Shown here: piece after piece, positions 1-64,000 of the stretch
How the letters are laid out: every line of letters begins with the position of its first letter
Position numbering within the stretch: position 1 is the first letter of the stretch
Virus record (IMG/VR): IMGVR_UViG_3300030104_004631
Location: 24,153-88,152 of that record
Strand: one strand, 5' to 3'
From: a virus
Length of the DNA: 64,000 nt
Notes under the pieces: generated by a model
Told to the model about the DNA's origin: nothing
Databases searched by the model: none
What the model saw: only the letters and a program-made list of their open reading frames with translations
Position numbers and translations under genes: made by a program

Positions 1-3000
1 CTGTAACTGGTACAACAATTACTGTTAATGTTGGTGCTGTTACTTCATCTCAGGTTGGATATCCAAGATCAACTGATCCTGCGTCTGGTAGTAACTTAGA
101 AATTGTTGCTGCTGATGCAACAACAATTACATTTAATGTTGGTAGTACAACAAATGTTCAAGCACATACATTTGTAAGTGCAACTTCTAATGGAATTACT
201 ACTGTTGGTCAATGTGCAAATGTTAAGAGTGCCATTGACACTCTAATTACAACCATTAACGACATTATTGCTCCTACTAGCAACGACTTTAATATTGGTG
301 CTGATAGATTATACTTTAATAGAGAATACATTAGTCAGGAAATTTCTGGTAGAACTGGTGCTCTTGGATTGCTTGGAACAGAACTTAACTATTCCATCCC
401 AAGTGGTACTTTCGCTGCTCTATCTTACGATATTACTAATTATAGAACTTATATTGAAGAGTTTATAATTGCTGCAATTTCAGATCTTCAAACAGGTGGT
501 AATAATAGTTCTATTGCTCAAATGGAAAAATTCTTGGATGCAACTAAGAAAATTACTCCTGTTGGTGATGAACTCTATGCATTCTTCTTTGCTCATGAAT
601 TAATAAAAACAGTAAGTGAAAAAGCAATTAAAAATTTACTCTATACAAATGGTGATAGTATATCTGGTGATCAATATGCAGCATCTCATACAAACATCGC
701 TGCATATAGAGATTCAGAATCTCCTACAGATATTAATGAAGTTTGGTATAGAATGCGAGATCTTATTGACTTTGGTTTAGATACTCTATTCCCAGGAGAT
801 GTTGAAGCACGTAGTGTAGTTAAAAATATTCTTTATAATAAGAATTACTATAAAGCAGAGATCGAATCTTTAGTCAATAGTCAATTTGGTGTTTCTTCTT
901 GGGCATACAATTCATTCATTGATGATGTTGTTAACAACGTTCAATATGATTACATCACTTCCAATACAGTTGACACACAGACAGCGTATTCTCTTGAATT
1001 TAGTTCATTGAGTGGTAGTTTTGTTGTTGGAGAAACTATTATTGGTGGAGCAACAACTGCTATTGTTTTATATGCTTCTGGATCTAGAATGGTTATTGGA
1101 ACTGTTACTGGAACATTATATTCAGCAGGAGATAGTTTATCTGCTCCTGTTTCTGGTGCTACTGCTACAATTGCTACTGGTGGTATTACTTCAGTACATG
1201 AATGGTATAACAATTACAGTAATGTAAAAACTATTGAAAATGCTAAAACTAGTATATCTTCTTTAATTCAAGGTTCTGTTAACAATACTAATCTTTGGGT
1301 CGCACCTGAACAGTTCGATCAAAATTGGACACCAACTCTGACCACAGTTACCGCTAATGCAGGTTACAGTCCAGACTCTACATTAACATCTGAAAAACTT
1401 GTAGTTACTGCAACTAATGGTGAACACAAGATTGAAAGAACTTATAATTTAACATCATTTGATACATTTGATACTGATACAATTAAATGGGATAATGGTT
1501 CAGAAACATTTGATACTGGTGCTAATCTTGCAACACAAACATACACATCTTCAATGTTTGTCAAAAAAGGAGAAGATGATAGAGTTAGATTTACAGTTCT
1601 TTTAGATACTGGTGCAGAATATGGACACTTTAGTGTCAATCTAACCACAGGTGTTGTTGGTAGTATATTCTCTACTTCTGGCGTAAATGTCTCTGCACAT
1701 GGATCTATCCCTCTTGGTGATGGATGGTATAGACTATTCATGACAATAGATATTGGATATGGATTTGGTTCTCTTAAAAATAGACTTAGTGTTCTTAGTA
1801 GTACTGGTTTATTGGATTATACTGGTGCTGGTGGAACTGGTGTATTTGTTTGGGGTGCCAAACTTACTACAAAATCACTTGGAACATATGTTTCTGTTCT
1901 TGGAACCGAATTCTATACAAATGCAGAGTATAATATTAAAACATTTGCATTAGATCTGTTAAGAGGTTATGTAAAACAAGCACTTAATGATACTTTGGTA
2001 AGTCCATCACCAGCCGCAGGTTTCTATAAATTCTATGATAGTGCTAGTGCTGCATATTATAATACTGATACAGCGATGGCATTTGTTGGGACTAGTTTGG
2101 ACATAGTTGCTGGACAACTAAAAGATACTGAACATTTCACTACAATTTCTGAAAATAATGGATTATCTACAATAACTAAAGTTTATGGTGACCGTGATAT
2201 TCCTGTTGGAATTAGTGGTGAGATAGTTCAATCTGATTATGCGTACTCTGTTACATTGGATGTTTCTGCAGAAATTCAACAACTCACTTTAAATGAAGCA
2301 AAGGTTGCTAAAGTTTATAAGAGATTTAGAATTGATGGAGTTATTACTGATGGTCCATTCACAATGAATGAAGTTGTCCAGAAGCAAGGTGATTCTGGAA
2401 TTACTGGTGTTGTATATGGTTTCCATGAAGATGCTAATTACAAGTATCTCGATGTTGCTGTAACTGCAGGAACATGGCAAGTTACAGACGTAATTCAAGG
2501 TGCAGCAAATACAACACTTGCTCAGATTAGTGCGATTGAAAGTAGACTGCATGTCATTGATGTTAAGGGTTCCTTTACTGAAAACATTTCATTCAAGGGA
2601 TATACAAGCACACAATCTGCAGACCCCGTTTCTTATACTACTAATGTTGCAGCAGTTCTTGATAATACTGGAGGAAGACTACAGGTAGATACAGCATCTC
2701 TTCTTGGATCTCTTGAAACAACATCTGTTGTTTATCCTAATTCATCTAGAGAATACTTGGATGTTAAGAAATATAATGGTCTTGATGTTCAAGTAGGGGA
2801 TAAAGTTGCTTCTATTGGTCATGTGAGATTGACTGTAAGTGTAGATGCTACTTTAAATACTTTCACTGTTGGTAACAGAATTTATCGCATTATTAATGGT
2901 GGTCAGGACACTAGTAATTATGGTATTATTACTGAATATGATTCAACCAATAATTACGTTTATTATGTTCCTGTTGAGGGAACAATAGGAAATGGTCACA

Positions 3001-4163
3001 CCATTGGTGATTATTCATCTACTAATGACACTTTAGTTGGACAAGCAACAGTTTCTGCTGCAACTACTATTGCTGGTGGAGGTTCTGCTCGTATTCAAGA
3101 AATTCGTGATGTTTCTCTTAACAAGAGATTATATCTCACAAATGTTAATGGAACCTTTAGTGCTAGAGATGGTCTCAGAGGTGGAGATAACTATAGATCC
3201 GCAGTTATTACTAGAAAAGAACTTAAAGCAAGGACTAAGAGATTCTTTAAAGGATTTGATGGAACTCAAACCATATTTAATTTGACTACCAGTAACGGTA
3301 CTCAATATCTCCCTGATCCTGATGGTCATATGATGATCTTTATAAATGGTATTTTACAACCTCCAGGAGCAGGAAATGCATATACAGCATTCTCTGATAA
3401 AATTCAATTTAGTGAAGCTCCTGAACTTGGTGCATCGTTTACAGGATTCTATCTTGGTAAATTAAGACAATTAGATGATATTGGATTTGAATTTGATTCC
3501 TTACGTCAATCATTTAACCTTAAGCGTAACGACATTTTCTACTCGCTTACACTCACTGATGGTGTTCAATCATCCACTATTCGACCAGAAAATAATATTA
3601 TTATTTCTGTTAATGGTGTTCTTCAGGAACCAGGTATTGGTTTTGAACTTGTTGGTTCTAGAATTATATTCTCTGAAGTTCCTCGTTTTGGATCAACATT
3701 TGTAGGATTCTCTTATGTTGGTTCTGAGGCAGACGTTGATGCAGACGTAGTTGTACCACCAGTTGAAGCGGGTGACTTTATTGATATTGAAGGTGAGGTA
3801 AGTGACCGTGAGGTTGCAGTTATAGAATCTTCAAACTCATTAATTACATTTGATTATCTTGGATCTGTCTTTGGACAAAATGCAAATGCTACTGCAGTCT
3901 TAACTAGTGGATTTATTGAAAGGGTTAGCGTAACATCTGGTGGATCTGGATATACCTCTAGACCTGTTGTAAGATTAGATTCTATTTCTGGATTTGAAGG
4001 TCAGGTGAAGGCACTTATTGGTATTGCTGGAGTCACGGTTACAAATGTTGGTTCTGGATATAAAAATCCTGAGGTTGATGTTGAAACTACGGTTCCTACA
4101 GATTGGACTCCACCAGATCTTTCACAGTATGGTGAAGAACTAATAGATCCAGAGATCCTATAA
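1..4163 (+). CDS. Large virion structural protein, 5' end outside window
   Basis: The frame is already open at base 3 and runs without a stop to 4163, so the gene starts upstream of the window. At least 1,387 residues are visible. The protein is low in Cys and rich in Gly, Thr, Ser and Val, as in beta-structured baseplate or fibre proteins. It holds a copy of the recurring GExIxG module (about 1009-1190), two related repeats near 3240-3480 and 3520-3720 (both contain a 'FINGILQPPG / SVNGVLQEPG' type motif), and a GSGY motif near the C-terminus. It sits first in a run of giant structural genes leading to gp8, so a tail or baseplate role is inferred. No enzymatic motif was recognised. Confidence 0.75.
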   Translation, partial: VTGTTITVNVGAVTSSQVGYPRSTDPASGSNLEIVAADATTITFNVGSTTNVQAHTFVSATSNGITTVGQCANVKSAIDTLITTINDIIAPTSNDFNIGADRLYFNREYISQEISGRTGALGLLGTELNYSIPSGTFAALSYDITNYRTYIEEFIIAAISDLQTGGNNSSIAQMEKFLDATKKITPVGDELYAFFFAHELIKTVSEKAIKNLLYTNGDSISGDQYAASHTNIAAYRDSESPTDINEVWYRMRDLIDFGLDTLFPGDVEARSVVKNILYNKNYYKAEIESLVNSQFGVSSWAYNSFIDDVVNNVQYDYITSNTVDTQTAYSLEFSSLSGSFVVGETIIGGATTAIVLYASGSRMVIGTVTGTLYSAGDSLSAPVSGATATIATGGITSVHEWYNNYSNVKTIENAKTSISSLIQGSVNNTNLWVAPEQFDQNWTPTLTTVTANAGYSPDSTLTSEKLVVTATNGEHKIERTYNLTSFDTFDTDTIKWDNGSETFDTGANLATQTYTSSMFVKKGEDDRVRFTVLLDTGAEYGHFSVNLTTGVVGSIFSTSGVNVSAHGSIPLGDGWYRLFMTIDIGYGFGSLKNRLSVLSSTGLLDYTGAGGTGVFVWGAKLTTKSLGTYVSVLGTEFYTNAEYNIKTFALDLLRGYVKQALNDTLVSPSPAAGFYKFYDSASAAYYNTDTAMAFVGTSLDIVAGQLKDTEHFTTISENNGLSTITKVYGDRDIPVGISGEIVQSDYAYSVTLDVSAEIQQLTLNEAKVAKVYKRFRIDGVITDGPFTMNEVVQKQGDSGITGVVYGFHEDANYKYLDVAVTAGTWQVTDVIQGAANTTLAQISAIESRLHVIDVKGSFTENISFKGYTSTQSADPVSYTTNVAAVLDNTGGRLQVDTASLLGSLETTSVVYPNSSREYLDVKKYNGLDVQVGDKVASIGHVRLTVSVDATLNTFTVGNRIYRIINGGQDTSNYGIITEYDSTNNYVYYVPVEGTIGNGHTIGDYSSTNDTLVGQATVSAATTIAGGGSARIQEIRDVSLNKRLYLTNVNGTFSARDGLRGGDNYRSAVITRKELKARTKRFFKGFDGTQTIFNLTTSNGTQYLPDPDGHMMIFINGILQPPGAGNAYTAFSDKIQFSEAPELGASFTGFYLGKLRQLDDIGFEFDSLRQSFNLKRNDIFYSLTLTDGVQSSTIRPENNIIISVNGVLQEPGIGFELVGSRIIFSEVPRFGSTFVGFSYVGSEADVDADVVVPPVEAGDFIDIEGEVSDREVAVIESSNSLITFDYLGSVFGQNANATAVLTSGFIERVSVTSGGSGYTSRPVVRLDSISGFEGQVKALIGIAGVTVTNVGSGYKNPEVDVETTVPTDWTPPDLSQYGEELIDPEIL

Positions 4164-4166
4164 ATA
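4159..4166 (+). promoter_or_regulatory. Late (gp55-type) promoter box TATAAATA
   Basis: TATAAATA lies across the stop codon of the upstream structural gene, 19 nt before the ATG at 4186. It matches the T4 and cyanophage late -10 consensus. No -35 is expected for gp55-dependent promoters. Confidence 0.65.
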
Positions 4167-4185
4167 ACTAAAAAAGTAGTGAGTA

Positions 4186-5409
4186 ATGGCTAAACAATCC
4201 CTAAACATTGGTACTACAGCTAATGATAATACAGGTGATACGCTAAGAAGTGGTGGCGATAAAATTAATGATAATTTTAACGAACTTTACACTGCTCTTG
4301 GAAACAATACTGCGTTAAGTATATCTCTTTCTAATCCGTCTACGGGTCAGGTACTGAAATATAATGGTAGTTCTTTTGTTCCTGCTAATTTTAATGCATT
4401 AACTTCTGCATTGGATGTTTCAGGAAATAGTATTATTTCTGCTTCAAATGGAAATATTACACTTGCTCCTAATGGAACTGGAGATGTTCTTATCACTGCT
4501 GGAGGTGAAACTGCTACTTTTGACGGTGCTACTGGAGGTGTTAGTGTAGGATCAACTATTTCCTATAAAAACGAGTATACTGCTCTTGGTAATGCACCTG
4601 CAGCTACTAATACTGGTTATTTCTTTACGGTTGATGGTGATGATAATCCTTATGTAAATATTAATATCACTGCTGGTGGTGCTGGTGATGTAAGAGCAAA
4701 AATTATTACTGAATATTCTAGTGTTGGTCTACTAACAGATGTCGATATTACAACTGCTGCACCTACAGATGGACAAATTTTAAAGTGGAATGCTAGTGGA
4801 AGTAAATTTGTTCCTGGAGATGATAATGCAGGAGCAAGTTTACAGAATATATTTGCAACTGTTGCTGGTGATACTGGAACTACAACTGCTAACTCTACTA
4901 CAGATACACTAACTGTTGCAGGTGGTACTAACATTACTACTGCAGTTTCAGGAGATACAGTTACAGTTAATTTCAGTGGATCGTTAACTACAACTTTTGC
5001 TGCATTAACTGATACTGATGTACCTTCTATTACTCAGGGAGATTCTTTATACTGGAATGGAACTGATTGGGTTGTAACTCGCAGTCCGATGACTTGGTGG
5101 GAACTGAGTGCTGTTGGTGGGTCTCACTTTACATTTGATGGTCCTGGATTCTCTGCACCTACAGAAGATCCAACATTGTATGTTATGCGAGGCATGACAT
5201 ACGCATTTGATAACGGTGCAAATGGTACTAACCATCCATTTAGAATCCAAAGTACTCAGGGACTTTCTGGAACTCCATATACTACAGGTCAATCTGGTAG
5301 TGGAACAAGTATTCTTTATTGGACTGTTCCTATGGATTCTCCAAACACTCTTTATTATCAATGCACTGTTCATTCTCTTATGAACGGCACTATCAATATA
5401 TTAAACTAA
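4186..5409 (+). CDS. Virion fibre-like protein with C-terminal cupredoxin-like domain
   Basis: 407 residues. The N-terminus (residues 1-40, 'NIGTTANDNTGDTLR' followed by 'INDNFNELY') is typical of cyanophage fibre proteins. The middle is repetitive and Thr/Asn/Gly rich. The last ~100 residues look like a cupredoxin: 'YVMRGMTYAFDN', then 'NHPFRI', then 'YYQCTVHSLMNG'. This gives an ordered His...Cys-x-x-His-x-x-Met set like type 1 copper sites, although the His-Met spacing is shorter than in plastocyanin. The domain probably forms a beta-sandwich; copper binding is inference. A late promoter box precedes the gene, and the next structural gene starts 5 nt after its stop, so the two are probably co-expressed. 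Confidence 0.7.
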   Translation: MAKQSLNIGTTANDNTGDTLRSGGDKINDNFNELYTALGNNTALSISLSNPSTGQVLKYNGSSFVPANFNALTSALDVSGNSIISASNGNITLAPNGTGDVLITAGGETATFDGATGGVSVGSTISYKNEYTALGNAPAATNTGYFFTVDGDDNPYVNINITAGGAGDVRAKIITEYSSVGLLTDVDITTAAPTDGQILKWNASGSKFVPGDDNAGASLQNIFATVAGDTGTTTANSTTDTLTVAGGTNITTAVSGDTVTVNFSGSLTTTFAALTDTDVPSITQGDSLYWNGTDWVVTRSPMTWWELSAVGGSHFTFDGPGFSAPTEDPTLYVMRGMTYAFDNGANGTNHPFRIQSTQGLSGTPYTTGQSGSGTSILYWTVPMDSPNTLYYQCTVHSLMNGTINILN

Positions 5410-5414
5410 TATAA

Positions 5415-8400
5415 ATGACTAGAACTGTTCCAGGTACAGGTGCTTCCATCAAACCAATTTTTGATGAGAATTTTGGAGTACGTGCAATACGAGTATTAGA
5501 AGGTGGATCGGGATATGATGCATCAAATCCACCACGATTAACTGTAACTGGTTGTGGAACACCAGATGCGGATGCATTATTGTATCCTATTATCGATTCT
5601 GATTCTGGACAAATTATTCATGTAAGAGTTCTTGAAAGAGGTCGTGGTTATGATCCTCTAAGATTACAGTTTTTTCCAGAACAAGAAACACCAAATGTTA
5701 TAAATTCCTTTGATGTTAATAGAATTTGGCAAGATCATCCAAACTCTTTAACTTCAGGAACCTTTAGTACAGATACAGATAGACTTCGCATACAATCTGA
5801 TAATCATCCTAAACCCACTTGGATCCAAGTAGAAGCAGCACCTAGTGGTGGTCCTTTAGTTGATAGATCATTTGATCAAACATTTATCTATCGTGGTGGT
5901 AAAGATGTACCTCATCCTACTATTAGAACAGAACAAGATAACAAAGTACTTGGCATTCTTGCTAACGGTGGTCTTTTACATACACCAGAATGGGGAACAA
6001 CAGGAAATGCACCAACTAACTTTGCTATTGATTCAGTAAAATATAATTATGTTAAAGGTAATAGTGTTTATGATACTGTAACTGAAGGAAATGTAAGATA
6101 TTATCATTCAAGTGAAACTCTTGATGAATTTAAACTTGAAAATGGTGTATTGGAATGGGGGAAATTCAAACAATTTACGTGGAATGTAAAGGTTGAAACT
6201 GGTAATGTTGCTATAGATGTAACAAACGTTGATGAAACTCTTGGTACTGTTGCTGTAGGTAGAACTATTGATGAAATTGGTGGTAATGCCTCTGGAGAAA
6301 TTTCTAAAGTAGTAAGAAATGGTAGTAATGTTGTAACTAGAATTTATTTGAGACAACTTACTGGGTCTTCTTTCTCTAAGAATGACTTATGTTTAGGTTC
6401 TACAGGATTTTCATTTAAAATTTCTGAGGATCCATATACTTTTAATGCATATTATATTGATTTTGGTACAGATGCAGCAAAATTTGGTACTTTTACACCA
6501 GGAACATTTTATTTTGCTCCAGAAAATATTATAGTAAAACAAAATTATCTGATTAAATTTAATCAATCAGATTCTACTAATAATAATCATCCAATCAGAT
6601 TTAGTACAACTGCTGACGGTACACATAACGATACTCCTGGAACTCTTTACTATACAAGTACTGGAGCATCTTCAGCACCAGCAACAGATTATGAAAGTGA
6701 ATATGCTCCCATATTCATGATGAATTCTGATGAAACAAATAGAATTTATTATTACTGTTTAAATCATCCAAATATGGCTGGTTCTTCTGGTGATGAAGGA
6801 TATATGATTATCAGTACAGATACTACTGCTGAGACATTAACCAATAATTATTATGTTGAAAATTATTATGGATCTGGTGGAACTTTAGATTATAGTCGTC
6901 ACACTGATGGACATTCTAAGATTATTGGTATGTCTTACGATGGATATCCCATCTATGGACCTTATGGATATAATTCTAGTGGTAATGCTGCAAGAGAAGT
7001 ATCTTCACATCGATTAAGAACTACTGCAGAACTTCCTGGTGCAAGACCTGTTGTAAATACGGTTGCTACAACTACCTATACTGTAACAGTTTCCAATGGT
7101 CAATTTTTATTTGATGGTTCTAGACCTAATTTCTTATCTTTAGGTAGAGGAAAGACTTTCATTTTTAATCAAGATAACGCTTCTAATGATGGTGAATTTT
7201 TACTCTTTTCAGAAACTGATGGTGGATGGCATCCTGCTAATAGCATTGGAACCACTTCATATTTGTATGAATTAGGTGTCACATATACATTAGATGGTTC
7301 TACAGTAACTTATGCTGCATATATCGCTGGATTTAACGCAGCAACTCAAAGAAGAATTCAAATTGTTGTTCCAGCAACAGCACCTGATGCTTTATACATT
7401 TTTGGATATCAAACTAGTGGTTTGGGATTAAGAACTGTTCAAAGTGGTTATATTTTAGGTGATTTAGTACAAGATTATATTTACGATTCTAGTGTTGGAA
7501 CTCTTGATGAATTTAATGGAAAGTTTGCGGTAACTCCAGACTATCCAAATGGTACATATGCATATTTTATGACAGAGGATGGCAGTGGAAATCCTGTTTA
7601 TCCATATGTCATTGGACGTAAATTTTACGGTACACCCTTATTTGAGGGAGATGCTGTTCCAGAAATCGTACAAGATTTCCCTGATGGTGCTGCTGGAGAC
7701 GTTGTACTTACAGATAGTGGTGCAGTATCTTATATCAAGATGAATAAGAATGGTGATAATTATTATAATACTACAAAAGCAAGAATTTTAGGCGGTGAAG
7801 GAACTGGTGCTACTGGAACATCTACAGTACAGACAATTACAGGTTTAACTTTATTAAATGCTGGTAGAAGTTATAGTAGTGCTCCTACAGTAGTTTTTGA
7901 AGGAGGAGGAGGTCAGGATGCTCAAGGATCTGCGAAAGTTGATACTACTGGAAAAGTTACTTCAATTAGTATTGCAGATCCTGGAGAATTCTATCAGGAA
8001 CCTCCCTTTGTTCTTTTGACTGGTGGAAATGGTATCGGAGCAAAAGCAGTTGCTACAATTGATCAGGGAGTGATTACAGGCATCACAGTAACTGATCAGG
8101 GTGAGGGTTATACTTCCCCACCAACTGTAATATTTACGAGATTGGTAAATCTCAAACGTAAGACTAGAGCTCGTCAGGCAAATAATGCTAAAAATATTTA
8201 CTTGACTGGTCTTACTAAAGATGTAACTACATCTGCTAGTGAAATTTATGTAAAAAATACTGGTGCTTTTCCTGGATCAGGTGAATTTATTTTAGACTAT
8301 GAAACTATTTCATATACTAGTAAAACCGATGAAAAATTTGCTGGTATTACTAGAGGTGTAAACTTTAATTATGATCAAAGAGTTATTCTTGATGATGGTC

Positions 8401-9539
8401 AAAATGACGACAGTGGTGTTTCTACATACAAATTCAATATTGGTGATCGAGTAATTCGTAGAGTTGAAAGTGCTAGTAATAAAATTGCTAAAGTTTATGA
8501 TTGGAATGCTAGTACTAGAGAACTGTTGTTAACATTTGAAATTGATGAATTAGCATTTATTGATGGTGGTATTCCATCTAGTGAAGAAGCTACAGTTCAA
8601 TTTGATGCTGGCGTTGCTGCTAGTGCAGGATCCACTGACTCTCCACATGTTATTCTTACCGTGGCGGGATCTTCAATTACAACCCTTACAGTCCCAATTT
8701 CAACTCTTCAAGATAAAGCATTCCAAGATATTGCGGAAAACGCTGGAGCAGGAGATGGTATACCTGATCTAGTCAATACAGCAACTGAGTATGAGAACCA
8801 AATTAGTTTGGATGGTGGTATTTACAATTCTCTTTATGGTATTGAAGAAACGCAAGGTGGAACAAATACTACATTATTACAAGTTGGTGATAGCGTTAAA
8901 GATGCTAATGTACCATTTAGATATGCAAATATTTCTATAGCAGGTGGTCTTAGTGAAGGAAGAGAGCACGTTGCTCTTGTTAATATAACATTGGATGCTA
9001 ATGATGGTAATGGTCAAAACTTCAGTGTTAACGAAGTTCTTACTGGAGATATATCTGGTGTCAGAGGAACAGTAGTTTCTTGGGATTCATCAACTAAAGT
9101 TCTTCAAGTAAAAGATGTTATTCCATTCAATACTGGTGATGTTAATGTTGGAGAATCTGGATTGTTATATAAATTTGCTGAAAATAGTACAATTGTTGAT
9201 GTTGTCGTACAAAATGCAGGAACAAACTATTCTGCAACACCGACAATGACATTTGAAGATGTTGGTGATATTAGAGCAACTGGAACGGTCACTATGACAA
9301 TTGCTGGCGACCAAGTTGAAGGAGTTACTATCACAAATGGTGGATATGGTTATGTGCAGAGTGTAGACAACTCATATAATCTACACCCATCACTCACCTT
9401 CACTAATGCTGGTGGAGATACAACTGGTTCTGGTGTTTTTGCATATGCAATTATGGGTGGTGAAAAGGTCTCTGGAAATAACGGAGCACAGTATAGAATT
9501 AAGAGCATTGAGTATTTATCAACCGTTCGTTCCAAATAG
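5415..9539 (+). CDS. Large virion structural protein with cupredoxin-like and YHYH-like domains
   Basis: 1,374 residues. The N-terminal part has GSGY-type repeats ('EGGSGYDASNPPRL'). At about 6560-6830 there is a cupredoxin-like segment: 'NNHPIRFSTTADGTHND' and later 'RIYYYCLNHPNMAG', giving His, Cys-x-x-His and Met in order. It is followed at about 6900-7020 by 'GMSYDGYPIYGPYGY', the signature of YHYH domains. A second, ligand-poor cupredoxin-like segment starts near 7130. The C-terminal half has several GxGYxxxPxVxF beta repeats (near 7860, 8100, 9220) and one GExxxG module (9022-9165). It is probably a tail or baseplate appendage. The ligands and the order of domains are seen in sequence; the function is inferred. 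Confidence 0.7.
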   Translation: MTRTVPGTGASIKPIFDENFGVRAIRVLEGGSGYDASNPPRLTVTGCGTPDADALLYPIIDSDSGQIIHVRVLERGRGYDPLRLQFFPEQETPNVINSFDVNRIWQDHPNSLTSGTFSTDTDRLRIQSDNHPKPTWIQVEAAPSGGPLVDRSFDQTFIYRGGKDVPHPTIRTEQDNKVLGILANGGLLHTPEWGTTGNAPTNFAIDSVKYNYVKGNSVYDTVTEGNVRYYHSSETLDEFKLENGVLEWGKFKQFTWNVKVETGNVAIDVTNVDETLGTVAVGRTIDEIGGNASGEISKVVRNGSNVVTRIYLRQLTGSSFSKNDLCLGSTGFSFKISEDPYTFNAYYIDFGTDAAKFGTFTPGTFYFAPENIIVKQNYLIKFNQSDSTNNNHPIRFSTTADGTHNDTPGTLYYTSTGASSAPATDYESEYAPIFMMNSDETNRIYYYCLNHPNMAGSSGDEGYMIISTDTTAETLTNNYYVENYYGSGGTLDYSRHTDGHSKIIGMSYDGYPIYGPYGYNSSGNAAREVSSHRLRTTAELPGARPVVNTVATTTYTVTVSNGQFLFDGSRPNFLSLGRGKTFIFNQDNASNDGEFLLFSETDGGWHPANSIGTTSYLYELGVTYTLDGSTVTYAAYIAGFNAATQRRIQIVVPATAPDALYIFGYQTSGLGLRTVQSGYILGDLVQDYIYDSSVGTLDEFNGKFAVTPDYPNGTYAYFMTEDGSGNPVYPYVIGRKFYGTPLFEGDAVPEIVQDFPDGAAGDVVLTDSGAVSYIKMNKNGDNYYNTTKARILGGEGTGATGTSTVQTITGLTLLNAGRSYSSAPTVVFEGGGGQDAQGSAKVDTTGKVTSISIADPGEFYQEPPFVLLTGGNGIGAKAVATIDQGVITGITVTDQGEGYTSPPTVIFTRLVNLKRKTRARQANNAKNIYLTGLTKDVTTSASEIYVKNTGAFPGSGEFILDYETISYTSKTDEKFAGITRGVNFNYDQRVILDDGQNDDSGVSTYKFNIGDRVIRRVESASNKIAKVYDWNASTRELLLTFEIDELAFIDGGIPSSEEATVQFDAGVAASAGSTDSPHVILTVAGSSITTLTVPISTLQDKAFQDIAENAGAGDGIPDLVNTATEYENQISLDGGIYNSLYGIEETQGGTNTTLLQVGDSVKDANVPFRYANISIAGGLSEGREHVALVNITLDANDGNGQNFSVNEVLTGDISGVRGTVVSWDSSTKVLQVKDVIPFNTGDVNVGESGLLYKFAENSTIVDVVVQNAGTNYSATPTMTFEDVGDIRATGTVTMTIAGDQVEGVTITNGGYGYVQSVDNSYNLHPSLTFTNAGGDTTGSGVFAYAIMGGEKVSGNNGAQYRIKSIEYLSTVRSK

Positions 9540-9540
9540 A

Positions 9541-9548
9541 CATAAATA
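9541..9548 (+). promoter_or_regulatory. Late promoter box CATAAATA
   Basis: CATAAATA directly follows the upstream stop codon, 26 nt before the gp8 start. It fits the NATAAATA late consensus. Confidence 0.6.
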
Positions 9549-9574
9549 AACAAGAGGACAATAGTACCTAGGAC

Positions 9575-11107
9575 ATGGCAGCCCTATTAACTGATCAATT
9601 TAGAATTTTCTCAGCGAGAAAATTCATCAAAGCACTTGAAGGACCAGATGCAACTCAAAGCGATTCTGCAGCAGGTTCTAATCGAGATAGACTTTATGTT
9701 TTTATTGGAAGATCCCAACCTTGGGACAATGAGAACGCACCCCCACAGGCAGTGGACTCATTTTCGGAGTTTTCTAACTCGTATGATGATATGATCTCTC
9801 TTAAGAGAGTTCTTGCTGCTGATACGGTTCAGGTTGTTCGTAGAATTGACTGGGTTTCTCCTGAAGAAACTACAGGTGGTTTGGGTTTTACTTATGACAT
9901 GTATCGTCATAACTATTCTCCAAGTAAAACTGCTGCTTCTGGTGCTACTAAATTATATGATGCAGACTTTTTTGTTGTGAATTCACAATATCAAGTATAT
10001 AAATGCATTTATAACGGTACCTCACCCTCTGATCCTAATGGTAAACCTTCTACAGTTGAGCCTACTGGCACCAGTACCTCTATTATTACTACTGGCGATG
10101 GATATCGTTGGAAGTATATGTACACCATCCCTGTTGCTTCAGTCCTTAAATTCTTCTCTAATGACTACATGCCAGTCTTTACCAATACTGCGGTAAAGAC
10201 TAATGCTGTTACTGGAGAAATCGATACTGTTGTTATAAACGCTGCTGGTTCTGGATATAATAACGGAACTTATGATAACGTTGCTATTAATGGTGATGGT
10301 ACTGGAGGACGTGTTTCTATCGTTGTTGACGGTGGTAAGATTACTTCTGCCACAGTGACATCTGGTGGTACAGGATACACGTTTGGTCAAATCAGTATCA
10401 ATGCTATCACTGGTATTGGAACTGGAACTAGTGGAGAAGTTGATGTTATTATTCCTCCTCCAGATGGACATGGATACGATTCAAGTATTGAACTTGGTGG
10501 TTTCCGTGTAATGATTAACGCTAAACTCTCATATGATGAGGGTGCAGGTGATTTCCCTATTGATAATGATTATCGTCGTATTGGATTAGTAACAAATCCA
10601 CTCAAGTTTGGTACATCAGAACTTCTTGCAGATTTGACAGTTTCTGCTACAAAAGCAGTTATTTTCTCTCCGACATTTCAAGGAAATTATGTTCCTGATG
10701 AAATTATTACTCAGACTAGAGTTGTTGGAGGTACTAACATTACTGCAAGAGCAAGAGTTATTTCTTGGAATGCAACAACTAAAGTTTTGAAATATTATCA
10801 GAACTCAGTTGATGGTATTTTCCCTGAAGTTACTGGTACACAAAATGAGTTTGATGGATCTAACGTTATAAGTGGAGCAACTTCAGGTGCATCTGGTCAA
10901 CCAGACGTAAACTTCCCTGCTGTTCCAAATTCCTCTTCTAGAACTATTAACAACACTGAATATGATTTGGGTATGAGATTTACTAGTGGATATGCAAAAG
11001 CAGAAATTGAACCAAACAGCGGTCAGGTTGTTTATATAGATAATAGGAGATCAATCAGTCGTGCAAACGACCAAGTAGAAGACATTAAAATCGTAATCGA
11101 GTTCTAA
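9575..11107 (+). CDS. gp8: Baseplate wedge subunit gp8
   Basis: 510 residues against 334 in T4. The N-terminal 'LTDQFRIFSARKFIKAL', 'YVFIGRSQPWDNENAPP' and 'DGYRWKYMYTIPVASVLKFF' segments match cyanophage gp8, a component of the baseplate wedge. The extra length is explained by beta insertions: GSGY repeats at about 10230-10455 and a GExIxG/'VISWNATTKVLK' module at about 10678-10905. The gene is followed after 5 nt by the giant baseplate protein gene, so the two are likely transcribed together from the late box at 9541. Identity rests on N-terminal motifs and gene order. Confidence 0.8.
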   Translation: MAALLTDQFRIFSARKFIKALEGPDATQSDSAAGSNRDRLYVFIGRSQPWDNENAPPQAVDSFSEFSNSYDDMISLKRVLAADTVQVVRRIDWVSPEETTGGLGFTYDMYRHNYSPSKTAASGATKLYDADFFVVNSQYQVYKCIYNGTSPSDPNGKPSTVEPTGTSTSIITTGDGYRWKYMYTIPVASVLKFFSNDYMPVFTNTAVKTNAVTGEIDTVVINAAGSGYNNGTYDNVAINGDGTGGRVSIVVDGGKITSATVTSGGTGYTFGQISINAITGIGTGTSGEVDVIIPPPDGHGYDSSIELGGFRVMINAKLSYDEGAGDFPIDNDYRRIGLVTNPLKFGTSELLADLTVSATKAVIFSPTFQGNYVPDEIITQTRVVGGTNITARARVISWNATTKVLKYYQNSVDGIFPEVTGTQNEFDGSNVISGATSGASGQPDVNFPAVPNSSSRTINNTEYDLGMRFTSGYAKAEIEPNSGQVVYIDNRRSISRANDQVEDIKIVIEF

Positions 11108-11112
11108 CCCGA

Positions 11113-14100
11113 ATGGCACAAAATACTAACCTAAACGTAACACCGTATTACGACGACTTCGATAAAGATAAGAATTTTTATCGAGTGCTGTTCCGTCCTG
11201 GATTTCCTATTCAGGCAAGAGAACTCAGTACAATGCAGAGTGTTCTGCAGAACCAAGTAGAATCTGTTGGAACGCACCTATTCAAAGATGGTGCAATGGT
11301 AATTCCAGGTCAAGTTGGTTATGACTTGGATGTTCAGGCAGTTCTTGTTCAAGAATCTTTCTTGGGTAGTGATGTTGAAACTTATAGAACTCAAATAACT
11401 GGAACTATTGTTGAGGGTCTAACTACAGGCGTTAAGGCAAAGGTTTTATATAGTATTTCTGCCTCGGAATCAGAAAAAGGTTATATCACATTATATGTTA
11501 AGTATATAGATTCTGGTGATACTACTTCTGCCACTGGTCTGAAAACATTCCAGATTAATGAACAGTTAATTACAGATAAGGAAATTACTTTTGGATCAAC
11601 TCTAATTGAGATCGGTACTCCTTTTGCTCAGTTGCTTCCTGTTGCTGCTACTGCTGTAGGTTCTACTGCATATATTAGTGAAGGTGTTTATTATATTAGA
11701 GGTCATTTTGTAAATGTCCCAACTAACTATCTAATTCTTGATCAGTATAGTAGCAATCCTTCTTACAGAGTAGGTCTTGAGATTTTAGAATCTATTGTCA
11801 CTCCTGAAGATGATGAATCTCTAAATGATAATGCTGCAGGAACTTCAAATTATTCTGCACCAGGTGCTCATAGATTTAAAATTCAAACACAGTTTGTAAA
11901 ACGATTAATTACTGATGAAGCAGATAAAGACTTCATTGAACTTTTAAGAATTAACAATAGTAGGGTAGAAAATTTTGTAGAGAGAACTGAATATAGTGAG
12001 TTAGAAAAATCATTGGCTCGTAGAACTTTTGAAGAGTCTGGTGACTATGTAATTGATACATTTAACGTTAATATGCGAGAGCATCTTAATGATGGATTTA
12101 ATAATGGTGTTTATAATAAAGGTCAAAACTCAGATCAAGGTAATCTCGCTGATGATAATAAATTAGCAATTGAGGTTTCTCCTGGTAAAGCATATATTAG
12201 AGGATATAGAACTAACTTTATTAGTCCACGATATGTTGATGTAGATAAACCAAGAGATTTTGAAACTCGTCAAAATGGTATTATTAACTTCAATCTTGGT
12301 AATTTTGTAAAGGTTTATGATGTTCATGGTTGGCCAGAAATATCTGGAGATGGTGTTAGTGATGCATATCAAACTCTAAATCTTTATGATGATTGGGCAG
12401 CAAATGCAACATCTTCTGTAAAGTCAGGTGCTAATAGAATTGGTAGATGTAGGGTAGTTCAGTTACAAAAATCTAGTAGTGCTTTAGCTGCAACATCACC
12501 ATTTGGAATCGAACCAACTATTGTTGGTGGTGTTTACGATCTCTGGTTCTTTGATGTTCAGATGTTTACCGTTCTGAATATCACGAATGCAGTAACTTAT
12601 ACTGCAGGTACTAAAATTGTTGGTAAAACTTCTGGGGCGACAGGTTATGTTGCAGATACTGGAAACAATACACATTACATCTATCTTGAGCATGTGAGTG
12701 GTGAATTTACCAATGGTGAAATTCTGTCTGTTAATAATAGAGATTCAGGAACCTTAGAGGCAGCACATACTTATCAATTAAGTGATGTTAGATCTTCTTT
12801 CGGTCTTGATGGTTCCAGTGCTGTTAGATTTGGTGCAAACTGGATTCTTAATGATTCTCGTCCTATTGAATCTTCTACAGTAAATATCGATGAGACAACT
12901 GGTGATGTTTTAACTGTTGATACTATTGGTGCTGCTGTTGGTGCCAGAACTGCAGGAACATATAATATTGCTAGTACTGGTGTATCCACTGATGGATCTG
13001 GAACTGGTGCTACCTTTACTATTGTTGTTGATGGTACTGGTGCTGCTACTATTACTGTCACTGGCGGTGGTAGTGGATATGTTATTAATGAAACTATTAC
13101 TGTTGCTGATGCTCAACTAGGAAGTGGTGGTGCTGCAGCGTTACAATTTGATGTTGCTAGTGTTGGTCGTGAAGATATTACTGGTTTCCGTACAAGATTT
13201 GAAAAGGATTTGAGACCAGGTGATGTAGTCACCCCAACACTTTCTGATTTGGAAGGTACAAATACTCTTCGTGTTAAGAGAGTTGATCCTACTGCTATTG
13301 CAACAACTTCTGGAAATAGAAAGTCTACAGTATTGGCAGGAGATGCTATATTTGATTACACTGATCAAACTACTAGACTTGACAATACTTTAAAGGTTGG
13401 TACAGTTGCTGCTGGTCAGTATAGTGAATTAGTTAGATTGCGTCCGTTCATTTTCCAGAAAGATTATCAGAACGGAGAACTTTCTTTTGACCTACCAGAA
13501 GATACGATGAAGTCTTTGAGCGATGAATCGTTCTTTGTCTTTAGAAACTTTGCATCCAAGACGGTAACTTCAGGTTCTATTACATTTACTCTTCCTGAGA
13601 CTGAAGCATTTGGTGCATTATCTGGTGATAATTATATTCTTACAATTATTGATAAAGGAACTTCTTCAGTGTTTACTGATGGAGAGAACGTAGATATTGA
13701 TGCACAGGTAGATGCTGGTGTATTATCAACATCTTTTGGTTCTGATAATCAGTCTTTCTCAATCAGTGGTCTTACTAATATTGCTACAGTAACTCTTACA
13801 GCATTAGTTTCTAAGAATACTGTTTCTAAAAAGATTAAGACTGCTGCTAAGATGAAGGCATTGAAAGTCATTAAAACTGATATAGATGTTGATACTCAAC
13901 CAACAGGTCTTACTTATAGTACTCTTTATGGAACTAGAGTTGAAGATTTAGATGTTTCGTTTGGTGTTAATGACGTTTATAACGTTCATGCAATATATGA
14001 ATCATATGATGATAATGATGCATCTTCACCATATGTTGTTCTTACTGAATCAGTATTCTTTGCTGCAAGCACATTAATTGTTGGTAAAACTTCTGGTGCT

Positions 14101-17100
14101 AGAGGTCGAGTTATTTCATTCTCTAACGCAGATTTAAAATTATATTATGTTGGTCTTAATGAAATTCCATTCATTACAGGAGAATCTATTACTGGTGAAA
14201 ATACTGCTGGAGATGCTATCACAGGTATTATTGATGATACTGAGGGTTCTATTTTTGCAGGAAGTAAAGTTATTACAGATCAGTTTGAACTTGAATCAGG
14301 ACAGAGAACTAATTTCTATGATGTATCAAAACTAATTCGTCTTCCTTCTACTGTAGCACCTACAAGACGATTGCTTGTAATTTTTGACTTCTTCTCCCAT
14401 GAAGCATCTGGTGATTATTTCTCAGCAGAATCTTATAGTGGAATTAGTTATAAAGAGATTCCTAATTACAAGATGGATGGTTCTATTAAGTATATTAGAG
14501 ATCAAATTGATTTCCGTCCTGCTATTAAAGAACTTAGAAATGGTTCTGGAACTGTTAGTGCTCCTTACTATGTCAATTGTAGTACTTTTGACTTTGTTTC
14601 TAGGGTATTCAGTACAGCTGGTGGTGCTGGCGGGGCAACTATCTTTGATATTATGCAGGTCAACTCTTCCTTTAGAGCAGACTATTCATGGTATCTTCCT
14701 AGAATTGATAAATTATATCTCTCTCATGATGGAAAACTAATTGTAAGTAAGGGTGTTTCTGGATATTACTTGATTCCACCCCCAAAAGTTGAAAATGCGA
14801 TGCTCTTAGCATCAATTGAATATAAACCATATGTGTTTGATCCAGAAAGAGATGTTCTGATTTCTACAGAAGTAATCAGAAGGTATACGATGAAAGATAT
14901 TGGTGATCTTGAGCAAAGACTCACCCACGTTGAATATTATACTTCATTATCATTACTCGAATCTCAAGCAGAAAACACCAAGACTTATGACGAGAATGGA
15001 TTTGATCGTTTGAAGAATGGTTATGTTGTAGATGATTTTACTGATCACACAACTGGTGATGTTCTGAATCCAGATTACAAGTGTTCTCTTGACTTTAAAG
15101 AGGGACAACTACGTCCACAACATTACACAACAAACGTAGGACTTGTATATAATGCAGCAGACTCTACGAATATTGTTAAGACTGCTGGTAATGTCTTGAT
15201 GTTACCTTACGAAGATGTTGCACTTATCACCCAACCTTATGCATCTAGAACTGAGAATGTTAACCCATTCAACGTATTTACATTCATTGGTCGTATTGAC
15301 TTAACACCTGCATCTGATGATTGGATTGATATTGAGCGTGTGCCAGCTCGTGTTGAGAACATTGAAGGAGACTTCTCATCCGTATCTAATGATTTGCAGG
15401 TTGATCAGAATGGTTTTGCACCTGTTCAATGGGGATCATGGCAGACTAACTGGACTGGTGAATCAGTTACATCAACATCACGAAACAGATCTGCATCTGG
15501 TACGTTTGGTGTTGGTCGTCAGTTAGGTTCTCTTGGTCATGGTCAGCGTCGTCAAGGTCTATTCTATCTACATGAACGTCGTACATTTCGTGTTGTAAAC
15601 AATCAAGCACGTCAAGGTGTTCGTACAAGGGTTGTTCCTAAGATCGAACGTAGATCTTTAGGAGATAGTGTTCTTTCCAGAAGTGCTATTCCTTGGATTA
15701 GATCTCGTAATATTGGTTTTAATGTCGATAGAATGAAACCACGTACTAGAATGTATGCATTCTTTGATGGTGTTGATGTAACTACTTACCTTACTCCTAA
15801 AGTAATTGAACTTATTAAGAACTCTACAACAGATTCTAGAACAAATGAAACTCCTTTTGTTGTTGGTGAAACTGTACTTGGAGAAACTTCAGGTTGTCAA
15901 TTAAAAGTTGTTGCTCCTGATGATGGATATAAGACTAATCCTTATGGTAAAGGCACAGAAGTTCTTCCTACATCATATGCTTCTCAAACAGCACTTCTAA
16001 ATCATGATATAACTGCTATATCTGAAACTGTATCACCAGATTACTTTGGTAATATGCAAGTTGGAGAAATTTTAGTTGGTCAAACTTCTGGTGCTAGAGC
16101 AGTTGTTCAGGATCGTCGTCTTCTAACTGATAATGTTGGTAACTTACAAGGTACATTCTTTGTTCCTTCTCCCAAGAACGATGCTAATCCACGTTGGGCA
16201 ACAGGTACTCGCTCATTTAGATTTACAACATCCGATTCAAATAGTAAAGCAATTGGTGCAGTAGATTCTTCTGCTGACACAACTTACGCAGCAACAGGAA
16301 CTTTACAAACTGTTCAGGAAAATGTTTTGGCAATTCGTAATGCTGAACTTGTTAGAGATACTGTTTCTGAAGATAGAGTTGTAGAAACAACTAGAACTGA
16401 AACACGTCAGATTGGTTGGTATGACCCTCTTGCTCAATCATTTATTGTTGAGGAAGAAGGTGGTGTATTCCTTTCAACTGTTGAAATCTTCTTCAACTCT
16501 AAAGATGCTAATATTCCAATCTCGATGCAAATCAGAACAATGGAAAATGGTTATCCTACAAAGACAATTCTTCCTTTCTCTGATGTTACTATAACACCTG
16601 ATCAGGTAGAAATTTCAGAAAGTGCTGCTGTTGCTACTAAGTTTACATTCAAAGCACCTGTATACATTAAGTCTTCTGTTGAATATTGTTTTGTTCTTCT
16701 GTCAGACTCTAATGAATATAAGGTTTGGATCTCTAGAATGGGTGATGTTGATATCAGTGGTAATAGAACAATCTCTGAACAACCTTATGCTGGTGTTCTG
16801 TTTAAATCACAGAACGCATCTACATGGACTGCTGACCAATATGAAGACTTGAAATTTACTGTGTATCGTGCAAACTTTACTCAGACAACTGGAACAGTCG
16901 CTCTTAACAATACACCACAAGGTAAAGGTAATGGTGGTATTCACAGGTTAATTGATAATCCAATTCAGACTATCAAACCAAAACTTGTCCTTACTGCTGG
17001 TCCTACTGCTACTCAGTATACCTTTAGTATTGGTGCTCGCTTATTGCAACTTACTACAGGTGCTGGAGCAACCGTAGTTTCTTCTACAACGTCTGGATCT

Positions 17101-18717
17101 GCTGCAGATACTATTACTGTTAATGATGTATCTGGTAATTGGTTAGCAGGAACATCTACTACTTTCCTTTTGAGATCTTCTGAAGCACTTGCAACTCAGG
17201 TTGTTGGTAGTGCATCTGGAACTTTGGAGGTTGGTGATATTGTTACTGGTGCAACTTCTGGATCTGTTGGTATTGTTAAGTCTTGGAATGGATCTACTGC
17301 ATTGGTACTTCATTATATTACTGGAGCATTTACTAATTCCGAAACTATAAATGAGACTGGTGGTTGGTCTGCAACTGTAACTTCTTCTACTGAAAGTGGT
17401 GATTCCTTCGGTGCTTATCTTTCTTCTGCACCTACTTATGCAAATGATGAGAAAGAAATTCTTATATATCATAGAAATCATGGTATGCATCAACGCACAA
17501 ATAATGTTAAAGTTGAAGGTGCAGTTTCTGAAATTGGTAATACATCCTTAACTAGTGCATTAGCAGCAGCGGCAACAACAATAACTGTTGAAAATGCAAG
17601 TACATTCCATGAAGTTGTAAATGGTGCTGCTATTAGTAATGCAAATCCAGGATACGTTAAGATTGAAGATGAAATTATCACATACAATGCTATTTCCTCT
17701 GATGGTAAAACCATTACTGTTGCTACCTCTGGTAGGGGTACTAACGGAACTACTGATGTAACACATGCATCTGGAGCAGTTGTTGAATGCTATAACCTTG
17801 ACGGTATTCCTCTAGTCGATATTAATAAGACTCATACAAGTATATCTTGTCCTTGGTTAGATACTTACATGCTTCATCTTAATGGTGTGGCAAATAATGG
17901 TATTCGTGCAGGTGGAAATCAAATTTTCGCTTCTCAAAATACACAGTTTGAAACTCTAACACCTACTGTTTCTGTAATGAATTTACCTGAAACAGATATT
18001 ACTGCTAAAATTAATACAACTACAGCAACATCTATTGGTAATGGAAGTGCTGTTGTTGATCAATCATCCTTTGTTAATGATGGTACTTATGAGTTTATAA
18101 CATTGAATGATTATAACTTCTTCCCCAATCCTAAGATGGTTTGTTCTGAAGTTAATGAGAATGCTAAACTAGATGGACAAAAATCATTGACTATGCTTAT
18201 TGATTTATCCACCACAAAATCATCACTTTCTCCTGTTGTTGACTTAGATAGATGTTCGTTGATTACAACATCTAATAGAATCAATGCTTGGCCAGGTGGT
18301 TCTTCTCCATACGGTCAGCAAAGTGCAATTGATACATCACAAGATGTTTCTCTTCTACCATTAGGCGATCAGAATGATGCCATTTATATTACAAGACTTG
18401 CTCGTTTGATTAGAGAGTCTAGATCAATTAGAGTTGATTTCCAAATGTCTCGTCCACCAGAGGCAGATGTTAGAATTTACTACAGAGCATTTAGCACTGG
18501 AAGTGGTGATGATATCGATTCTATCGGTTGGACACAAATGGATAAACCTCTTCAGTATGATGATTCTCCTAGTGAAGAAATTCTATGGAAGGATTATTAC
18601 TACGAGGTAAGTGGTTTGAACTTTAATGCATTCCAACTTAAGATTGTTCTAAGATCTTCTAACCAAGCGAGAGTTCCTTTACTTGCTGATTTACGTGCAA
18701 TCGCTCTTGCAACATAA
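11113..18717 (+). CDS. Giant baseplate/tail structural protein, DUF4815-type N-terminus
   Basis: 2,534 residues, the largest gene here. The N-terminal ~120 residues ('TPYYDDFDKDKNFYRVLFRPG', then 'QARELSTMQSVLQNQVE') are the start of DUF4815, a domain widespread in marine T4-like virion proteins. The rest alternates unique sequence with at least five copies of the 'GxTSGAxGxV' beta module (near 12600, 14050, 15860, 16060 and 17220). It also has a Gly/Ala module at 12945-13164 that recurs almost unchanged in the fibre gene at 19596. The C-terminal third is more conserved in style ('IGWYDPLAQSFIVEEEGG' near 16410). A structural role at the baseplate next to gp8 is inferred from context. Confidence 0.75.
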   Translation: MAQNTNLNVTPYYDDFDKDKNFYRVLFRPGFPIQARELSTMQSVLQNQVESVGTHLFKDGAMVIPGQVGYDLDVQAVLVQESFLGSDVETYRTQITGTIVEGLTTGVKAKVLYSISASESEKGYITLYVKYIDSGDTTSATGLKTFQINEQLITDKEITFGSTLIEIGTPFAQLLPVAATAVGSTAYISEGVYYIRGHFVNVPTNYLILDQYSSNPSYRVGLEILESIVTPEDDESLNDNAAGTSNYSAPGAHRFKIQTQFVKRLITDEADKDFIELLRINNSRVENFVERTEYSELEKSLARRTFEESGDYVIDTFNVNMREHLNDGFNNGVYNKGQNSDQGNLADDNKLAIEVSPGKAYIRGYRTNFISPRYVDVDKPRDFETRQNGIINFNLGNFVKVYDVHGWPEISGDGVSDAYQTLNLYDDWAANATSSVKSGANRIGRCRVVQLQKSSSALAATSPFGIEPTIVGGVYDLWFFDVQMFTVLNITNAVTYTAGTKIVGKTSGATGYVADTGNNTHYIYLEHVSGEFTNGEILSVNNRDSGTLEAAHTYQLSDVRSSFGLDGSSAVRFGANWILNDSRPIESSTVNIDETTGDVLTVDTIGAAVGARTAGTYNIASTGVSTDGSGTGATFTIVVDGTGAATITVTGGGSGYVINETITVADAQLGSGGAAALQFDVASVGREDITGFRTRFEKDLRPGDVVTPTLSDLEGTNTLRVKRVDPTAIATTSGNRKSTVLAGDAIFDYTDQTTRLDNTLKVGTVAAGQYSELVRLRPFIFQKDYQNGELSFDLPEDTMKSLSDESFFVFRNFASKTVTSGSITFTLPETEAFGALSGDNYILTIIDKGTSSVFTDGENVDIDAQVDAGVLSTSFGSDNQSFSISGLTNIATVTLTALVSKNTVSKKIKTAAKMKALKVIKTDIDVDTQPTGLTYSTLYGTRVEDLDVSFGVNDVYNVHAIYESYDDNDASSPYVVLTESVFFAASTLIVGKTSGARGRVISFSNADLKLYYVGLNEIPFITGESITGENTAGDAITGIIDDTEGSIFAGSKVITDQFELESGQRTNFYDVSKLIRLPSTVAPTRRLLVIFDFFSHEASGDYFSAESYSGISYKEIPNYKMDGSIKYIRDQIDFRPAIKELRNGSGTVSAPYYVNCSTFDFVSRVFSTAGGAGGATIFDIMQVNSSFRADYSWYLPRIDKLYLSHDGKLIVSKGVSGYYLIPPPKVENAMLLASIEYKPYVFDPERDVLISTEVIRRYTMKDIGDLEQRLTHVEYYTSLSLLESQAENTKTYDENGFDRLKNGYVVDDFTDHTTGDVLNPDYKCSLDFKEGQLRPQHYTTNVGLVYNAADSTNIVKTAGNVLMLPYEDVALITQPYASRTENVNPFNVFTFIGRIDLTPASDDWIDIERVPARVENIEGDFSSVSNDLQVDQNGFAPVQWGSWQTNWTGESVTSTSRNRSASGTFGVGRQLGSLGHGQRRQGLFYLHERRTFRVVNNQARQGVRTRVVPKIERRSLGDSVLSRSAIPWIRSRNIGFNVDRMKPRTRMYAFFDGVDVTTYLTPKVIELIKNSTTDSRTNETPFVVGETVLGETSGCQLKVVAPDDGYKTNPYGKGTEVLPTSYASQTALLNHDITAISETVSPDYFGNMQVGEILVGQTSGARAVVQDRRLLTDNVGNLQGTFFVPSPKNDANPRWATGTRSFRFTTSDSNSKAIGAVDSSADTTYAATGTLQTVQENVLAIRNAELVRDTVSEDRVVETTRTETRQIGWYDPLAQSFIVEEEGGVFLSTVEIFFNSKDANIPISMQIRTMENGYPTKTILPFSDVTITPDQVEISESAAVATKFTFKAPVYIKSSVEYCFVLLSDSNEYKVWISRMGDVDISGNRTISEQPYAGVLFKSQNASTWTADQYEDLKFTVYRANFTQTTGTVALNNTPQGKGNGGIHRLIDNPIQTIKPKLVLTAGPTATQYTFSIGARLLQLTTGAGATVVSSTTSGSAADTITVNDVSGNWLAGTSTTFLLRSSEALATQVVGSASGTLEVGDIVTGATSGSVGIVKSWNGSTALVLHYITGAFTNSETINETGGWSATVTSSTESGDSFGAYLSSAPTYANDEKEILIYHRNHGMHQRTNNVKVEGAVSEIGNTSLTSALAAAATTITVENASTFHEVVNGAAISNANPGYVKIEDEIITYNAISSDGKTITVATSGRGTNGTTDVTHASGAVVECYNLDGIPLVDINKTHTSISCPWLDTYMLHLNGVANNGIRAGGNQIFASQNTQFETLTPTVSVMNLPETDITAKINTTTATSIGNGSAVVDQSSFVNDGTYEFITLNDYNFFPNPKMVCSEVNENAKLDGQKSLTMLIDLSTTKSSLSPVVDLDRCSLITTSNRINAWPGGSSPYGQQSAIDTSQDVSLLPLGDQNDAIYITRLARLIRESRSIRVDFQMSRPPEADVRIYYRAFSTGSGDDIDSIGWTQMDKPLQYDDSPSEEILWKDYYYEVSGLNFNAFQLKIVLRSSNQARVPLLADLRAIALAT

Positions 18718-19013
18718 TGATAGAGGATAATAAACCACACCCCCATGATTCTATGCCAATAGCAAATGGCACCAATAGATACGCACCCCCTGAAAAAATG
18801 ATTGAATTAGAAGAAAACCCAAGACCTGAAGAAGAAATAGCAGATGACTGGTTTGAGAATGATACTTATGCTTCACGACATGAATCAACACCTGACTTTG
18901 AGAAGGATGCTGAAGAGGTCGTGACTATACATGAGAAGATGTATAGAATGGCAAGATCAAAGTACAATCCATTTTCTGTAGGTGGATCGGAGAATATTCA
19001 TGACTTCGATTAA
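18717..19013 (+). CDS. Hypothetical acidic small protein
   Basis: 98 residues, acidic (many Glu/Asp in the middle), with no membrane segment. The ATG shares its A with the stop codon of the giant structural gene (TAATG), which suggests translational coupling. It is first of three short overlapping genes between the baseplate and fibre genes. I do not recognise the family. In T4 the equivalent position holds small fibre assembly factors, so an assembly helper is a weak possibility. Confidence 0.65.
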   Translation: MIEDNKPHPHDSMPIANGTNRYAPPEKMIELEENPRPEEEIADDWFENDTYASRHESTPDFEKDAEEVVTIHEKMYRMARSKYNPFSVGGSENIHDFD

Positions 19014-19251
19014 AGATGATTTGCCAGAGTTGATTCCTGTTGAGGGATCTGAGGGTTCTTATAGAGATGTATCTTCTACTGCTATAGTAAAAGATAATCA
19101 AGATGAATATGATAAATATATGGCATCTTACAATAAGAGGCAAAAAGAAGCAGCAGATAAGCGAGCTTTACAAAATGAGGTTTCTGAGTTAAAATCAGAG
19201 ATGAGTGAAATAAAAACACTTTTACTAACGTTAGTCCAAGACAAAAAATGA
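19000..19251 (+). CDS. Hypothetical small coiled-coil protein
   Basis: 83 residues from the ATG at 19000, preceded by GGAG about 8 nt upstream and overlapping the previous gene by 14 nt. An in-frame upstream ATG at 18982 exists but has no better ribosome binding site. The C-terminal half ('EVSELKSEMSEIKTLLLTL') has heptad spacing of Leu/Ile and is probably a coiled coil. The function is unknown; context suggests virion assembly. Confidence 0.65.
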   Translation: MTSIKDDLPELIPVEGSEGSYRDVSSTAIVKDNQDEYDKYMASYNKRQKEAADKRALQNEVSELKSEMSEIKTLLLTLVQDKK

Positions 19252-19517
19252 CAGATGATGCAACAGCACCTGTAGAAAAGGTGTCCCAAGAAACAATGCT
19301 CCAACAGTTTAGAGAGCGTTTTAATGCGGCAATTGAGGAGAATAAGCAATTGTCAGAAAAAATTAAAGCGAATGAAGTGATTGCACTAAAACTCCAAGGT
19401 GCTATTGAAGCGTTAGAGTATTATAATGAAAATCCTCCAACTGGAGTTCCTTCTCCAGATATTCCTGCTGATGATGTAGCAAGTGAATCCACAGAGATTG
19501 ATAACCTCACAACATAA
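19248..19517 (+). CDS. Hypothetical small coiled-coil protein
   Basis: 89 residues. It starts in an ATGA overlap with the previous gene. The N-terminal half is helical with heptads ('MLQQFRERFNAAIEENKQLSEK'-like); the C-terminus is Pro/Asp/Glu rich and probably unstructured. The gene is last of the three-gene run and is followed at once by an intrinsic terminator, so the unit beginning upstream of gp8 probably ends here. The family was not recognised. Confidence 0.65.
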   Translation: MTDDATAPVEKVSQETMLQQFRERFNAAIEENKQLSEKIKANEVIALKLQGAIEALEYYNENPPTGVPSPDIPADDVASESTEIDNLTT

Positions 19518-19524
19518 AAAGAGA

Positions 19525-19546
19525 GGAGACACCAGTCTCCTTTTTT
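19525..19546 (+). terminator. Intrinsic terminator before the fibre gene
   Basis: The stem GGAGAC/GTCTCC with an ACCA loop is followed by six T. It lies 7 nt after the stop of the third small gene and just upstream of a late promoter box, which separates the gp8 unit from the fibre unit. Confidence 0.85.
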
Positions 19547-19551
19547 AATGG

Positions 19552-19559
19552 CATAAATA
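19552..19559 (+). promoter_or_regulatory. Late promoter box CATAAATA for the fibre gene
   Basis: CATAAATA immediately follows the terminator at 19525-19546 and lies 36 nt before the fibre ATG. Confidence 0.65.
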
Positions 19560-19595
19560 ACTTGGAAGCATGTTCTCATAGAGTTGTCGTAAAAA

Positions 19596-22500
19596 ATGGC
19601 AAATAGAATTCAATTAAGACGTGGTAATGGGCAAGAATGGCAAAACTCTAACCCTATCCTCGCCCAAGGCGAACTTGGTATCGAACTTGATACAGGTCGT
19701 TTTAAGATAGGTGATGGTGTTACATCATGGAATACCCTTAGGTATGAACGACCGATTGAGTCGACCTCAAACACGGCAAATACGTTAGTTCAGAGAGATA
19801 CTGATGGTAATTTTTCTGCTGCAACCATTACTGCCACAGTCATTGGTAATGCTTCAACCGCATCTAGATTAGCAAGTTCTAGACAGATTCAAATAATTGG
19901 TGACGTTAGTGGTTCTCAAATTTTTGATGGATCCGAAAATATTTCTATTACATCAACTTTAGATCTATTATCTAGTTTACCTCACCATGATAATACGGAA
20001 ACTAGTAGTGGAACATATACAAAAGTTACTGTTGACGCTAAAGGTAGAGTTACTAATGCTTCAAACCCAACAACTCTTGCTGATTATAATTTAAATGGAA
20101 CTGTAGAAGGTTCATCTGCACAAGCATATGATTTAGATTTAGTTGCTGTAGCAGGTCTTACTACTACAGGTTTTATTTCTAGAACTGCTACAAATACAAT
20201 GGCAACCCGTACTATTACGGGAACTGCAGGTAAAATTAATGTAAACAATGGTGGTGGTCTTGCTGGTAATCCCACTTTAGATCTTGCAACTACTACAGTA
20301 GTTGATGGTGATTACAACACTGAATCACTAACATCAGTATCTGGTGTTGGTAGTAATAGCGAACCTTTTGGAACTGAAACTGTAAACGCAGTTAAGTTTT
20401 CAGTTGATGATAGAGGTCGTTTAACATCTGCAACAAATGTACCTATCGCTACTGCTACACAAGGTACAACAGCACTTGCTTATAACGCAGGAACTACTTA
20501 TGTTCGTGGTAATCAAATCACTAACGCATCGAAACTATATCAAGCAATAGCAGGTATTGCTGCTGGTGCTGGTGCTCCAACTCATTCAGATACAAGTGAT
20601 GCTGGATCGTGGAGACATCTTGGTGCTGCAACATCACCACAAAAAGGACTTGCTTCATTTGATCAAGAAGATTTTGCTGTAACTGCAGCAGGTCATGTTA
20701 CAATGGCTCTTGGTTCTATTGATAATGATCAATTACAGAACAGTAGAATATCCTTTGCTGATGGAAATGCTGTAGAGCATTTTGATCTAGATCAAGAACT
20801 AACTGCGACTACGGGATATAGAGGTTTAAATAAATTAAATTATATAAAGGTTAATGACACTTCAGGTAATCTTCTGTTTGGTGCTAATAACACTGGCGAT
20901 AGTAGTGCTGGTGAGATCGATGTCAATGTAAGATCATACTTTAGTGATCCAGATATTACTTTGGATGGTGCTGTTGCACAAACTTTAGACAAGACTGGAG
21001 ATGGTAATTTAACATTCCAGACTACACAGGACTCAACATCTGCTAGAACATTAAGTATTTTAGCAACTAATGCTGGTACTGGTACTAGTGGTGTTGTTGT
21101 AACTGCAGAAAATGCTGTTACAATCACTGCATCAGATGCTGCTGGTAAAGTACAAGTAGAAGACACATATTTCCAAGGAGATTATATTGCTTCTTCTGCT
21201 GCTACTATGATCCTAGATCCTGGTGATGATAGGGCAGTAAGTGGTAAAGTTCAGATAATGGGGGATTTACAGGTAGATGGAACGACTACAACAATTAATT
21301 CAACAATCACTACGTTGGATGATCCTATTATCACTCTTGGTGGTGATACTGCTCCAGGTTCAGATGACAACAAGGACAGAGGAGTTGAATTCAGATATTA
21401 TGACGCTTCGGCAAAGGTTGGATTCTTTGGTTACGACGATTCAGCCGCAGATCTTGGAGGGCATACAGGAGCGTTTACATTCCTCTACGATGCCACAAAT
21501 ACCTCCGAAGTATTCGCTGGAACAGATGCAGGGATCATCGCTGGTAATTTAAAACTTACAACCAATACTAACTCAACATCTAATACTACTGGAGACTTGG
21601 TAGTTGCTGGTGGTGTTGGAATTGGTGATGATGTTAATATTGGTGGACTATTAGATGTAGACGGTACATTCCGTGCTAATAGTACATCTAGATTTGATGA
21701 TAATATTGTATTCCAAGGTGCTTCTAAGACACTTGAATTGAAGAATGGTAGTGGTACAACTAAGACTACACTTCATACAACTACAGGTAATGCAGAATTT
21801 GGTGGTATTGTAACTACTACTGGTGCTATTGATGCTAATTCTACTTTGAACGTAGCAAACGAAGTTTATCTAGAAAGTACAAATGAACCTGATATTCTAT
21901 CTGGTGCTCCTCACTCAATTCAGAATGCCGACTACGGTGCTTTCAGATGTGATGGTGGTGGATACTTTGATAAGGCGGTATTGTTTAACGGTGACATCTT
22001 CCTGAATGGTGACTTTAACCAGCAAGAAGACGCAACTGAGAATTACGGTTTAAGGAACTATCTATCTGTACGATATAAAATGCGTGCAGGTTCTGTTGGT
22101 GTATATACTCCAAGTTATTCAAACCATAACACTTCTAACTTAAGAGTCTTTGGTGGTGCTGGTGTTAACACAACACTACACGTTGGTGCTACTGGAGTAG
22201 GACAAGGTTTATTTGTTGGTAAGAAAAACTCTGGAGACACAGTTAAGTTTAGTGTTGATGGTCCTTCTGGTAACGTTGATACTTCAGGTACTTTAGTTGT
22301 TGCAGGTCAGACAACTATTAATGATACACTCATTATCAATGCTGCTAATGAAGAGTTTGCTATTCAAAATGGTTCTGGTACTGATAAGTTTACAGTTGAT
22401 ACGGATAATGGTAATACAGTAATTCAAGGTACCGTTAATATTGAAGGTGTTACCGATATTGATAATGACTTTGCAGTTAGATCAGGAACTACTGATAAGT

Positions 22501-25500
22501 TCTTCGTTGCTTCAGCATCAGGTAATACTAATATTGAAGGAACTTTAACTGCTGATGGTCACACTGAATTAAACTCAACACTTAATGTTGATAATAATAC
22601 AACTCTTGGTGGTACACTTGTAGTCACAAACAACTCTGAGTTCAATGGAACTGTAGATGTTGATGCAGACTTTGCAGTTAGATCTGGTACAACAGATAAA
22701 GCAACAATCGCATCTTCCTCAGGTAATATAGCAACTGACGGAACTCTAGTTGTTGCGGGTCAAACAACTATTAATGATTCTCTAATCGTTCAAAGTGATA
22801 ATGAAGTAGTTAATATTAATAATGGTTCTGGTACAACTAAGTTTAGTATCGATACTGATAACGGTAATACAAACATCATTGGTACTGTTACTATTGGTGA
22901 TGCAACACAGATTAATGATACCTTAGGTGTTTCAGGTGTTACCACAATTACTAGAAATACTCAACAAACTCTATCTGGTTCTTATGCTGCTGATGGTGCA
23001 TTCCAACTAACTGGTGGTGCTGCTATTGGTAAGAACGTTGCTATTGGTGAAGGATTAAGAGTTTATGGTGGAACTGAATTAACTGGTGCTTTAGATCTTA
23101 ATAGTAGTGCAGATATATCTGGTGCTTTGGTATGTAATGATAATGTGAACATCAAAGCAGACAATAAGATGTTTACTATTGAAACTGCTGGTGGTGATGA
23201 TAAATTTACAGTTGATACCGATAATGGTAATACTGATATTCGTGGAACATTAGATGTTGGTGGTGATGTAACTGCTGAATCTAACCTCACAATTACGGGG
23301 AATCTTACTGTCAATGGAACAACAACTACTGTCAATTCTACGGTTACAACTCTCGATGACCCTATCATTACTGTGGGTGGTGACACAGCACCAGCGTCTA
23401 ACGACGGTAAGGATCGTGGTGTTGAGTTCCGTTATTATGACGGCTCTGCGAAAATTGGGTTCTTCGGATATGACAGATCCTCCTCACAATTCGCATTCCT
23501 AACAAGTGCAACTAATACTGCAGAGGTTCTTGCTGGTACAGATGGTGCTCTTCGTGCTGGCAGTTTAAATCTTACTGCTGCTGGTACTGCACTTGATGTA
23601 GATAATGATGCCAACATCGATGGTGCTTTAACTGTTGATGGTCAAATTGTTTCTAATAAATCAAGTGGTGCTCCATTCTCTATCGCTTCAACTACTAAGG
23701 TTGCTAACCTGAACGTTGACTTGTTGGATGGTATGACAACTGCAAGTGCTAATACAGCATCTACAGTTGTTAATCGTGATGGATCTGGAGACTTTGCTGC
23801 TAATCAAATCACTGCTGCTAGTGCTGCTGGTGCTGGTGCTGGATTCTTAGGTAACGCAACCACTGCTGACGCATGGAAGACTGCTAGAACATTCACTATT
23901 GACGGTGTTGTATCTGGTTCTGTATCTGTAGATGGTAGTGCTGCTCCAACAATTACAACAACATATGTTGATGCTGACATTACTGCTTTAGCAGCGATGA
24001 GTGGTACAGGATACGTTGTAAGAACTGCTGCAAATACTTACGCACAAAGAACACTTGCTGTAACAGCATCATCTGGTATTACACTTACTAACCCTGATGG
24101 TGTTTCTGGTAATACAACAATTAACGTTGCATCTTCAGATACAAACGCTGCAAACAACTTAGTATTACGTGACGGATCTGGTGACTTTGCTGCTAATGAG
24201 ATTACTTCAGACTTAGTTGGTAATCTTACAGGTGCTACTTCTACTGCTAAGGATCTTAATCCTGCTGCAGATAGTACATACGATCTTGGTACATCTTCTG
24301 TTAGATGGCAAGGAATCTTTGCAGATGCTGCAAATATAACTGCTATTACAGGAACCTTAACTGGTACAGTATCTAGTCTTGCTAACCATGACACTGCTGA
24401 CCTTGCTGAAGGCACTAATCTTTATTATACAGATGAGCGTGTTGATGATAGAGTTAATGCTCTTATAGTTGCTGGTACAGGTATTACTAAGGTTTATGAC
24501 GATGCTGCAGGAACTTATACACTTACAGTCACACAGGCAGATGTTAATACAGATAACATAACAGAAGGTTCAACTAATCTCTTTACAACTGCTGCAAGAA
24601 CTAGAACACACTTTACTTATGGAACTGGTATTACTCACTCTAGTGGCACTCTTTCTGTTACTCAGTCTGATATCGATACTGATAACGTTACTGAAGGTTC
24701 TACTAACCTCTTTACTACTGCTGCTAGGACACGTACTCACTTCACCTATGGTACAGGTATTACTCATAGTTCTGGTACTCTATCTGTTACTCAAGCGGAT
24801 ATAAACACTGATAATGTAACAGAGGGATCAACTAATCTCTTTACAACTGCTGCTAGAACTAGAACTCACTTTACATATGGTACTGGTATTACACACAGTT
24901 CTGGAACTCTATCTGTAACACAGGCAGATATTGACACTGACAATGTAACTGAAGGATCAACAAATCTATTCACTACTGCTGCTAGAACTAGAGGTCACAT
25001 CTCTGTTACTGGAGACCTAGCATACAACAGTGGCACAGGTGTTATCTCCTTTACTGAGAGGACTGATGCTGAGGTGAATACTCTTGCAGACGCAAGAGTT
25101 GCTGCTGCAACTGGTGCAAACCTTGATCTATCCAGTAAGTCTACAACTAACCTTTCTGAGGGAACTAATCAATATTATACAGAAGCAAGAGTACAAGCAA
25201 AACTTGATAATGCATTTGAGCAATTGAGTGCTATGCTTAATAACCTTGCAACTTCAACTACACTTACACTAGCACTTAGTGGAGACCCAACACCAGGTGC
25301 AGTTGTCACAACAGGAGTTAGTGTTGGTGGTGGCGGTGGATTTACTGCTGGAACTGGTGTAGCAACCAGTGGTGGTACAGGTTCTTCCTTGACAGTTGAT
25401 ACTACTGTTGTTGGTGGTGCTATTACTGCTGCTACAGTAAACGCAGGTGGTTCTGGATATCTAATTTCAGATACTGTCACAGTAACCAACCCCAATGCAG

Positions 25501-26213
25501 GTAAGGTTCTTACATTAAACTTAGCAACATTATCTGGTGGAACAGGTTACTCATCTGCAACTGGAGTCGCAGTTACTGGAGGATCTGGTTCTTCTATGAC
25601 TGCTGACATTACAGCATCTGCAGGTGCTATCACTAACGTAACAGTAAATGCTGGTGGAACTGGTTTCGCTGCAGGTGAGACCATAACTATTACCAATGCT
25701 AACGCATCTGGTATTAAGACTACAGGAAACGTTAGTGCTGCTGATGCATCAAGGACTGCTGGTACATATACAATCGGTGCTTCTGATTATGGTACAGGTG
25801 GATCTGGTAATTCTGCAACATTTAGTATTGTAGTTGATGGTAGCGGTGCTGCAACAATCACTGTTACTGATGACGGTACAGGATTTGTTGTTGATGAAAC
25901 AATCACAGTTGCTGATGCACAACTTGGTGGTGGTGGCGGTGCTGCTCTCACCTTTGATGCTACAGCAATTCATGGTAATGGAGCAACAGTTAATATCGCT
26001 ACTGTTGCAACAAACGCAACATTAACTCTTACTGACATCACAACGATGGAAGTTGGAGCAACTGTTACAGGTGCTACTTCTGGCACCACAGGTGTTGTTA
26101 CTGCTCTCGGCACTAACGCAATCACCGTTGATAATGTAGATGGATTCTTTAAGAAAGGAGAAGTCGTCAGTGCAAATGATGTTACTACATTAACTATATC
26201 TTCATTCTCTTGA
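19596..26213 (+). CDS. Giant repeat-rich tail fibre protein
   Basis: 2,205 residues. Residues 1-50 ('IQLRRGNGQEWQNSNPILAQ', then 'GELGIELDTGRFKIGDG') resemble the N-terminal fold of Mtd-type phage receptor-binding proteins and many fibre N-termini. The body is built of repeats: a ~90-residue cassette present twice (21279-21560, 23316-23576), many 'DTDNGNTxIxGT' units between about 22200 and 23270, and a 43-residue tandem repeat at 24549-24994. The last ~300 residues are Gly-rich beta modules, one shared with the giant baseplate protein. Adsorption to the cell is the likely role. The gene has its own terminator-promoter boundary upstream, and gp13 follows 6 nt later. Confidence 0.75.
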   Translation: MANRIQLRRGNGQEWQNSNPILAQGELGIELDTGRFKIGDGVTSWNTLRYERPIESTSNTANTLVQRDTDGNFSAATITATVIGNASTASRLASSRQIQIIGDVSGSQIFDGSENISITSTLDLLSSLPHHDNTETSSGTYTKVTVDAKGRVTNASNPTTLADYNLNGTVEGSSAQAYDLDLVAVAGLTTTGFISRTATNTMATRTITGTAGKINVNNGGGLAGNPTLDLATTTVVDGDYNTESLTSVSGVGSNSEPFGTETVNAVKFSVDDRGRLTSATNVPIATATQGTTALAYNAGTTYVRGNQITNASKLYQAIAGIAAGAGAPTHSDTSDAGSWRHLGAATSPQKGLASFDQEDFAVTAAGHVTMALGSIDNDQLQNSRISFADGNAVEHFDLDQELTATTGYRGLNKLNYIKVNDTSGNLLFGANNTGDSSAGEIDVNVRSYFSDPDITLDGAVAQTLDKTGDGNLTFQTTQDSTSARTLSILATNAGTGTSGVVVTAENAVTITASDAAGKVQVEDTYFQGDYIASSAATMILDPGDDRAVSGKVQIMGDLQVDGTTTTINSTITTLDDPIITLGGDTAPGSDDNKDRGVEFRYYDASAKVGFFGYDDSAADLGGHTGAFTFLYDATNTSEVFAGTDAGIIAGNLKLTTNTNSTSNTTGDLVVAGGVGIGDDVNIGGLLDVDGTFRANSTSRFDDNIVFQGASKTLELKNGSGTTKTTLHTTTGNAEFGGIVTTTGAIDANSTLNVANEVYLESTNEPDILSGAPHSIQNADYGAFRCDGGGYFDKAVLFNGDIFLNGDFNQQEDATENYGLRNYLSVRYKMRAGSVGVYTPSYSNHNTSNLRVFGGAGVNTTLHVGATGVGQGLFVGKKNSGDTVKFSVDGPSGNVDTSGTLVVAGQTTINDTLIINAANEEFAIQNGSGTDKFTVDTDNGNTVIQGTVNIEGVTDIDNDFAVRSGTTDKFFVASASGNTNIEGTLTADGHTELNSTLNVDNNTTLGGTLVVTNNSEFNGTVDVDADFAVRSGTTDKATIASSSGNIATDGTLVVAGQTTINDSLIVQSDNEVVNINNGSGTTKFSIDTDNGNTNIIGTVTIGDATQINDTLGVSGVTTITRNTQQTLSGSYAADGAFQLTGGAAIGKNVAIGEGLRVYGGTELTGALDLNSSADISGALVCNDNVNIKADNKMFTIETAGGDDKFTVDTDNGNTDIRGTLDVGGDVTAESNLTITGNLTVNGTTTTVNSTVTTLDDPIITVGGDTAPASNDGKDRGVEFRYYDGSAKIGFFGYDRSSSQFAFLTSATNTAEVLAGTDGALRAGSLNLTAAGTALDVDNDANIDGALTVDGQIVSNKSSGAPFSIASTTKVANLNVDLLDGMTTASANTASTVVNRDGSGDFAANQITAASAAGAGAGFLGNATTADAWKTARTFTIDGVVSGSVSVDGSAAPTITTTYVDADITALAAMSGTGYVVRTAANTYAQRTLAVTASSGITLTNPDGVSGNTTINVASSDTNAANNLVLRDGSGDFAANEITSDLVGNLTGATSTAKDLNPAADSTYDLGTSSVRWQGIFADAANITAITGTLTGTVSSLANHDTADLAEGTNLYYTDERVDDRVNALIVAGTGITKVYDDAAGTYTLTVTQADVNTDNITEGSTNLFTTAARTRTHFTYGTGITHSSGTLSVTQSDIDTDNVTEGSTNLFTTAARTRTHFTYGTGITHSSGTLSVTQADINTDNVTEGSTNLFTTAARTRTHFTYGTGITHSSGTLSVTQADIDTDNVTEGSTNLFTTAARTRGHISVTGDLAYNSGTGVISFTERTDAEVNTLADARVAAATGANLDLSSKSTTNLSEGTNQYYTEARVQAKLDNAFEQLSAMLNNLATSTTLTLALSGDPTPGAVVTTGVSVGGGGGFTAGTGVATSGGTGSSLTVDTTVVGGAITAATVNAGGSGYLISDTVTVTNPNAGKVLTLNLATLSGGTGYSSATGVAVTGGSGSSMTADITASAGAITNVTVNAGGTGFAAGETITITNANASGIKTTGNVSAADASRTAGTYTIGASDYGTGGSGNSATFSIVVDGSGAATITVTDDGTGFVVDETITVADAQLGGGGGAALTFDATAIHGNGATVNIATVATNATLTLTDITTMEVGATVTGATSGTTGVVTALGTNAITVDNVDGFFKKGEVVSANDVTTLTISSFS
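21279..21560 (+). repeat. Fibre cassette, copy 1
   Basis: This encodes 'INSTITTLDDPIITLGGDTA', then 'KDRGVEFRYYD' and 'GFFGYDD'. The same cassette recurs at 23316-23576 with a deletion of about seven codons in the GFFGYD...FxFL segment. The copies are ~2 kb apart within one gene. Confidence 0.8.
23316..23576 (+). repeat. Fibre cassette, copy 2
   Basis: Second copy of the cassette at 21279-21560: 'VNSTVTTLDDPIITVGGDTA', 'KDRGVEFRYYDGSAKIGFFG'. Substitutions are mostly conservative. Confidence 0.8.
24549..24994 (+). repeat. 129-nt (43-residue) tandem repeat in fibre gene
   Basis: Units begin at 24549, 24678, 24807 and 24936 (exactly 129 nt apart); the fourth is partial. Each encodes 'TEGSTNLFTTAARTRTHFTY' followed by 'GTGITHSSGTLSVTQ'. 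The proteins are nearly identical while many third codon positions differ between copies. Confidence 0.9.
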
Positions 26214-26219
26214 TAACCC

Positions 26220-27026
26220 ATGTCAGCAACTAGACCCGCAACTAAAACCGAACTAAGAGATTATGCTCTTCGTCGTTTGGGATATCCAACGATTGACATC
26301 AACGTTGCTACAACGCAACTCGATGATCTAATTGAAGAAGCAATTGACTACTACCAAGAGTATCATTATAATGGTAGTTACAAAACTTTTATTAAAATAG
26401 AAGTTACTGATGCTATTAAGACCGCTGCACAAGCATCTGCTCAAATTGGTTCTACTGCTTGGTATGAAGGAACTGAGTATGTTGATCTACCTCCTGGTGT
26501 ATTGAGTGTTAATAAGGTTTATAGTCAAATTGGTGCTTCTAGTATTGTTCCTGGAAATATTTTTAATATTAAATATCAAATTTTCTTGAATGATATTTAC
26601 TCAATGACTCATGGTCAAATCCTTCATTATTATATGACTTCTCAATATCTTGAGACTTTGGATTGGATTACCAATAGTAGTAATAGTCGTAGGACTAGAT
26701 TCAATGAACTGCAAGGAAGATTGTATCTTGATTTTGATTGGGAAGAACTACAAGCTGGTGATTTTATTTTAGTTGAAACAATGATGCGTCAAGATCCTGA
26801 AACTTACACTGCGATGTATAATGACAACTGGTTGAAAGATTATGTTGAGTCATTATTCCAACAACAGTGGGGTCGTAATTTAAGTAAGTATGATGGTATT
26901 CAAATGTTAGGTGGTGTTACACTTAATGGTCGTCAAATACTTGAGGATGCGAGTACCTTTAAGAAAGATCTTGAAACTACTCTTCGTGAGACATATGAAC
27001 TTCCACCTTTGGATTTGGTAGGTTAA
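26220..27026 (+). CDS. gp13: Neck protein gp13
   Basis: 268 residues (T4 gp13: 309). The N-terminal 'TELRDYALRRLGYPTIDINV' and 'QLDDLIEEAIDYYQEYHYNG' segments are characteristic of cyanophage gp13, which with gp14 closes the head after packaging and forms the head-tail connector. It starts 6 nt after the fibre stop and begins the block gp13-gp14-gp15-gp16 with 1-4 nt spacing or overlap. Gene order supports the assignment. Confidence 0.85.
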   Translation: MSATRPATKTELRDYALRRLGYPTIDINVATTQLDDLIEEAIDYYQEYHYNGSYKTFIKIEVTDAIKTAAQASAQIGSTAWYEGTEYVDLPPGVLSVNKVYSQIGASSIVPGNIFNIKYQIFLNDIYSMTHGQILHYYMTSQYLETLDWITNSSNSRRTRFNELQGRLYLDFDWEELQAGDFILVETMMRQDPETYTAMYNDNWLKDYVESLFQQQWGRNLSKYDGIQMLGGVTLNGRQILEDASTFKKDLETTLRETYELPPLDLVG

Positions 27027-27027
27027 T

Positions 27028-27954
27028 ATGGCATTTTCCAATTCTCCAGCGTCAGATTTTGTTTTTAGAGATCATACAAATCTTCTAAAAGCAAATGGTT
27101 CTGCTCAAGAACAAACTTTTATAGAAAATTTAATTGTAGAGAGTATTGAAATCTACGGTCAAGATATCTACTACATGCCTAGAACCTATGTCAACAGAGA
27201 CACTATTTTAGGTGAAGTTGAAAATAGTAGATTTACACAAGCATTACAAGTTAGAGCGTATGTTAATAACGTAGAGGGATGGGAAGGACAAGGAGAATTG
27301 TTAAGTAAGTTTGGTGTTCGTATTGAAGACAAAACAACTTTTGTTTTTTCTAGAGAAAAGTTTACATCTGCTGTAGATGATAATGCAGTATTGAATGTTG
27401 AGGGTCGTCCTAATGAAGGAGATTTAATTTGGTTTCCTGCTACTAAACATTTATTTGAGATTCAGTTTGTTGAGGCAGAAAGACCATTCTACCAGTTAGG
27501 AAAAGGTTTTGTTTGGGAATGTCAGTGTGAACTCTTCCAGTATGCAGACGAGGCACTCGATACTGGAGTTGCAGAGATTGATGGTATTGAAGCAGCATTT
27601 GCTAATGCTATTACAGTCAACTTTGCTGCTGGTGGTTCTGGTACGTTTACAGTTGGTGAGGTAGTTGCTGGTGGTACATCTAATGTAACTGCTGAAGTTA
27701 AAGCATGGAATGCTACTGACAGACAACTACAAGTGTACAATAGGTCTGGTATCTTTACTATTCCAGAAACTGTAACTGGACAAACTTCTGGTGCTGCTTG
27801 GACATCTGCATCCTATAATACACTAAATAACGTTAATACCGCTGACAGCATTGATACCAACTTTGGTTTTGAGACTGCTGATGACGATATCATAGATTTT
27901 ACAGAAGGTAATCCCTTCGGTTCAATTGGTTCCACTACTGACACTACAATCTGA
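27028..27954 (+). CDS. gp14: Neck protein gp14 with C-terminal beta module
   Basis: 308 residues against 256 in T4. The N-terminal ~170 residues ('ENLIVESIEIYGQDIYYMPR', then 'GVRIEDKTTFVFSREKF') match cyanophage gp14, partner of gp13 in the neck. The excess is a module at residues about 204-262 ('FTVGEVVAGGTSNVTAEVKAWN' type, ending in 'GQTSGA') that also occurs in gp8, gp18, the giant baseplate protein and the fibre. The stop overlaps the gp15 start (TGATG). Confidence 0.85.
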   Translation: MAFSNSPASDFVFRDHTNLLKANGSAQEQTFIENLIVESIEIYGQDIYYMPRTYVNRDTILGEVENSRFTQALQVRAYVNNVEGWEGQGELLSKFGVRIEDKTTFVFSREKFTSAVDDNAVLNVEGRPNEGDLIWFPATKHLFEIQFVEAERPFYQLGKGFVWECQCELFQYADEALDTGVAEIDGIEAAFANAITVNFAAGGSGTFTVGEVVAGGTSNVTAEVKAWNATDRQLQVYNRSGIFTIPETVTGQTSGAAWTSASYNTLNNVNTADSIDTNFGFETADDDIIDFTEGNPFGSIGSTTDTTI

Positions 27955-28742
27955 TGTTAGGTACATATTCATATCACGAAATTTTTAGACGAACTGTTGT
28001 AGCGTTTGGTACGTTGTTTAACAACATTGAACTTCGTCGTTCAACCGAGGTACAGAAAGTTCCTTTGGCTTATGGTCCAAAGCAAAAATTCTTAGCACGA
28101 TTAGATCAAGTTCCTGATCCTACTAACAAAAGAGTTCAAATTACATTACCTAGAATCTCTTTCGAGATTAATGGTATTCAATATGATTCTTCAAGAAAGG
28201 TATCACCCACTCAAAAAATTAAATTTCCTAAAGATGGTGACGAGAATAAGACAGCATATATGCCTGTTCCTTATAATCTCTCATTTGAATTAGCAATCAT
28301 TTCTAAGAATCAGGAAGATGGTCTTCAGATTCTTGAACAAATTCTTCCATTTTTTCAACCACATTTTAATCTGGCAGTTAAGTTAGTTCCTGATGTAAAT
28401 GAAACAAAGGATGTTCCTGTTGTTTTAAACAGTGTTGACTATGAAGATGATTATGAAAACAACTTTCAGACTCGTAGAGCAATCATTTACACTTTACAAT
28501 TTACTGTAAAAACTTATCTATACGGTCCTGTTACTGATACCAAGACTATCAAAAAAGTTATTACAGATTACTATACCGATACAAATACAACTTCTGCACC
28601 AAGAGAAGTTCGGTATACAATTCAACCAAATCCTATTACAGCAGATGCTGATGATGATTTTGGATTCGGTATTGTTGACGAAGACTTTACCGATATGAAG
28701 AAACGTAATCCTACAAGTGGATCTGACGAGACAATAACATGA
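27954..28742 (+). CDS. gp15: Tail sheath stabiliser and completion protein gp15
   Basis: 262 residues (T4: 272). 'MLGTYSYHEIFRRTVVAFGT' and 'LPRISFEINGIQYDSSRK' are typical of gp15, the terminator that caps the tail and joins it to the neck. It overlaps gp14 by 1 nt and gp16 by 4 nt (ATGA), in T4 order. Confidence 0.87.
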   Translation: MLGTYSYHEIFRRTVVAFGTLFNNIELRRSTEVQKVPLAYGPKQKFLARLDQVPDPTNKRVQITLPRISFEINGIQYDSSRKVSPTQKIKFPKDGDENKTAYMPVPYNLSFELAIISKNQEDGLQILEQILPFFQPHFNLAVKLVPDVNETKDVPVVLNSVDYEDDYENNFQTRRAIIYTLQFTVKTYLYGPVTDTKTIKKVITDYYTDTNTTSAPREVRYTIQPNPITADADDDFGFGIVDEDFTDMKKRNPTSGSDETIT

Positions 28743-29170
28743 CGAATCCTTTTGATGGTCTCGATACTGCCTTTGGAGCAGAACCTTCTGAACTTCAGAA
28801 GCATGTTGAGAAGGTGAAACCCCAATTAAAAAAATCTGAAGAAGGTGATGTCAAGCAAGATTATGAGACTTCTCGTGCTGCATTACATATGTTAGTGATG
28901 AAAGGACAGGAGGCAGTAGATGGAATTCTTGACGTTGCGAGAGCAAGCGATCATCCTAGAGCTTATGAGGTTGCTGCGACAACGATTAAAAGTGTAGCAG
29001 ATACTGCTGACAAACTCATTGACTTACAAAAGAAAATGAAGGAGTTAGATGCTGAAGATAAAAAATCAGGACCATCGACTGTTAATAACACAATGTTCGT
29101 TGGTAGCACTGCTGATCTCCAAAAAATGTTAAAGAAACAAAAGGAGATAAATAATACTGACACGAAATAA
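28739..29170 (+). CDS. gp16: Terminase small subunit gp16
   Basis: 143 residues (T4: 164). The central helical region ('DYETSRAALHMLVMKGQEAV', then 'AADTADKLIDLQKKMKEL'-like) fits the coiled-coil oligomerisation core of gp16, which regulates the large terminase and DNA recognition. It overlaps gp15 by 4 nt. The large subunit gene is not adjacent as in T4 but about 8.2 kb downstream. Confidence 0.82.
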   Translation: MTNPFDGLDTAFGAEPSELQKHVEKVKPQLKKSEEGDVKQDYETSRAALHMLVMKGQEAVDGILDVARASDHPRAYEVAATTIKSVADTADKLIDLQKKMKELDAEDKKSGPSTVNNTMFVGSTADLQKMLKKQKEINNTDTK

Positions 29171-29176
29171 CAAGAC

Positions 29177-29713
29177 ATGACAGTTCTTAATGTATTAAGT
29201 ACCAATTCAGTAGCCGCTGGTGCGACTGAATATCAAACAGTACAAACAGGATATTATAGAGTTGGTTCTACAGCAGGTGCTGCTACTGTTTCTTTTAACG
29301 GTGGTGCGGCAATAACTCTAGTACAAAATGAATTCATTCTTATCAAGGGTGGCAAACCTGGTCAAGCAAAAATAGTTAAAGCAGTTGATGATTCTACTGC
29401 TGATTACTTTGTTGGTGAGCATCTTCAAGATACATCTGCAAATCATCCATTCTCTGTGGGAGATTTTATTGCGATTGTAGATGACTCTACTGATCCAGGA
29501 ATTGATAGTAACTTCCTTTCTGCTGGCACTGCTGGTAAAAAAATTACTGCAATTTCAACTAGTAACTTATTAACTACTGACGTAGATTCTTCTTCAGCAA
29601 GTGCTGATTACACTTGGTCATCTGGTCCTAAGGCAAGAATTTTACGTGCTGTTAAGATAACAGCTGCCACTAGTGCAGTTATTGTTGAAGAAGTACAAGT
29701 AGTAGGCGGTTAA
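29177..29713 (+). CDS. Conserved hypothetical, probable virion protein
   Basis: 178 residues, Ala/Gly/Ser/Thr rich and probably all beta ('TGYYRVGSTAGAATVSFNGG', 'FILIKGGKPGQAKIVKAV'). There is no signal peptide or membrane segment. It starts 6 nt after gp16 and ends directly at the next ATG. I recall similar proteins at this place in cyanophage genomes annotated as structural, but I cannot name a function. Confidence 0.6.
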   Translation: MTVLNVLSTNSVAAGATEYQTVQTGYYRVGSTAGAATVSFNGGAAITLVQNEFILIKGGKPGQAKIVKAVDDSTADYFVGEHLQDTSANHPFSVGDFIAIVDDSTDPGIDSNFLSAGTAGKKITAISTSNLLTTDVDSSSASADYTWSSGPKARILRAVKITAATSAVIVEEVQVVGG

Positions 29714-30400
29714 ATGGCTGAAGGTTTTAAGTCTGATATTCCACCCGCAATTAATCAAACCGCTAAGAAATACATTAGAGGTATGATGAAGGGTAAAAAA
29801 CGTTGGTCTAAGTTATATGGCACACGTGATAAGGAAGTCATGCATAAGACTGCGAATAAAATGGCACTTAAAGATAATCTGAAAGTTATGTATTACAAAG
29901 ATTTCATCAACTTGGTTGAAGGCAATCCTACTACAAGGTTGCTTTCAAAAGCAAAATCTAAAACTACTGGAAATATTTCTGCAGATCGGGGAACCGATGA
30001 GAAGAAAAATAGATCGAGTAGAAAAAACCTTGAGAAAGATCTCAAGAAAAAAGGTATTGGTTACAAGAAAGGAGTCGGAGAATATAAATATTCATCAGGT
30101 GAAGGCACTGGACGTGAAGTCTCATACCAAACCTCTCCAGGTAAGGGAATGAGTAAGCGTCGCTTTGGTAAAGTTATGCGACGATTGGGTCGCAAACATG
30201 GACAGGAATCAGTAATCACAAAGAAAGCAGGTAAATCTGCTAAACTGCATGATACTGAATCAAAGAAACCCTCTAAGTCTATAAGTTTAGGAAAGGCAAA
30301 ACCAGGAAAAAATCCTTCTGGACAGGGAGAAACTTCTGGAACAAAAGTTAGAAAAGGAAAACTAGGTAAAACCAACAAACCATCATACCATTATGGATAA
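29714..30400 (+). CDS. Hypothetical strongly basic protein
   Basis: 228 residues with very high Lys/Arg content, especially after residue 85. The N-terminal ~80 residues look folded ('YIRGMMKGKKRWSKLYGTRD'); the rest is Gly/Lys/Ser rich and probably disordered. It overlaps the following, also basic, gene by 8 nt. DNA binding inside the head or during packaging is plausible from charge and position but is inference. Confidence 0.65.
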   Translation: MAEGFKSDIPPAINQTAKKYIRGMMKGKKRWSKLYGTRDKEVMHKTANKMALKDNLKVMYYKDFINLVEGNPTTRLLSKAKSKTTGNISADRGTDEKKNRSSRKNLEKDLKKKGIGYKKGVGEYKYSSGEGTGREVSYQTSPGKGMSKRRFGKVMRRLGRKHGQESVITKKAGKSAKLHDTESKKPSKSISLGKAKPGKNPSGQGETSGTKVRKGKLGKTNKPSYHYG

Positions 30401-32285
30401 CATGAAAGCAACTATCAATGAAAGGGGTGACCATTGGCATCCCGATCCTGAGAAGGATAAGAAGTTGGGTGGTCCTGGTGCTAATCAGCGTGCTCGTGAA
30501 GATCGTGCTGATGCTGCTAAACCAAAGTCTGATCCTAAGAAGTTGAGGAAGGGTGAATCATATATGGATTATGCTAAACGTCATGGACACAAGTCACCTA
30601 CTAAGAAAAAATCTCTCTTGGGTCGTTTAGGTTTGAGGAAAGAAGCGTATAGAGTGCTTGCTAAGGACAAAGGTGAAGAAGGTAAACCATCTCAGTTCTC
30701 ATATAAGGATGAGAAGGATGCTAAGAAATTTGCTGATGGTATTAATAAGAAAGGTGGTAAGGCAACTGTGACTAAAGAACATCATACAAAAGATAAAGAT
30801 GGTAAAGTAATAGAGCATGAGGATGGAACACCTAGTTCAGTAGAAGAAGAAATTAAGATGACTAGGAAAGCATATTCAAAAATCCATAAAGACTTTAGAA
30901 GTGACATGAAAAATCCTAGAACTACAAAGTATGTGCCAGGTAAAGGTACAGTATCAATGCCTGTTAAGTTTGTGGAAGAAGGAAAAGGTTATCAACCAGA
31001 AATCGAACATAGTAAAATGGGTGATGCTAAAAAGAAAGCAGAGAAGAAAAGGAAAGAAGCAGAAAAGAGTTTACCACCACATCTAAAATTGGATACCATG
31101 AGAAAAGCATTTGCACACACTAACGAAAGTATTGATCTAACTGAAGAGTGGGTTGATGCTAGTATAGAAGTATCAGCAGATTACTTTTTTGCAGAAGGAA
31201 TCAATGAAGATGGTCTTGATCAGATCATTGATGAAGTTGGACTAGAAGATTTTGTAGATTTTGTTATTGATCCTATTGAAGAACTTAATGAAGAAAGGGC
31301 AGCAAGAAAGGCATCTGCTAAAGCACCTTCATATGAAAAGGTAAAGGCAAAGGTTGATGCTGGTGATGCAGCAAGAAAGAAAGCAGGTAAAGGTGAGTAT
31401 GCTGATACTGCTGCTGCTAAACGTAACTATGGTGATGAAGAAGCACCAGAAGGTAAAACTGCTAAGAAAAAAGCAGTTGCCAAGGTTACTGTAAGGAAAC
31501 CTAAAGCAGCACCTAAGAAGAAAGCAGCAACTAAAGCAAAGGTAGAGAAGGCAGTTAAGACTGCTAAGAAAACTCAACCAGCAAAACCAACATCAAAGAA
31601 AGGTTTGTTTGGTAAGGTGGGTGATGCTGTTAAGAAAGGTATGGAAAGACATAACAAAGCAAGAGCAGCAGGTAAAGAACCAGAGAAGCGTGTAAAGGAA
31701 TTCGCAAAAGGATTTAAGAAAGGTGTTAAGGATACAGTTAAGTTTGCTGGTAAGGTTAAGAAAGCAGTAACTACTGAGGAAAGAGTAGCTGAAGGACTAA
31801 AGAAAGCAAGAAAGAATGTGGGAGCATCTACTTGTTGGGATGGTTACAAAGCTCAAGGAACTAAAAAGAAAGGTGGTAAGGAAGTTCCTAACTGCGTGAA
31901 GGAAGAAGAACAAGAACTCAAAGAGTACTCACCAAATGTAAGCTACCAAGCAAAAGGTGGTAAGAAGTCTGGTAAATTAGGCAAGTCTTCTGTTTACAGT
32001 CTTAGGGGAGATGATGAAAGTAAAAAAGATTTTAGGAAGTCTCACGTTAAAGATGTGAAAGATGGTTATGTTGGTAAAGGACACAAACCTACACCAGGTA
32101 AGTTTAAGAAAGAAGAAGCATTAGTTGTTGATGAAGGTATCGGTGATATGGCAATTAAAGCAATTGAAAAAACTAATCCTCCACATATCAGTAAGCGTTC
32201 TGACATGATGCGTAAAATTAAGTTGAATCAACTTAAGAGTTACTTGAAGAAACAGGACGAGAAAAAGAAAAAAGCAGCATCATAG
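30393..32285 (+). CDS. Lysine-rich protein with histone H1-like segment
   Basis: 630 residues. Residues about 300-470 are Lys/Ala/Pro rich ('KKKAVAKVTVRKPKAAPKKK'), like histone H1 tails and bacterial Hc1/AlgP-type proteins. Other parts alternate basic and acidic blocks. A 'STCWDGYKAQGTKKKGG...EVPNCV' element near residue 480 has the only Cys residues. An alternative start is the ATG at 30402. It lies between the two terminase genes. A DNA-condensing internal head protein is a reasonable guess, and 'LTEE' and 'FVEEG'-type sites could be gp21 protease targets; neither is proven. Confidence 0.65.
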   Translation: MDNMKATINERGDHWHPDPEKDKKLGGPGANQRAREDRADAAKPKSDPKKLRKGESYMDYAKRHGHKSPTKKKSLLGRLGLRKEAYRVLAKDKGEEGKPSQFSYKDEKDAKKFADGINKKGGKATVTKEHHTKDKDGKVIEHEDGTPSSVEEEIKMTRKAYSKIHKDFRSDMKNPRTTKYVPGKGTVSMPVKFVEEGKGYQPEIEHSKMGDAKKKAEKKRKEAEKSLPPHLKLDTMRKAFAHTNESIDLTEEWVDASIEVSADYFFAEGINEDGLDQIIDEVGLEDFVDFVIDPIEELNEERAARKASAKAPSYEKVKAKVDAGDAARKKAGKGEYADTAAAKRNYGDEEAPEGKTAKKKAVAKVTVRKPKAAPKKKAATKAKVEKAVKTAKKTQPAKPTSKKGLFGKVGDAVKKGMERHNKARAAGKEPEKRVKEFAKGFKKGVKDTVKFAGKVKKAVTTEERVAEGLKKARKNVGASTCWDGYKAQGTKKKGGKEVPNCVKEEEQELKEYSPNVSYQAKGGKKSGKLGKSSVYSLRGDDESKKDFRKSHVKDVKDGYVGKGHKPTPGKFKKEEALVVDEGIGDMAIKAIEKTNPPHISKRSDMMRKIKLNQLKSYLKKQDEKKKKAAS

Positions 32286-32296
32286 ATCGATAAACG

Positions 32297-32304
32297 TATA
32301 AATA
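32297..32304 (+). promoter_or_regulatory. Late promoter box TATAAATA
   Basis: TATAAATA lies 12 nt after the stop of the Lys-rich protein and 71 nt before the ATG at 32375. The leader between them contains 'AGGGAGG'. Confidence 0.55.
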
Positions 32305-32374
32305 CTTCTACTCAAATCAACAACTTGCTGTGATATTAGGCAGGGAGGTTTGGGAGAAGCATTTTAAAACTTAA

Positions 32375-32536
32375 ATGACAGACGGATCTATAGAGTCTGA
32401 TCTCAAGAAAGTCCAACAGAAGTTGAAAGATATTGAAAAGAAACAAGAGATAATGAATAAATTATATCAGTTGGATATTGAGAGAAAGAAGCAGATGGGA
32501 GAACGCCCATCTACACATCTCCATGAGATGACTTGA
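32375..32536 (+). CDS. Hypothetical 53-residue coiled-coil protein
   Basis: Short frame from the ATG at 32375 to the TGA at 32536. Residues 9-42 ('DLKKVQQKLKDIEKKQEIMN') are charged with heptad Leu/Ile, consistent with a coiled coil. A late promoter box lies upstream and an extended -10 promoter directly downstream. No family recognised. Confidence 0.5.
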   Translation: MTDGSIESDLKKVQQKLKDIEKKQEIMNKLYQLDIERKKQMGERPSTHLHEMT

Positions 32537-32542
32537 CAAGGT

Positions 32543-32551
32543 TGATATAAT
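32543..32551 (+). promoter_or_regulatory. Extended -10 promoter TGATATAAT
   Basis: TGA-TATAAT lies 25 nt before the ATG at 32576. No good -35 occurs at 16-18 bp; a TTGACA nearby is only 7 bp away. The TGn extension could compensate. Confidence 0.5.
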
Positions 32552-32575
32552 AGATATAGAAACAGACTGAGAGGT

Positions 32576-32893
32576 ATGACAGAAGAAGCGATTAAAAAAC
32601 TCTGCTATACCAAAGCAGAAATAGATGCAATGATTGCTGAAGCCGTTGAAGAGGCACGGAGAATTGATGAAGCATCTATGGCAAAGCATAACCGAGAAGC
32701 AACTATCATTAGTATGATACTTGGTTTTACTGCACTTGCATTGTTTGTTGATGGTCTTCTTAGGATACTAGGAATCATTCCACCGTTCATGCACCTTGAT
32801 GTCAACATCATTGATAAGATTACAGACAGAGTTGAGACTGATGTTATAGATAAGATTAGACAAGTTCCAATCAAGAAATTACTTAATCGATGA
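32576..32893 (+). CDS. Small single-pass inner-membrane protein
   Basis: 105 residues. Residues 1-42 are charged and helical; residues about 44-70 form one hydrophobic segment ('ATIISMILGFTALALFVDGL'); the C-terminus is a short charged helix. It overlaps the following lipoprotein gene by 4 nt (ATGA), so the two products are probably made in a fixed ratio. Adjacent overlapping membrane protein/lipoprotein genes recall spanin pairs, but here the long soluble part precedes the membrane segment, unlike a classical i-spanin. Confidence 0.7.
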   Translation: MTEEAIKKLCYTKAEIDAMIAEAVEEARRIDEASMAKHNREATIISMILGFTALALFVDGLLRILGIIPPFMHLDVNIIDKITDRVETDVIDKIRQVPIKKLLNR

Positions 32894-33096
32894 AAAAACT
32901 ATTGCTCCTTACACCCCTTCTCTTAATGGGGTGTGGACTAGGAATGAATAATGGAGGTGGAGGCAGTGGATATGGTCTAGATGCATACTCCTTCATGAAT
33001 ACAGGTAGTGCAGACTCATACACTTGCGAAGAAGCAGGTGAAAATGCAGCAGCATACTATGCTACTGGTGAACATCCTAACTTAGCAGATTGTTAA
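32890..33096 (+). CDS. Predicted lipoprotein
   Basis: 68 residues. The N-terminus 'MKKLLLLTPLLLMGCG' is a short type II signal with lipobox LLMGC, and Cys15 would be lipidated. The mature part is a Gly-rich linker followed by ~35 residues with two more Cys ('YTCEEAGENAAAYYATGEHP'). The start overlaps the upstream membrane protein gene (ATGA), and the stop TAA shares its last A with the purM start. Outer-membrane attachment is predicted from the lipobox; a role in lysis (o-spanin) is only one possibility. Confidence 0.75.
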   Translation: MKKLLLLTPLLLMGCGLGMNNGGGGSGYGLDAYSFMNTGSADSYTCEEAGENAAAYYATGEHPNLADC

Positions 33097-33995
33097 TGAA
33101 ATATAATGTAGATATTGATGCAGGTAATGCTTTCGTTGAAAGATTAAAAACAAAAGCCCCTTACATTGGTGGATTTAATGGTATGATAAAGGTTCCTGTA
33201 GGATATGAGGAACCTCTTTTAGTATCTGGTGCTGATGGTGTTGGCACTAAAATTAATATTTGTAAGATATCAAGAGACTGGAAAACTATAGGTATTGACC
33301 TTGTTGCCATGTGTGTCAACGATGTTATTACATGTGGTGCTAGACCATTATACTTTCTAGATTATATTTCTACTGGTAAGTTAACTCCTATTGTGGATGA
33401 TATAATAGAAGGTATTCTTAAGGGATGTAATATAGCAGCTATAGATCTTTTAGGTGGAGAGACTGCTGAACATCCTAGACATGCACCTCCAAAAGCATAT
33501 GGTGATGATATCGATCTTGCTGGTTTTTGTACTGGTATTATTGATAAGGGTGAAGTTATAGATGGTAAACTTATTAAAAAAGGAGATAAAATTATTGGTT
33601 TACCTAGTAGTGGTATTCATAGTAATGGATATAGTTTAATTAATGAAATGTTATGGAGACATAAGATATCATGGGCAGATACTCCTGAGTTACTTACTCC
33701 CACTACAATCTATGCAAGACAAGTAGAAATATTATTACAAGAGTATCCTATAGTAGGTATGGCACATATCACTGGTGGTGGACTAGAAGAAAATGTATCT
33801 AGGGTTATTCCTAAAGGATTAAAAGCACATATAGATTGGACTTCTTGGGAAAGACCAGAGATCTTTAATAAGATAAAACAAGCAGGTGAAATAGAAGAGG
33901 AAGAAATGAGAAGAGTATTCAATTGTGGTATTGGTTATGCTATAATAGTTCCACCTGATATTGATTATGGTCTTCAAATAGGAGAGATAGTGTGA
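33096..33995 (+). CDS. purM: Phosphoribosylformylglycinamidine cyclo-ligase PurM
   Basis: 299 residues against about 345 in bacteria. It performs the fifth step of purine synthesis (FGAM to AIR with ATP). Visible motifs are 'VDIDAGNAFV', 'LLVSGADGVGTKI' (ATP/substrate loop), 'GIDLVAMCVNDVITCGARPL', 'LLGGETAEHP', 'GLPSSGIHSNGYSLI' and 'HITGGGLEENVSRVIP'. It lacks the usual N-terminal 'SYKDAG' stretch and ends right after 'IGEIV'. The ATG at 33096 is preferred over an upstream TTG because the protein then begins MKYNVDIDAGN. It is one of three nucleotide synthesis genes in the window (with purN and pyrE), a known cyanophage way of feeding DNA synthesis. Confidence 0.92.
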   Translation: MKYNVDIDAGNAFVERLKTKAPYIGGFNGMIKVPVGYEEPLLVSGADGVGTKINICKISRDWKTIGIDLVAMCVNDVITCGARPLYFLDYISTGKLTPIVDDIIEGILKGCNIAAIDLLGGETAEHPRHAPPKAYGDDIDLAGFCTGIIDKGEVIDGKLIKKGDKIIGLPSSGIHSNGYSLINEMLWRHKISWADTPELLTPTTIYARQVEILLQEYPIVGMAHITGGGLEENVSRVIPKGLKAHIDWTSWERPEIFNKIKQAGEIEEEEMRRVFNCGIGYAIIVPPDIDYGLQIGEIV

Positions 33996-34026
33996 ACAAA
34001 TATATAAAGTATGGAAAGTATTTAAA

Positions 34027-35157
34027 ATGAAAAAACTAGCAATTGTTGGAGCTGGTAATGCTGGATGTATATCAGCATTACATTTTAAACAACATGAACC
34101 AGATTTAGAAATTGATTTATATCATGACTCTGATCATCATCCTATTGAAAGAGTAGGACAAGGGACGACTATCCCTGTAGCAAAATTATTATCTCAGTCT
34201 TTAGACTGTACTTGGTATGATAATCCTATTGAAGCCACGTTGAAGGCAGGAATTTTATATAGGAATTGGGGAAAAATACATGATTGCCCTACCGAGCGTA
34301 GGCATGATGCATTCTTTCATGATTTCTACACTATGGATCAAGTAAGTATGCATTACACACCAAAAAAATTAAGTGATGCTGTTTTATCTAGTAAGAAATT
34401 TAATGTTATAGAAAAAGAAATAAACGATCCCGAAGCAGAAATTGATTCTGATTTTATTATTGATTGTAGAGGTAAAAAATCTAGGGACAAAGAGAATCAA
34501 ACCTATTTGTATAATCCCATCGATTCTGTTTTACTTGGAAGTGTTACAGATGATTGTAATGTTAATATTCTTAACTACACTGATAAGATCCAAATGCAAT
34601 TTACTGAGGCATGTGCAACGCCTAACGGTTGGACTTTTATCGTTCCCACTCAGAATAAAATAAGCCTTGGTTATCTTTATAATTCAACTATAACTACTAA
34701 AGAAGAAGCAACAAGAGACTTTAAAGATCGTTTTGGTGTAGAAGAAGTAGAACATGCAATGAAGTTTGATAACTACTGTTCTCTTAAACCATTTGTCGGT
34801 GAACGTACATTATTGAATGGTAATCAATGTGCATTTATTGAACCTTTAGAAGCTACTGCAACAGGGTTATATCTTTGGATTGCAAGGGTTGGTTATGATC
34901 GCTTTATTAATAAGAGACCTACTGATGAGTGTATAGAACTTATTCATAGAGAAGTTGATTCAATTGCCAATTTTGTTCTCTGGCATTATAAAACAGGTTC
35001 ACCATTTGATAGTCGATTCTGGGATTACTGTACTACTATTCCTTTTACACCAATTCAAGAACCTATTGGTGATGAAAGGTATGGGCAATGGGGTAGAAAA
35101 TCTTTTGATAATTGGAGATATAACACTGGTGGAGAGATAATAGAAAATGCATCCTAA
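34027..35157 (+). CDS. prnA: FAD-dependent tryptophan-halogenase-like protein
   Basis: 376 residues, shorter than bacterial tryptophan halogenases (~500-540). It has an N-terminal Rossmann FAD motif 'IVGAGNAGC' (residues 6-14), a 'GQGTTIPV' segment equivalent to the halogenase GxGxxTxP region, and 'LKAGILYRNW' whose Lys73 aligns by eye with the catalytic Lys of PrnA. In place of WxWxIP it has 'GWTFIVP' at 201-207. 'FVGERTLLNGNQCAFIEPLEATA' resembles the second FAD motif. The substrate is unknown. Such genes occur in several cyanophages. It is preceded by an extended -10-like TGCTATAAT inside purM (33938-33946). Confidence 0.8.
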   Translation: MKKLAIVGAGNAGCISALHFKQHEPDLEIDLYHDSDHHPIERVGQGTTIPVAKLLSQSLDCTWYDNPIEATLKAGILYRNWGKIHDCPTERRHDAFFHDFYTMDQVSMHYTPKKLSDAVLSSKKFNVIEKEINDPEAEIDSDFIIDCRGKKSRDKENQTYLYNPIDSVLLGSVTDDCNVNILNYTDKIQMQFTEACATPNGWTFIVPTQNKISLGYLYNSTITTKEEATRDFKDRFGVEEVEHAMKFDNYCSLKPFVGERTLLNGNQCAFIEPLEATATGLYLWIARVGYDRFINKRPTDECIELIHREVDSIANFVLWHYKTGSPFDSRFWDYCTTIPFTPIQEPIGDERYGQWGRKSFDNWRYNTGGEIIENAS

Positions 35158-35443
35158 AGGTTACACTCAGGAGATGATCAAGGAAATGCTAGGCACTGCT
35201 TGGTTGGATAAAGATAATATACCTGAGTCTGGTAATCAGATTAGAAGAAGAAAGGGTAATGAGATGAGAGCAGGGTTGAGACCTTATCCCAAGTACCCAT
35301 CAAAGGAGTCAAGGATAGCAGACACTTCAGGTAAGTTTGATGAGAATGGACAATATGTTTACCCTGAAGGTAGTGGATTTAATTGGATGGAAAAGATCGA
35401 TCCTAATTCTCCTTGGAATTGTACAGGTGGTAAAGTGTCGTAG
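35147..35443 (+). CDS. Hypothetical protein
   Basis: 98 residues, starting 11 nt inside the end of the halogenase gene. It is hydrophilic and basic in the middle, with Tyr/Pro/Gly-rich segments ('RPYPKYPSKESR', 'GQYVYPEGSGFNWMEK'). There are no membrane segments. No family recognised; it is probably co-translated with the halogenase gene. Confidence 0.6.
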   Translation: MHPKGYTQEMIKEMLGTAWLDKDNIPESGNQIRRRKGNEMRAGLRPYPKYPSKESRIADTSGKFDENGQYVYPEGSGFNWMEKIDPNSPWNCTGGKVS

Positions 35444-35456
35444 AATACACACACAA

Positions 35457-35489
35457 TTGCGTAATAATACTTACGTGCTATAATAAATA
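35457..35489 (+). promoter_or_regulatory. Dual promoter: TTGCGT-N16-TGCTATAAT overlapping late box AATAAATA
   Basis: TTGCGT (35457-35462), 16 nt spacer, TATAAT (35479-35484) with TGC extension; AATAAATA overlaps at 35482-35489. It lies 24 nt before the ATG at 35513. This could serve both host-sigma and gp55-dependent transcription. Confidence 0.6.
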
Positions 35490-35512
35490 CTAATAGTTGG
35501 GATTGAAAAATC

Positions 35513-35716
35513 ATGCCCCTTTCACACTATACCATAGGGTATCACGATGCAGAACAGCATCATCACGAAATATGCGAGTACGCTACACACTCGTATGAAG
35601 CAATTAAAGACGCAATAGAGGATGTTCCGTTTCTACGGGAGCATCCTTCTTTTGTTGATAGATGTACTAATGAATCAGGATTAGACTGGTTACGTTCACA
35701 AGGATCAATGGTATGA
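35513..35716 (+). CDS. Conserved hypothetical 67-residue protein
   Basis: His-rich N-terminus ('YTIGYHDAEQHHHEICEYAT') and a mostly acidic remainder ('IKDAIEDVPFLREHP'). No signal or membrane segment. It is the first gene after the dual promoter and overlaps the next gene by 4 nt. I recall small cyanophage proteins of this style but no function. Confidence 0.6.
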   Translation: MPLSHYTIGYHDAEQHHHEICEYATHSYEAIKDAIEDVPFLREHPSFVDRCTNESGLDWLRSQGSMV

Positions 35717-35826
35717 CTTCTATTACTAAAAATAAGCATGAGATCATGTGGTGGATGAGTAGACTCACCATCATGGGTGTCTCTTTATCACTGGCAATAA
35801 CACTCGCTTCAACTGCTTGGGTCTAA
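35713..35826 (+). CDS. Tiny membrane peptide (37 residues)
   Basis: Starts in an ATGA overlap with the previous gene. Residues 18-37 form one hydrophobic helix ('LTIMGVSLSLAITLASTAWV') up to the stop, with a basic/aromatic N-terminus. The product may insert in the inner membrane. Evidence is the overlap and hydrophobicity only. Confidence 0.5.
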   Translation: MTSITKNKHEIMWWMSRLTIMGVSLSLAITLASTAWV

Positions 35827-35827
35827 A

Positions 35828-36001
35828 ATGGTTGTTTGGGGTGTGATCTGGATGGTTGCAATCCTTCTCATAATAGTAAGTTGGTATATTTACTATATAC
35901 TTCGTATGTCTTATGCGGAGATGAATGATGGGCAGGATGACACCCCCAAGTCGGAAGAGTTGTTACAACTTCCGAGTGATAAAGATAGTCAAGGTGCTTG
36001 A
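35828..36001 (+). CDS. Small N-terminal-anchored membrane protein (57 residues)
   Basis: ATG 2 nt after the previous stop. Residues 2-25 are hydrophobic ('VVWGVIWMVAILLIIVSWYI'); the rest is acidic and soluble. It overlaps the following nuclease gene by 77 nt in another frame, which is more than usual here, so either this gene or the nuclease start may be misplaced. Function unknown. Confidence 0.45.
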   Translation: MVVWGVIWMVAILLIIVSWYIYYILRMSYAEMNDGQDDTPKSEELLQLPSDKDSQGA

Positions 36002-36392
36002 TGGTGACACTATTGATGTTACTATCGATCTCGGTTTTGATCTATACAAGAAAGAAAGAGTTAGAATTGCAGGAGTTGATACGCCAGAGAAGAGAACAAG
36101 AGATCTTGAAGAGAAAGCATTGGGAATAGATGCTACTAACTGGTTGAAAGAAAAACTTACTGAGACTATTAAAGGTGATGAGGAACTCACTATTAGAACT
36201 GAACTTAAGGGTGGCGTTGGGAAGTATGGTAGGCTTCTTGGTTGGCTCTACGTTGGCGAATCTAATATTTCACTAAATGAACTTATGATTGAGGAAGGTT
36301 ATGCTTGGGAATATGATGGCGGCACTAAACAGAAGAATTTTGAGGAGCTACGTGAAATTAGGAGACACTTTGGGACTCTGGTCGAGTCTTGA
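35925..36392 (+). CDS. Staphylococcal-nuclease-like endonuclease
   Basis: 155 residues. SNase-fold motifs: 'VLDGDTIDVTIDLGF', 'RVRIAGVDTPEKR' (active-site Arg, Asp, Thr, Glu region), 'GKYGRLLGWLYV' (second catalytic Arg) and 'EEGYAWEYDGG'. It would cleave DNA or RNA with Ca2+, perhaps aiding host genome degradation. No signal peptide is visible, so it should act in the cytoplasm. Several in-frame ATGs (35925, 35928, 35937) are possible starts; the first conserved residue is well downstream of all. Confidence 0.85.
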   Translation: MMGRMTPPSRKSCYNFRVIKIVKVLDGDTIDVTIDLGFDLYKKERVRIAGVDTPEKRTRDLEEKALGIDATNWLKEKLTETIKGDEELTIRTELKGGVGKYGRLLGWLYVGESNISLNELMIEEGYAWEYDGGTKQKNFEELREIRRHFGTLVES

Positions 36393-36401
36393 TCAAGTAA
36401 C

Positions 36402-36409
36402 CCTAAATA
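36402..36409 (+). promoter_or_regulatory. Late promoter-like box CCTAAATA
   Basis: CCTAAATA lies 9 nt after the nuclease stop. An AAGGAG follows it but is poorly spaced from any ATG. It could drive the two hypothetical genes and gp17. Confidence 0.45.
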
Positions 36410-36472
36410 CAAAAGGAGTGACCACCAGACGTTTATATGCTGAGTGGACTATCCCAATTGAAGAATATGAAA

Positions 36473-36745
36473 ATGAATAAAATGCGAGAACAACTTATTA
36501 GAGCACTACTAGCACATGCACAAGGAGATATCCAAAAGCATGTAGCAAATGTAGAAGTCTACCTCACTAACCCTGCAGGTATTGGAGAACATTCTGATAT
36601 CACAGAAGCAATTGAAACTGAATTAAATATCATTGCTAAGTATCAGGATCAAGTAGATGTGATAAACAAATATTTCAAACAAAAGAATTCTCCTGCTACA
36701 CCAGATTACTCTCAATACAAATCTCAAGAATACAGACCAGAATAA
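36473..36745 (+). CDS. Conserved hypothetical helical protein
   Basis: 90 residues from the ATG at 36473 ('MNKMREQLIRALLAHAQGDI'); other in-frame starts are at 36437, 36467 and 36482, and none has a convincing ribosome binding site. Mostly helical ('KHVANVEVYLTNPAGIGEHS', then 'AIETELNIIAKYQDQVDVIN'). The next gene begins directly after its stop. I recall proteins starting this way in cyanophages, function unknown. Confidence 0.6.
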   Translation: MNKMREQLIRALLAHAQGDIQKHVANVEVYLTNPAGIGEHSDITEAIETELNIIAKYQDQVDVINKYFKQKNSPATPDYSQYKSQEYRPE

Positions 36746-37411
36746 ATGAGGACGACAATTCATTATGTTAACGCTCAACATAAGAGATTTGATGATTCGT
36801 TAGTGCGACAAAGTGATTTAGATGATGATCGTTTTGTCTATAGTCAATGTCCAGTTTATAATCATAAATCTAATAGAGTTTTTATAGGAACTTCTCCTAT
36901 TGATTTTGAACTTGAAATAGATAGAACTCAGAATATTATTAGATGTTCTGATGATACTTTGATAGAGGGTGATGATGAACACTTCAACTCACCACGACCA
37001 GTTGTTCAATTAACGTTTCCAAGATTTTTATTTTGGACACACGATGATGATGTTTGGTTGGAATTTAATGATCATCCAATGACATCATTAAGGAATAATT
37101 TTATTGCTCTAGGTGGGTGGTTTAATTTATCTAATTGGTCAAGAAATTCGAGTCTGGCTATTACTCTTGTTGATGAGAGAAAACCTGTTATAATAAAGAA
37201 AGGGGATCCTCTTTTTAGAGTGTCGTTTTATCCTTCTGATTTAAATAAGCAAATTAATTTATCACAAGAAAAAGATCCAACTAAAATAGATTATGCTTGG
37301 GATGAATATATAAAGAAACAACATATAGGTCAACAAGATAAAACTTGGAAACCTAAATTATTTTCAGAAACTGGTGAAAGTAAATGTCCTTTTAGTTTTT
37401 TATTTAAATGA
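36746..37411 (+). CDS. Hypothetical protein upstream of terminase
   Basis: 221 residues, rich in Trp, Phe and Asp ('FPRFLFWTHDDDVWLEFNDH', 'WFNLSNWSRNSS'), apparently globular and beta-rich, with a Lys-rich tail ending 'KCPFSFLFK'. No catalytic motif recognised. The start abuts the previous stop and the end overlaps gp17 by 4 nt, so it is translated with the terminase gene. Confidence 0.6.
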   Translation: MRTTIHYVNAQHKRFDDSLVRQSDLDDDRFVYSQCPVYNHKSNRVFIGTSPIDFELEIDRTQNIIRCSDDTLIEGDDEHFNSPRPVVQLTFPRFLFWTHDDDVWLEFNDHPMTSLRNNFIALGGWFNLSNWSRNSSLAITLVDERKPVIIKKGDPLFRVSFYPSDLNKQINLSQEKDPTKIDYAWDEYIKKQHIGQQDKTWKPKLFSETGESKCPFSFLFK

Positions 37412-39060
37412 GCACAAATCAGGAACAGTATCTTGGTAATCCTAATTTAAAGAAAGCGAACGTTGCCACAAATTTTACTCCTGATGAAGTTCAAGAGTAT
37501 ATTAAATGTTCTGAGGATCCAGTATATTTTATTCAAACTTATATCAAGATTGTTTCTCTTGATAGGGGTTTGATTCCATTTGCCATGTATGATTTTCAAT
37601 CAGAAATGGTTGAGAAATTTCATGACAATAGATTCAACATAGCAAAGTTGCCTCGTCAGACTGGTAAATCGACTATCGTTACTTCATATCTGCTTTGGTA
37701 TGTTCTTTTTAAAGCGAATGTCAATGTCGCAATTCTAGCAAACAAAGCAGCAACTTCTCGTGAGATGCTGCAACGACTACAATTATCTTATGAAAACCTC
37801 CCAAAGTGGCTCCAGCAAGGAATCCTCCAATGGAACCGAGGCAGTCTGGAATTGGAGAATGGAAGTAAAATCATGGCTGCTTCTACTTCGTCTAGTGCTG
37901 TGCGGGGTATGTCGTTTAATGTTATATTTCTGGACGAATTCGCTTTCGTTCCGAATCATATCGCTGATCAGTTCTTTAGTTCTGTATATCCTACTATCTC
38001 ATCTGGTAAATCTACCAAGGTTATCATCATTAGTACACCTCATGGGATGAACATGTTCTACAAACTCTGGCATGATGCGGAGAGAGGTAAGAACGAATAC
38101 ATCCCAACTGAGGTTCATTGGTCTGCTGTTCCTGGTAGAGATGCAGCATGGAAAGATCAAACTATTGCTAACACGTCAGAGCAACAGTTTAAAGTTGAGT
38201 TTGAGTGTGAGTTTCTAGGATCTGTTGACACATTGATCAGTCCTAGTAAGTTGAGGACTATGCCTTATGAAGATCCTATCATACAAAATAGAGGTCTTGC
38301 GGTATATAAACAAGTAGAAGAAGATCATAATTATATTGTAACTGTTGACGTTGCTCGTGGTGTAAGTCAAGATTACTCAGCGTTCTGTGTTATTGATACT
38401 ACAACAGTACCATATGAACTCGTTGCTAAGTATAGAAATAATGATATCAAACCTATTATCTTCCCTAATGTTATTGTAGATGTAGCGAAAAACTATAATA
38501 ATGCTTACGTATTATGTGAGGTAAATGATATTGGTGGTCAGGTTGCAGATATTATTCAATTTGATCTTGAGTATGAAAATTTACTACAAGTTGCTATGAG
38601 AGGAAGGGCAGGACAGCAATTAGGACAGGGATTCTCAGGTAAGAAAACTCAACTTGGTGTAAAGATGAGTACTGCTGTCAAAGCAGTTGGTTGTTCTAAT
38701 CTTAAAGCATTATTAGAAGAAGATAAATTAATAATCAAAGATTATGATACGATTGCAGAACTAACTACATTTATTGTAAAGGGACAATCCTTTGCCGCAG
38801 AAGACGGATGTAATGATGACCTAGCAATGTGTCTAGTTATTTTTTCGTGGATGGCAATGCAAGAATTTTTTAAAGAGTTGCATGACAATGATGTAAGGCA
38901 ACGTATTTACGATGATCAAAGAGAAAATATTGAACAAGACATGGCTCCCTTTGGTTTTATATCAGATGGATTAGAGGATGATCATATCATCGATGCTCAA
39001 GGAGAAAGATGGGAGATTGCGGAATACGGGGATAAGTCCTACATGTGGGAGTTTAGGTAA
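37408..39060 (+). CDS. gp17: Terminase large subunit gp17
   Basis: 550 residues (T4: 610). The ATPase/nuclease motor packages DNA into the prohead. Walker A is 'LPRQTGKST' (residues 81-89), Walker B 'VIFLDEFAF' (172-180, Asp176/Glu177), coupling motif 'IIISTPHG' near 207, and the RNaseH-like nuclease domain begins at 'VTVDVARG' with Asp314. A later acidic pair lies in 'EDGCNDDLAMC'. It overlaps the preceding gene by 4 nt and is followed by a late promoter and gp18. Confidence 0.96.
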   Translation: MSTNQEQYLGNPNLKKANVATNFTPDEVQEYIKCSEDPVYFIQTYIKIVSLDRGLIPFAMYDFQSEMVEKFHDNRFNIAKLPRQTGKSTIVTSYLLWYVLFKANVNVAILANKAATSREMLQRLQLSYENLPKWLQQGILQWNRGSLELENGSKIMAASTSSSAVRGMSFNVIFLDEFAFVPNHIADQFFSSVYPTISSGKSTKVIIISTPHGMNMFYKLWHDAERGKNEYIPTEVHWSAVPGRDAAWKDQTIANTSEQQFKVEFECEFLGSVDTLISPSKLRTMPYEDPIIQNRGLAVYKQVEEDHNYIVTVDVARGVSQDYSAFCVIDTTTVPYELVAKYRNNDIKPIIFPNVIVDVAKNYNNAYVLCEVNDIGGQVADIIQFDLEYENLLQVAMRGRAGQQLGQGFSGKKTQLGVKMSTAVKAVGCSNLKALLEEDKLIIKDYDTIAELTTFIVKGQSFAAEDGCNDDLAMCLVIFSWMAMQEFFKELHDNDVRQRIYDDQRENIEQDMAPFGFISDGLEDDHIIDAQGERWEIAEYGDKSYMWEFR

Positions 39061-39071
39061 CGTTTCAAAAA

Positions 39072-39079
39072 TATAAATA
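39072..39079 (+). promoter_or_regulatory. Late promoter box TATAAATA for gp18
   Basis: Perfect TATAAATA, 46 nt before the gp18 ATG. The leader contains 'CCTAGGAGTATATAAAC', which provides a ribosome binding site. Confidence 0.7.
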
Positions 39080-39125
39080 ATCTTAGACAACCGATGTTGA
39101 CATCATTTCCTAGGAGTATATAAAC

Positions 39126-41375
39126 ATGGCAGCAAATCAATCATCGCCAGGTGTAGTGATACAGGAGAGAGACCTGACTACTATTACCACGCTCTCTACC
39201 GCAAACATTGGCGTAATTGCGGCACCATTTGAGCAAGGTCCAGTTGAAGAAATAGTAAATATTTCTAATGAGAGAAATCTTACAGACGTATTTGGGAAAC
39301 CAAATGACAATAACTATGAGTACTGGTATACTGCTGCTCAGTTTCTTTCATATGGTGGTGTCCTTAAGACAGTTCGTGTAACTTCAACTTCATTGAAGAA
39401 TGGTGTTGACACTGGAACTGCACCTCTAATCAAGAATTTTCAAGACTACGAAACAAACTACGAGACTGCAAACAATAACTGGACTTGGGCATCAAAAACT
39501 CCTGGTACTAAAGGTAATTCAATCGGTATATTTGTAACAGACGCTGGTGCTGATCAGATCGCTGTTCTCCCTGCTCCTGGTTCAGGTAACGAACATGAAT
39601 TTGTTGCTGATGCTGCATTAACTGCTGCTTCTGGTGCTGCTGGTAAAGTCTTCAAGTATAGCATCGTTCTTACTGTAGACACTGTTGTTGGTGATTTTAC
39701 TCCTGGTACTGCTACTACAATTAGTATTGGTGGTTCTGATGAGTCAGTAAATGTTCTCGCATGGGATCCTGCTAATAAGAAATTAGAAATTGGTCTTCCT
39801 TCTGGTGGTGTTACTGGTATTCTTTCAGATAACCAAGTAATTACTCAGGGAACAAATACCGCTGCTATCGATACTACCATTGAGCGTCGTTTGTATATTG
39901 GTCTTAATAAGGACAGTATTAATTTTGCTGCTGCTGATGTTGTTGCTGACACAAACTCTACTAACGTAACTGTTACTTCAGTTCGTGGTGAGTATGATGA
40001 GCGTGAGTATCTACCTGGTGTAAAGTGGGTAAGCGTTGCTCCTCGTCCTGGCACTTCTAAGTTTGCGACAGAGGTAGGTGGATTCCGTGATGAACTCCAT
40101 ATCGTTGTTGTTGACATTGATGGTAAAATCACTGGTACGACTGGTGCTTTACTTGAGCGTTTTATAGGTGTTTCTAAAGCATCTGATGCTAAAACTTCTG
40201 TTGGCGAAACAAACTACTATGTTAATGTTCTGAAGGCACGCTCCGAGTATATCTACTGGGGTGAGCATGAGTTAGGAGTATTCAACGCAGGTGCATCTGG
40301 TTCTACTGGTACTTGGGGTGTTTCTGCTTCTGCTAGACAGTTTAACCTTCTACGTTCTGCTGCTGGATCTACTGATTATCCTGCTGGACGTACAACTCTT
40401 GGTTCTAAGAACAACGCAACATTCTACTACAGACTTGCTGACGGTGCTGACTATGCTTCTTCTGGTGGTGTATATTCTGTAAGCAATACTGATGTAACCA
40501 CTGCATACGAACTACTTGAAGATCCTGAGTCACAGACAGTTGATTATATCTTGACTGGTCCTTCTGGTGCTACAGATGCTGAGGCACTTGCTAAAGTTAC
40601 TGCTTTAACAAATATTGTTGAAGAGCGTAGAGATTGCATGTTGTTTGTATCTCCTCGTCGTGGTAACATTATTGGTATAAGTAACGCAAATACAATCACT
40701 AATAACATTATTAATTTCTTTGATACGTTACCTTCTAGTTCTTACGTTTCATTTGATTCTGGTTACAAGTATATTTACGATAAGTATAATGATGTTTATC
40801 GTTACGTTCCTTGTAATGGTGACGTTGCTGGACTTTGCTTACAGACTACGGAAATTTCAGAACCTTGGTTCTCACCTGCTGGTTTCCAACGTGGTATCTT
40901 GAGAAATGCAATCAAACTTGCATATACTCCTAACAAGTCGCAACGTGATCGCTTGTATGCTGCTCGTGTTAATCCTATTGTTTCCTTCCCTGGTCAAGGT
41001 GTGGTTCTATATGGTGATAAGACTGCACAAGGATTTGCATCCGCATTTGATAGAATCAACGTTCGTCGTTTGTTCCTAACAATCGAAAGAGTAATCTCTG
41101 GTGCTGCTAAATCACAACTCTTTGAGCAAAATGATGCTGCACAACGTTCATTGTTCCTCAATATTGTTGAACCTTATCTTCGTGAAGTTCAAGGTCGTCG
41201 TGGTGTAACTGACTTCTTAGTTAAGTGTGACGATGACAACAACCCTTCTGAGGCAGTTGATCGTGGAGAGTTCTACGCAGAAATCTTCGTGAAACCAACA
41301 CGTACAATTAACTACATTACTCTTACATTTACAGCAACCAGAAGTGGTGTTGCATTTACTGAAGTAGCTAGTTAA
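39126..41375 (+). CDS. gp18: Contractile tail sheath protein gp18
   Basis: 749 residues (T4: 659). The start 'SSPGVVIQERDLTTITTLST' and the conserved C-terminal core ('SPAGFQRGILRNAIKLAYTP', then 'FLVKCDDDNNPSEAVDRGEF') identify the sheath protein that surrounds the tube and contracts at infection. Residues about 150-245 are Gly/Thr rich and include a GxFTPGTxxxIxxG/'VLAWDPANKKLEI' segment like the module in gp8 and gp14, an apparent surface insertion. A dedicated late promoter precedes it and a terminator lies 92 nt after the stop. Confidence 0.95.
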   Translation: MAANQSSPGVVIQERDLTTITTLSTANIGVIAAPFEQGPVEEIVNISNERNLTDVFGKPNDNNYEYWYTAAQFLSYGGVLKTVRVTSTSLKNGVDTGTAPLIKNFQDYETNYETANNNWTWASKTPGTKGNSIGIFVTDAGADQIAVLPAPGSGNEHEFVADAALTAASGAAGKVFKYSIVLTVDTVVGDFTPGTATTISIGGSDESVNVLAWDPANKKLEIGLPSGGVTGILSDNQVITQGTNTAAIDTTIERRLYIGLNKDSINFAAADVVADTNSTNVTVTSVRGEYDEREYLPGVKWVSVAPRPGTSKFATEVGGFRDELHIVVVDIDGKITGTTGALLERFIGVSKASDAKTSVGETNYYVNVLKARSEYIYWGEHELGVFNAGASGSTGTWGVSASARQFNLLRSAAGSTDYPAGRTTLGSKNNATFYYRLADGADYASSGGVYSVSNTDVTTAYELLEDPESQTVDYILTGPSGATDAEALAKVTALTNIVEERRDCMLFVSPRRGNIIGISNANTITNNIINFFDTLPSSSYVSFDSGYKYIYDKYNDVYRYVPCNGDVAGLCLQTTEISEPWFSPAGFQRGILRNAIKLAYTPNKSQRDRLYAARVNPIVSFPGQGVVLYGDKTAQGFASAFDRINVRRLFLTIERVISGAAKSQLFEQNDAAQRSLFLNIVEPYLREVQGRRGVTDFLVKCDDDNNPSEAVDRGEFYAEIFVKPTRTINYITLTFTATRSGVAFTEVAS

Positions 41376-41509
41376 TGAAAATAAAACCTCTTAAACATTG
41401 CAGGTTATCCCAGATGAAATTCTTCTACTGGGATCCTAAAGATGATCCAAGAGAACCAGAATATTGGGAGACCCGCAATGGGTCTCCTTTTTTTTGTCTG
41501 AAAATATGA
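41375..41509 (+). CDS. Possible 44-residue protein read through the gp18 terminator
   Basis: ATG overlaps the gp18 stop (TAATG). It encodes 'MKIKPLKHCRLSQMKFFYWD' then an acidic stretch, and its last ~14 codons ('WETRNGSPFFCLKI') are the terminator hairpin and T-tract. A separate 7-bp hairpin (ATCCCAG/CTGGGAT, 41407-41434) lies inside it. The overlap suggests coupling, but the frame is short and may be fortuitous. Confidence 0.35.
   Translation: MKIKPLKHCRLSQMKFFYWDPKDDPREPEYWETRNGSPFFCLKI
41467..41495 (+). terminator. Intrinsic terminator after gp18
   Basis: Stem GGAGACCC/GGGTCTCC (8 bp), loop GCAAT, then eight T. It should reduce transcription from gp18 into gp19. Confidence 0.9.
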
Positions 41510-41514
41510 ATTAT

Positions 41515-41522
41515 TCTAAATA
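41515..41522 (+). promoter_or_regulatory. Late promoter-like box TCTAAATA for gp19
   Basis: CTAAATA variant located 19 nt after the terminator T-tract and 29 nt before the gp19 ATG. Confidence 0.55.
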
Positions 41523-41551
41523 TTACTGAAAGAGAAATCATCTAAAAAACC

Positions 41552-42142
41552 ATGGCAAAAAGAGGCACCATTGACGATTTTAAAGCAAACGTCGCTTCAG
41601 ACTTTGCTCGTCCTAATTTATTTCAGGTAGACCTTGCATTCCCTTCAGGAATTATTAATAATGCAAGTCTTGTAAATCTTGGAAAATTTACTGTTCGTGC
41701 AGCAAATCTTCCTTCTTCTCAGATTGGAGTTATTGAAGTTCCTTTCAGAGGTCGTGTTTTAAAGATTGCAGGAGACAGGACATTCGAACCTTGGACAATT
41801 ACAATTCAAAACGACAGTGGATTTGCTCTTCGCAATGCATTTGAACTTTGGACATCTGCCATTCAATCATATAACGAGAACTTTACATCTGCTGCTGGTC
41901 TTGGTGATCAGGATGATAGTAGTGGTTACTTTGCTGATATGAGTGTTCATCAGTTAGCACGTGATGTTAAAGATGGTGAGAAACCTAAAGTACTTAAGTC
42001 TTATAAGTTCTATAATGTCTTCCCAAGTAACATCGCTGCAATTGATCTAGATTTTGGTAACAATGATGCGATTGAAGAATTCACAGTTGAACTTCAAACT
42101 CAATACTGGACTCCTATAACTCCTACCAGTGCTACTTCATAG
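41552..42142 (+). CDS. gp19: Tail tube protein gp19
   Basis: 196 residues (T4: 163). 'ARPNLFQVDLAFP', 'FTVRAANLPSSQIGVIEVPF' and 'RTFEPWTITIQNDSGFALRN' are characteristic of the gp19 tube subunit, the conduit for DNA. Its own late box lies upstream and it is flanked by gp18 and gp20 in T4 order. Confidence 0.93.
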   Translation: MAKRGTIDDFKANVASDFARPNLFQVDLAFPSGIINNASLVNLGKFTVRAANLPSSQIGVIEVPFRGRVLKIAGDRTFEPWTITIQNDSGFALRNAFELWTSAIQSYNENFTSAAGLGDQDDSSGYFADMSVHQLARDVKDGEKPKVLKSYKFYNVFPSNIAAIDLDFGNNDAIEEFTVELQTQYWTPITPTSATS

Positions 42143-42146
42143 GACT

Positions 42147-42154
42147 GATAAATA
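42147..42154 (+). promoter_or_regulatory. Late promoter box GATAAATA for gp20
   Basis: GATAAATA, 4 nt after the gp19 stop and 28 nt before the gp20 ATG. Confidence 0.6.
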
Positions 42155-42182
42155 GATCAGGACCAATTTAATCTAGAATATA

Positions 42183-43796
42183 ATGGCAAATCAGCTCTTC
42201 GGATATAGTCTTGAAAGAGCGAAGAAGGTTCCTAAGGGACCTTCTTTTGTTCAAAAAGATAACATGGATGGTTCGCAACCTGTAGTAGGTGGCGGGTACT
42301 ATGGTTATTCTGTTGATTTTGACGGAACTATCCGTAATGATTTCGAACTTATCACCCGATATAGGGAGATGGTGATGAATCCTGAGTGTGATAGTGCAGT
42401 TGATGATATTGTTAACGAAACAATTTGTGGAAATTTTGATGATGTACCAGTTGAGTTGGAACTTTCCAACCTAAAGGTTTCGGATAAAATTAAAAAATTA
42501 ATGCGAGAGGAGTTTGACGAAGTTCTACGTCTCCTTGATTTTGAAAATCGTTCGTATGAAATCTTCCGTAGATGGTATGTTGATGGAAGACTTTTTTATC
42601 ATAAAGTAATTGACCCTAAGAAACCTGAAGATGGTCTTTGTGAACTTCGCTATATCGATCCTCGTAAGATTCGCAAGGTAACTGAGTATGATAATAAACG
42701 TCCAGAGCAACTGCGTGATCAAGATCTTAATGCTCAACTAACACAAAAAAGTGCAGACTATTTTCTTTACAACCCTAAGGGTTTGAAGAACTCTACTAAT
42801 CAGGGTATGAAGATTACTGCTGATTCTATTACATATTGTCATTCTGGTGTTCAAGACCTTAATAAGAATATGACTCTTAGTCACCTGCATAAGGCGATTA
42901 AAGCAGTTAATCAACTTAGAATGATTGAAGACTCTCTTGTTATCTACAGATTATCAAGAGCACCAGAAAGAAGAATTTTTTATATTGATGTAGGTAACCT
43001 TCCTAAGAATAAAGCGGAACAATATCTACGTGAAGTAATGGGTCGTTACAGAAACAAAATTGTATACGATTCAAATACTGGTGAGATTAAGGATGACAAG
43101 AAGTTCATGTCCATGATGGAAGACTTCTGGTTACCTAGGAGAGAAGGTGGTAGAGGTACTGAAATTACTACATTACCTGGTGGACAAAACTTAGGTGAGT
43201 TAGAAGATGTTAAGTACTTCCAAAAGAAACTATACAAATCACTGAACGTTCCTAACTCAAGATTAGAGACAGAAACGACTTTTAATATTGGTCGTGCAGC
43301 AGAGATAACACGTGACGAAGTTAAGTTCCAGAAATTTATTGCACGTCTCCGTAAGAGATTTTCAGAACTCTTTATGGATCTTCTGAAAGCTCAAATTGTT
43401 CTTAAGGGTATTATAACTCTTGAAGAATGGGATGAGATGAAGACCCATATTCAATTTGATTTTGTTGCTGACAATTACTTCTCAGAACTTAAGGATATTG
43501 AGATCCGTAATGAGCGTATGAATCAAGTTAATGTTATGGATCCTTATGTTGGCAAATATTTCTCTGTTGAATATATGCGTCGTGAAGTTCTGAAACAGAC
43601 TGATCAAGAAATTATAGAAATTGACAAACAAATTGAAGAAGAAATGGAGGCGGGAATTATACAAGATCCTGCTGAATTAGCTGCAATGGAAGCAGGAGTT
43701 GATCCTGCCGCTGGTGGCAATGGTGCCCCTGCAGCAGAGGTAGCACCCAATGAATCTTCAATCGATCCTGCGGATCAAAAGCGGGGAGAATTCTAA
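42183..43796 (+). CDS. gp20: Portal vertex protein gp20
   Basis: 537 residues (T4: 524). Conserved segments: 'GTIRNDFELITRYREMVMNP', 'ECDSAVDDIVNETI', 'YIDPRKIRKV', 'SHLHKAIKAVNQLRMIEDSL' and 'YRLSRAPERRIFYIDVGNLP'. It forms the dodecameric portal for DNA entry and starts head assembly. The C-terminus is Ala/Glu/Pro rich. This is the widely used cyanomyovirus marker gene. It is preceded by its own late promoter box. Confidence 0.96.
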   Translation: MANQLFGYSLERAKKVPKGPSFVQKDNMDGSQPVVGGGYYGYSVDFDGTIRNDFELITRYREMVMNPECDSAVDDIVNETICGNFDDVPVELELSNLKVSDKIKKLMREEFDEVLRLLDFENRSYEIFRRWYVDGRLFYHKVIDPKKPEDGLCELRYIDPRKIRKVTEYDNKRPEQLRDQDLNAQLTQKSADYFLYNPKGLKNSTNQGMKITADSITYCHSGVQDLNKNMTLSHLHKAIKAVNQLRMIEDSLVIYRLSRAPERRIFYIDVGNLPKNKAEQYLREVMGRYRNKIVYDSNTGEIKDDKKFMSMMEDFWLPRREGGRGTEITTLPGGQNLGELEDVKYFQKKLYKSLNVPNSRLETETTFNIGRAAEITRDEVKFQKFIARLRKRFSELFMDLLKAQIVLKGIITLEEWDEMKTHIQFDFVADNYFSELKDIEIRNERMNQVNVMDPYVGKYFSVEYMRREVLKQTDQEIIEIDKQIEEEMEAGIIQDPAELAAMEAGVDPAAGGNGAPAAEVAPNESSIDPADQKRGEF

Positions 43797-43800
43797 ACTT

Positions 43801-43808
43801 ACTAAATA
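43801..43808 (+). promoter_or_regulatory. Late promoter-like box ACTAAATA
   Basis: Lies 4 nt after the gp20 stop and 21 nt before the ATG at 43830. Confidence 0.5.
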
Positions 43809-43829
43809 ATACTACAGTGGGAACATATT

Positions 43830-44186
43830 ATGCCTAGTGATATTGCTAAACAAATCGTCCAACAAGTTTTTGGCGATAATAAAGCAGCTGCCGTTGATTC
43901 AATCAATGATGCTATTGCTGCTACAACATACGATGCAATTCAAGCAAGAAAAGTTGAATTTGCAAAAGCGATGGGTTTTGAGTTAGATGATACTGCTCAA
44001 GATGCTGCTGATGATATAGAGAAATCTATTGATGGAGTTGGTGATGCTGAAGTTACGGATGTTGATACCTCTGGTGTCAGACTTCCTTCAGATCCAGATC
44101 CTAATGAAGTAGAACAACCTACTGCTGAAACACCCACCGAGGAACCTGAAACCACAGAGGAACCAAAAGATGAGACTGATAGCTGA
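43830..44186 (+). CDS. Acidic prohead core protein, gp67-like by position
   Basis: 118 residues. The N-terminal half is helical ('SDIAKQIVQQVFGDNKAAAV'); the C-terminal half is extremely acidic with Glu/Thr/Pro repeats ('PTEEPETTEEPKDETDS'). It sits between gp20 and gp21, where T4 has gene 67, an acidic internal core protein digested by gp21. Sequence similarity to T4 gp67 cannot be claimed; charge and position support the call. It overlaps gp21 by 17 nt. Confidence 0.65.
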   Translation: MPSDIAKQIVQQVFGDNKAAAVDSINDAIAATTYDAIQARKVEFAKAMGFELDDTAQDAADDIEKSIDGVGDAEVTDVDTSGVRLPSDPDPNEVEQPTAETPTEEPETTEEPKDETDS

Positions 44187-44814
44187 AGAACTTACAGACG
44201 TTCAATTTTTAACCGAAGAGAAGGAAGGTAAGAAAAATTACTTCATTGAAGGTATATTTTTGCAAGCGGAATTAAAAAACCGTAATGGCAGAATGTATCC
44301 TCAGAAGACATTAGCACGTGAAGTTGCTAAATATGATGAGTCTTATATCAAATCTGGTCGTGCTCTTGGTGAATTAGGTCACCCTGACGGACCTTCTATT
44401 AATTTAGATAGGGTTTCACATAAGATACAATCTTTGAAAGAAGATGGAAATAACTTCATCGGTAGAGCAAAGATACTTGATACACCAAACGGAAAAATTG
44501 CAAAGTCTTTACTCGATGAGGGTGTAAGACTCGGAGTTTCTTCCAGAGGTATGGGATCAATCAAGAAGGAATCAAACTGCAATGTTGTATGTGATGATTT
44601 CATGCTTGCCACTGCTGCTGATATTGTAGCAGATCCTTCTGCACCTGATGCTTTCGTAAATGGAATCATGGAAGGTAAAGAATGGGTTTGGAATAATGGT
44701 GTACTTAAAGAGTCTGCTGTTGCCCAAATCAAACAAGAAATTGATGAAGCAACTCTTATTAATCTGCAGGAGAAGAAAATCTCCGCATTTGCAGCATTTT
44801 TAAAGAGTTTGTGA
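44170..44814 (+). CDS. gp21: Prohead core protease gp21
   Basis: 214 residues (T4: 212). The serine protease cleaves scaffold and capsid precursors. 'LKNRNGRMYPQKTLAREV', 'GRALGELGHPDGPSINLDRV' (candidate catalytic His71 or His84) and 'GVRLGVSSRGMGSI' (candidate nucleophile at Ser124/125) are the family motifs of herpesvirus-like prohead proteases. It overlaps the acidic core gene by 17 nt. Confidence 0.94.
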   Translation: MRLIAEELTDVQFLTEEKEGKKNYFIEGIFLQAELKNRNGRMYPQKTLAREVAKYDESYIKSGRALGELGHPDGPSINLDRVSHKIQSLKEDGNNFIGRAKILDTPNGKIAKSLLDEGVRLGVSSRGMGSIKKESNCNVVCDDFMLATAADIVADPSAPDAFVNGIMEGKEWVWNNGVLKESAVAQIKQEIDEATLINLQEKKISAFAAFLKSL

Positions 44815-44816
44815 TT

Positions 44817-44824
44817 TATAAATA
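44817..44824 (+). promoter_or_regulatory. Late promoter box TATAAATA for gp22
   Basis: TATAAATAAATA starts 2 nt after the gp21 stop, 38 nt before the gp22 ATG, with GGAG in the leader. Confidence 0.65.
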
Positions 44825-44862
44825 AATAAAGATAACGCTAAAGCATACACGGAGTTCAAACA

Positions 44863-45894
44863 ATGGCTGAGACCTCACTCGATAAAGAGTTAGATAATAT
44901 GGATCAAGTGACCGAAGGTTCTAACGCAGTTACTAAAGATGCTAAACCCGCTGAGAAGATCGATACTTCTAAAGGTGGAGCAAAGAAAGTAATTAACGTC
45001 ACCTCGGATTCCTTGGAAGGTGCCGCTGGCACAAAGAATGCAGGAGCATCTGCTGCTGCGTCAGTAGGTAAAGCACCTGTTCCTTCCACAAAACCAAGTG
45101 ATGCATCCGCAAAACAAGAGGAGGTAGAGACCGATGACAGCGAAAAGGAAACAATCGCTGAAACCGACATCGACTTTACTGAGGATGTTGACGCTCTTGT
45201 CGCTGGTGAAGACCTCTCAGAAGAGTTCCGAGTAAAAGCAGCAACAATCTTTGAAGCAGCTGTAACCAGCCGTGTTAACAAAGAAGCAGCAGCGTTGCAA
45301 GAGGCATTTGAATCTGCCCTAACTGAAGAAGTTGAAAAGATTCAAACAGATTTGGCCGAGAAGGTAGACGATTATCTCTCTTATGCCGCCGATACATGGA
45401 TGAAGGAAAATTCCCTTCAGATCGAGCATGGCATTAAGACCGAGATGGCAGAATCGTTCTTCACTGGTCTAAAAGGTCTCTTCTTAGAGCACAACTTTAC
45501 TGTGCCTGAGGAGAAATTCAACCTGCTTGATGGTATGGCAGGTGAGTTAGATGATATGGAAGCTAAACTCAACGAGCAAATCGACTCTAATGTATCTTTA
45601 AATAAGAGAATTGGGGAGTTTGTTAAAATGGAAATTGTGAACGAATGTGCAGTGGGACTCGCTGAGACCCAAAAGGAGAAGCTTGCTTCTCTCGCAGAGG
45701 GTGTTGAGTTTGAAACTGAAGATGATTTTAGAAATAAAGTCAATACGATCAAGGAATCATATTTCACTAGGAAGGCTGAGGTTACTGAAAAAGTGACTGA
45801 ACCCACCGAAGAAAGTTCTGAACCCCTTGTCGAAAGTACAACAAGTGGCACTATGTCTAAGTACGTAGATGCAATCGCTCGTTGGTCCAAATAA
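44863..45894 (+). CDS. gp22: Prohead scaffolding protein gp22
   Basis: 343 residues (T4: 269). The N-terminal ~110 residues are Ala/Ser/Asp rich and disordered; the rest is acidic and helical ('FRVKAATIFEAAVTSRVNKE' and following), as in gp22 of cyanophages, the main scaffold around which gp23 assembles and which gp21 then degrades. It lies between gp21 and gp23 in T4 order. Confidence 0.9.
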   Translation: MAETSLDKELDNMDQVTEGSNAVTKDAKPAEKIDTSKGGAKKVINVTSDSLEGAAGTKNAGASAAASVGKAPVPSTKPSDASAKQEEVETDDSEKETIAETDIDFTEDVDALVAGEDLSEEFRVKAATIFEAAVTSRVNKEAAALQEAFESALTEEVEKIQTDLAEKVDDYLSYAADTWMKENSLQIEHGIKTEMAESFFTGLKGLFLEHNFTVPEEKFNLLDGMAGELDDMEAKLNEQIDSNVSLNKRIGEFVKMEIVNECAVGLAETQKEKLASLAEGVEFETEDDFRNKVNTIKESYFTRKAEVTEKVTEPTEESSEPLVESTTSGTMSKYVDAIARWSK

Positions 45895-45925
45895 TTAATA
45901 ATTAAAACTACTTTTAAAGAGACAA

Positions 45926-47314
45926 ATGTCTATTAAACAACTCCAAGAAAAGTGGGCACCCGTTCTGAATCACGAAGCTCTTGACGAGATTAAGGATTCA
46001 CATAAGCGTGGCGTAGTCGCACAACTTCTTGAAAACCAAGAAAAAGCACAGATCGAAGAAGGACAAGTCCTTAATGAGACTCTGCAAACAACAGGTTATA
46101 CCAATGCAAACACAGCTACTGGCGGTGTTGCAGGTTTTGACCCAGTATTGATCAGTCTAATTAGACGTTCAATGCCACAACTAATTGCATATGATATCGC
46201 TGGCGTTCAGCCAATGACTGGTCCTACTGGACTTATCTTTGCGATGAGAACTAACTACGGTTCAGAGCGTAGACCTGCGAACAGTGACTTCAGAGAAGCA
46301 ATGTTCAACGAGCCTAACGCTGGTTTCTCTGGTGGAAAGGGCACAGGATTATCAAACTACGATCCTACTGCTTCTTCTTCTGGTGTTAACGACGCTGAAG
46401 GTGCTAACCCAGGACTTCTTAACGATTCACCTGCTGGTACTTACGAAAGGACTGGTGATGCTACTGGTATGACAACCGCTACGGTTGAAGCACTAGATGA
46501 TTCATCAGCGAACAACGAATTCCGTGAAATGGGATTCGCCATTGAGAAGGTAACTGTAACAGCCAGAGCACGTGCTCTAAAAGCTGAGTACAGCATTGAG
46601 CTTGCTCAGGACTTGAAAGCGATTCATGGTCTTGATGCCGAGCAAGAGCTAAGCAACATTCTCTCAACAGAGATCCTTGCTGAAATCAACAGAGAAGTTG
46701 TTAGAACTATCTACACAAACGCTGTTGCTGGTGCTCAGAACAATACTGCTACTGCTGGTATCTTCGACCTTGACGTTGACTCTAATGGTAGGTGGTCAGT
46801 TGAGAAATTCAAAGGACTTCTTTTCCAGATAGAAAGAGATGCTAACGCTATCGGTCAGCAAACTCGTCGTGGGAAGGGCAACATCCTCATCTGCTCTGCT
46901 GATGTGGCTTCTGCTCTTGGAATGGCTGGTGTACTAGATTACACACCTGCTCTTTCTGGTAACAACGCATTAACAAATGTAGATGATACTTCTTCTACTC
47001 TAGTTGGTACTCTTAACGGTAAGATTAAGGTATACGTTGATCCTTATTCTGCTAACGTTGCTGATAAGCACTTCTACGTTGCTGGATACAAAGGTACTTC
47101 ACCTTATGATGCTGGATTATTCTATTGCCCATATGTACCTCTACAGCAGGTCAGAGCAATTAATCCTGACACCTTCCAACCAAAAATTGGATTTAAGACT
47201 CGTTACGGTATGGTTTCAAACCCATTCTCAGGTGGTCTTACCCAAGGTTCTGGTGCTCTTACAGCGAATGCTAACAAGTACTACAGACGTACACAAGTTG
47301 CTAACATCATGTAA
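45926..47314 (+). CDS. gp23: Major capsid protein gp23
   Basis: 462 residues (T4: 521). 'DPVLISLIRRSMPQLIAYDI', then 'GVQPMTGPTGLIFAMRTNYG', 'FREMGFAIEKVTVTARARAL' and the C-terminal 'RYGMVSNPFSGG' are hallmark gp23 segments. The N-terminal ~60 residues are the probable propeptide removed by gp21, for example around 'KAQIEEGQ'. 31 nt separate it from gp22. No perfect late box is visible, so it may depend on the gp22 promoter. A strong terminator follows. Confidence 0.97.
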   Translation: MSIKQLQEKWAPVLNHEALDEIKDSHKRGVVAQLLENQEKAQIEEGQVLNETLQTTGYTNANTATGGVAGFDPVLISLIRRSMPQLIAYDIAGVQPMTGPTGLIFAMRTNYGSERRPANSDFREAMFNEPNAGFSGGKGTGLSNYDPTASSSGVNDAEGANPGLLNDSPAGTYERTGDATGMTTATVEALDDSSANNEFREMGFAIEKVTVTARARALKAEYSIELAQDLKAIHGLDAEQELSNILSTEILAEINREVVRTIYTNAVAGAQNNTATAGIFDLDVDSNGRWSVEKFKGLLFQIERDANAIGQQTRRGKGNILICSADVASALGMAGVLDYTPALSGNNALTNVDDTSSTLVGTLNGKIKVYVDPYSANVADKHFYVAGYKGTSPYDAGLFYCPYVPLQQVRAINPDTFQPKIGFKTRYGMVSNPFSGGLTQGSGALTANANKYYRRTQVANIM

Positions 47315-47342
47315 TTTGGTGTTATTAACACATAACTTTAAA

Positions 47343-47367
47343 GAGACCCTAAGGGGTCTCTTTTTTT
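47343..47367 (+). terminator. Intrinsic terminator after gp23
   Basis: GAGACCC/GGGTCTC stem with a TAAG loop and seven T, 28 nt after the gp23 stop. An additional perfect inverted repeat GTGTTA-T-TAACAC lies at 47319-47331 between stop and terminator. Confidence 0.9.
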
Positions 47368-47368
47368 G

Positions 47369-47376
47369 TATAAATA
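47369..47376 (+). promoter_or_regulatory. Late promoter box TATAAATA before the synthetase-like gene
   Basis: TATAAATA directly follows the gp23 terminator, 20 nt before the ATG at 47397. It would place the synthetase-like gene, and possibly the tRNA, under late control. Confidence 0.65.
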
Positions 47377-47396
47377 TCTCAGTTTGACCAATAATA

Positions 47397-48194
47397 ATGA
47401 CAAGTCTAATTGACCCAAGAAAATACTCCGATGCAGTTGACCTATTAAGGTCATTTTTTTTGTCTAAAAATTTTCTAGAAGTCCATACTCAGAATCGTTT
47501 AAGTATACTTGCTGCCTGTGAAGATCCAGAAACAGTAGCAACATATAACTACGGTGGTAATATATGGCCACTACCACAGACAGGACAGATGTGGTTAGAA
47601 CATGAATTACTTTCTAACCCCAAAGAAGAGGGGTTTTTTTGTGTCTCAACATCATACAGAGCAGAACCTAATCCAGTACCAGGCAGACATGAAACTATAT
47701 TCCCCATGTTTGAATTTGAAATGAAGGGAGGTGTTGAAGAACTTAAATTAATGGAGATAGAATTGTGCGAATGGTTAGGTCTACCATTAGACAAAGGAAA
47801 TATACAGACTTATGATGATTGGACTAATCAATTTAACACTAAAGAACTAGACCATGATCACGAAGAAAAGATTGGTCGTGGTATGATTACTGACTTCCCT
47901 GAGTGGACATCGCCTTTCTGGAACATGGCACGTAATGAAGATGGTACCAGTAAGAAGATTGATGTTATATTAAATGGTATGGAAACTATCGGTAGTGCTG
48001 AACGTAGTACTGATAAAGATCAGATGCGTGATACATTCTATACTATATCAGATGGACAGTATGCTCAACTGATTATTGATTTGTTTGGTAGAAGTAGGGT
48101 AGAAGCAGAACTTGAAAAGTTCTTATCATTTGACTTCTTCCCTAGATCTGGTGGAGGCATCGGAATGACTCGTATAATATCAGCCCTTGAATAG
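47397..48194 (+). CDS. Stand-alone class II aminoacyl-tRNA-synthetase-like catalytic domain (AsnRS/AspRS/AsnA-related)
   Basis: 265 residues. It shows class II motifs in order: motif 1-like 'FFLSKNFLEVHTQN' (20-33); 'QTGQMWLEHELL' (61-72), like the S/TGQ substrate loop of AsnRS/AspRS; motif 2 'SYRAEPNPVPGRHETIFPMF' (86-105) continuing EFE, with Arg88, Glu90, Arg97-His98 and Glu106/108; and motif 3 'GGGIGMTRI' (252-260, Arg259). No anticodon-binding OB domain is present at either end, so it is about half the length of AsnRS. Asparagine synthetase A and archaeal AsnRS-like paralogues share this fold, so the product may not be Asn-tRNA. A tRNA gene begins 7 nt after the stop. Two terminator-like hairpins lie inside the coding region. 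No clear ribosome binding site is seen. Confidence 0.78.
   Translation: MTSLIDPRKYSDAVDLLRSFFLSKNFLEVHTQNRLSILAACEDPETVATYNYGGNIWPLPQTGQMWLEHELLSNPKEEGFFCVSTSYRAEPNPVPGRHETIFPMFEFEMKGGVEELKLMEIELCEWLGLPLDKGNIQTYDDWTNQFNTKELDHDHEEKIGRGMITDFPEWTSPFWNMARNEDGTSKKIDVILNGMETIGSAERSTDKDQMRDTFYTISDGQYAQLIIDLFGRSRVEAELEKFLSFDFFPRSGGGIGMTRIISALE
47438..47461 (+). terminator. Terminator-like hairpin inside the synthetase-like gene (first)
   Basis: TGACC/GGTCA stem, TATTAA loop, then eight T, at codons ~14-22. The reading frame stays open through it. Only 5 bp of stem, so strength is uncertain. Confidence 0.45.
47616..47640 (+). terminator. Terminator-like hairpin inside the synthetase-like gene (second)
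   Basis: AACCCC/GGGGTT stem, 8-nt loop, followed by seven T, at codons ~74-82 just before motif 2. The frame stays open. Confidence 0.5.
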
Positions 48195-48201
48195 GGCTCT
48201 T

Positions 48202-48286
48202 TGTGAGGTGGCGAAACGGTAAACGCTCTAGTCTGTTTAACTAGTGTCTCTGGCGGGACTTGTAGGTTCGACTCCTACCCTCACAG
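48202..48286 (+). tRNA. tRNA with GTT anticodon (Asn codons) and long variable arm
   Basis: Full cloverleaf: acceptor TGTGAGG/CCTCACA (48202-48208, 48279-48285) with discriminator G at 48286; D stem GCG/CGC with GG in the loop; anticodon stem CTAGT/ACTAG; loop CTGTTTA giving anticodon GTT at 48235-48237; T arm GTAGG-TTCGACT-CCTAC. The variable region is 17 nt (48245-48261) with a stem GTCTC/GGGAC, which is class II architecture (Leu, Ser, bacterial Tyr), not expected for tRNA-Asn. Position 37 is T, where a purine is normal. CCA is not encoded. Asn is the decoding assignment by geometry; amino-acid identity is uncertain (Ser also has G73 and a long arm). Confidence 0.82.
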
Positions 48287-48363
48287 TTTAAAAAAAATAT
48301 TTAGGTATATATTAGTAGGCATTTATTTTTGTTAAATGTATCAGGGAATACAGACACAATTTG

Positions 48364-48371
48364 CATAAATA
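48364..48371 (+). promoter_or_regulatory. Late promoter box CATAAATA
   Basis: CATAAATA, 78 nt downstream of the tRNA and ~92 nt before the ATG at 48463. The long leader contains a possible 11-codon mini-frame (48434-48469) ending across the next ATG. Confidence 0.5.
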
Positions 48372-48462
48372 ATATCAGTCAGGGAAACCTACACACAAGA
48401 GGAACAACCAGATGCACTGAAACTTCTATACATTATGAGTAAAGTTAAAAAGGAGAACAAGT

Positions 48463-48615
48463 ATGCATAACGTCTTATCGCAAAACAACATGGCAGAATG
48501 GAATCATCACACGTCTTATCAGGACAAAATATTAGATGATTATTACGAATGTCTAATCGAATGCGAGACAGACCAACCAAGTTGTAAGCGAATCTGTAAA
48601 GAGATTCTTATTTAA
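48463..48615 (+). CDS. Small Cys-containing hypothetical protein (50 residues)
   Basis: ATG preceded by AAGGAG 7-8 nt upstream, the clearest ribosome binding site in this region. The C-terminal part 'YYECLIECETDQPSCKRICK' has four Cys in a CxxxC...CxxxC pattern, suggesting a zinc-binding or disulfide helical hairpin. It has its own late box and a terminator 18 nt after the stop, so it is a monocistronic unit. The function is unknown. Confidence 0.7.
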   Translation: MHNVLSQNNMAEWNHHTSYQDKILDDYYECLIECETDQPSCKRICKEILI

Positions 48616-48633
48616 AAAAAATAAAAGATAATT

Positions 48634-48659
48634 AAAAGGACTCTTCAGAGTCCTTTTTT
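48634..48659 (+). terminator. Intrinsic terminator after the Cys-rich small gene
   Basis: AAGGACTC/GAGTCCTT stem, TTCA loop, six T. The A-rich 5' flank could pair with the T-tract and make it bidirectional. Confidence 0.9.
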
Positions 48660-48667
48660 ATTGGGTG

Positions 48668-48675
48668 CATAAATA
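48668..48675 (+). promoter_or_regulatory. Late promoter box CATAAATA for gp3
   Basis: CATAAATA, 8 nt after the terminator and 22 nt before the ATG at 48698. Confidence 0.6.
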
Positions 48676-48697
48676 TTAATGGAACAAGAATAGTCTA

Positions 48698-49246
48698 ATG
48701 GCAAACTGGTACTCAGACCAATTATCAAACAGAAATTTTCTTTCTCCAATAGGTTTCTTATTCCTTTTGGATAAAGCTAACAAGGTATCTTTCTTGTGTC
48801 AAAAAGCAGAAATTCCTACTGTAGAATTAGGACAAGTTGAGATTCCAACTAGGGGTTTAGTTCCTATTCCAGTTGAAGGGAATATGCGTTACAGTGAATT
48901 TTCTATGGAGTTTATTGTTGATGAAGATTTAAGAAATTATATGCAGATCCATAACTGGATGAGAGCATTAGGAACTCCTCAAGAATTTAAGGAAAGACGA
49001 GTTTGGTTAGACAAGTATGCAGATAGTCCCTCAGAAGATCCTAGATTTTCAGATGCTACACTGCAGGTACTGAACAACAATAACATTGCAAATTTTGATG
49101 TTGTATTTAAAAGTATGTTTCCTGTGAGTTTATCATCATTACCATTTGATGTTACTGGTGGTGATAATGATTACTTTACCTCAACAGCAACATTTAGATA
49201 TACACTCTACGAAATAAGAAATAAAAACTCACAAACAAGAAGATAA
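48698..49246 (+). CDS. gp3: Tail completion protein, gp3-like (tube-fold protein)
   Basis: 182 residues (T4 gp3: 176). 'NFLSPIGFLFLLDKANKVSF' and 'VPIPVEGNMRYSEFSMEFIV' followed by 'NYMQIHNWMRALG' are features of phage tube-like folds and of the protein annotated gp3 downstream of gp23 in cyanomyoviruses. It would cap the tail tube. A tube-initiator type protein is an alternative. Position before uvsY agrees with cyanophage order. Confidence 0.7.
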   Translation: MANWYSDQLSNRNFLSPIGFLFLLDKANKVSFLCQKAEIPTVELGQVEIPTRGLVPIPVEGNMRYSEFSMEFIVDEDLRNYMQIHNWMRALGTPQEFKERRVWLDKYADSPSEDPRFSDATLQVLNNNNIANFDVVFKSMFPVSLSSLPFDVTGGDNDYFTSTATFRYTLYEIRNKNSQTRR

Positions 49247-49267
49247 CCTATTGATTTTTTCTATACT

Positions 49268-49696
49268 ATGAATTTAGAAACATTGCAGAACCTGTGGAAG
49301 ACTGATTCCAAACTGGATGAAGATCAGCATGATAATGATTCCTTGGCAATTCCCCAACTTCATATGAAGTATATGGAGTTTCATAATCAATATTCTCTTA
49401 TGAAAAAAGAAAGAGAAATTGAAATGAAACGTCTCATTAAAGAGAAATGGTTATACTACAAAGGTAAGGCACCATCTTCAATCTATAAGGAAATGCCATT
49501 CGATCTCAAACTTACTACTAAGGAAGAGATCTCAATGTTTATTGAAGCGGATGAAGATATCGGAAAACTTAAATATAAAATTGAATACATAGACCAAGTG
49601 GTCTTCTTTTTAGATGGCGTTTTGCGTATGATTAATAATCGTACGTACCATATTAAAAACGCTATTGAATGGAAGAAATTTCAAAGTGGTTTTTAA
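49268..49696 (+). CDS. uvsY: Recombination mediator UvsY
   Basis: 142 residues (T4: 137). It is highly charged and helical; 'LKYKIEYIDQVVFFLDGVLR' and 'INNRTYHIKNAIEWKKFQSG' match the UvsY C-terminus, including the Arg/Lys-rich surface. It loads UvsX recombinase onto gp32-coated ssDNA. It forms a unit with the oxygenase gene (2 nt gap) and uvsW. Confidence 0.88.
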   Translation: MNLETLQNLWKTDSKLDEDQHDNDSLAIPQLHMKYMEFHNQYSLMKKEREIEMKRLIKEKWLYYKGKAPSSIYKEMPFDLKLTTKEEISMFIEADEDIGKLKYKIEYIDQVVFFLDGVLRMINNRTYHIKNAIEWKKFQSGF

Positions 49697-49698
49697 TA

Positions 49699-50244
49699 AT
49701 GAATTATGGAAAATTTTACAAGGAAGTATCCTTCAACACTCAGTCAATTAACATAGTACGAAAAGCAATATCACAAGATTTAAAATTTACTAAAGGAGAA
49801 CTACACAGTAGTCACAGATCAACAAGAAGTTCTGAGGTAGCGTGGTTGAGAGATATGGATCTCTTGTCTATGCTTATGCGTATGTCTAAACAGATTAATA
49901 GATCTGCAAATTGGAACGTAAAAATTGATGGTATGGAACCTGTACAATTTGGTATCTATGGAGAAGGAGATTTCTATGATTGGCATGTTGATCAACACCC
50001 AAAACCTATTGGGGGAATGGTAAGGAAGATTAGTATGTCACTTTTTCTTAATGATGATTTTGAAGGAGGGGAGTTTGATTTGGAGATATATAGACCAGAT
50101 GCAGATCCAAGGTATAAAACTTTTAAGTTAAAACCATGGTCTGCTATTTTTTTCCAAGGTGATCAATGGCATAGGGTTCGCCCTATCACCTCTGGAGTTA
50201 GAAAATCTATTGTAGCATGGTTTTATGGACCTCCTTATTCGTAA
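49699..50244 (+). CDS. 2-oxoglutarate/Fe(II)-dependent oxygenase (PKHD type)
   Basis: 181 residues from the ATG at 49699, 2 nt after the uvsY stop; an upstream in-frame ATG inside uvsY (49669) is less likely. The double-stranded beta-helix iron ligands are H96-x-D98 ('FYDWHVDQHP') and H158 ('FQGDQWHRVRPI'); Arg168 ('SGVRKSIVAWF') would bind 2-oxoglutarate. Prolyl-hydroxylase-like proteins of this kind are common in cyanophages; the substrate is unknown. It overlaps uvsW by 20 nt, linking it to recombination genes. Confidence 0.9.
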   Translation: MNYGKFYKEVSFNTQSINIVRKAISQDLKFTKGELHSSHRSTRSSEVAWLRDMDLLSMLMRMSKQINRSANWNVKIDGMEPVQFGIYGEGDFYDWHVDQHPKPIGGMVRKISMSLFLNDDFEGGEFDLEIYRPDADPRYKTFKLKPWSAIFFQGDQWHRVRPITSGVRKSIVAWFYGPPYS

Positions 50245-51697
50245 GAAGAATGAAGTTTATTTAAAAGTTGAAGCGGAGCCTCATCTCCATAAAGAGGCAG
50301 CAGAATTTTTTACCTTTGAAATCCCCTCTGCAAAGTACATGCAAAGAACGAGGAGATACAAAGGTTGGGATGGTAAAGTACGGTTATACTCACCTGCTAC
50401 TGGAGAGATCTATTGCGGTTTAGTAGATTATCTAACTGACTGGGCAAAGGAAAGGGGATATCAGTATCAGTTCGAGGAATCTCAATACTTTGGACATCCC
50501 AAGGATCAGAACGATCTAATAACTCCTCAGTCTGTAGTTGGATTTGTTCAAGCACTGGGTCTGCCTTCGGGATTAAAGGTTCGGGATTACCAATATTCAG
50601 CAATATACGAGTCCCTACTATACAACAGACGGCTCCTATTGTCCCCAACTGCCAGCGGGAAATCCTTAATGATTTATTCATTGGTTCGGTTTCATGTAAA
50701 TGTTAAGAGGAATGTACTTATTATAGTACCAACTACTTCTCTTGTCGAACAAATGTATAAAGATTTTACAGAGTATGGTTGGAATACTGAGTACCATTGT
50801 CATAAAATCTATGCTGGAGAAGAAAAATATACAGACCATGATGTAGTTATATCAACTTGGCAGTCCTTATATAAGGAACCAAGAAAGTTTTTTGATAGGT
50901 TTGATGTTGTTATAGGTGACGAAGCACATTTGTTTAAAGCAAAGTCATTGACTAGATTGATGTCTAAGTTGCATAGTTGTAAATATCGTATTGGATTTAC
51001 TGGTACATTAGATGGGTCAGACACTAATCAATTAGTATTGGAGGGTGTATTTGGTAGATGTTCAAAGGTTACTAAGACATCTGATCTAATGAAAAAAGGA
51101 CATGTTTCAAAACTTAAAGTAAAAATTCTTTTATTAAAGCATGAAGAAAAAATCTTTGAGGGGTACCAAGATGAAATGGATTACCTTTGTGAGCATGAAC
51201 AACGTAATAAATTTATCCGCAATCTAGCGTGTGACCTTAAGGGAAACACGTTGGTACTATTCAACTACGTGGAAAAGCACGGTCTGCCTTTGTATGAAAT
51301 GATAAATACTTATACTGATAAACCAGTACATTTAGTTTATGGAGGAGTTGATGTTGATGACCGAGAAGAAATACGGAGGTTGGTTGAAAATGAAACTGAT
51401 CAAATTATTGTCGCCAGTTATGGCACTTTCAGTACTGGGATTAACATTAAGCGGTTGCACAACCTCGTCTTCGCCTCCCCCAGTAAGTCCAGAGTCCGTA
51501 ACCTCCAGTCTATCGGGAGGGTACTTCGACAGTATAGGGGAAAAGAAGTAGCAACATTATATGATATTGCAGATGACATCTCTACAGATCGTGGAAATAA
51601 TTACACACTAAATCATTTAATGGAGAGAGTCAAAATTTATAACCAAGAGAATTTTAATTATGAACTCATAGATGTAAAACTAAAAACTTATGATTAA
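50225..51697 (+). CDS. uvsW: DNA/RNA helicase UvsW
   Basis: 490 residues (T4: 503). The SF2 helicase unwinds R-loops and branched DNA and shifts replication to the recombination mode. The N-terminal domain has 'RRYKGWDGKVRLY'. Motif I is 'LSPTASGKS' (Lys146), motif II GDEAH (Asp232), motif III 'GFTGTL', and motifs V-VI 'FSTGINIKRLHNLVFASPSK' followed by 'QSIGRVLRQYRG'. The segment coding motifs V-VI also carries an out-of-frame lipoprotein frame (51390-51551). Confidence 0.95.
   Translation: MDLLIRKKNEVYLKVEAEPHLHKEAAEFFTFEIPSAKYMQRTRRYKGWDGKVRLYSPATGEIYCGLVDYLTDWAKERGYQYQFEESQYFGHPKDQNDLITPQSVVGFVQALGLPSGLKVRDYQYSAIYESLLYNRRLLLSPTASGKSLMIYSLVRFHVNVKRNVLIIVPTTSLVEQMYKDFTEYGWNTEYHCHKIYAGEEKYTDHDVVISTWQSLYKEPRKFFDRFDVVIGDEAHLFKAKSLTRLMSKLHSCKYRIGFTGTLDGSDTNQLVLEGVFGRCSKVTKTSDLMKKGHVSKLKVKILLLKHEEKIFEGYQDEMDYLCEHEQRNKFIRNLACDLKGNTLVLFNYVEKHGLPLYEMINTYTDKPVHLVYGGVDVDDREEIRRLVENETDQIIVASYGTFSTGINIKRLHNLVFASPSKSRVRNLQSIGRVLRQYRGKEVATLYDIADDISTDRGNNYTLNHLMERVKIYNQENFNYELIDVKLKTYD
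51390..51551 (+). CDS. Nested lipoprotein frame within uvsW, candidate Rz1-like o-spanin
   Basis: 53 codons in the +1 frame relative to uvsW. The ATG at 51390 has GGAGG at 51375-51379, 10 nt upstream. The product has a textbook lipoprotein signal: 'MKLIKLLSPVMALSVLGLTL' then SGC (lipobox L-S-G-C, Cys23). The mature part is ~31 residues, Ser/Pro rich ('CTTSSSPPPVSPESVTSSLS') and ends at its own TAG. Small Pro-rich outer-membrane lipoproteins nested in another gene are the hallmark of Rz1 spanins. A normal host gene for an i-spanin partner was not identified nearby. A chance frame cannot be excluded. Confidence 0.6.
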   Translation: MKLIKLLSPVMALSVLGLTLSGCTTSSSPPPVSPESVTSSLSGGYFDSIGEKK

Positions 51698-52133
51698 CTA
51701 CGCCAAACACGAAGAAGAATTTTACGGAGTTTTTAAACTTGTCAGTGGAGAAGAAGTGCTAGGTAAAGCAGTTCTTACAGAAGAGAGTGGTGAATCCCTT
51801 GTTTTTATTCAAAATCCTGTTTGTACATTAGTAGTTAATAAAGAAATTGAAGATGGTCGCCAAGTTCGTGGGGTGGGTTTTGCTAAGTGGATGCAATTTT
51901 CTGATGAAGATTTCTTTATTATAAGAGAAAAAGATATTTTATCAGTTTCATCAATGAGTAAAGAAGTTTCGTTTATGTATGAAGCGTTTGTACAAAGTGA
52001 AAATAAAGATAAACCAAGAAAAAATAATTCAAAAATTGATCCAGAACCCCAGATGGGTTACCTAGGAAAAATTAATGAAGCAAGAAAAATGTTTGAAAAA
52101 ATTTATAAATTTAATCCTATTGAACCAAGATAG
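51690..52133 (+). CDS. Hypothetical, possibly Sm-like fold protein
   Basis: 147 residues, overlapping the uvsW stop by 8 nt. The N-terminal ~100 residues are beta-rich ('YGVFKLVSGEEVLGKAVLTE', 'DFFIIREKDILSVSSMSKEV') in the manner of Sm/LSm-like small barrels known from cyanophage-related sequences; the C-terminus is basic and helical. It sits between uvsW and the late sigma gene. RNA binding would follow if the fold is right. T4 gp33 is not excluded by position but does not look similar. Confidence 0.55.
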   Translation: MINYAKHEEEFYGVFKLVSGEEVLGKAVLTEESGESLVFIQNPVCTLVVNKEIEDGRQVRGVGFAKWMQFSDEDFFIIREKDILSVSSMSKEVSFMYEAFVQSENKDKPRKNNSKIDPEPQMGYLGKINEARKMFEKIYKFNPIEPR

Positions 52134-52173
52134 AATTATTTCCTGAACCCTTACACGGTTAGTGTACATCAAA

Positions 52174-52202
52174 TTGACAAACGTGTCAAGCCCTGATATA
52201 AT
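52174..52202 (+). promoter_or_regulatory. Consensus sigma-70-type promoter with dyad, upstream of gp55
   Basis: TTGACA (52174-52179), 17-bp spacer, TATAAT (52197-52202) with TGA extension: a perfect consensus. TTGACA-AACG-TGTCAA (52174-52189) is a perfect inverted repeat covering the -35, and a second dyad TACAC-N5-GTGTA lies at 52152-52166. The start ATG of gp55 is at 52229. Confidence 0.85.
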
Positions 52203-52228
52203 GTATACAAAGCAAGACACCAAACGTA

Positions 52229-52762
52229 ATGAAAAAAATAAAAAAACAAAAACAACATTATGTTGACAACCAAGAGTTTCTTGCTGCTATAGTAAAATAT
52301 AAAGAAATAGTATATGTTGCTGCTGTAAAGGAGATTGAAGGTCTCGCTGACATGGATCCTGATGAGCAGTTTGCTACTTTAAAGAATTGGAAAAGTGAAA
52401 GTAAACCTAGAGTAGGAAATTATATTGGAAGTTGTTTTTTAAAGATAGCAACACATTTGTCGTATAGACCGAACTTTATCAACTACATGTATAAAGATGA
52501 TATGGTTTGTGATGGTATAGAAAACTGTATACAATACATAGATAATTTTAATCCAGCAAAGTCTAAGAATCCATTTGCATATTTTACACAGATAGTTTAC
52601 TATGCATTCTTAAGACGTATTGCTAAAGAGAAACGTCAGATGGATATTAAAGACAAAATTTTAGAAAAGTCAGGATATGATCATGTGTTCTCAGTTGACG
52701 GAGAAGGTGGAGCTGACTATAATCAAATTAAGAATCGTGTTGAAATGAATTCAAAAAGATAA
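52229..52762 (+). CDS. gp55: Late-transcription sigma factor gp55
   Basis: 177 residues (T4: 185). The central block 'NYIGSCFLKIATHLSYRPNF' followed by 'NPFAYFTQIVYYAFLRRIAK' corresponds to the sigma region 2 core that recognises the late TATAAATA box. It is driven by a consensus host-type promoter, which fits a gene needed before late expression. gp47 begins 3 nt after the stop. Confidence 0.92.
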   Translation: MKKIKKQKQHYVDNQEFLAAIVKYKEIVYVAAVKEIEGLADMDPDEQFATLKNWKSESKPRVGNYIGSCFLKIATHLSYRPNFINYMYKDDMVCDGIENCIQYIDNFNPAKSKNPFAYFTQIVYYAFLRRIAKEKRQMDIKDKILEKSGYDHVFSVDGEGGADYNQIKNRVEMNSKR

Positions 52763-52765
52763 TCA

Positions 52766-53800
52766 ATGAAAATCTTATTGATAACCGATCAGCATTTCGG
52801 TGTGCGTAATGATAATCAAAATTTTATTGATCATTACCGAAAGTTTTATAGTGAAGTTGTAATCCCTTTTGTGGATGCAAACAAAATTGATACTATTATT
52901 AATCTAGGTGATACGTTTGATAAACGTCGATCTATTAATTTTATGTCATTGGATGCAGCAAAGGAGATGTGGTTTGATCCTCTTAAAGAGAGGGATGTTA
53001 AAATGCATATGCTCATAGGTAATCATGACATCTATTATAAAAATACTTTAAGAGTTAATGCTCCGACTGAGTTACTTGGTGAATATGAAAACATAATTTC
53101 TTATACAGAACCTACTACAATTATGTTTGATGGTCTTCCTATACTCATGTTACCTTGGATATGTGATGAGAACTATGATGAATCTCTACGAGCTGTTACT
53201 GAAAGTTCTGCTGATATCTGTATGGGTCATTTGGAACTTAATGGTTTTGAAGCACATCCTGGACATACTATGACAAATGGTATGGACGTTAAACATTTTT
53301 CTGGATTTAAAAAAGTGTTTAGTGGTCACTATCATATGAAATCTACTAAGAAAAATGTTACATATCTTGGAAACCCCTACCAACTTTACTGGAATGATTA
53401 CGGCACTAAGAGAGGCTTTCATGTCTTTAACACAGACACTCTACGATGTAGTTTCCATAGAAATCCCTTTGACACTTTTCATAAGTTGTATTATAATGGT
53501 GGAGTTGTACTTCCGAATGAGGACGAAGTTAAAGGAACGTTCGTCAAACTCATTGTAGAAGACAAAGGTGACTATTCAAAATTTGACTATACTGTTAGTC
53601 AACTTCAAGACATGGGTCTTGGTGATTTAAAAATCATTGAAGACTTAAGTGTTGAAGCAGAGAATGGTTCTAGATTGATGGAAACCGAAGATACCATGAC
53701 TCTTCTTGATGACTACATAGATGGAATAGATCTTAAAGTTAACAAGTCGAACATTAAAAGTGTTATGAGGTCGTTGTATATGGAGGCAGCAGAAATCTGA
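52766..53800 (+). CDS. gp47: Recombination endonuclease subunit gp47 (Mre11-like)
   Basis: 344 residues (T4: 339). Metallophosphatase motifs: 'LLITDQHFG' (Asp8, His10), 'NLGDTFDKR' (Asp49), 'IGNHDIY' (Asn86-His87-Asp88) and 'MGHLEL...GHYHM' (later His pairs). With gp46 it resects DNA ends for recombination-dependent replication. The last A of its TGA is shared with the start of the next gene. Confidence 0.95.
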   Translation: MKILLITDQHFGVRNDNQNFIDHYRKFYSEVVIPFVDANKIDTIINLGDTFDKRRSINFMSLDAAKEMWFDPLKERDVKMHMLIGNHDIYYKNTLRVNAPTELLGEYENIISYTEPTTIMFDGLPILMLPWICDENYDESLRAVTESSADICMGHLELNGFEAHPGHTMTNGMDVKHFSGFKKVFSGHYHMKSTKKNVTYLGNPYQLYWNDYGTKRGFHVFNTDTLRCSFHRNPFDTFHKLYYNGGVVLPNEDEVKGTFVKLIVEDKGDYSKFDYTVSQLQDMGLGDLKIIEDLSVEAENGSRLMETEDTMTLLDDYIDGIDLKVNKSNIKSVMRSLYMEAAEI

Positions 53801-54048
53801 TGTTTGTTTTATCAGACACAAAATCAGGAGGTATCTATGCTATAAAAAGCAAAGACCGTAAGAAAACTGTGACTGTATTTGAAGACTATGAAGATGCTGA
53901 AAGGTATGCAGGACAATTGGAAGCAGAAGATTATGCAGATACTTTAGAAATTATTGAATGTGATTCTACTGTTATCTCTATAAACTGTGACACATATGGG
54001 TATAATTACATTTCCATTAAAAAAGACGACCTCATTATTCCCCCTTAA
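53800..54048 (+). CDS. Small protein between gp47 and gp46, DUF3110-like
   Basis: 82 residues. 'GGIYAIKSKDRKKTVTVFED' then 'YEDAERYAGQLEAEDY' resembles DUF3110, a short domain found in cyanobacteria and plants, which suggests a host-derived gene. It overlaps gp47 and gp46 by 1 nt each (TGATG and TAATG), so it is translated with the nuclease complex. The function is unknown. Confidence 0.65.
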   Translation: MFVLSDTKSGGIYAIKSKDRKKTVTVFEDYEDAERYAGQLEAEDYADTLEIIECDSTVISINCDTYGYNYISIKKDDLIIPP

Positions 54049-55769
54049 TGATTACATTTGAAAGTATCCGCTGGAAAAATTTCCTATCTACAGGAGACCA
54101 GTGGACTGAGATTGATTTTTGTGAGTCACCCTCAACATTAATTGTGGGTTCTAATGGTGCTGGAAAGTCCACGATGTTGGATGCTCTTTGTTTTGCTTTG
54201 TTTAACAAACCATTTAGAAAGATCAATCGTGGACAGTTAGTAAACAGTATTAATGAAAAAGGTTTAAAAGTTGAAGTATGTTTTTCTATAGGCAAAGATG
54301 AATACAGAGTTTTCAGGGGTGCAAAACCCAATCTCTTTGAGGTTTACAAAAACAATAAGATGGTTGACCAAGATGCTGCTGCCAAAGACACGCAGAAGTA
54401 TCTGGAGCAATCAGTACTCAAACTTAACTACAAAAGTTTTACCCAAGTCGTCATACTTGGTTCATCCACATTTGTACCCTTCATGCAATTGGGAGCAAGT
54501 GTCAGGAGAGAAGTTATTGAAGATCTACTCGACATCCAGATCTTCTCAAACATGAATTCCTTGCTGAAGGATAGAGTTCGTTCAGCACAAAATCAAAGTA
54601 ATGATTGTGGACACATGCTTCGTCTCACAAAGGAGAAAGTAGAAAGTCAACAGAAGTTACTTGATTCATTAAAAGAAGTTAATCATAATCGTCAAGAAGA
54701 AAAACGTAATCGATATAATAAAAATTCTAAAATTATTGAAGAAGTAAAATCTAATCATATTAAACTTAAAGATGAGATTCTAGTTCTTGAAGAAGAGGTA
54801 GGTGATGTTGAAGTTCAGAGAAAATTTGTTCGTAAACTTCGTCAAGGTCAAGCAGATAAAAAATCTGAACTTAAGTTAATTGCAAACAATCTTAAGTTCT
54901 TTAAGAGTCATGATCAATGCCCTACATGTACACAAAGCATTAGCACTTCTTTTAAAACCAATCAAGTTAATACTTTAACTGGTTCTGGAACAACAATTGC
55001 TACTGAGATTGAAGCGTTTACTCAAGACATCACTGAAGCAGTGAGTGTTATCAATAAGATAGAAGAGACTTCTGCAAAACTATATGAAGTTCGTAGTGAT
55101 GCTACTGCACAAGAACGAGAGATTGTTCGTCTTGAAAAGGAGAACCTTGAGATCTCTAAACAGATTCTCGAACTTCAACAAAGCACTCCTAACATTGATC
55201 AAGAAAAAGAAACTTTACAGGGGTATCTTGCTGAATATAAAACAACTGAAAAGGATTGTGCAGAAGTCAGTCAGAAGTTGGATGAGTTCCAAGTTGTATC
55301 TTCTTTATTAAAAGACTCTGGTATTAAGAGTCAGATTATTAAAAAGTACGTTCCTATCTTTAACCAACTAATTAACAAATACCTTTCGTCTATGGAATTT
55401 TTTGTTAACTTTACATTGGATGAAGAGTTTAATGAAGTTATCAAGAGTCGTTTCCGTGATGAGTTTTCTTATGCATCATTCTCTGAAGGTGAGAAGCAAA
55501 AGATTGACCTAGCACTATTGTTTACATGGAGAGAAGTTGCTAGGATGAAGAATAGTGTTGCTACTAATCTTCTTATTCTTGATGAGGTATTTGATAGTTC
55601 ACTTGATTCTTCTGGTACTGGAGAACTTCTTCAAATATTAAAAAGTCTTGGAAACGGAACAAATGTATTTGTCATTTCTCATAAAGGTGATATACTAGTA
55701 GATAAATTCCTAAGAACTTTAAAGTTTGAAAAAGTAAATGATTTTTCTAAAATGTCAGATGAGTCCTAA
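54048..55769 (+). CDS. gp46: Recombination endonuclease subunit gp46 (Rad50/SbcC-like)
   Basis: 573 residues (T4: 560). Walker A 'VGSNGAGKST' (residues 33-42), long coiled-coil arms with a zinc hook C291-P-T-C294, signature 'SFSEGEKQKIDLALLF', and Walker B/D-loop 'LLILDEVFDSSLD'. It forms the Mre11-Rad50-like complex with gp47. A 1-nt overlap with the preceding small gene supports co-translation. Confidence 0.95.
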   Translation: MITFESIRWKNFLSTGDQWTEIDFCESPSTLIVGSNGAGKSTMLDALCFALFNKPFRKINRGQLVNSINEKGLKVEVCFSIGKDEYRVFRGAKPNLFEVYKNNKMVDQDAAAKDTQKYLEQSVLKLNYKSFTQVVILGSSTFVPFMQLGASVRREVIEDLLDIQIFSNMNSLLKDRVRSAQNQSNDCGHMLRLTKEKVESQQKLLDSLKEVNHNRQEEKRNRYNKNSKIIEEVKSNHIKLKDEILVLEEEVGDVEVQRKFVRKLRQGQADKKSELKLIANNLKFFKSHDQCPTCTQSISTSFKTNQVNTLTGSGTTIATEIEAFTQDITEAVSVINKIEETSAKLYEVRSDATAQEREIVRLEKENLEISKQILELQQSTPNIDQEKETLQGYLAEYKTTEKDCAEVSQKLDEFQVVSSLLKDSGIKSQIIKKYVPIFNQLINKYLSSMEFFVNFTLDEEFNEVIKSRFRDEFSYASFSEGEKQKIDLALLFTWREVARMKNSVATNLLILDEVFDSSLDSSGTGELLQILKSLGNGTNVFVISHKGDILVDKFLRTLKFEKVNDFSKMSDES

Positions 55770-55775
55770 TAAATA
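55768..55775 (+). promoter_or_regulatory. Late promoter-like box AATAAATA
   Basis: AATAAATA overlaps the gp46 stop, 18 nt before the ATG at 55794. Confidence 0.45.
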
Positions 55776-55793
55776 AAATTTTACCTGCAACAT

Positions 55794-56093
55794 ATGCTTT
55801 CAACACAATATCGTTTAAGACTAACAGCAATTTGTAAGGACATAGGTGCTGGAGTTGAAGTTAGTCTAGAAGATATGATCTGGGCAGAGAAATTGTCCAA
55901 GGCAAACACTGCTGCTAGAGGTATGTTAAATACTGCAAGAAGAATAAGTAACGACCCTACTGATTCTTTTCTGAATAGTTTGGATTTAGGAGACCCCGAT
56001 TCAAACAATCACCGTAGGGGTTTCGGAGATCCACAAGATGTGGTAGACTGGTTCCACAATGAAAGGTCTGATGACTGGAGGCAACGTGATTGA
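55794..56093 (+). CDS. Conserved hypothetical protein
   Basis: 99 residues. The helical N-terminus ('YRLRLTAICKDIGAGVEVSL', 'EDMIWAEKLSKANTAARGML') and acidic C-terminus ('DVVDWFHNERSDDWRQRD') give no known motif. It begins a train of seven small genes joined by ATGA/TAATG overlaps that ends at purN. Function unknown. Confidence 0.65.
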   Translation: MLSTQYRLRLTAICKDIGAGVEVSLEDMIWAEKLSKANTAARGMLNTARRISNDPTDSFLNSLDLGDPDSNNHRRGFGDPQDVVDWFHNERSDDWRQRD

Positions 56094-56277
56094 ATACACT
56101 GAACCAGCAACAGATAAAATGAAACTAAGAGCAGATGCTCTTAGAATTCTAATGGCACAATTCGGTAATGATGGAAAATCAGTATATGAATGTGCAGAAG
56201 ACTGGTGTAGTAAACAATATACTACAGCAGGTCTTGTCAAATATTATGAAGCATATTATTCTAAAAAAACAAAATGA
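56086..56277 (+). CDS. Hypothetical small protein
   Basis: 63 residues if it starts at the GTG at 56086, which has GGAGG 4 nt upstream and overlaps the previous gene by only 8 nt. Upstream in-frame ATGs at 56059 and 56071 are alternatives. It is helical with two Cys ('SVYECAEDWCSKQYTTAGLV'). No family recognised. Confidence 0.6.
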   Translation: MIEYTEPATDKMKLRADALRILMAQFGNDGKSVYECAEDWCSKQYTTAGLVKYYEAYYSKKTK

Positions 56278-56531
56278 CTAAACCAATTGAAAGTTCAGAA
56301 CAATTGATTCAACGTTTTACTAAACGTACTATGCAGTTGTCTCAGAGAAAACAAGAATTAAAAGAAGCATATGATGAGTATGTAAAGTTAGAAAGAGATC
56401 TAACTAGACTTGAAGGTTCTATGCAAGCAATTGAATATGTTGCATACGGTAAGATGCCTGGTGATGGCAACCATGATAAATTCAAGGATCATAGACCAGT
56501 TAAGCATAACGATCTAGATGCATTAGACTAA
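56274..56531 (+). CDS. Hypothetical coiled-coil protein
   Basis: 85 residues, ATGA overlap with the previous gene. Residues ~8-55 are helical with heptads ('LSQRKQELKEAYDEYVKLER'); the C-terminus is His/Asp rich. Function unknown. Confidence 0.6.
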   Translation: MTKPIESSEQLIQRFTKRTMQLSQRKQELKEAYDEYVKLERDLTRLEGSMQAIEYVAYGKMPGDGNHDKFKDHRPVKHNDLDALD

Positions 56532-56683
56532 TGGATAGTGAACGTAAGCAAAGGATCATACAACGCATAGAAGAATTGACACTTCTACTGAATGGAACCT
56601 TTAGCAAGAGAAGTACTTATAGTAGTACAGGTCTACAAACTCAAAAAATTGTAATCGAATACGATCATCATCAAACGAAATGA
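56531..56683 (+). CDS. Hypothetical 50-residue protein
   Basis: ATG shares its A with the previous stop, and its TGA overlaps the next ATG by 4 nt. The sequence is basic at the N-terminus ('MDSERKQRIIQRIEELTLLL') with a short beta-like tail. Supported mainly by the gapless overlaps on both sides. Confidence 0.55.
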   Translation: MDSERKQRIIQRIEELTLLLNGTFSKRSTYSSTGLQTQKIVIEYDHHQTK

Positions 56684-56919
56684 AAGCAATTATCTACAGC
56701 GACAGAAACATTGAATCTGGAAGAGCTCAACAACTCTTGAAGTCTGTTCGTTTTGATGAGTTAGTTACATACTATCTTGATGATGATTTTAATAATACTC
56801 AATTCCAATCTGAGTTTGGTTGTGATGCACCTTATCCTCAGATCACTATTGGTACAGAACATGTCGGTGGATTGAAAGATACTCTTCATTACTTAAGTAA
56901 GAAGGGATTGATTGTATGA
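56680..56919 (+). CDS. Glutaredoxin-like protein without the CxxC active site
   Basis: 79 residues with a thioredoxin-fold layout: 'MKAIIYSDRNIESGRAQQLL', where glutaredoxins have CxxC after the first strand; then a cis-Pro segment 'YPQITIGTEHVGGLKDTLHY', as in TVPQIFIxxxxIGG. The catalytic cysteines are absent (the expected region reads SDRNIESG), so redox activity is unlikely. It may act as a binding or scaffold remnant of phage NrdC/glutaredoxin. Confidence 0.7.
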   Translation: MKAIIYSDRNIESGRAQQLLKSVRFDELVTYYLDDDFNNTQFQSEFGCDAPYPQITIGTEHVGGLKDTLHYLSKKGLIV

Positions 56920-57128
56920 GTAACGTAGAAGCACCTCCACAGGTATACTATGACAAGGATGGATGGGAGATTTCCCCACCCATTTCTGATAGAGAATGTA
57001 TCTATCGTTGTCTAGAGAACTGTGAACACCTTGCAGGTCTTGATAGGAAACAAGTCCAAAGATTGATGGAGGACTTTAAGACTAAGAAAACTGAATTTGT
57101 ACGCAATGAGGAGTATCCAGTATTATGA
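56916..57128 (+). CDS. Hypothetical protein
   Basis: 70 residues, ATGA overlap with the preceding gene. Two Cys in 'DRECIYRCLENCEHLAGLDR' (three with ENC) could bind metal. It ends in an ATGA overlap with the next gene. No family recognised. Confidence 0.6.
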   Translation: MSNVEAPPQVYYDKDGWEISPPISDRECIYRCLENCEHLAGLDRKQVQRLMEDFKTKKTEFVRNEEYPVL

Positions 57129-57388
57129 CTCAAAAGATTGACACTCAAGGAATGAGTGGTGACGCAGTTGAGGGGTGTGAGGATAATGTATATCCTCGTG
57201 ATGAGAATGGTGAACCAATCTATCCATCAATGAAGATTAAACCATTACCTTTGATTGAACCTAAATTAAGACAAGAGTTAAAAGATCTTATTAATGAAGT
57301 CCTTGACGAAAGGGAATATCAAAAGAAACTTAACGGTCCTTATGATGTACCCGAATACTCTTATCGTTTAGACGAGTTACAAGAATGA
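57125..57388 (+). CDS. Hypothetical protein
   Basis: 87 residues, Pro/Glu/Asp rich, with 'YPRDENGEPIYPSMKIKPLP' and a helical C-terminal half ('LRQELKDLINEVLDEREYQK'). It overlaps purN by 4 nt, so it is the last small gene before it. Function unknown. Confidence 0.6.
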   Translation: MTQKIDTQGMSGDAVEGCEDNVYPRDENGEPIYPSMKIKPLPLIEPKLRQELKDLINEVLDEREYQKKLNGPYDVPEYSYRLDELQE

Positions 57389-57960
57389 AATTAGTAGTAT
57401 TATGTTCTGGCAACGGAACCAACTTCGAAAATATAGTCACTAATCCATTATGTAATAAGCATGAAGTTGTGCTTATGATACACAATAAAGAAAAATGTAA
57501 TGCAGTAAAACGTGCTGCAAGGTGGGGTATACCTCACATTCATATACCTCATAAAAATGAGGATCTTATGATAAGAACCATAAGAGCATTTGCTCCTAAC
57601 CTGATAGTATTGGCAGGGTATATGAGAATACTATCACCTAGATTTATAGGATCATTTGAAAATATAATCAATGTTCACCCATCTTTACTACCAAAATATA
57701 AAGGTATTAATGCTGTCGAACAAGCATTAGAGTCAGGTGATGCTGAAACAGGAGTTACTGTTCATTATGTTACTGAGGAACTTGACTCTGGACAAATAGT
57801 AATGCAACATAGAGTACCCATTTTACCTAATGATGATGTCAAGTCCTTGACAAAAGCAATTCAACGAGTAGAATATGGTATCTTGCCACAGGCGATCAAC
57901 CTATGTGCCAGTTCAGAAACTGTCCCAAGAGTTGCACATTCCGATCTTCGTCTGCTATAA
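57385..57960 (+). CDS. purN: Phosphoribosylglycinamide formyltransferase PurN
   Basis: 191 residues (bacterial ~210). It transfers formyl from 10-formyl-THF to GAR, step three of purine synthesis. 'VVLCSGNGTNFENI' (phosphate loop), 'LAGYMRILSPRFI', 'INVHPSLLPKYKGINAVEQA' (catalytic Asn-x-His) and 'ETGVTVHYVTEELDSGQIVM' (catalytic Asp) are all present. It works in the same pathway as PurM. The gene ends within the downstream promoter. Confidence 0.94.
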   Translation: MKLVVLCSGNGTNFENIVTNPLCNKHEVVLMIHNKEKCNAVKRAARWGIPHIHIPHKNEDLMIRTIRAFAPNLIVLAGYMRILSPRFIGSFENIINVHPSLLPKYKGINAVEQALESGDAETGVTVHYVTEELDSGQIVMQHRVPILPNDDVKSLTKAIQRVEYGILPQAINLCASSETVPRVAHSDLRLL

Positions 57961-57961
57961 T
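57932..57961 (+). promoter_or_regulatory. Promoter TTGCAC-N18-TGCTATAAT
   Basis: -35 TTGCAC (57932-57937), 18-bp spacer, TATAAT (57956-57961) with TGC extension, inside the 3' end of purN and 24 nt before the ATG at 57985. 'AAGGGAAACGG' in the leader supplies a ribosome binding site. Confidence 0.7.
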
Positions 57962-57984
57962 AAAAGAGTAATCAAGGGAAACGG

Positions 57985-60135
57985 ATGAACACACAAGAGG
58001 TAAAAGGAACTCTCGCCAAACTGTTGGCAACCGAAAACCTTACTGTGGAACACCGTAAGGTAAGCACTGCTTGCTTTGATGTTGAAAAGCGTTTATTGAT
58101 TCTTCCTATCTGGAAGACTGCCTCTAATACCATCTATGACCTTCTAGTAGGACATGAAGTGGGTCATGCTCTATATACACCTAATACAGACTTCGGAGAT
58201 GCTCCAAAGGATTTTGTGAATGTATTAGAGGATGCTCGTATTGAGCGTATGATGAAAGTAACTTATCCTGGTCTTCGTAAGTCCTTCTTTGAAGGGTATC
58301 GTGAATTGTGGAATGATGATTTCTTTGGTGTAAAAGGTGAAGATCCTGCAGAGTTATCTTTGATTGATCGTATCAATCTTTACTTCAAAGGTAATTCAAG
58401 TATTCCTTTCTCTGATGAAGAAAAAGTATGGGTTAATCGCACAGAAAATACTAAGTCTTTCCAAGATGTTACTGATCTTGCTACAGAACTTTATGAGTAT
58501 TGTTCTGAGAAACAGGACGCAAAGGAATTAGATGAGATGCCTGAGGTTCTTGACAATCTCGATGATCTACAAGGTTCTAATTTTGAAGAGGAAATTAATA
58601 TTGACAATACTGATGATGGAGAATTGGAAGGAGAAAAAGGAGAAGGTGATTTAAATACACCCACTAGTGGATTGACAGAAGAAGAGTTGGATGAGTTAGA
58701 AGATAAAATGTATGATGATCATATAGGTGGAAAGACATCTACTCCTGATGAAACTCAGAGTGTTACAGACTCAGCATTCACTCAAGCACTTGAAACTTTA
58801 ATTGATGATAATGCTAAGGAGTGGGTATACCTTACTACTCCTAATCCTAAGGTTGAAGATTATACTATTCCTCATACTGAGATTCAAAAGAATCTATACA
58901 ACCATTTTTACGATCCTAATCAGAGTGAGAAGTGGTTTGAGAATGTTGAGTATGGTGTAGATCATTACAACACTTTCAAGAAAGATGCTCAAAAAACTGT
59001 TAACTATCTATGTAAGCAGTTTGAAATGAGGAAGTCTGCAGACGAGTATCGTCGTGCTGCAACTGCCAAGACAGGTGTTATTGATACTAACAAATTACAC
59101 ACTTACAAATACAACGAAGATATCTTTAAGAAGATCACCGTTGTTCCTGAAGGTAAGAATCATGGTTTGGTAATGTTCCTTGACTGGTCTGGTTCTATGC
59201 AGACTCAGTTGCTTGACACTCTAAAGCAAACTTACAATCTAATTTGGTTCTGTCAGAAGTCTGGTATTCCTTTTAGATTATATGCTTTCCAGTCTGGATT
59301 TAGTTCTTATGGTTATGATCATAACTCTAATATTAGTACTCAGCAGAAAGAAAATGAACTTTCTATGGGTGATGACTTCCGTCTATTTGAGTTCTTCTCT
59401 TCTCGCCAGAATAAGCAGTCTCTAGAGAAGTCTATGCAACTAGTATACCTTCAAGCGTTTGCTATGGGTGGATGGAGACTTTCTTACTATCAAGAGTATA
59501 CTCTAGGTGGAACTCCTCTTGCAGAAGCAATCTATTGCACTCGCAACATTGTTGCTAAACTTAAGGAAGTTGAGCGTGTTAGTAAAGTTAATGTTATTTG
59601 CTTGACTGATGGAGAATCAAATCCTATGAGTTACATTCATAAGTTCGATGATACTCATGATTATCGTGCTGGTGAAACCACTGAGCAGTATCTTTGCCAT
59701 GCTCGTGGTAAGGTATTCATCCTTCGTGATCCTAAGACTGGTTACAGTCGTAAGATCTCAAGTCATCCTTATGACACTACAAAGGAGATTGTATCTTTCT
59801 ATCGTGAAATCACTAATTACAATTGGGTTGGTATTCGCCTATGTAGTAAATCAGAACTAGGTAGACTTGTAAGAGAATTTTCTTATGAGGATTCTGCTTC
59901 TATTGATAAGCAATGGAGGAAAGATCGTTTTGCTTCTATTAAAGAGAAAGCAGGATTTACTGAAGCGTTCTATATGCCAGATAAGAATACTGGTCTAGGA
60001 ACTCAAGATCTTGAGGTAAAATCTAAAGCAGAAGTTGCTACCAAGGCAGAACTAACTCGTGCGTTTAAAAAACACATGGGTTCTAAAATGACTAACAAAA
60101 CTATCCTCAATGCATTCATTGAGCAAATCGCATGA
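57985..60135 (+). CDS. Metallopeptidase-like and vWA-domain protein, CobT-like partner of CobS
   Basis: 716 residues. The N-terminal domain has 'VGHEVGHALYTP' (HExxH, His57-Glu58-His61) and 'NVLEDARIERMM' (possible third zinc ligand). The middle (~180-260) is acidic and probably flexible. The C-terminal domain is a vWA fold with MIDAS 'LDWSGSM' (Asp400, Ser402, Ser404), 'GGTPL' and 'LTDGES' (Asp542). This resembles CobT-type vWA partners of MoxR/CobS AAA+ ATPases. cobS lies ~700 nt downstream. Cobalt chelation, protease or virion roles are all possible. It is driven by an extended -10 promoter. Confidence 0.8.
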   Translation: MNTQEVKGTLAKLLATENLTVEHRKVSTACFDVEKRLLILPIWKTASNTIYDLLVGHEVGHALYTPNTDFGDAPKDFVNVLEDARIERMMKVTYPGLRKSFFEGYRELWNDDFFGVKGEDPAELSLIDRINLYFKGNSSIPFSDEEKVWVNRTENTKSFQDVTDLATELYEYCSEKQDAKELDEMPEVLDNLDDLQGSNFEEEINIDNTDDGELEGEKGEGDLNTPTSGLTEEELDELEDKMYDDHIGGKTSTPDETQSVTDSAFTQALETLIDDNAKEWVYLTTPNPKVEDYTIPHTEIQKNLYNHFYDPNQSEKWFENVEYGVDHYNTFKKDAQKTVNYLCKQFEMRKSADEYRRAATAKTGVIDTNKLHTYKYNEDIFKKITVVPEGKNHGLVMFLDWSGSMQTQLLDTLKQTYNLIWFCQKSGIPFRLYAFQSGFSSYGYDHNSNISTQQKENELSMGDDFRLFEFFSSRQNKQSLEKSMQLVYLQAFAMGGWRLSYYQEYTLGGTPLAEAIYCTRNIVAKLKEVERVSKVNVICLTDGESNPMSYIHKFDDTHDYRAGETTEQYLCHARGKVFILRDPKTGYSRKISSHPYDTTKEIVSFYREITNYNWVGIRLCSKSELGRLVREFSYEDSASIDKQWRKDRFASIKEKAGFTEAFYMPDKNTGLGTQDLEVKSKAEVATKAELTRAFKKHMGSKMTNKTILNAFIEQIA

Positions 60136-60275
60136 AATGTAAAGTAACCCTTTTCAAAGCAGGTACAATTTTTGATGAAATTGTTATTGCTACAGATTAT
60201 GAAGATGCCAAAGAAGTTGCCTTGGCACGAAACCCTAATGCAACTATTATGGGGGTAACATCAGTATTTGAATGA
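60132..60275 (+). CDS. Hypothetical 47-residue protein
   Basis: ATGA overlaps with both neighbours. Compact alpha/beta-like sequence ('MKCKVTLFKAGTIFDEIVIA', then 'DYEDAKEVALARNPNA'), like small phage proteins with a beta-beta-alpha-beta pattern. Function unknown. Confidence 0.6.
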   Translation: MKCKVTLFKAGTIFDEIVIATDYEDAKEVALARNPNATIMGVTSVFE

Positions 60276-60781
60276 ACATTTTTGTAACTGATCCTGACCC
60301 TGTTGTTTCAGCACAATGTTTGCCTGATAAACATGTGGTCAAGATGCCCCTAGAAACATGTCAAATGCTTTCTATCGTTGCGTCTGCTAGTTGGGGTCAT
60401 GGATATGGTCATTTACCTAAGAAAAAAACTGGCACATGGTATGCTACTGCTAAGGGTGCCTTTCGTAATCATCCTTGTACTATCTGGGCACAGTCTAATT
60501 TTCGTTGGTTGATCAGTCACGGTCTTGCATTATGTGAAGAGTATACACATAGATACAACAAGACGCATTCGTGCCAACTTACTCTGGAGTACGCTGATAT
60601 CATATTTCCTGATATCGAATGTCCTACTCCTTTTACACGTGCTATGCCTGATGAGTATAAACATGACACAAGCATTGACACTTTTACTGCTTACAAGAAT
60701 TACATTAGCAGCAAACCTTGGGTTGCATCTAATTATCTTCGTGACCCATCCCGACAACCAGATTGGGTGACAGTTAAATAA
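60272..60781 (+). CDS. Conserved phage protein of unknown function (DKHVVKM family)
   Basis: 169 residues. 'MNIFVTDPDPVVSAQCLPDK' then HVVKM-x-LE, 'NHPCTIWAQS' and 'LCEEYTHRYNKTHSC' are strongly patterned motifs with invariant-looking His, Lys, Glu and Arg, as seen in unnamed proteins of many phages. An enzyme is likely, but no reaction can be assigned. Last gene of its unit; a GC-rich hairpin follows. Confidence 0.65.
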   Translation: MNIFVTDPDPVVSAQCLPDKHVVKMPLETCQMLSIVASASWGHGYGHLPKKKTGTWYATAKGAFRNHPCTIWAQSNFRWLISHGLALCEEYTHRYNKTHSCQLTLEYADIIFPDIECPTPFTRAMPDEYKHDTSIDTFTAYKNYISSKPWVASNYLRDPSRQPDWVTVK

Positions 60782-60792
60782 GTGTCCACTAG

Positions 60793-60825
60793 ACCCTCCC
60801 ATTCGGGGGGGTTTCCTGTTATAAT
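60793..60825 (+). promoter_or_regulatory. GC-rich hairpin followed by extended -10 promoter TGTTATAAT
   Basis: ACCCTCCC/GGGGGGGT (60793-60812, one G-T pair) with only three T after it, a weak terminator. TGTTATAAT (60817-60825) starts 5 nt later with no -35, 26 nt before the cobS ATG. Confidence 0.6.
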
Positions 60826-60851
60826 ATCTGTATAGACAACAAAGGAACTGT

Positions 60852-61919
60852 ATGACTTTCGCCCCAAACCCTGTGACCACTGAGCAATTAGTTCAGTATC
60901 TTTCTGAACATGTTGGAGATGAAGTTGGATGTAAGAATGTTAAAGAGGCAGCAACTCAATTAAAACTATCTTATGCTACCGCTTGTAAGCGTTTGAAGTC
61001 TTATAAAGCAGGTATTGGTAAGTGGAATTTGACTGCTGAACAAATTGAGAAAGCATATGAAGCACCTGCTGTAAATTCTGCTGCAAATTACATACCTGAA
61101 AAGGATGATTCTTATGTTCCTTTTGGTAACTTCAATAGTGTACGTAAAGTTATTTCATCTCGTAAATTCTATCCCACTTTCATTACAGGACTCTCAGGTA
61201 ATGGTAAAACAATGTCTGTTGAGCAAGCATGTGCTGCAGCAAAGAGAGAGTTGATTCGTGTCAACATCACAATCGAAACAGATGAGGATGATCTTATTGG
61301 TGGGTTCCGTCTTGTTAATGGTGATACTGTTTGGCATAACGGACCAGTCGTGGAAGCTCTTGAGAGGGGAGCTGTGTTGCTTCTAGATGAGATTGATTTA
61401 GCATCTAACAAGATCTTGTGTCTCCAGTCAGTCTTAGAAGGTAAAGGAGTGTTCCTTAAGAAGATCGGTAAGTATGTGCGTCCTTCTAGTGGATTTAATG
61501 TTATTGCAACCGCAAATACTAAAGGTAAAGGTTCTGAGGATGGTCGTTTTGTTGGAACTAACATTCTTAATGAAGCATTCCTTGAGAGATTCCCAATTAC
61601 ATTTGAGCAAGAGTATCCTACTTCTACTATAGAGACTAAGATCCTACTCAATGCTGGATGTGAGAAAGAGTTTACTGATAACCTAATCAAGTGGGCAGGT
61701 ATTATTCGTAAGACTTTCTTTGATGGTGGAGTAGATGAGGTCATTACCACTCGTCGTTTGGTTCATATCGTTCAGGCATATGACATTTTTGGTAATCGTC
61801 TGGATGCTATTACTAAGTGTGTGAATCGTTTTGATGACGATACCAAACAATCTTTCCTAGATCTCTATACTAAGGTTGACGCAGGAGAAGATTCAGAGTA
61901 TACTGATGAGGAGAAATAA
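60852..61919 (+). CDS. cobS: CobS-like AAA+ ATPase
   Basis: 355 residues. Residues ~10-60 look like a helix-turn-helix-type domain ('KNVKEAATQLKLSYATACKR'). The AAA+ core has Walker A 'GLSGNGKT' (113-120), 'ETDEDDLIGGFRL' as in MoxR/CobS, Walker B 'VLLLDEIDLAS' and sensor 'NVIATANTKGKG'. CobS is common in T4-like cyanophages; in bacteria it powers cobalt insertion with CobT. The upstream vWA protein is its likely partner. Confidence 0.9.
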   Translation: MTFAPNPVTTEQLVQYLSEHVGDEVGCKNVKEAATQLKLSYATACKRLKSYKAGIGKWNLTAEQIEKAYEAPAVNSAANYIPEKDDSYVPFGNFNSVRKVISSRKFYPTFITGLSGNGKTMSVEQACAAAKRELIRVNITIETDEDDLIGGFRLVNGDTVWHNGPVVEALERGAVLLLDEIDLASNKILCLQSVLEGKGVFLKKIGKYVRPSSGFNVIATANTKGKGSEDGRFVGTNILNEAFLERFPITFEQEYPTSTIETKILLNAGCEKEFTDNLIKWAGIIRKTFFDGGVDEVITTRRLVHIVQAYDIFGNRLDAITKCVNRFDDDTKQSFLDLYTKVDAGEDSEYTDEEK

Positions 61920-61922
61920 AAT

Positions 61923-62234
61923 ATGATGAAGTACAATGAAAATGAGATCTTGAAAGAGGTCTCAGACTATATTAGTCAAACTTACAGGGGTCACTACTCC
62001 TCAAACAATGTTCAGACATTGGACTTGATTGATTCAGTAGGTGACGCAGAGGCATTCTGTAGGTCTAACATATTGAAATATGCCTCAAGGTATGATAGAA
62101 AGGGTACAGCACGTAAGGACATCATTAAGATTATCCATTATGCTGTACTCCTTCTACACTTTAACGATAAGACTGCTGCAGCAAATGCTCTCCAGTCCAC
62201 CTCCACTCCTTTCTCCGTTGATTATGACAAGTAA
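61923..62234 (+). CDS. Hypothetical, DUF3310-like
   Basis: 103 residues. 'TLDLIDSVGDAEAFCRSNIL' followed by 'KYASRYDRKGTARKDIIKII' resembles the DUF3310 pattern (lDxIe...f..GNvlKYv.R...K....DL.Ka..Y). Short helical protein, probably in nucleotide metabolism or replication by context. It abuts gp45. Confidence 0.65.
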   Translation: MMKYNENEILKEVSDYISQTYRGHYSSNNVQTLDLIDSVGDAEAFCRSNILKYASRYDRKGTARKDIIKIIHYAVLLLHFNDKTAAANALQSTSTPFSVDYDK

Positions 62235-62894
62235 ATGACAGTAATTACCAAACCAACAATTGAAGTCCTTAAGAACTTTTGTTCTATCAACAAATCTATT
62301 GTTATTAAACCTGGCAATCAAATTGCTACGCTTAGTATTAATAAGAATATACTTGCTATTGCTGATGTTGAAGAGCAGTTTGACTCCCAAATTTCTATCT
62401 ATGATCTGGGAGTATTCCTTGGAGGTCTATCTTTATTTGATCAACCAAAGATCGATACTACAGATTCAAATTATGTCACTGTAAGTGATCAGCGTGGAAA
62501 GTCTAAGACTCGTTTCTTCTATGCTGATCCTGATATAATTACGCAACCTCCAGAGAAAGAGATTGCTATTCCTTCTGTGGATGTTAAGTTTCGTCTTGAG
62601 GCAGGTATTTTGCAGCAACTTCAACGTGCTGCTATGGTCTATCAATTACCAGACCTATGTCTTTATGGAGATGGTACTGAGATGAGTCTATGTGTAACTG
62701 ATAAGAAGAATGATACTTCTAATAGTTACTCAGTTCAGGTTGGTGTTAGTGATGATGAGTTCTGTTATTGTTTCAAAGTTGAGAATTTAAAACTTCTTGC
62801 TGGAGATTATAATGTAACTATTAGTAAGCAGAATGTTGCCCTCTTCCAAGGTAGTGGCATTAAATACTTTATTGCACTGGAACCTAATGCCTAA
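62235..62894 (+). CDS. gp45: Sliding clamp gp45
   Basis: 219 residues (T4: 228). 'LKNFCSINKSIVIKPGNQIA' and the repeated beta-alpha-beta layout fit the trimeric clamp; the C-terminal 'NVALFQGSGIKYFIALEPNA' is typical of cyanophage gp45. It tethers polymerase and, in T4, activates gp55-dependent late promoters. It overlaps gp44 by 8 nt. Confidence 0.92.
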   Translation: MTVITKPTIEVLKNFCSINKSIVIKPGNQIATLSINKNILAIADVEEQFDSQISIYDLGVFLGGLSLFDQPKIDTTDSNYVTVSDQRGKSKTRFFYADPDIITQPPEKEIAIPSVDVKFRLEAGILQQLQRAAMVYQLPDLCLYGDGTEMSLCVTDKKNDTSNSYSVQVGVSDDEFCYCFKVENLKLLAGDYNVTISKQNVALFQGSGIKYFIALEPNA

Positions 62895-63831
62895 TGATTT
62901 TTTATGGGTAGAGAAGTATCGTCCGAAAACTATTGAGGACTGTATACTTCCTACAGATGTGAAGAGTACCTTTAAAGGTTTTGTAGATCAGGGTGAGATT
63001 CCCAATCTATTACTTTCTGGTACTGCTGGTGTAGGCAAGACAACCATTGCTAAAGCACTATGTAACGAATTAGGGGTAGATAGTTATGTCATTAATGGGT
63101 CTGATGAGGGTAGATTCTTGGACACTGTACGCAATCAGGCAAAATCCTTTGCTGCTACTGTTTCTCTTACATCTACATCTCGTCATAAAGTTCTCATTAT
63201 TGATGAAGCAGACAATACGACAGCGGATGTACAACTACTCCTCAGGGCATCGATTGAAGAGTTTCAAAAGAACTGCAGGTTCATATTCACGTGTAACTTT
63301 AAGAATAAAATCATAGAACCATTACATAGTAGAACAACAGTAATAGATTTCAATGTCCGTGGAAAAACTAAACAAACTCTGGCGGCAGAGTTCTTTGAAA
63401 GATGTAGAGATATCTTGTCCAGAGAGAAAGTACGGTTCAATGACAAAGTGGTTGCCACAGTCGTCCAACAATACTTCCCAGACTTCAGAAGAGTCCTTAA
63501 CGAACTCCAGAGATATAGCTCTACAGGTGATATCGACACTGGAATCCTTGCAACGTTAGGTGATGCTAAGATAGATACACTGGTAGATGCATTAAAGAAT
63601 AAGAAGTTCAATGATGTGAAGAAGTGGGTTACTCAAAATCTTGATAGTGATCCTGTTTCTATAATGCGTAAATTGTATGACAATCTGTCCTCTGTGATGG
63701 ATGGTCCTAGTGTTGCTGCAGCAGTATTAATTATTGCTGAGTATCAATACAAATCTGCCTTTGTAGTGGATCAGGAGATTAACCTCCTTGCATGTTTAAC
63801 TCAATTAATGTTGGAGTGTAACTTTAAATGA
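62887..63831 (+). CDS. gp44: Clamp loader ATPase gp44
   Basis: 314 residues (T4: 319) from the ATG at 62887 ('MPNDFLWVEKYRPKTIEDCI'). Walker A 'GTAGVGKT' (45-52), Walker B 'VLIIDEAD' (102-109), sensor 'FIFTCNFKNKII' and an SRT-like finger 'HSRTTVIDF'. It loads gp45 with gp62. Its stop overlaps the pyrE start by 3 nt. Confidence 0.95.
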   Translation: MPNDFLWVEKYRPKTIEDCILPTDVKSTFKGFVDQGEIPNLLLSGTAGVGKTTIAKALCNELGVDSYVINGSDEGRFLDTVRNQAKSFAATVSLTSTSRHKVLIIDEADNTTADVQLLLRASIEEFQKNCRFIFTCNFKNKIIEPLHSRTTVIDFNVRGKTKQTLAAEFFERCRDILSREKVRFNDKVVATVVQQYFPDFRRVLNELQRYSSTGDIDTGILATLGDAKIDTLVDALKNKKFNDVKKWVTQNLDSDPVSIMRKLYDNLSSVMDGPSVAAAVLIIAEYQYKSAFVVDQEINLLACLTQLMLECNFK

Positions 63832-64000
63832 CTTATGAAAAGCACAAAGCGACCCTTCTCAAACTCCTAAAGGAGAGAGCATATAAAAAGGGAGCGTATA
63901 CATTATCATCTGGCAAACGCTCAGAACATTATGTTAATTGTAAACCTGTAACACTATCGTGTGAGGGTAATGCACTCCTATCATCATTGATTTATAGTGA
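63828..64000 (+). CDS. pyrE: Orotate phosphoribosyltransferase PyrE, 3' end outside window
   Basis: 57 residues visible, running off the window end. 'KKGAYTLSSGKRSEHYVNCK' then PVTLS matches the N-terminal substrate segment of PyrE (F-TLSSGxxSxxYxxxK), which makes OMP from orotate and PRPP in pyrimidine synthesis. It starts in an ATGA overlap with gp44, at the position where T4 has gene 62. Confidence 0.85.
   Translation, partial: MTYEKHKATLLKLLKERAYKKGAYTLSSGKRSEHYVNCKPVTLSCEGNALLSSLIYS

Follow-up and report, generated by a model that had tools for sequence, protein, structure and literature searches.

An asparaginyl-tRNA synthetase-like enzyme paired with its own tRNA in cyanophages and its possible role in pyrimidine synthesis

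A 64,000-nt stretch of viral DNA (the window) encodes a small class II synthetase-like enzyme followed directly by a tRNA gene (Table 1), and the two form an essentially obligatory pair in cyanophages, an association far beyond chance. We propose, with moderate confidence, that the enzyme is the phage branch of a widespread class II family without functional annotation, whose members activate asparagine in a PyrB-independent route of pyrimidine nucleotide synthesis, a role suggested by relatives that lie beside pyrD, pyrE or pyrF in genomes without the usual first pyrimidine enzymes. The enzyme would then probably help to make DNA and RNA building blocks rather than simply load tRNA for translation.

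The window comes from an IMG/VR record of 88 kb and is about 95% identical to Prochlorococcus phage P-SSM7 over the compared stretch. The enzyme gene starts with ATG, encodes 265 residues and is labelled ‘tRNA ligase’ in the records of P-SSM7, P-SSM2 and P-SSM5; its product matches Pfam tRNA-synt_2 (E=2e-13) and PHROG 29758, the latter labelled ‘unknown function’. The original prediction of a class II core without an anticodon-binding domain was confirmed by an AlphaFold model (pLDDT 93.5, pTM 0.90) comprising the catalytic domain only, whose best Foldseek matches were AspRS and AsnRS (human AsnRS:Asn-AMP, TMq 0.80). By both length and model, the N-terminal OB-fold anticodon-binding domain is absent from the protein, which also falls below every curated aminoacyl-tRNA synthetase cut-off (TIGR00457/PRK03932, 18.0 versus 342.6 bits needed). 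Three class II motifs had been described as readable; motif 2 (YRAE...RHETIFPMFEFE) and motif 3 (GGGIGMTR) are so and align with AsnRS and AspRS, while alignment revealed motif 1 to be degenerate and to lack its Pro.

Table 1. Features of the enzyme-tRNA locus, in window coordinates
Feature	Position	Strand	Basis or remark
AsnRS-like class II catalytic core gene	47397..48194	+	ORF call, Pfam, PHROG, AlphaFold, Foldseek, alignment
Partner tRNA, class II shape, no encoded CCA	48202..48286	+	ARAGORN, Rfam, alignment
tRNA anticodon GTT	48235-48237	+	
tRNA U37	48238	+	
tRNA variable arm	48246-48259	+	five base pairs
tRNA discriminator G (G73)	48286	+	
T4-type late-promoter-like TATAAATA	47369..47376	+	20 nt before start codon
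Terminator-like hairpin and T run after gp23	47340..47367	+	read in sequence

The side-chain residues that separate Asn from Asp in these enzymes are established. We aligned the enzyme with AsnRS and AspRS taken from carrier genomes, and its side-chain pocket reads TGQMWLE, compared with SGQL..E in AsnRS and SPQLFKQ in AspRS, an Asn-type pocket (SGQLxxE, no Lys). The position of the Asp-binding Lys of AspRS is occupied by Leu in 215 of 216 family sequences and by Met in the remaining one, followed, as in AsnRS, by an invariant Glu; the AsnRS-type side-chain Arg is kept as R203, which is invariant, as is E68. The side-chain and ATP-site residues hardly vary across the 216 sequences, being invariant or almost so in copies with and without a linked tRNA alike. 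The predicted relation to asparagine is upheld by E68, R203 and the missing AspRS lysine; the enzyme probably activates asparagine and may charge the tRNA.

ARAGORN places the tRNA at 48201-48287, and it matches Rfam RF00005 with 52.8 bits. An alignment of 31 sequences contains compensatory changes in every stem, variable arm included, two-sided in 22 of the 24 predicted pairs. A class II tRNA with an Asn-reading anticodon, 7 nt past the enzyme stop codon, was correctly predicted. The body is Leu-like, yet it carries anticodon GUU and discriminator G, and both are kept in nearly all linked tRNAs. The variable region measures 17 nt in the window tRNA and up to 29 nt among the linked tRNAs, some of which (L108, L101, L134, L152) have a short arm; the long arm, previously suggested as a source of identity, is therefore not essential. 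Canonical tRNA-Asn shares the GUU anticodon and G73 with the window tRNA but has a short class I variable region in place of the long class II arm, and combines a purine at position 37 with U33, whereas the window tRNA has U37 (together with U33) and linked tRNAs sometimes have C33 or A33 (7 of 69). U37 occurs in 60 of 69 unique linked tRNAs (about 87%) and in none of 106 control tRNAs, a convenience sample of 110 other tRNAs of the same loci from which four with U37 were removed because they were themselves of the pair type. U37 and the occasional C33 or A33 make decoding by the linked tRNA doubtful, and neither the re-coding once envisaged nor class II (Ser/Leu) misreading is indicated.

The tRNA lies downstream of the enzyme in every cyanophage locus with enough 3′ DNA, starting 10-18 nt past the last aligned residue, or 22 nt in a single locus. 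Searched in reverse, 108 of the 109 cyanophage tRNA copies that could be evaluated had the enzyme directly upstream, and the remaining copy is at a contig end. The location between gp23 and gp3, as first described, holds for the window phage and not as a general rule, the pair being near gp61 in P-SSM2 and P-SSM5 and elsewhere in other cyanophages. A plain synteny artefact was ruled out, since the pair is found in differing cyanophage genome contexts and on more than one branch of the tree built from the enzyme; that enzyme and tRNA are a real functional pair, as had been predicted, agrees with this synteny.

A shared late promoter had also been predicted, and TAAATA is indeed conserved at -26 to -30 of the enzyme gene in 66 of 67 upstream regions of relatives, compared with 5% in shuffles. 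The number of TATAAATA occurrences across the window is at chance level, with no enrichment, and the late-promoter reading is drawn from the positional conservation of TAAATA and not from that count. The terminator-like hairpin separates the pair from the transcript of gp23. P-SSM7 and the window both have the promoter-like block and the pair, whose RNA is labelled ‘tRNA-Asn’ in P-SSM7. Three more tRNA genes (Ile, Arg, Leu) form a cluster just before the enzyme gene of P-SSM7 and are lacking in the window (window 47315-47396 versus L001 3645-4000); as the flanks are about 95% identical, the cluster was recently gained or lost. In P-SSM2 the tRNA-Asn (PSSM2_199) is annotated at AY939844.2 164094-164179 (L002 6825-6910), inside a later gene, and is misplaced by ~2 kb; by sequence it lies at 162083-162168 of the record, 18 nt after the ‘tRNA ligase’. 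A 2OG-Fe(II) oxygenase gene was seen at window 49669-50244, between uvsY and uvsW.

Relatives of the enzyme at 45-62% identity are found in other phages as well as in CPR bacteria, DPANN archaea, Chlamydiae, Dependentiae, Bacteroidota and Proteobacteria; no matches came from a scan whose sole query was a huge-phage protein. A good share of the more distant phage copies are followed by an Asn-type tRNA at a distance of 0-400 nt (in L091, about 1 kb), and phage copies with the tRNA are scattered over the enzyme tree, whose well-supported branches force at least eight label changes. An adjacent tRNA is missing from nearly all copies in cells and from many in phages, and one 164-kb phage contig with the enzyme gene (G007) has no tRNA gene at all. 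Homologues consistently without the tRNA, named beforehand as a finding that would refute the original prediction, are what is seen outside the tRNA-bearing phage clades, and every evaluable cyanophage locus has the tRNA. Among the tRNA-less phage copies are L087, L107, L116, L124, L131, L141 and their relatives, some of them in contigs where genes for adenylosuccinate synthetase/lyase or glutamine synthetase are close by. A dedicated long-arm GUU tRNA was not found elsewhere in cellular carriers, where the matches checked were almost all tRNA-Leu or tRNA-Ser.

Chitinophagales contain giant class-II-shaped tRNA genes of 115-152 nt (L311-L324, L267, L293), often in two to four tandem copies and missed by ARAGORN where tested. 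They mostly have anticodon GUC (Asp), U37, G73 and a very long variable arm, their 5′ half (TGTRAGGTGAYGAAA) resembles the phage tRNA, and in eight loci they adjoin an AsnC/Lrp-type regulator. As cellular partners of the enzyme they were dropped, since they are present in carriers and non-carriers alike, including several PyrB-less non-carriers.

Of 80 enzyme loci in cells, many of them cut by contig ends, 31 have pyrD, pyrE or pyrF in the retrieved flanking DNA, and the ORFs often overlap or abut; in L453 a dihydroorotate oxidase gene (468 bits) is directly upstream of the enzyme. PyrB exceeds the cut-off in one of 34 carrier genomes, a set that includes incomplete drafts, versus 14 of 14 controls, and three weak PyrB matches in carriers proved to be ornithine carbamoyltransferases. 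CarB is present in 2 of the 34 versus 14 of 14 controls, and PyrC (TIGR00857 type only) gave matches in nine, eight of them below the cut-off. Some CPR/Patescibacteria, Dependentiae and DPANN probably lack PyrB and CarB regardless of the enzyme, so that absence there is weak evidence. Chitinophagales, the only order given a co-occurrence test, were sampled with 149 genomes, 138 with PyrB and 11 without; all five carriers lack PyrB compared with 6 of 144 others (Fisher p=8e-7, no phylogenetic correction), which is the strong part of the case although it involves only five carriers. In Patescibacteria the carriers (3 of 145) were too few for an association test. Coatesbacteria G049 (L200) is an exception, having the enzyme together with PyrB and PyrC, and possibly puts it to a different use. 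Taken from gene context and genome content, the link of the enzyme to the pyrimidine pathway is strong. The cellular copies were rejected as their organisms' main AsnRS as a general rule, since a full AsnRS is present in 13 of 34 carriers and GatB exceeds its cut-off in 25 of 34.

In phages, pyrE lies beside the pair in cyanophages L024, L029, L046 and L082, pyrF beside it in L093-L096 and L100 and near L140, and a pyrD-like gene is present in phage locus L219, which makes four cyanophage loci and several marine ones with such genes near the pair; other phage copies of the enzyme are near purA, purB, IMPDH, thyX or glutamine synthetase genes. The enzyme and the same type of PyrE are both found in P-SSM2, P-SSM5 and P-SSM7, which represent two genera, and in no other named cyanophage, PyrE having been compared by one query against a phage-collection background of at least 464 records with gp23 at least 60% identical. 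Only a minority of tRNA-linked phage copies have pyr genes beside them, and pyrE of P-SSM7 is about 16 kb away. Cyanophage pyrE is a known auxiliary gene that is commoner at depth (PMC9983427).

We infer that the enzyme in cells would replace the CarAB-PyrB(-PyrC) steps and supply dihydroorotate to PyrD. It would convert Asn and ATP to Asn~AMP, CO2 would be captured at the α-amine of Asn~AMP to give an N-carboxyanhydride, and attack on this by the side-chain amide would yield dihydroorotate, perhaps with the help of a second protein. This chemistry is proposed from general chemistry and from asparagine holding every dihydroorotate ring atom except C2. In a cyanophage, the regulated host ATCase step would be bypassed, and host PyrD and the phage's own PyrE would be fed late in infection. 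The partner tRNA would most likely be a carrier or donor of asparagine (Asn-tRNA) for the enzyme rather than an ordinary elongator, charged by the enzyme itself or by a host enzyme; with GUU and G73 it would be a fitting substrate for a host synthetase, and U37 would exclude it from ribosomes. This role as Asn acceptor or donor is the weakest step of the proposal, and against a carrier-only tRNA, the strict retention of GUU is hard to explain unless a host synthetase reads it. We put forward only tentatively a tRNA-dependent pyrimidine route, in which Asn on a dedicated, largely non-decoding tRNA (or the enzyme's own Asn~AMP) and CO2 would give dihydroorotate in place of carbamoyl-phosphate synthetase, aspartate transcarbamoylase and dihydroorotase, making the phage enzyme and tRNA a portable pyrimidine module.

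A private Asn tRNA for translation had been proposed for this pair: a minimal AsnRS would charge the class-II-shaped tRNA(GUU) with Asn, either raising the supply of Asn-tRNA for late phage proteins or replacing a host tRNA-Asn cut by a defence nuclease. The AsnRS-type pocket, the strict linkage and the retained GUU and G73 speak for it, and phage tRNAs whose anticodon loops are altered have been reported to escape the tRNA nucleases of the host (PMC10264068). Such a role nevertheless leaves the co-occurrence of enzyme and PyrE unexplained; homologues in cells, and many in phages, share the active site yet sit in pyrimidine operons with no dedicated tRNA, many carriers already have AsnRS or GatB, and U37 and C33 or A33 are unusual for decoding. 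The pairing itself stands, but the genomic setting in both cells and phages indicates pyrimidine synthesis, and we regard a purely translational role as less likely. A tRNA that merely travels with the enzyme gene, or that serves as a 3′ processing signal of the enzyme mRNA, might be thought of from the many enzyme copies without it and from the frequency of tRNA genes in cyanophages. The same Asn-type tRNA is linked, however, in several separate tree branches and differing genome contexts, GUU, G73 and U37 are conserved and the cyanophage tRNA is practically never without the enzyme, which makes this highly improbable.

Two further readings concern the reaction. ATP-dependent ring closure, in which the enzyme would activate the β-carboxylate of carbamoyl-aspartate and replace dihydroorotase, would fit the pyrimidine context and the scarcity of PyrC, and AsnA, which has the same fold, activates aspartate by β-carboxylate adenylation. 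It seems improbable, as carriers without CarB and PyrB have no obvious source of carbamoyl-aspartate and the side-chain pocket is of the AsnRS and not the AspRS/AsnA type. A free asparagine synthetase of the AsnA or archaeal AS-AR kind (Asp + NH3 + ATP -> Asn) would share the fold, the size class and the lack of an anticodon domain, and NCBIfam gives a weak match to archaeal asparagine synthetase A (E=0.0024). The replaced AspRS lysine, with the invariant Glu beside it as in AsnRS, argues against this activity, which would explain neither the tRNA nor the clustering with pyr genes and loss of PyrB; we give it very little weight.

The preferred reading, an asparagine-activating enzyme of pyrimidine synthesis, sets the family apart from known systems. 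AsnRS (TIGR00457; PDB 8h53, 1x54) shares the class II fold, the ATP-site residues, (S/T)GQxxxE, the side-chain Arg and, in phages, the relation to an Asn-type tRNA, but is ~450 residues long with an anticodon domain, has a shorter EG motif where the enzyme family has a conserved SILAACEDP stretch, and lacks the link to pyrimidine genes in cells. Archaeal AS-AR and AsnA are likewise stand-alone AspRS/AsnRS-type cores without an anticodon domain but have the Asp-binding lysine, unlike the enzyme, which has a tRNA partner in phages; AS-AR was not among the PDB matches of a profile search. The CarAB-PyrB-PyrC route has the same proposed product, dihydroorotate, feeding PyrD, PyrE and PyrF, yet its enzymes show no homology to the one described here, which occurs where they are missing. 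HisZ, EpmA, GluQ-RS and BirA are synthetase paralogues recruited outside translation to metabolism or modification; they belong to other subclasses or use other substrates, and to our knowledge none replaces early pyrimidine steps or has a dedicated tRNA. Aminoacyl-tRNA serves as a metabolic intermediate in haem synthesis (Glu-tRNA), with GatCAB and in peptidoglycan synthesis (tRNA-Gly), sometimes on poorly decoding tRNAs. We know of no example of tRNA-dependent pyrimidine biosynthesis, and found none, nor any description of the pair or such a pyrimidine route, in an open-access library. Synthetase paralogues in metabolism being known, what is new is the part in making pyrimidines that we propose for a synthetase-like enzyme together with a tRNA of its own.

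The usual teaching has a single route of de novo pyrimidine synthesis, via carbamoyl phosphate and aspartate. If the proposal is true, the pathway could also be entered by a second way in the absence of PyrB and CarB, spread over CPR bacteria, archaea, Chlamydiae, free-living Bacteroidota and abundant marine phages. The unannotated PHROG 29758 and some apparent pyrimidine auxotrophies would then be explained, and a conserved phage tRNA that seems unfit for decoding would have a definite function.

Follow-up and report, generated by a model that had tools for sequence, protein, structure and literature searches.

Which enzyme charges a tRNA that joins an asparagine anticodon to a long-armed body, and with which amino acid, is the question raised by positions 48202-48286 (+ strand) of the window, the 64,000-nucleotide (64-kb) stretch of viral DNA analysed here. 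ARAGORN called these positions as tRNA-Asn (gtt), and the Rfam tRNA model matched them with 52.8 bits (gathering score 29, E 1.7e-8). The type II tRNA has the acceptor stem UGUGAGG/CCUCACA (U1-A72) followed by the discriminator G73, the D stem GCG/CGC, the anticodon stem CUAGU/ACUAG and the T stem GUAGG/CCUAC. The anticodon loop CUGUUUA (48233-48239, +) reads C32 U33 G34 U35 U36 U37 A38, with G34-U36 at 48235-48237 and U37 at 48238, and the 17-nt variable arm (UGUCUCUGGCGGGACUU; 48245-48261, +) forms a 5-bp stem (GUCUC/GGGAC) with two unpaired bases 5′ of the T stem. All arms are paired, and CCA is absent from the gene. The initial annotation of a GUU tRNA with a 17-nt variable arm, G73 and U37 was confirmed by the sequence, ARAGORN and Rfam. 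No second tRNA was found by ARAGORN within the window, which over the 16 kb around the tRNA shows 94% identity to Prochlorococcus phage P-SSM7 and, judged from its sequence, comes from a T4-like cyanophage.

A candidate charging enzyme is encoded immediately upstream by a 265-aa ORF (47397-48194, +), the stop codon of which is separated from the tRNA by a 7-nt spacer (48195-48201, +). The product matches PF00152 (50.6 bits) and an unnamed PHROG family (phrog_29758), and its homologues in P-SSM2, P-SSM5 and P-SSM7 are annotated 'tRNA ligase'. The whole ORF is accounted for by a predicted class II aminoacyl-tRNA synthetase catalytic core of the AsnRS/AspRS type, aligning to positions 233-528 of human AsnRS, and no N-terminal OB-fold anticodon-binding domain was found in it. 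A structural search using the predicted model (pLDDT 92.5) returned AsnRS at the top (Z 25.9 over 242 residues, the match being limited to the catalytic domain), followed by AspRS (Z 24.9) and archaeal asparagine synthetase A (AS-A; Z 23.6) of the same superfamily; due to the closeness of these Z-scores, the fold alone cannot settle the substrate. The active-site stretch LPQTGQMWLE aligns with LTQSSQLYLE of AsnRS and LAQSPQLYKQ of AspRS, and the invariant Glu68 of the phage enzyme corresponds to Glu in AsnRS (QLYLE) and to Lys in AspRS (QLYKQ), at a position which we take to be the site separating Asn from Asp recognition. Arg88, Arg203, Arg259 and most of the GGGIG motif are invariant or nearly so across 44 enzyme sequences, and the enzyme is under purifying selection (dN/dS 0.04-0.15). 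Full-length AsnRS (class IIb; PDB 8h53, 1x54, 9sh8) thus shares with residues 1-265 the catalytic fold, the class II motifs and Glu68, whereas the OB-fold is present only in AsnRS, identity is about 20%, and the phage enzyme scores 18 bits against the NCBIfam asnS cut-off of 342.6. The archaeal asparagine synthetase A (AS-AR; PDB 3p8t, 3reu), the product of which is free asparagine, is likewise a stand-alone AsnRS-like core of similar size with no anticodon domain; it differs in not being tRNA-linked and in sharing only about 18% identity, and the phage enzyme falls far under the NCBIfam asparagine synthetase A cut-off (17 vs 389 bits).

In order to assess the linkage of the two genes, viral contigs were scanned with the 265-aa protein; the best 80 of at least 600 matches were fetched and, together with the window and cultured phages, make up the cyanophage-group set, in which tRNAs were sought without an anticodon filter. 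A type II GUU tRNA lies just 3′ of the enzyme gene in 78/78 loci with enough downstream sequence (near-identical copies included; 50 distinct tRNAs), the loci outside this count being six truncated upstream of or within the tRNA and two huge phages. The gap between stop codon and tRNA is 7-12 nt throughout, consistent with co-transcription of the pair. GUU, U37, G73 and U1-A72 are invariant in the 78 tRNAs, position 33 is C instead of U in nine of them, and the variable arm measures 14-29 nt. The pairing of all arms claimed for the window tRNA holds across the 50 distinct homologues, with 99.9% of paired cells kept, both-side changes at 18 of 24 pairs, and a covariation score reached by 0/500 shuffles; strong covariation is seen in each helix, including the variable arm, where the second pair changes from U-A to A-U. 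The elbow elements, in the T loop and the D-loop GG, are preserved.

Cultured phage records contain the enzyme-tRNA pair only in P-SSM2, P-SSM5 and P-SSM7. A tRNA-Asn is annotated directly 3′ of the enzyme gene in P-SSM7 and P-SSM5. The P-SSM2 tRNA-Asn is annotated at 164094-164179 of AY939844.2 (8825-8910 of locus L082), about 2.0 kb from its real position (162083-162168) adjoining PSSM2_198, apparently due to stale coordinates. The GUU tRNA is the sole tRNA of P-SSM2, P-SSM5 and two other phage contigs (150-179 kb). In the window and in P-SSM7 the pair is flanked by gp23 and gp3, and it precedes a lipase gene in the different neighbourhood of P-SSM2 and P-SSM5; in S-CAM22, which matches 85% of the 16-kb stretch, neither gene is present at the gp23-gp3 site. 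The pair is an accessory module, and the presence of the two genes together in well over 100 related viral sequences makes them look like a private tRNA-charging unit. Two further features of this genome region were observed. P-SSM7-type phages carry, close to the class II-shaped tRNA-Asn, a class I-shaped tRNA-Leu(UAA) of 73 nt with a short variable loop (L002 2871-2943; L005 2870-2942), which is missing from the window together with its neighbours tRNA-Ile and tRNA-Arg. The tail sheath ORF of the window (39126-41375) encodes 749 aa against 496 positions of the phrog_23 profile, suggesting an inserted domain.

A second marine phage group, with enzyme identity of 66-70%, has a type II GUU tRNA just downstream of the enzyme in 76/80 loci. 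The scan of this group demanded GUU and a pyrimidine at position 33 and was passed by 71 loci; reading the other nine by hand and with an RNA model brought in five more tRNAs, four of them complete and one truncated at the end of its contig. Neither approach detected a nearby tRNA of this kind in the remaining four loci; two of the four lie on long contigs that contain only a tRNA-Arg. G73 and U1-A72 are invariant here too, as is GUU, though the latter was required by the scan. CCA is encoded in 71/71 of these tRNAs, their variable arms span 11-37 nt, and U occupies position 37 in 57 of them, A in nine and C in five. One member tRNA (L258 4900-4997) has G33 in place of U33. One contig of this group occurs twice in the data, as part of a Flavobacteriaceae MAG bin (L092) and among the viral contigs (L214).

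The identity elements of the tRNA point in more than one direction. In bacteria, long variable arms belong to the Leu, Ser, Tyr and Sec tRNAs (in part, PMC9976931). The window tRNA matches tRNA-Leu at 60/90 columns (E. coli Leu(CAG)) and 62/87 (Leu(CAA) of a 735-kb phage), tRNA-Ser at 51-54 of 89-91 and tRNA-Asn at 46/88 in a comparison with a small set of reference tRNAs, and its D arm and the two bases left unpaired 3′ of the variable stem are tRNA-Leu-like, not Ser-like; on these features the body most resembles tRNA-Leu. The Leu anticodon, A73 and G1-C72 of those tRNA-Leu are replaced by GUU, G73 and U1-A72. The BLAST match in the 735-kb phage (H16) was considered as a relative of the GUU tRNA and rejected, as it is an ordinary tRNA-Leu. 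The bacterial Asn determinants are G73, G34, U35, U36 and A37 (PMC9976931), all of which except A37 are kept in the cyanophage-group tRNAs. E. coli asnT shares GUU, G73 and U1-A72 with the phage tRNA but is class I, 73 nt without CCA, and has A37, whereas the phage tRNA has a paired long arm, U37 and a Leu-like body. As A37 is a listed Asn determinant, a tRNA with U37 may be a poor substrate for host AsnRS, which would explain the accompanying enzyme.

The long arm and G73 had been read in the initial annotation as a SerRS-type signal, through which host SerRS would place Ser at Asn codons. Part of that signal is present, the window tRNA carrying G2-C71, R4-Y69, C11-G24 and G30-C40 alongside G73 and the large arm, all listed Ser elements, and replacement of A73 by G73 has been shown to switch Leu identity to Ser (PMC9976931). 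However, G73 does not point to serine in particular, since G73 and GUU are bacterial Asn identity elements. A72 is found in every module tRNA where SerRS would read C72, a listed determinant, and the D arm and arm base are of Leu type. G2-C71 is not kept across the module, as 46/71 second-group tRNAs have C2-G71, an anti-SerRS element of E. coli tRNA-Leu (PMC9976931). Serine charging would also leave the linked AsnRS-like gene without a reason, and we regard it as very unlikely.

The reading that we consider probable is that a dedicated mini-AsnRS charges this Leu-derived tRNA with asparagine, yielding host-independent Asn-tRNA. The tRNA and the upstream ORF would form a two-gene charging module, in which a minimal AsnRS-like class II synthetase lacking the OB-fold anticodon-binding domain puts asparagine on the type II GUU tRNA. 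The enzyme would recognise its tRNA by the invariant U1-A72 and G73 of the acceptor end, and probably also by the Leu-like shape and long arm; the strict co-occurrence, the invariant Asn-type acceptor end and the missing anticodon domain fit this mode of recognition. The tRNA may have arisen from a tRNA-Leu-type body that acquired the anticodon and acceptor end of tRNA-Asn. Conservation of GUU alongside an enzyme with no anticodon domain points to decoding of AAC/AAU codons, at which the charged tRNA would supply Asn during infection without host tRNA-Asn or host AsnRS. A dedicated phage enzyme had been offered initially as the alternative to SerRS, and the class II core 7 nt upstream and the conserved pair support it well at the level of sequence.

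Relatives of the enzyme also occur without a linked tRNA. They are found in the huge phages LR756501 (47% identity) and LR756508 (45%), in many MAGs and genomes at 50-62% identity, mostly of Patescibacteria and Bacteroidota, and as stand-alone genes in Pasteurella atlantica and Aureispira. Loci L135, L099, L106 and others within L091-L170 represent a family of small AsnRS-like proteins that stand alone and are widespread in cellular genomes. In the enzyme tree, a single supported clade takes in 13/14 tRNA-linked rows, the exception being L102 (a Chloroflexi MAG contig), and the tRNA-linked label needs at least three changes; on this tree the tRNA link is characteristic of the phage clade and not universal in the enzyme family. 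Given these relatives at 45-62% identity, the family may have begun with a function other than charging a type II GUU tRNA. A search with RNA model R1, which mainly detects tRNA-Leu, revealed no type II GUU tRNA elsewhere in the huge phages among the matches listed, and none in the long contigs. Brevundimonas phage Kikimora (ON529857.1; L088 3995-4078) has an 84-nt type II tRNA-Asn with A37 and encoded CCA, and no PF00152 enzyme was found in this phage; phage Gurke has a tRNA-Asn matching that of Kikimora by BLAST. The enzyme-free tRNA of Kikimora and the four second-group loci without a tRNA count against the charging module.

These cases bear on the alternative in which host AsnRS charges the tRNA as an ordinary tRNA-Asn and the adjacent enzyme is an AS-A-like free asparagine synthetase that raises the Asn supply. 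Archaeal AS-A has the same kind of AsnRS-like core, stand-alone homologues exist in cells, GUU and G73 are elements read by host AsnRS, and Kikimora has its tRNA without the enzyme. Such a division of labour does not account for an adjacency that is near-universal in two phage groups and at differing genomic sites, for the loss of A37 in most module tRNAs, or for the low NCBIfam asparagine synthetase A score. AsnB is already present in many of the genomes that encode stand-alone homologues; full AsnRS, AsnB or GatB is often encoded elsewhere in them, and no consistent pattern of loss of AsnRS, GatB or AsnB was seen there. We consider free asparagine synthesis unlikely.

The anticodon loop counts against charging for decoding by the mini-AsnRS, as U37 and the occasional C33 or G33 are unfavourable for normal decoding. 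We know of no ordinary elongator tRNA that combines U37 with a lost U33. The charged tRNA might accordingly serve mainly outside ribosomal decoding, as a decoy or an aminoacyl donor, a use with which U37 in 78/78 cyanophage-group tRNAs and the departures from U33 would agree. Against this, GUU is strictly conserved despite the missing anticodon domain of the enzyme, the elbow elements of the T and D loops are preserved, and some second-group tRNAs have A37; a role apart from decoding therefore appears distinctly improbable.

If the mini-AsnRS does charge the tRNA, its altered anticodon loop would be an advantage whenever cleavage or shortage affects host tRNA-Asn. A more far-reaching proposal, which we put forward tentatively and hold to be possible but somewhat doubtful, is a natural virus-borne orthogonal pair of an anticodon-blind mini-AsnRS and a Leu-derived type II tRNA-Asn, in which the loop (U37, C33, G33), freed from host AsnRS, drifts and escapes anticodon nucleases, so that Asn codons are still read as host tRNA-Asn is being destroyed. 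The nuclease PrrC needs a modified A37 in tRNA-Lys. We know of no such anticodon nuclease in the hosts of these phages, and U37 as an escape from host anticodon nucleases is suggestive only. The PARIS system has E. coli tRNA-Asn, in which positions 36-39 read UAAU, as a minor target, and rescue from PARIS involves T5 tRNA-Asn variants (PMC12409363). UAAU is present at 36-39 in 0/78 cyanophage-group and 5/71 second-group tRNAs; the five led us to abandon the idea that UAAU is generally avoided. Phage tRNAs described as escaping nucleases (van den Berg 2023, PMC10264068; T5 tRNA-Asn against PARIS, PMC12409363) resemble the module tRNA in being phage-borne with an altered anticodon loop; the accessible text of these reports mentions neither a type II class nor a synthetase partner of their own. 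Huge-phage synthetases have been proposed to charge phage tRNA variants (Al-Shayeb 2020, PMC7162821), as suggested here for the module enzyme, with no linked one-to-one pair or mini-AsnRS described in the accessible text of that report.

No published description of the tRNA-enzyme pair was found in the open-access literature searched. Relative to known phage synthetases and tRNAs, what is new here is the unusual tRNA class and the domain-minimal enzyme; if the reading is true, a long-armed tRNA-Asn served by such a synthetase would solve the problem of tRNA identity in a new way. With its single-domain synthetase dedicated to one unusual tRNA, the module would also be attractive as a natural orthogonal pair. 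The analysis suggests a likely function for a phage protein family without a name (at least 600 matches in viral contigs), and, because several phages keep the GUU tRNA as their only tRNA, it would offer a concrete reason for phage tRNA carriage, namely host-independent charging rather than codon supplementation.

Follow-up and report, generated by a model that had tools for sequence, protein, structure and literature searches.

A probable lipoprotein gene read out of frame within uvsW of marine T4-like phages, with a possible o-spanin-like role

The uvsW locus of the stretch of DNA analysed here (64,000 nucleotides, referred to as the window) raised the question whether a helicase gene also encodes, in a second frame, a small lipoprotein, and whether such a product might serve at lysis as the outer-membrane part of a spanin. 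The window comes from a T4-like cyanophage near Prochlorococcus phage P-SSM7 (98.8% protein identity in UvsW; matched DNA stretches mostly 91–96% identical), and uvsW has a 2OG-Fe(II) oxygenase gene, T4-GC 139 and gp55 as neighbours. The original prediction had placed an ORF with its own GGAGG, ATG, LSGC lipobox and a 31-residue mature part out of frame in uvsW, and translation confirmed all of these elements (MKLIKLLSPVMALSVLGLTLSGCTTSSSPPPVSPESVTSSLSGGYFDSIGEKK, followed by a stop; coordinates are collected in Table 1). Divided at the lipid Cys, the product reads MKLIKLLSPVMALSVLGLTLSGC and TTSSSPPPVSPESVTSSLSGGYFDSIGEKK, the final letter of the first part being this Cys. The predicted type II signal consists of a K-containing n-region, a hydrophobic h-region and LSGC; the mature part is rich in Ser and Pro (4 Pro), contains no Cys beyond the lipid Cys and, as predicted, has Thr at position +2. 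The Cys codon is built from the main-frame codons CGG (Arg) and TTG (Leu) and the C of a His codon, and the stretch of uvsW overlain by the ORF presumably comprises helicase motifs V–VI. P-SSM7 carries the same nested ORF with two changes, its start lying at P-SSM7 position 121310. In the window the +1 frame is open from an ATG further upstream (position 51339; 70 aa in the ORF list); this start was set aside because in most relatives a stop lies between the two ATGs, which makes the ATG at 51390 the likely start of the nested ORF.

Table 1. Positions of the nested ORF, its predicted signals and the surrounding genes in the window
Feature	Position	Strand	Basis or remark
Candidate T4-type late promoter inside uvsW, GATAAATA	51301–51308	+	core ATAAATA at 51302
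Nested lipoprotein ORF, 53 aa, +1 frame of uvsW	51390–51551	+	translation; recurrence in relatives
Lipobox LSGC, residues 20–23	51447–51458	+	Cys is residue 23, codon 51456–51458
GGAGG, candidate Shine-Dalgarno (SD) of nested ORF	51375–51379	+	10 nt ahead of ATG
In-frame upstream extension, ATG at 51339, 51351 and 51357	51339–51389	+	broken by stops in most relatives
High-GC3 island over nested ORF core, uvsW codons 396–431	51413–51520	+	GC3 in positives
uvsW helicase gene, host of nested ORF	50225–51697	+	phrog_16 DNA helicase 4e-126; ResIII, Helicase_C, UvsW_N
T4-GC 139 gene ('methylamine utilization'), next downstream, overlaps uvsW end	51690–52133	+	

Relatives were collected by two routes. 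A peptide search of viral contigs yielded 168 stretches, of which 80 were kept; as these had been selected for the peptide, they were excluded from frequency counts and included in composition and type counts (106 positives). For the unbiased set, uvsW loci were gathered by the uvsW protein only, with four seeds; from 398 sequences, comprising the window and 397 loci, 283 unique ones with a complete 3' end remained, and 236 of these were independent of the peptide search. At the protein level, the search pattern ENEDDQII overlaps the start of the nested ORF, and the patterns YEMINTYT and YEQINNTK overlap the late-promoter codons. Sequences were called positive by a rule of our own, i.e. a lipobox pattern, a hydropathy of at least 1.0, a start codon and at least 15 mature residues; an SD-like site was no part of this rule. 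A lipoprotein ORF was present at the same place in 63 of the 236 unique sequences and absent in 173, a proportion that is not a population frequency, as some seeds were themselves positive loci. The positives belonged to three groups, the seeds of which were ~55–61% identical to the window in UvsW.

If the ORF had opened by chance over a conserved helicase motif, half a signal peptide would come free, as the +1 frame of IIVASYGTFSTGI encodes a hydrophobic stretch in most uvsW sequences, and 0.7% of synonymous resamplings of the window gene alone did yield such an ORF. For this reason the window sequence alone is only suggestive as evidence against chance, and the claim of the original prediction that such a product is hard to get by chance gains its strength from the relatives: synonymous resampling with each gene's own codon usage gave 0.67 expected positives against 63 observed (n = 236). 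Elsewhere in uvsW, the largest positive count in any frame or on either strand was 4, and a strict lipobox scan of the negative loci in six frames detected 0 such ORFs in 938,021 bases. In two clades the nested ORF was retained by 25/27 and 12/12 members, whereas a neutral simulation on the tree, for which synonymous change outside the region served as calibration, kept 1.8 and 2.6 on average, and 0/300 runs reached the observed value in each clade. With the region's own codon usage as a hard control, 0/300 and 1/300 runs reached the observed retention, and 3/300 and 18/300 runs did so when this control was run at half rate. The open frame, the start and the signal were thus kept beyond neutral expectation. 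GGAG or GAGG was found in the homologous stretch of 43/63 positives and 30/173 negatives, a contrast inflated by relatedness. Taken together, synonymous resampling, the other-frame controls and the neutral simulations lead to the rejection of chance as the origin of the nested ORF, and only a very small residual weight is left to it. Suppression of synonymous change over the overlap, which the original prediction had named as a test, was tried as main proof and was not decisive within clades: synonymous identity was raised in cross-clade comparisons and only modestly within clades, where conservation was unremarkable (ranks 36, 433, 163, 102, 230 and 230 of 454 windows).

Composition and haplotypes were then compared over the core of the ORF. 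GC3 in the island was up to 0.70 in positives versus ~0.3 both in negatives and over the greater part of the remaining gene. CGG TTG was the commonest codon pair at the Cys in positives (43/63; the type A Cys is mostly made in this way) and did not appear in the list of the 40 most frequent codon triplets of negatives. Two lipobox types were distinguished among the 106 positives, type A (...LTLSGC TTSSSPVPPSPE...; 92/106) and type B (...LTTSC or FTISC followed by SQAPV..., i.e. I/T-S-C; 14/106), the type B Cys sitting four residues later than the type A Cys. Identity between groups, inside versus outside the island, was 0.66 versus 0.47 for A with A, 0.68 versus 0.40 for B with B and 0.39 versus 0.44 for negatives with negatives. 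Such a pattern could also be produced by a constraint at the level of DNA or RNA, be it a tract of recombination or conversion, an island of codon usage or a regulatory element, with the ORF as a by-product: the sharing of the island across clades (A with A) resembles short-tract horizontal transfer, the local GC3 is high, and negatives appear to exchange tracts too. In L019 compared with L199 and L200, loci of different groups without the ORF, synonymous identity over motifs V–VI was 0.90 versus 0.46–0.47 outside, which we read as short-tract exchange also among phages lacking the nested ORF. Negatives moreover had the +1 frame open more often than expected (108/173 versus 35.6; uvsW codons 396–430, equivalent to window positions 51413–51517); either part of this excess has another cause, or these frames are remnants of the ORF. 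Against such a by-product stand a retention that exceeds neutral expectation even when the simulation takes its codon usage from the region itself, the enrichment of SD-like sites, which lay outside the criteria for positives, and the two haplotypes, synonymously near unrelated, each of which encodes a start, an h-region and a lipobox. Within the L122 group, synonymous identity between A and B was 0.42 inside the island and 0.64 outside, both encoding lipoproteins; because A and B differ at most free positions and yet both give a complete lipoprotein, this argues for selection acting on the protein, perhaps with exchange of short tracts between phages. A DNA- or RNA-level constraint is accordingly regarded as unlikely, and the nested gene is very probably real and, in some of the marine T4-like phages, under selection.

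On a uvsW tree of the 236 tips built without the region, 20 state changes of the nested ORF were counted, so that gain, loss or exchange of the trait is frequent. The expectation that frame, ATG, SD-like site and Cys are conserved was borne out, beyond chance, in most near relatives and failed in others. In four loci with uvsW 92–95% identical to the window (L113, L112, L103 and L114) the ORF is kept and Tyr replaces the Cys; as the lipobox Cys was lost at this distance while the frame stayed, some lineages can dispense with the gene. The ORF was not present in S-RIM2, S-SSM5 and S-CAM22 (isolates ~80% identical), nor in MH319748, P-TIM68, P-SSM2, P-SSM4, AG-345-D19 and MH319721 when these were read in the nested frame. 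Among cultured phages, tblastn with two versions of the peptide returned two P-SSM7 records only and then none. A DNA search with the island found the LSGC lipobox in four more marine single-cell virus records (AG-345-F15, AG-345-O18, AG-341-P01 and AG-345-P14); in AG-345-F15 the n-region of the frame has no ATG.

Expression of the nested gene was assessed from the candidate promoter inside uvsW. The sequence NATAAATA is described as the late promoter of cyanomyoviruses, with ATAAATA as its core, in PMC2984593. ATAAATA was found at one uvsW codon column in 232/236 sequences, with or without the nested ORF, and only four other copies occurred across all 236 uvsW genes. At this column Ile is encoded by ATA in 232/233 sequences (29% elsewhere) and Asn by AAT in 235/236 (68% elsewhere). 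The core lies 88 nt ahead of the nested ATG, and the next ORF downstream is the nested gene; the ORFs listed downstream of this motif begin at 37, 49, 55 and 88 nt, all in the nested frame. The window contains 17 copies of the motif on the + strand and 1 on the − strand, and for 16 of the 17 an ORF of at least 50 aa begins 25–98 nt downstream. In P-SSM7, 17/34 + strand motifs lie 26–88 nt ahead of a listed gene start, the nested ORF included, in a table for which the gene start positions were hand-picked. The number of + strand motifs in P-SSM7 (34) is not above the first-order Markov expectation (41.6), and only their strand bias (34 on + versus 2 on −) and their placing are informative. The uvsW site thus has a core of the described type, in coding-strand orientation and at a conserved position ahead of a start, and it shares core, strand and typical spacing to starts with the cyanomyovirus late promoters as given in PMC2984593. 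It differs in lying deep inside a gene from the promoters accepted in PMC3037559, which according to its stated selection rule were intergenic or at most 10 bp from an ORF edge, and a site inside uvsW would have been excluded by that rule. Because the promoter occurs in sequences that lack the nested ORF as well as in those that have it, it probably also serves the gene at 51690–52133. Late expression of the nested gene is considered likely on the strength of this site.

P-SSM7 and other cyanomyoviruses stand in the table of spanin-less phages in PMC6139136, in which 20 Prochlorococcus or Synechococcus phages are among 91 without an identifiable spanin; that paper suggests that spanins might be unnecessary in these phages, and states that lysis genes are unclustered in T4-like genomes and that inspection of large genomes did not extend to all frames. 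The observation of the original prediction that no lysis gene was otherwise obvious can be upheld for lipobox lipoproteins, as a strict lipobox scan of the window found only the nested ORF. Six-frame lipobox scans found no other convincing lipoprotein in P-SSM7, and no replacement lipoprotein was found in the flanks of negatives (177 loci). A second, ordinary lipoprotein ORF of 66–67 aa (MKKLIGSIRKEILILSVVPLLAGC...) was seen ~4 kb downstream of uvsW in 3 of the 106 positive loci (L084, L143 and L082). In S-SSM5, which is without the nested ORF, PstS and a weak 38-aa ORF were the only finds and neither is a clear o-spanin, and for this reason an outer-membrane lipoprotein does not appear to be required by all cyanophages. 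Two adjacent P-SSM7 proteins of 893 and 919 aa (positions 6330–11770) match PHROG 'endolysin' families and are candidate lysis enzymes; their genes fall outside the part homologous to the window. P-SSM7 also encodes, at 105473–105757 (L404:7474–7758), a hemolysin family protein (PHROG 1193, E = 2.7e-11), which we take to be XhlA-like; in the matching stretch of the window this ORF is not among the listed ORFs, and an unrelated 376-aa ORF (34027–35157) lies there.

Comparison with known spanins gave a mixed picture. According to the descriptions in PMC6139136, the nested product resembles lambda Rz1 and other two-component o-spanins in being a small predicted lipoprotein of outer-membrane type with Pro in its mature part, nested out of frame and probably late, and it resembles the T4 spanins PseT.2/PseT.3 in belonging to a T4-like phage and being unlinked to other lysis genes. 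By the same descriptions, Rz1 is nested in the gene of its own i-spanin partner, whereas the window ORF is nested in a DNA helicase gene with no partner nearby and is neither embedded in, overlapping with nor closely separated from a partner gene; the mature part of Rz1 has 40 residues and 10 Pro versus 31 residues and 4 Pro here, with no similarity established; and in the T4 o-spanin a structured part and two additional Cys are conserved, whereas the window peptide has no Cys after the lipid one. No convincing i-spanin partner was found among the TM-containing ORFs of P-SSM7. An out-of-frame P-SSM7 ORF (92518–92796) that matched a PHROG Rz-like spanin family (E = 0.007) was rejected, there being no counterpart among the ORFs listed at the homologous place in the window. 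The nested ORF had no Pfam match, and against the PHROG 'Rz-like spanin' families it reached E values of 0.076–0.23 only, which are not significant in what is a weak test, spanins being highly diverse. No earlier report of the nested gene was found in the open-licence literature on spanins, on cyanophage or P-SSM7 lysis and on overlapping genes. Although a type II signal with a lipobox Cys is predicted, the ORF was not filed as a spanin member, because no i-spanin was found, no family match was significant, S-SSM5 lacks both this ORF and any other clear o-spanin, and the uvsW neighbours are not partners. The o-spanin candidacy put forward originally is therefore retained in a weaker form: an o-spanin-like role is the best single guess, plausible and unproven, because P-SSM7 is listed as spanin-less, no other convincing lipoprotein was found in it, the timing would be late and the mature part is small and contains Pro.

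A real nested lipoprotein gene with another job, i.e. a single-component lysis-release lipoprotein or an outer-membrane superinfection blocker, is also well conceivable. Colicin release (lysis) lipoproteins, the model for the former, and the phage lipoproteins T5 Llp and N15 Cor, which block superinfection at the outer membrane, are very small and act on the envelope. The small size of the nested product and the lack of a partner in our searches fit such a job, phages such as S-SSM5 do without the ORF, and its patchy gain and loss are easier to reconcile with an accessory role than with an indispensable step of lysis. On the other hand, PHROGs and Pfam, through which the comparison was made, yielded no match to a family of this kind, the colicin release and Llp/Cor lipoproteins are not nested in a helicase gene, unlike the window ORF, and a superinfection blocker would fit poorly with an ORF that follows a late promoter, since genes for superinfection proteins tend to belong to the early or middle class.

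The reading preferred here, to which we assign a probability of roughly 0.45, is a late-transcribed nested lipoprotein gene with an o-spanin-like role in lysis and a partner elsewhere. Late transcription would start at the promoter inside uvsW, the core of which is conserved, and the nested ORF would be the first on the resulting transcript. Ribosomes would start at the ATG at 51390 after the SD-like GGAGG, and the product is predicted to be exported, cut before Cys23 and lipidated, giving the 31-residue lipoprotein. Lipoproteins with Thr at +2 go to the outer membrane in E. coli. The most likely job of the lipoprotein would be that of the outer-membrane half of a spanin-like system at lysis, and the gene for its inner-membrane partner would have to lie in another part of the genome.

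We tentatively propose, as a possibility rather than an expectation, that an outer-membrane lipoprotein acting in lysis lies hidden in the +1 frame of the uvsW helicase core of marine T4-like phages now counted as spanin-less. Its late promoter would be the one inside uvsW, which nearly every uvsW gene examined has, and the lipoprotein gene would have arisen or spread repeatedly, with two lipobox solutions. A second protein under selection can be encoded over a conserved helicase motif, and such a nested gene and its promoter are missed by gene callers and by promoter scans confined to intergenic sequence. A hidden, probably late lipoprotein gene in P-SSM7 makes testable the question how many marine cyanophages breach the outer membrane and, if the proposal is true, a conserved helicase motif would be a recurrent cradle for a lipoprotein gene.
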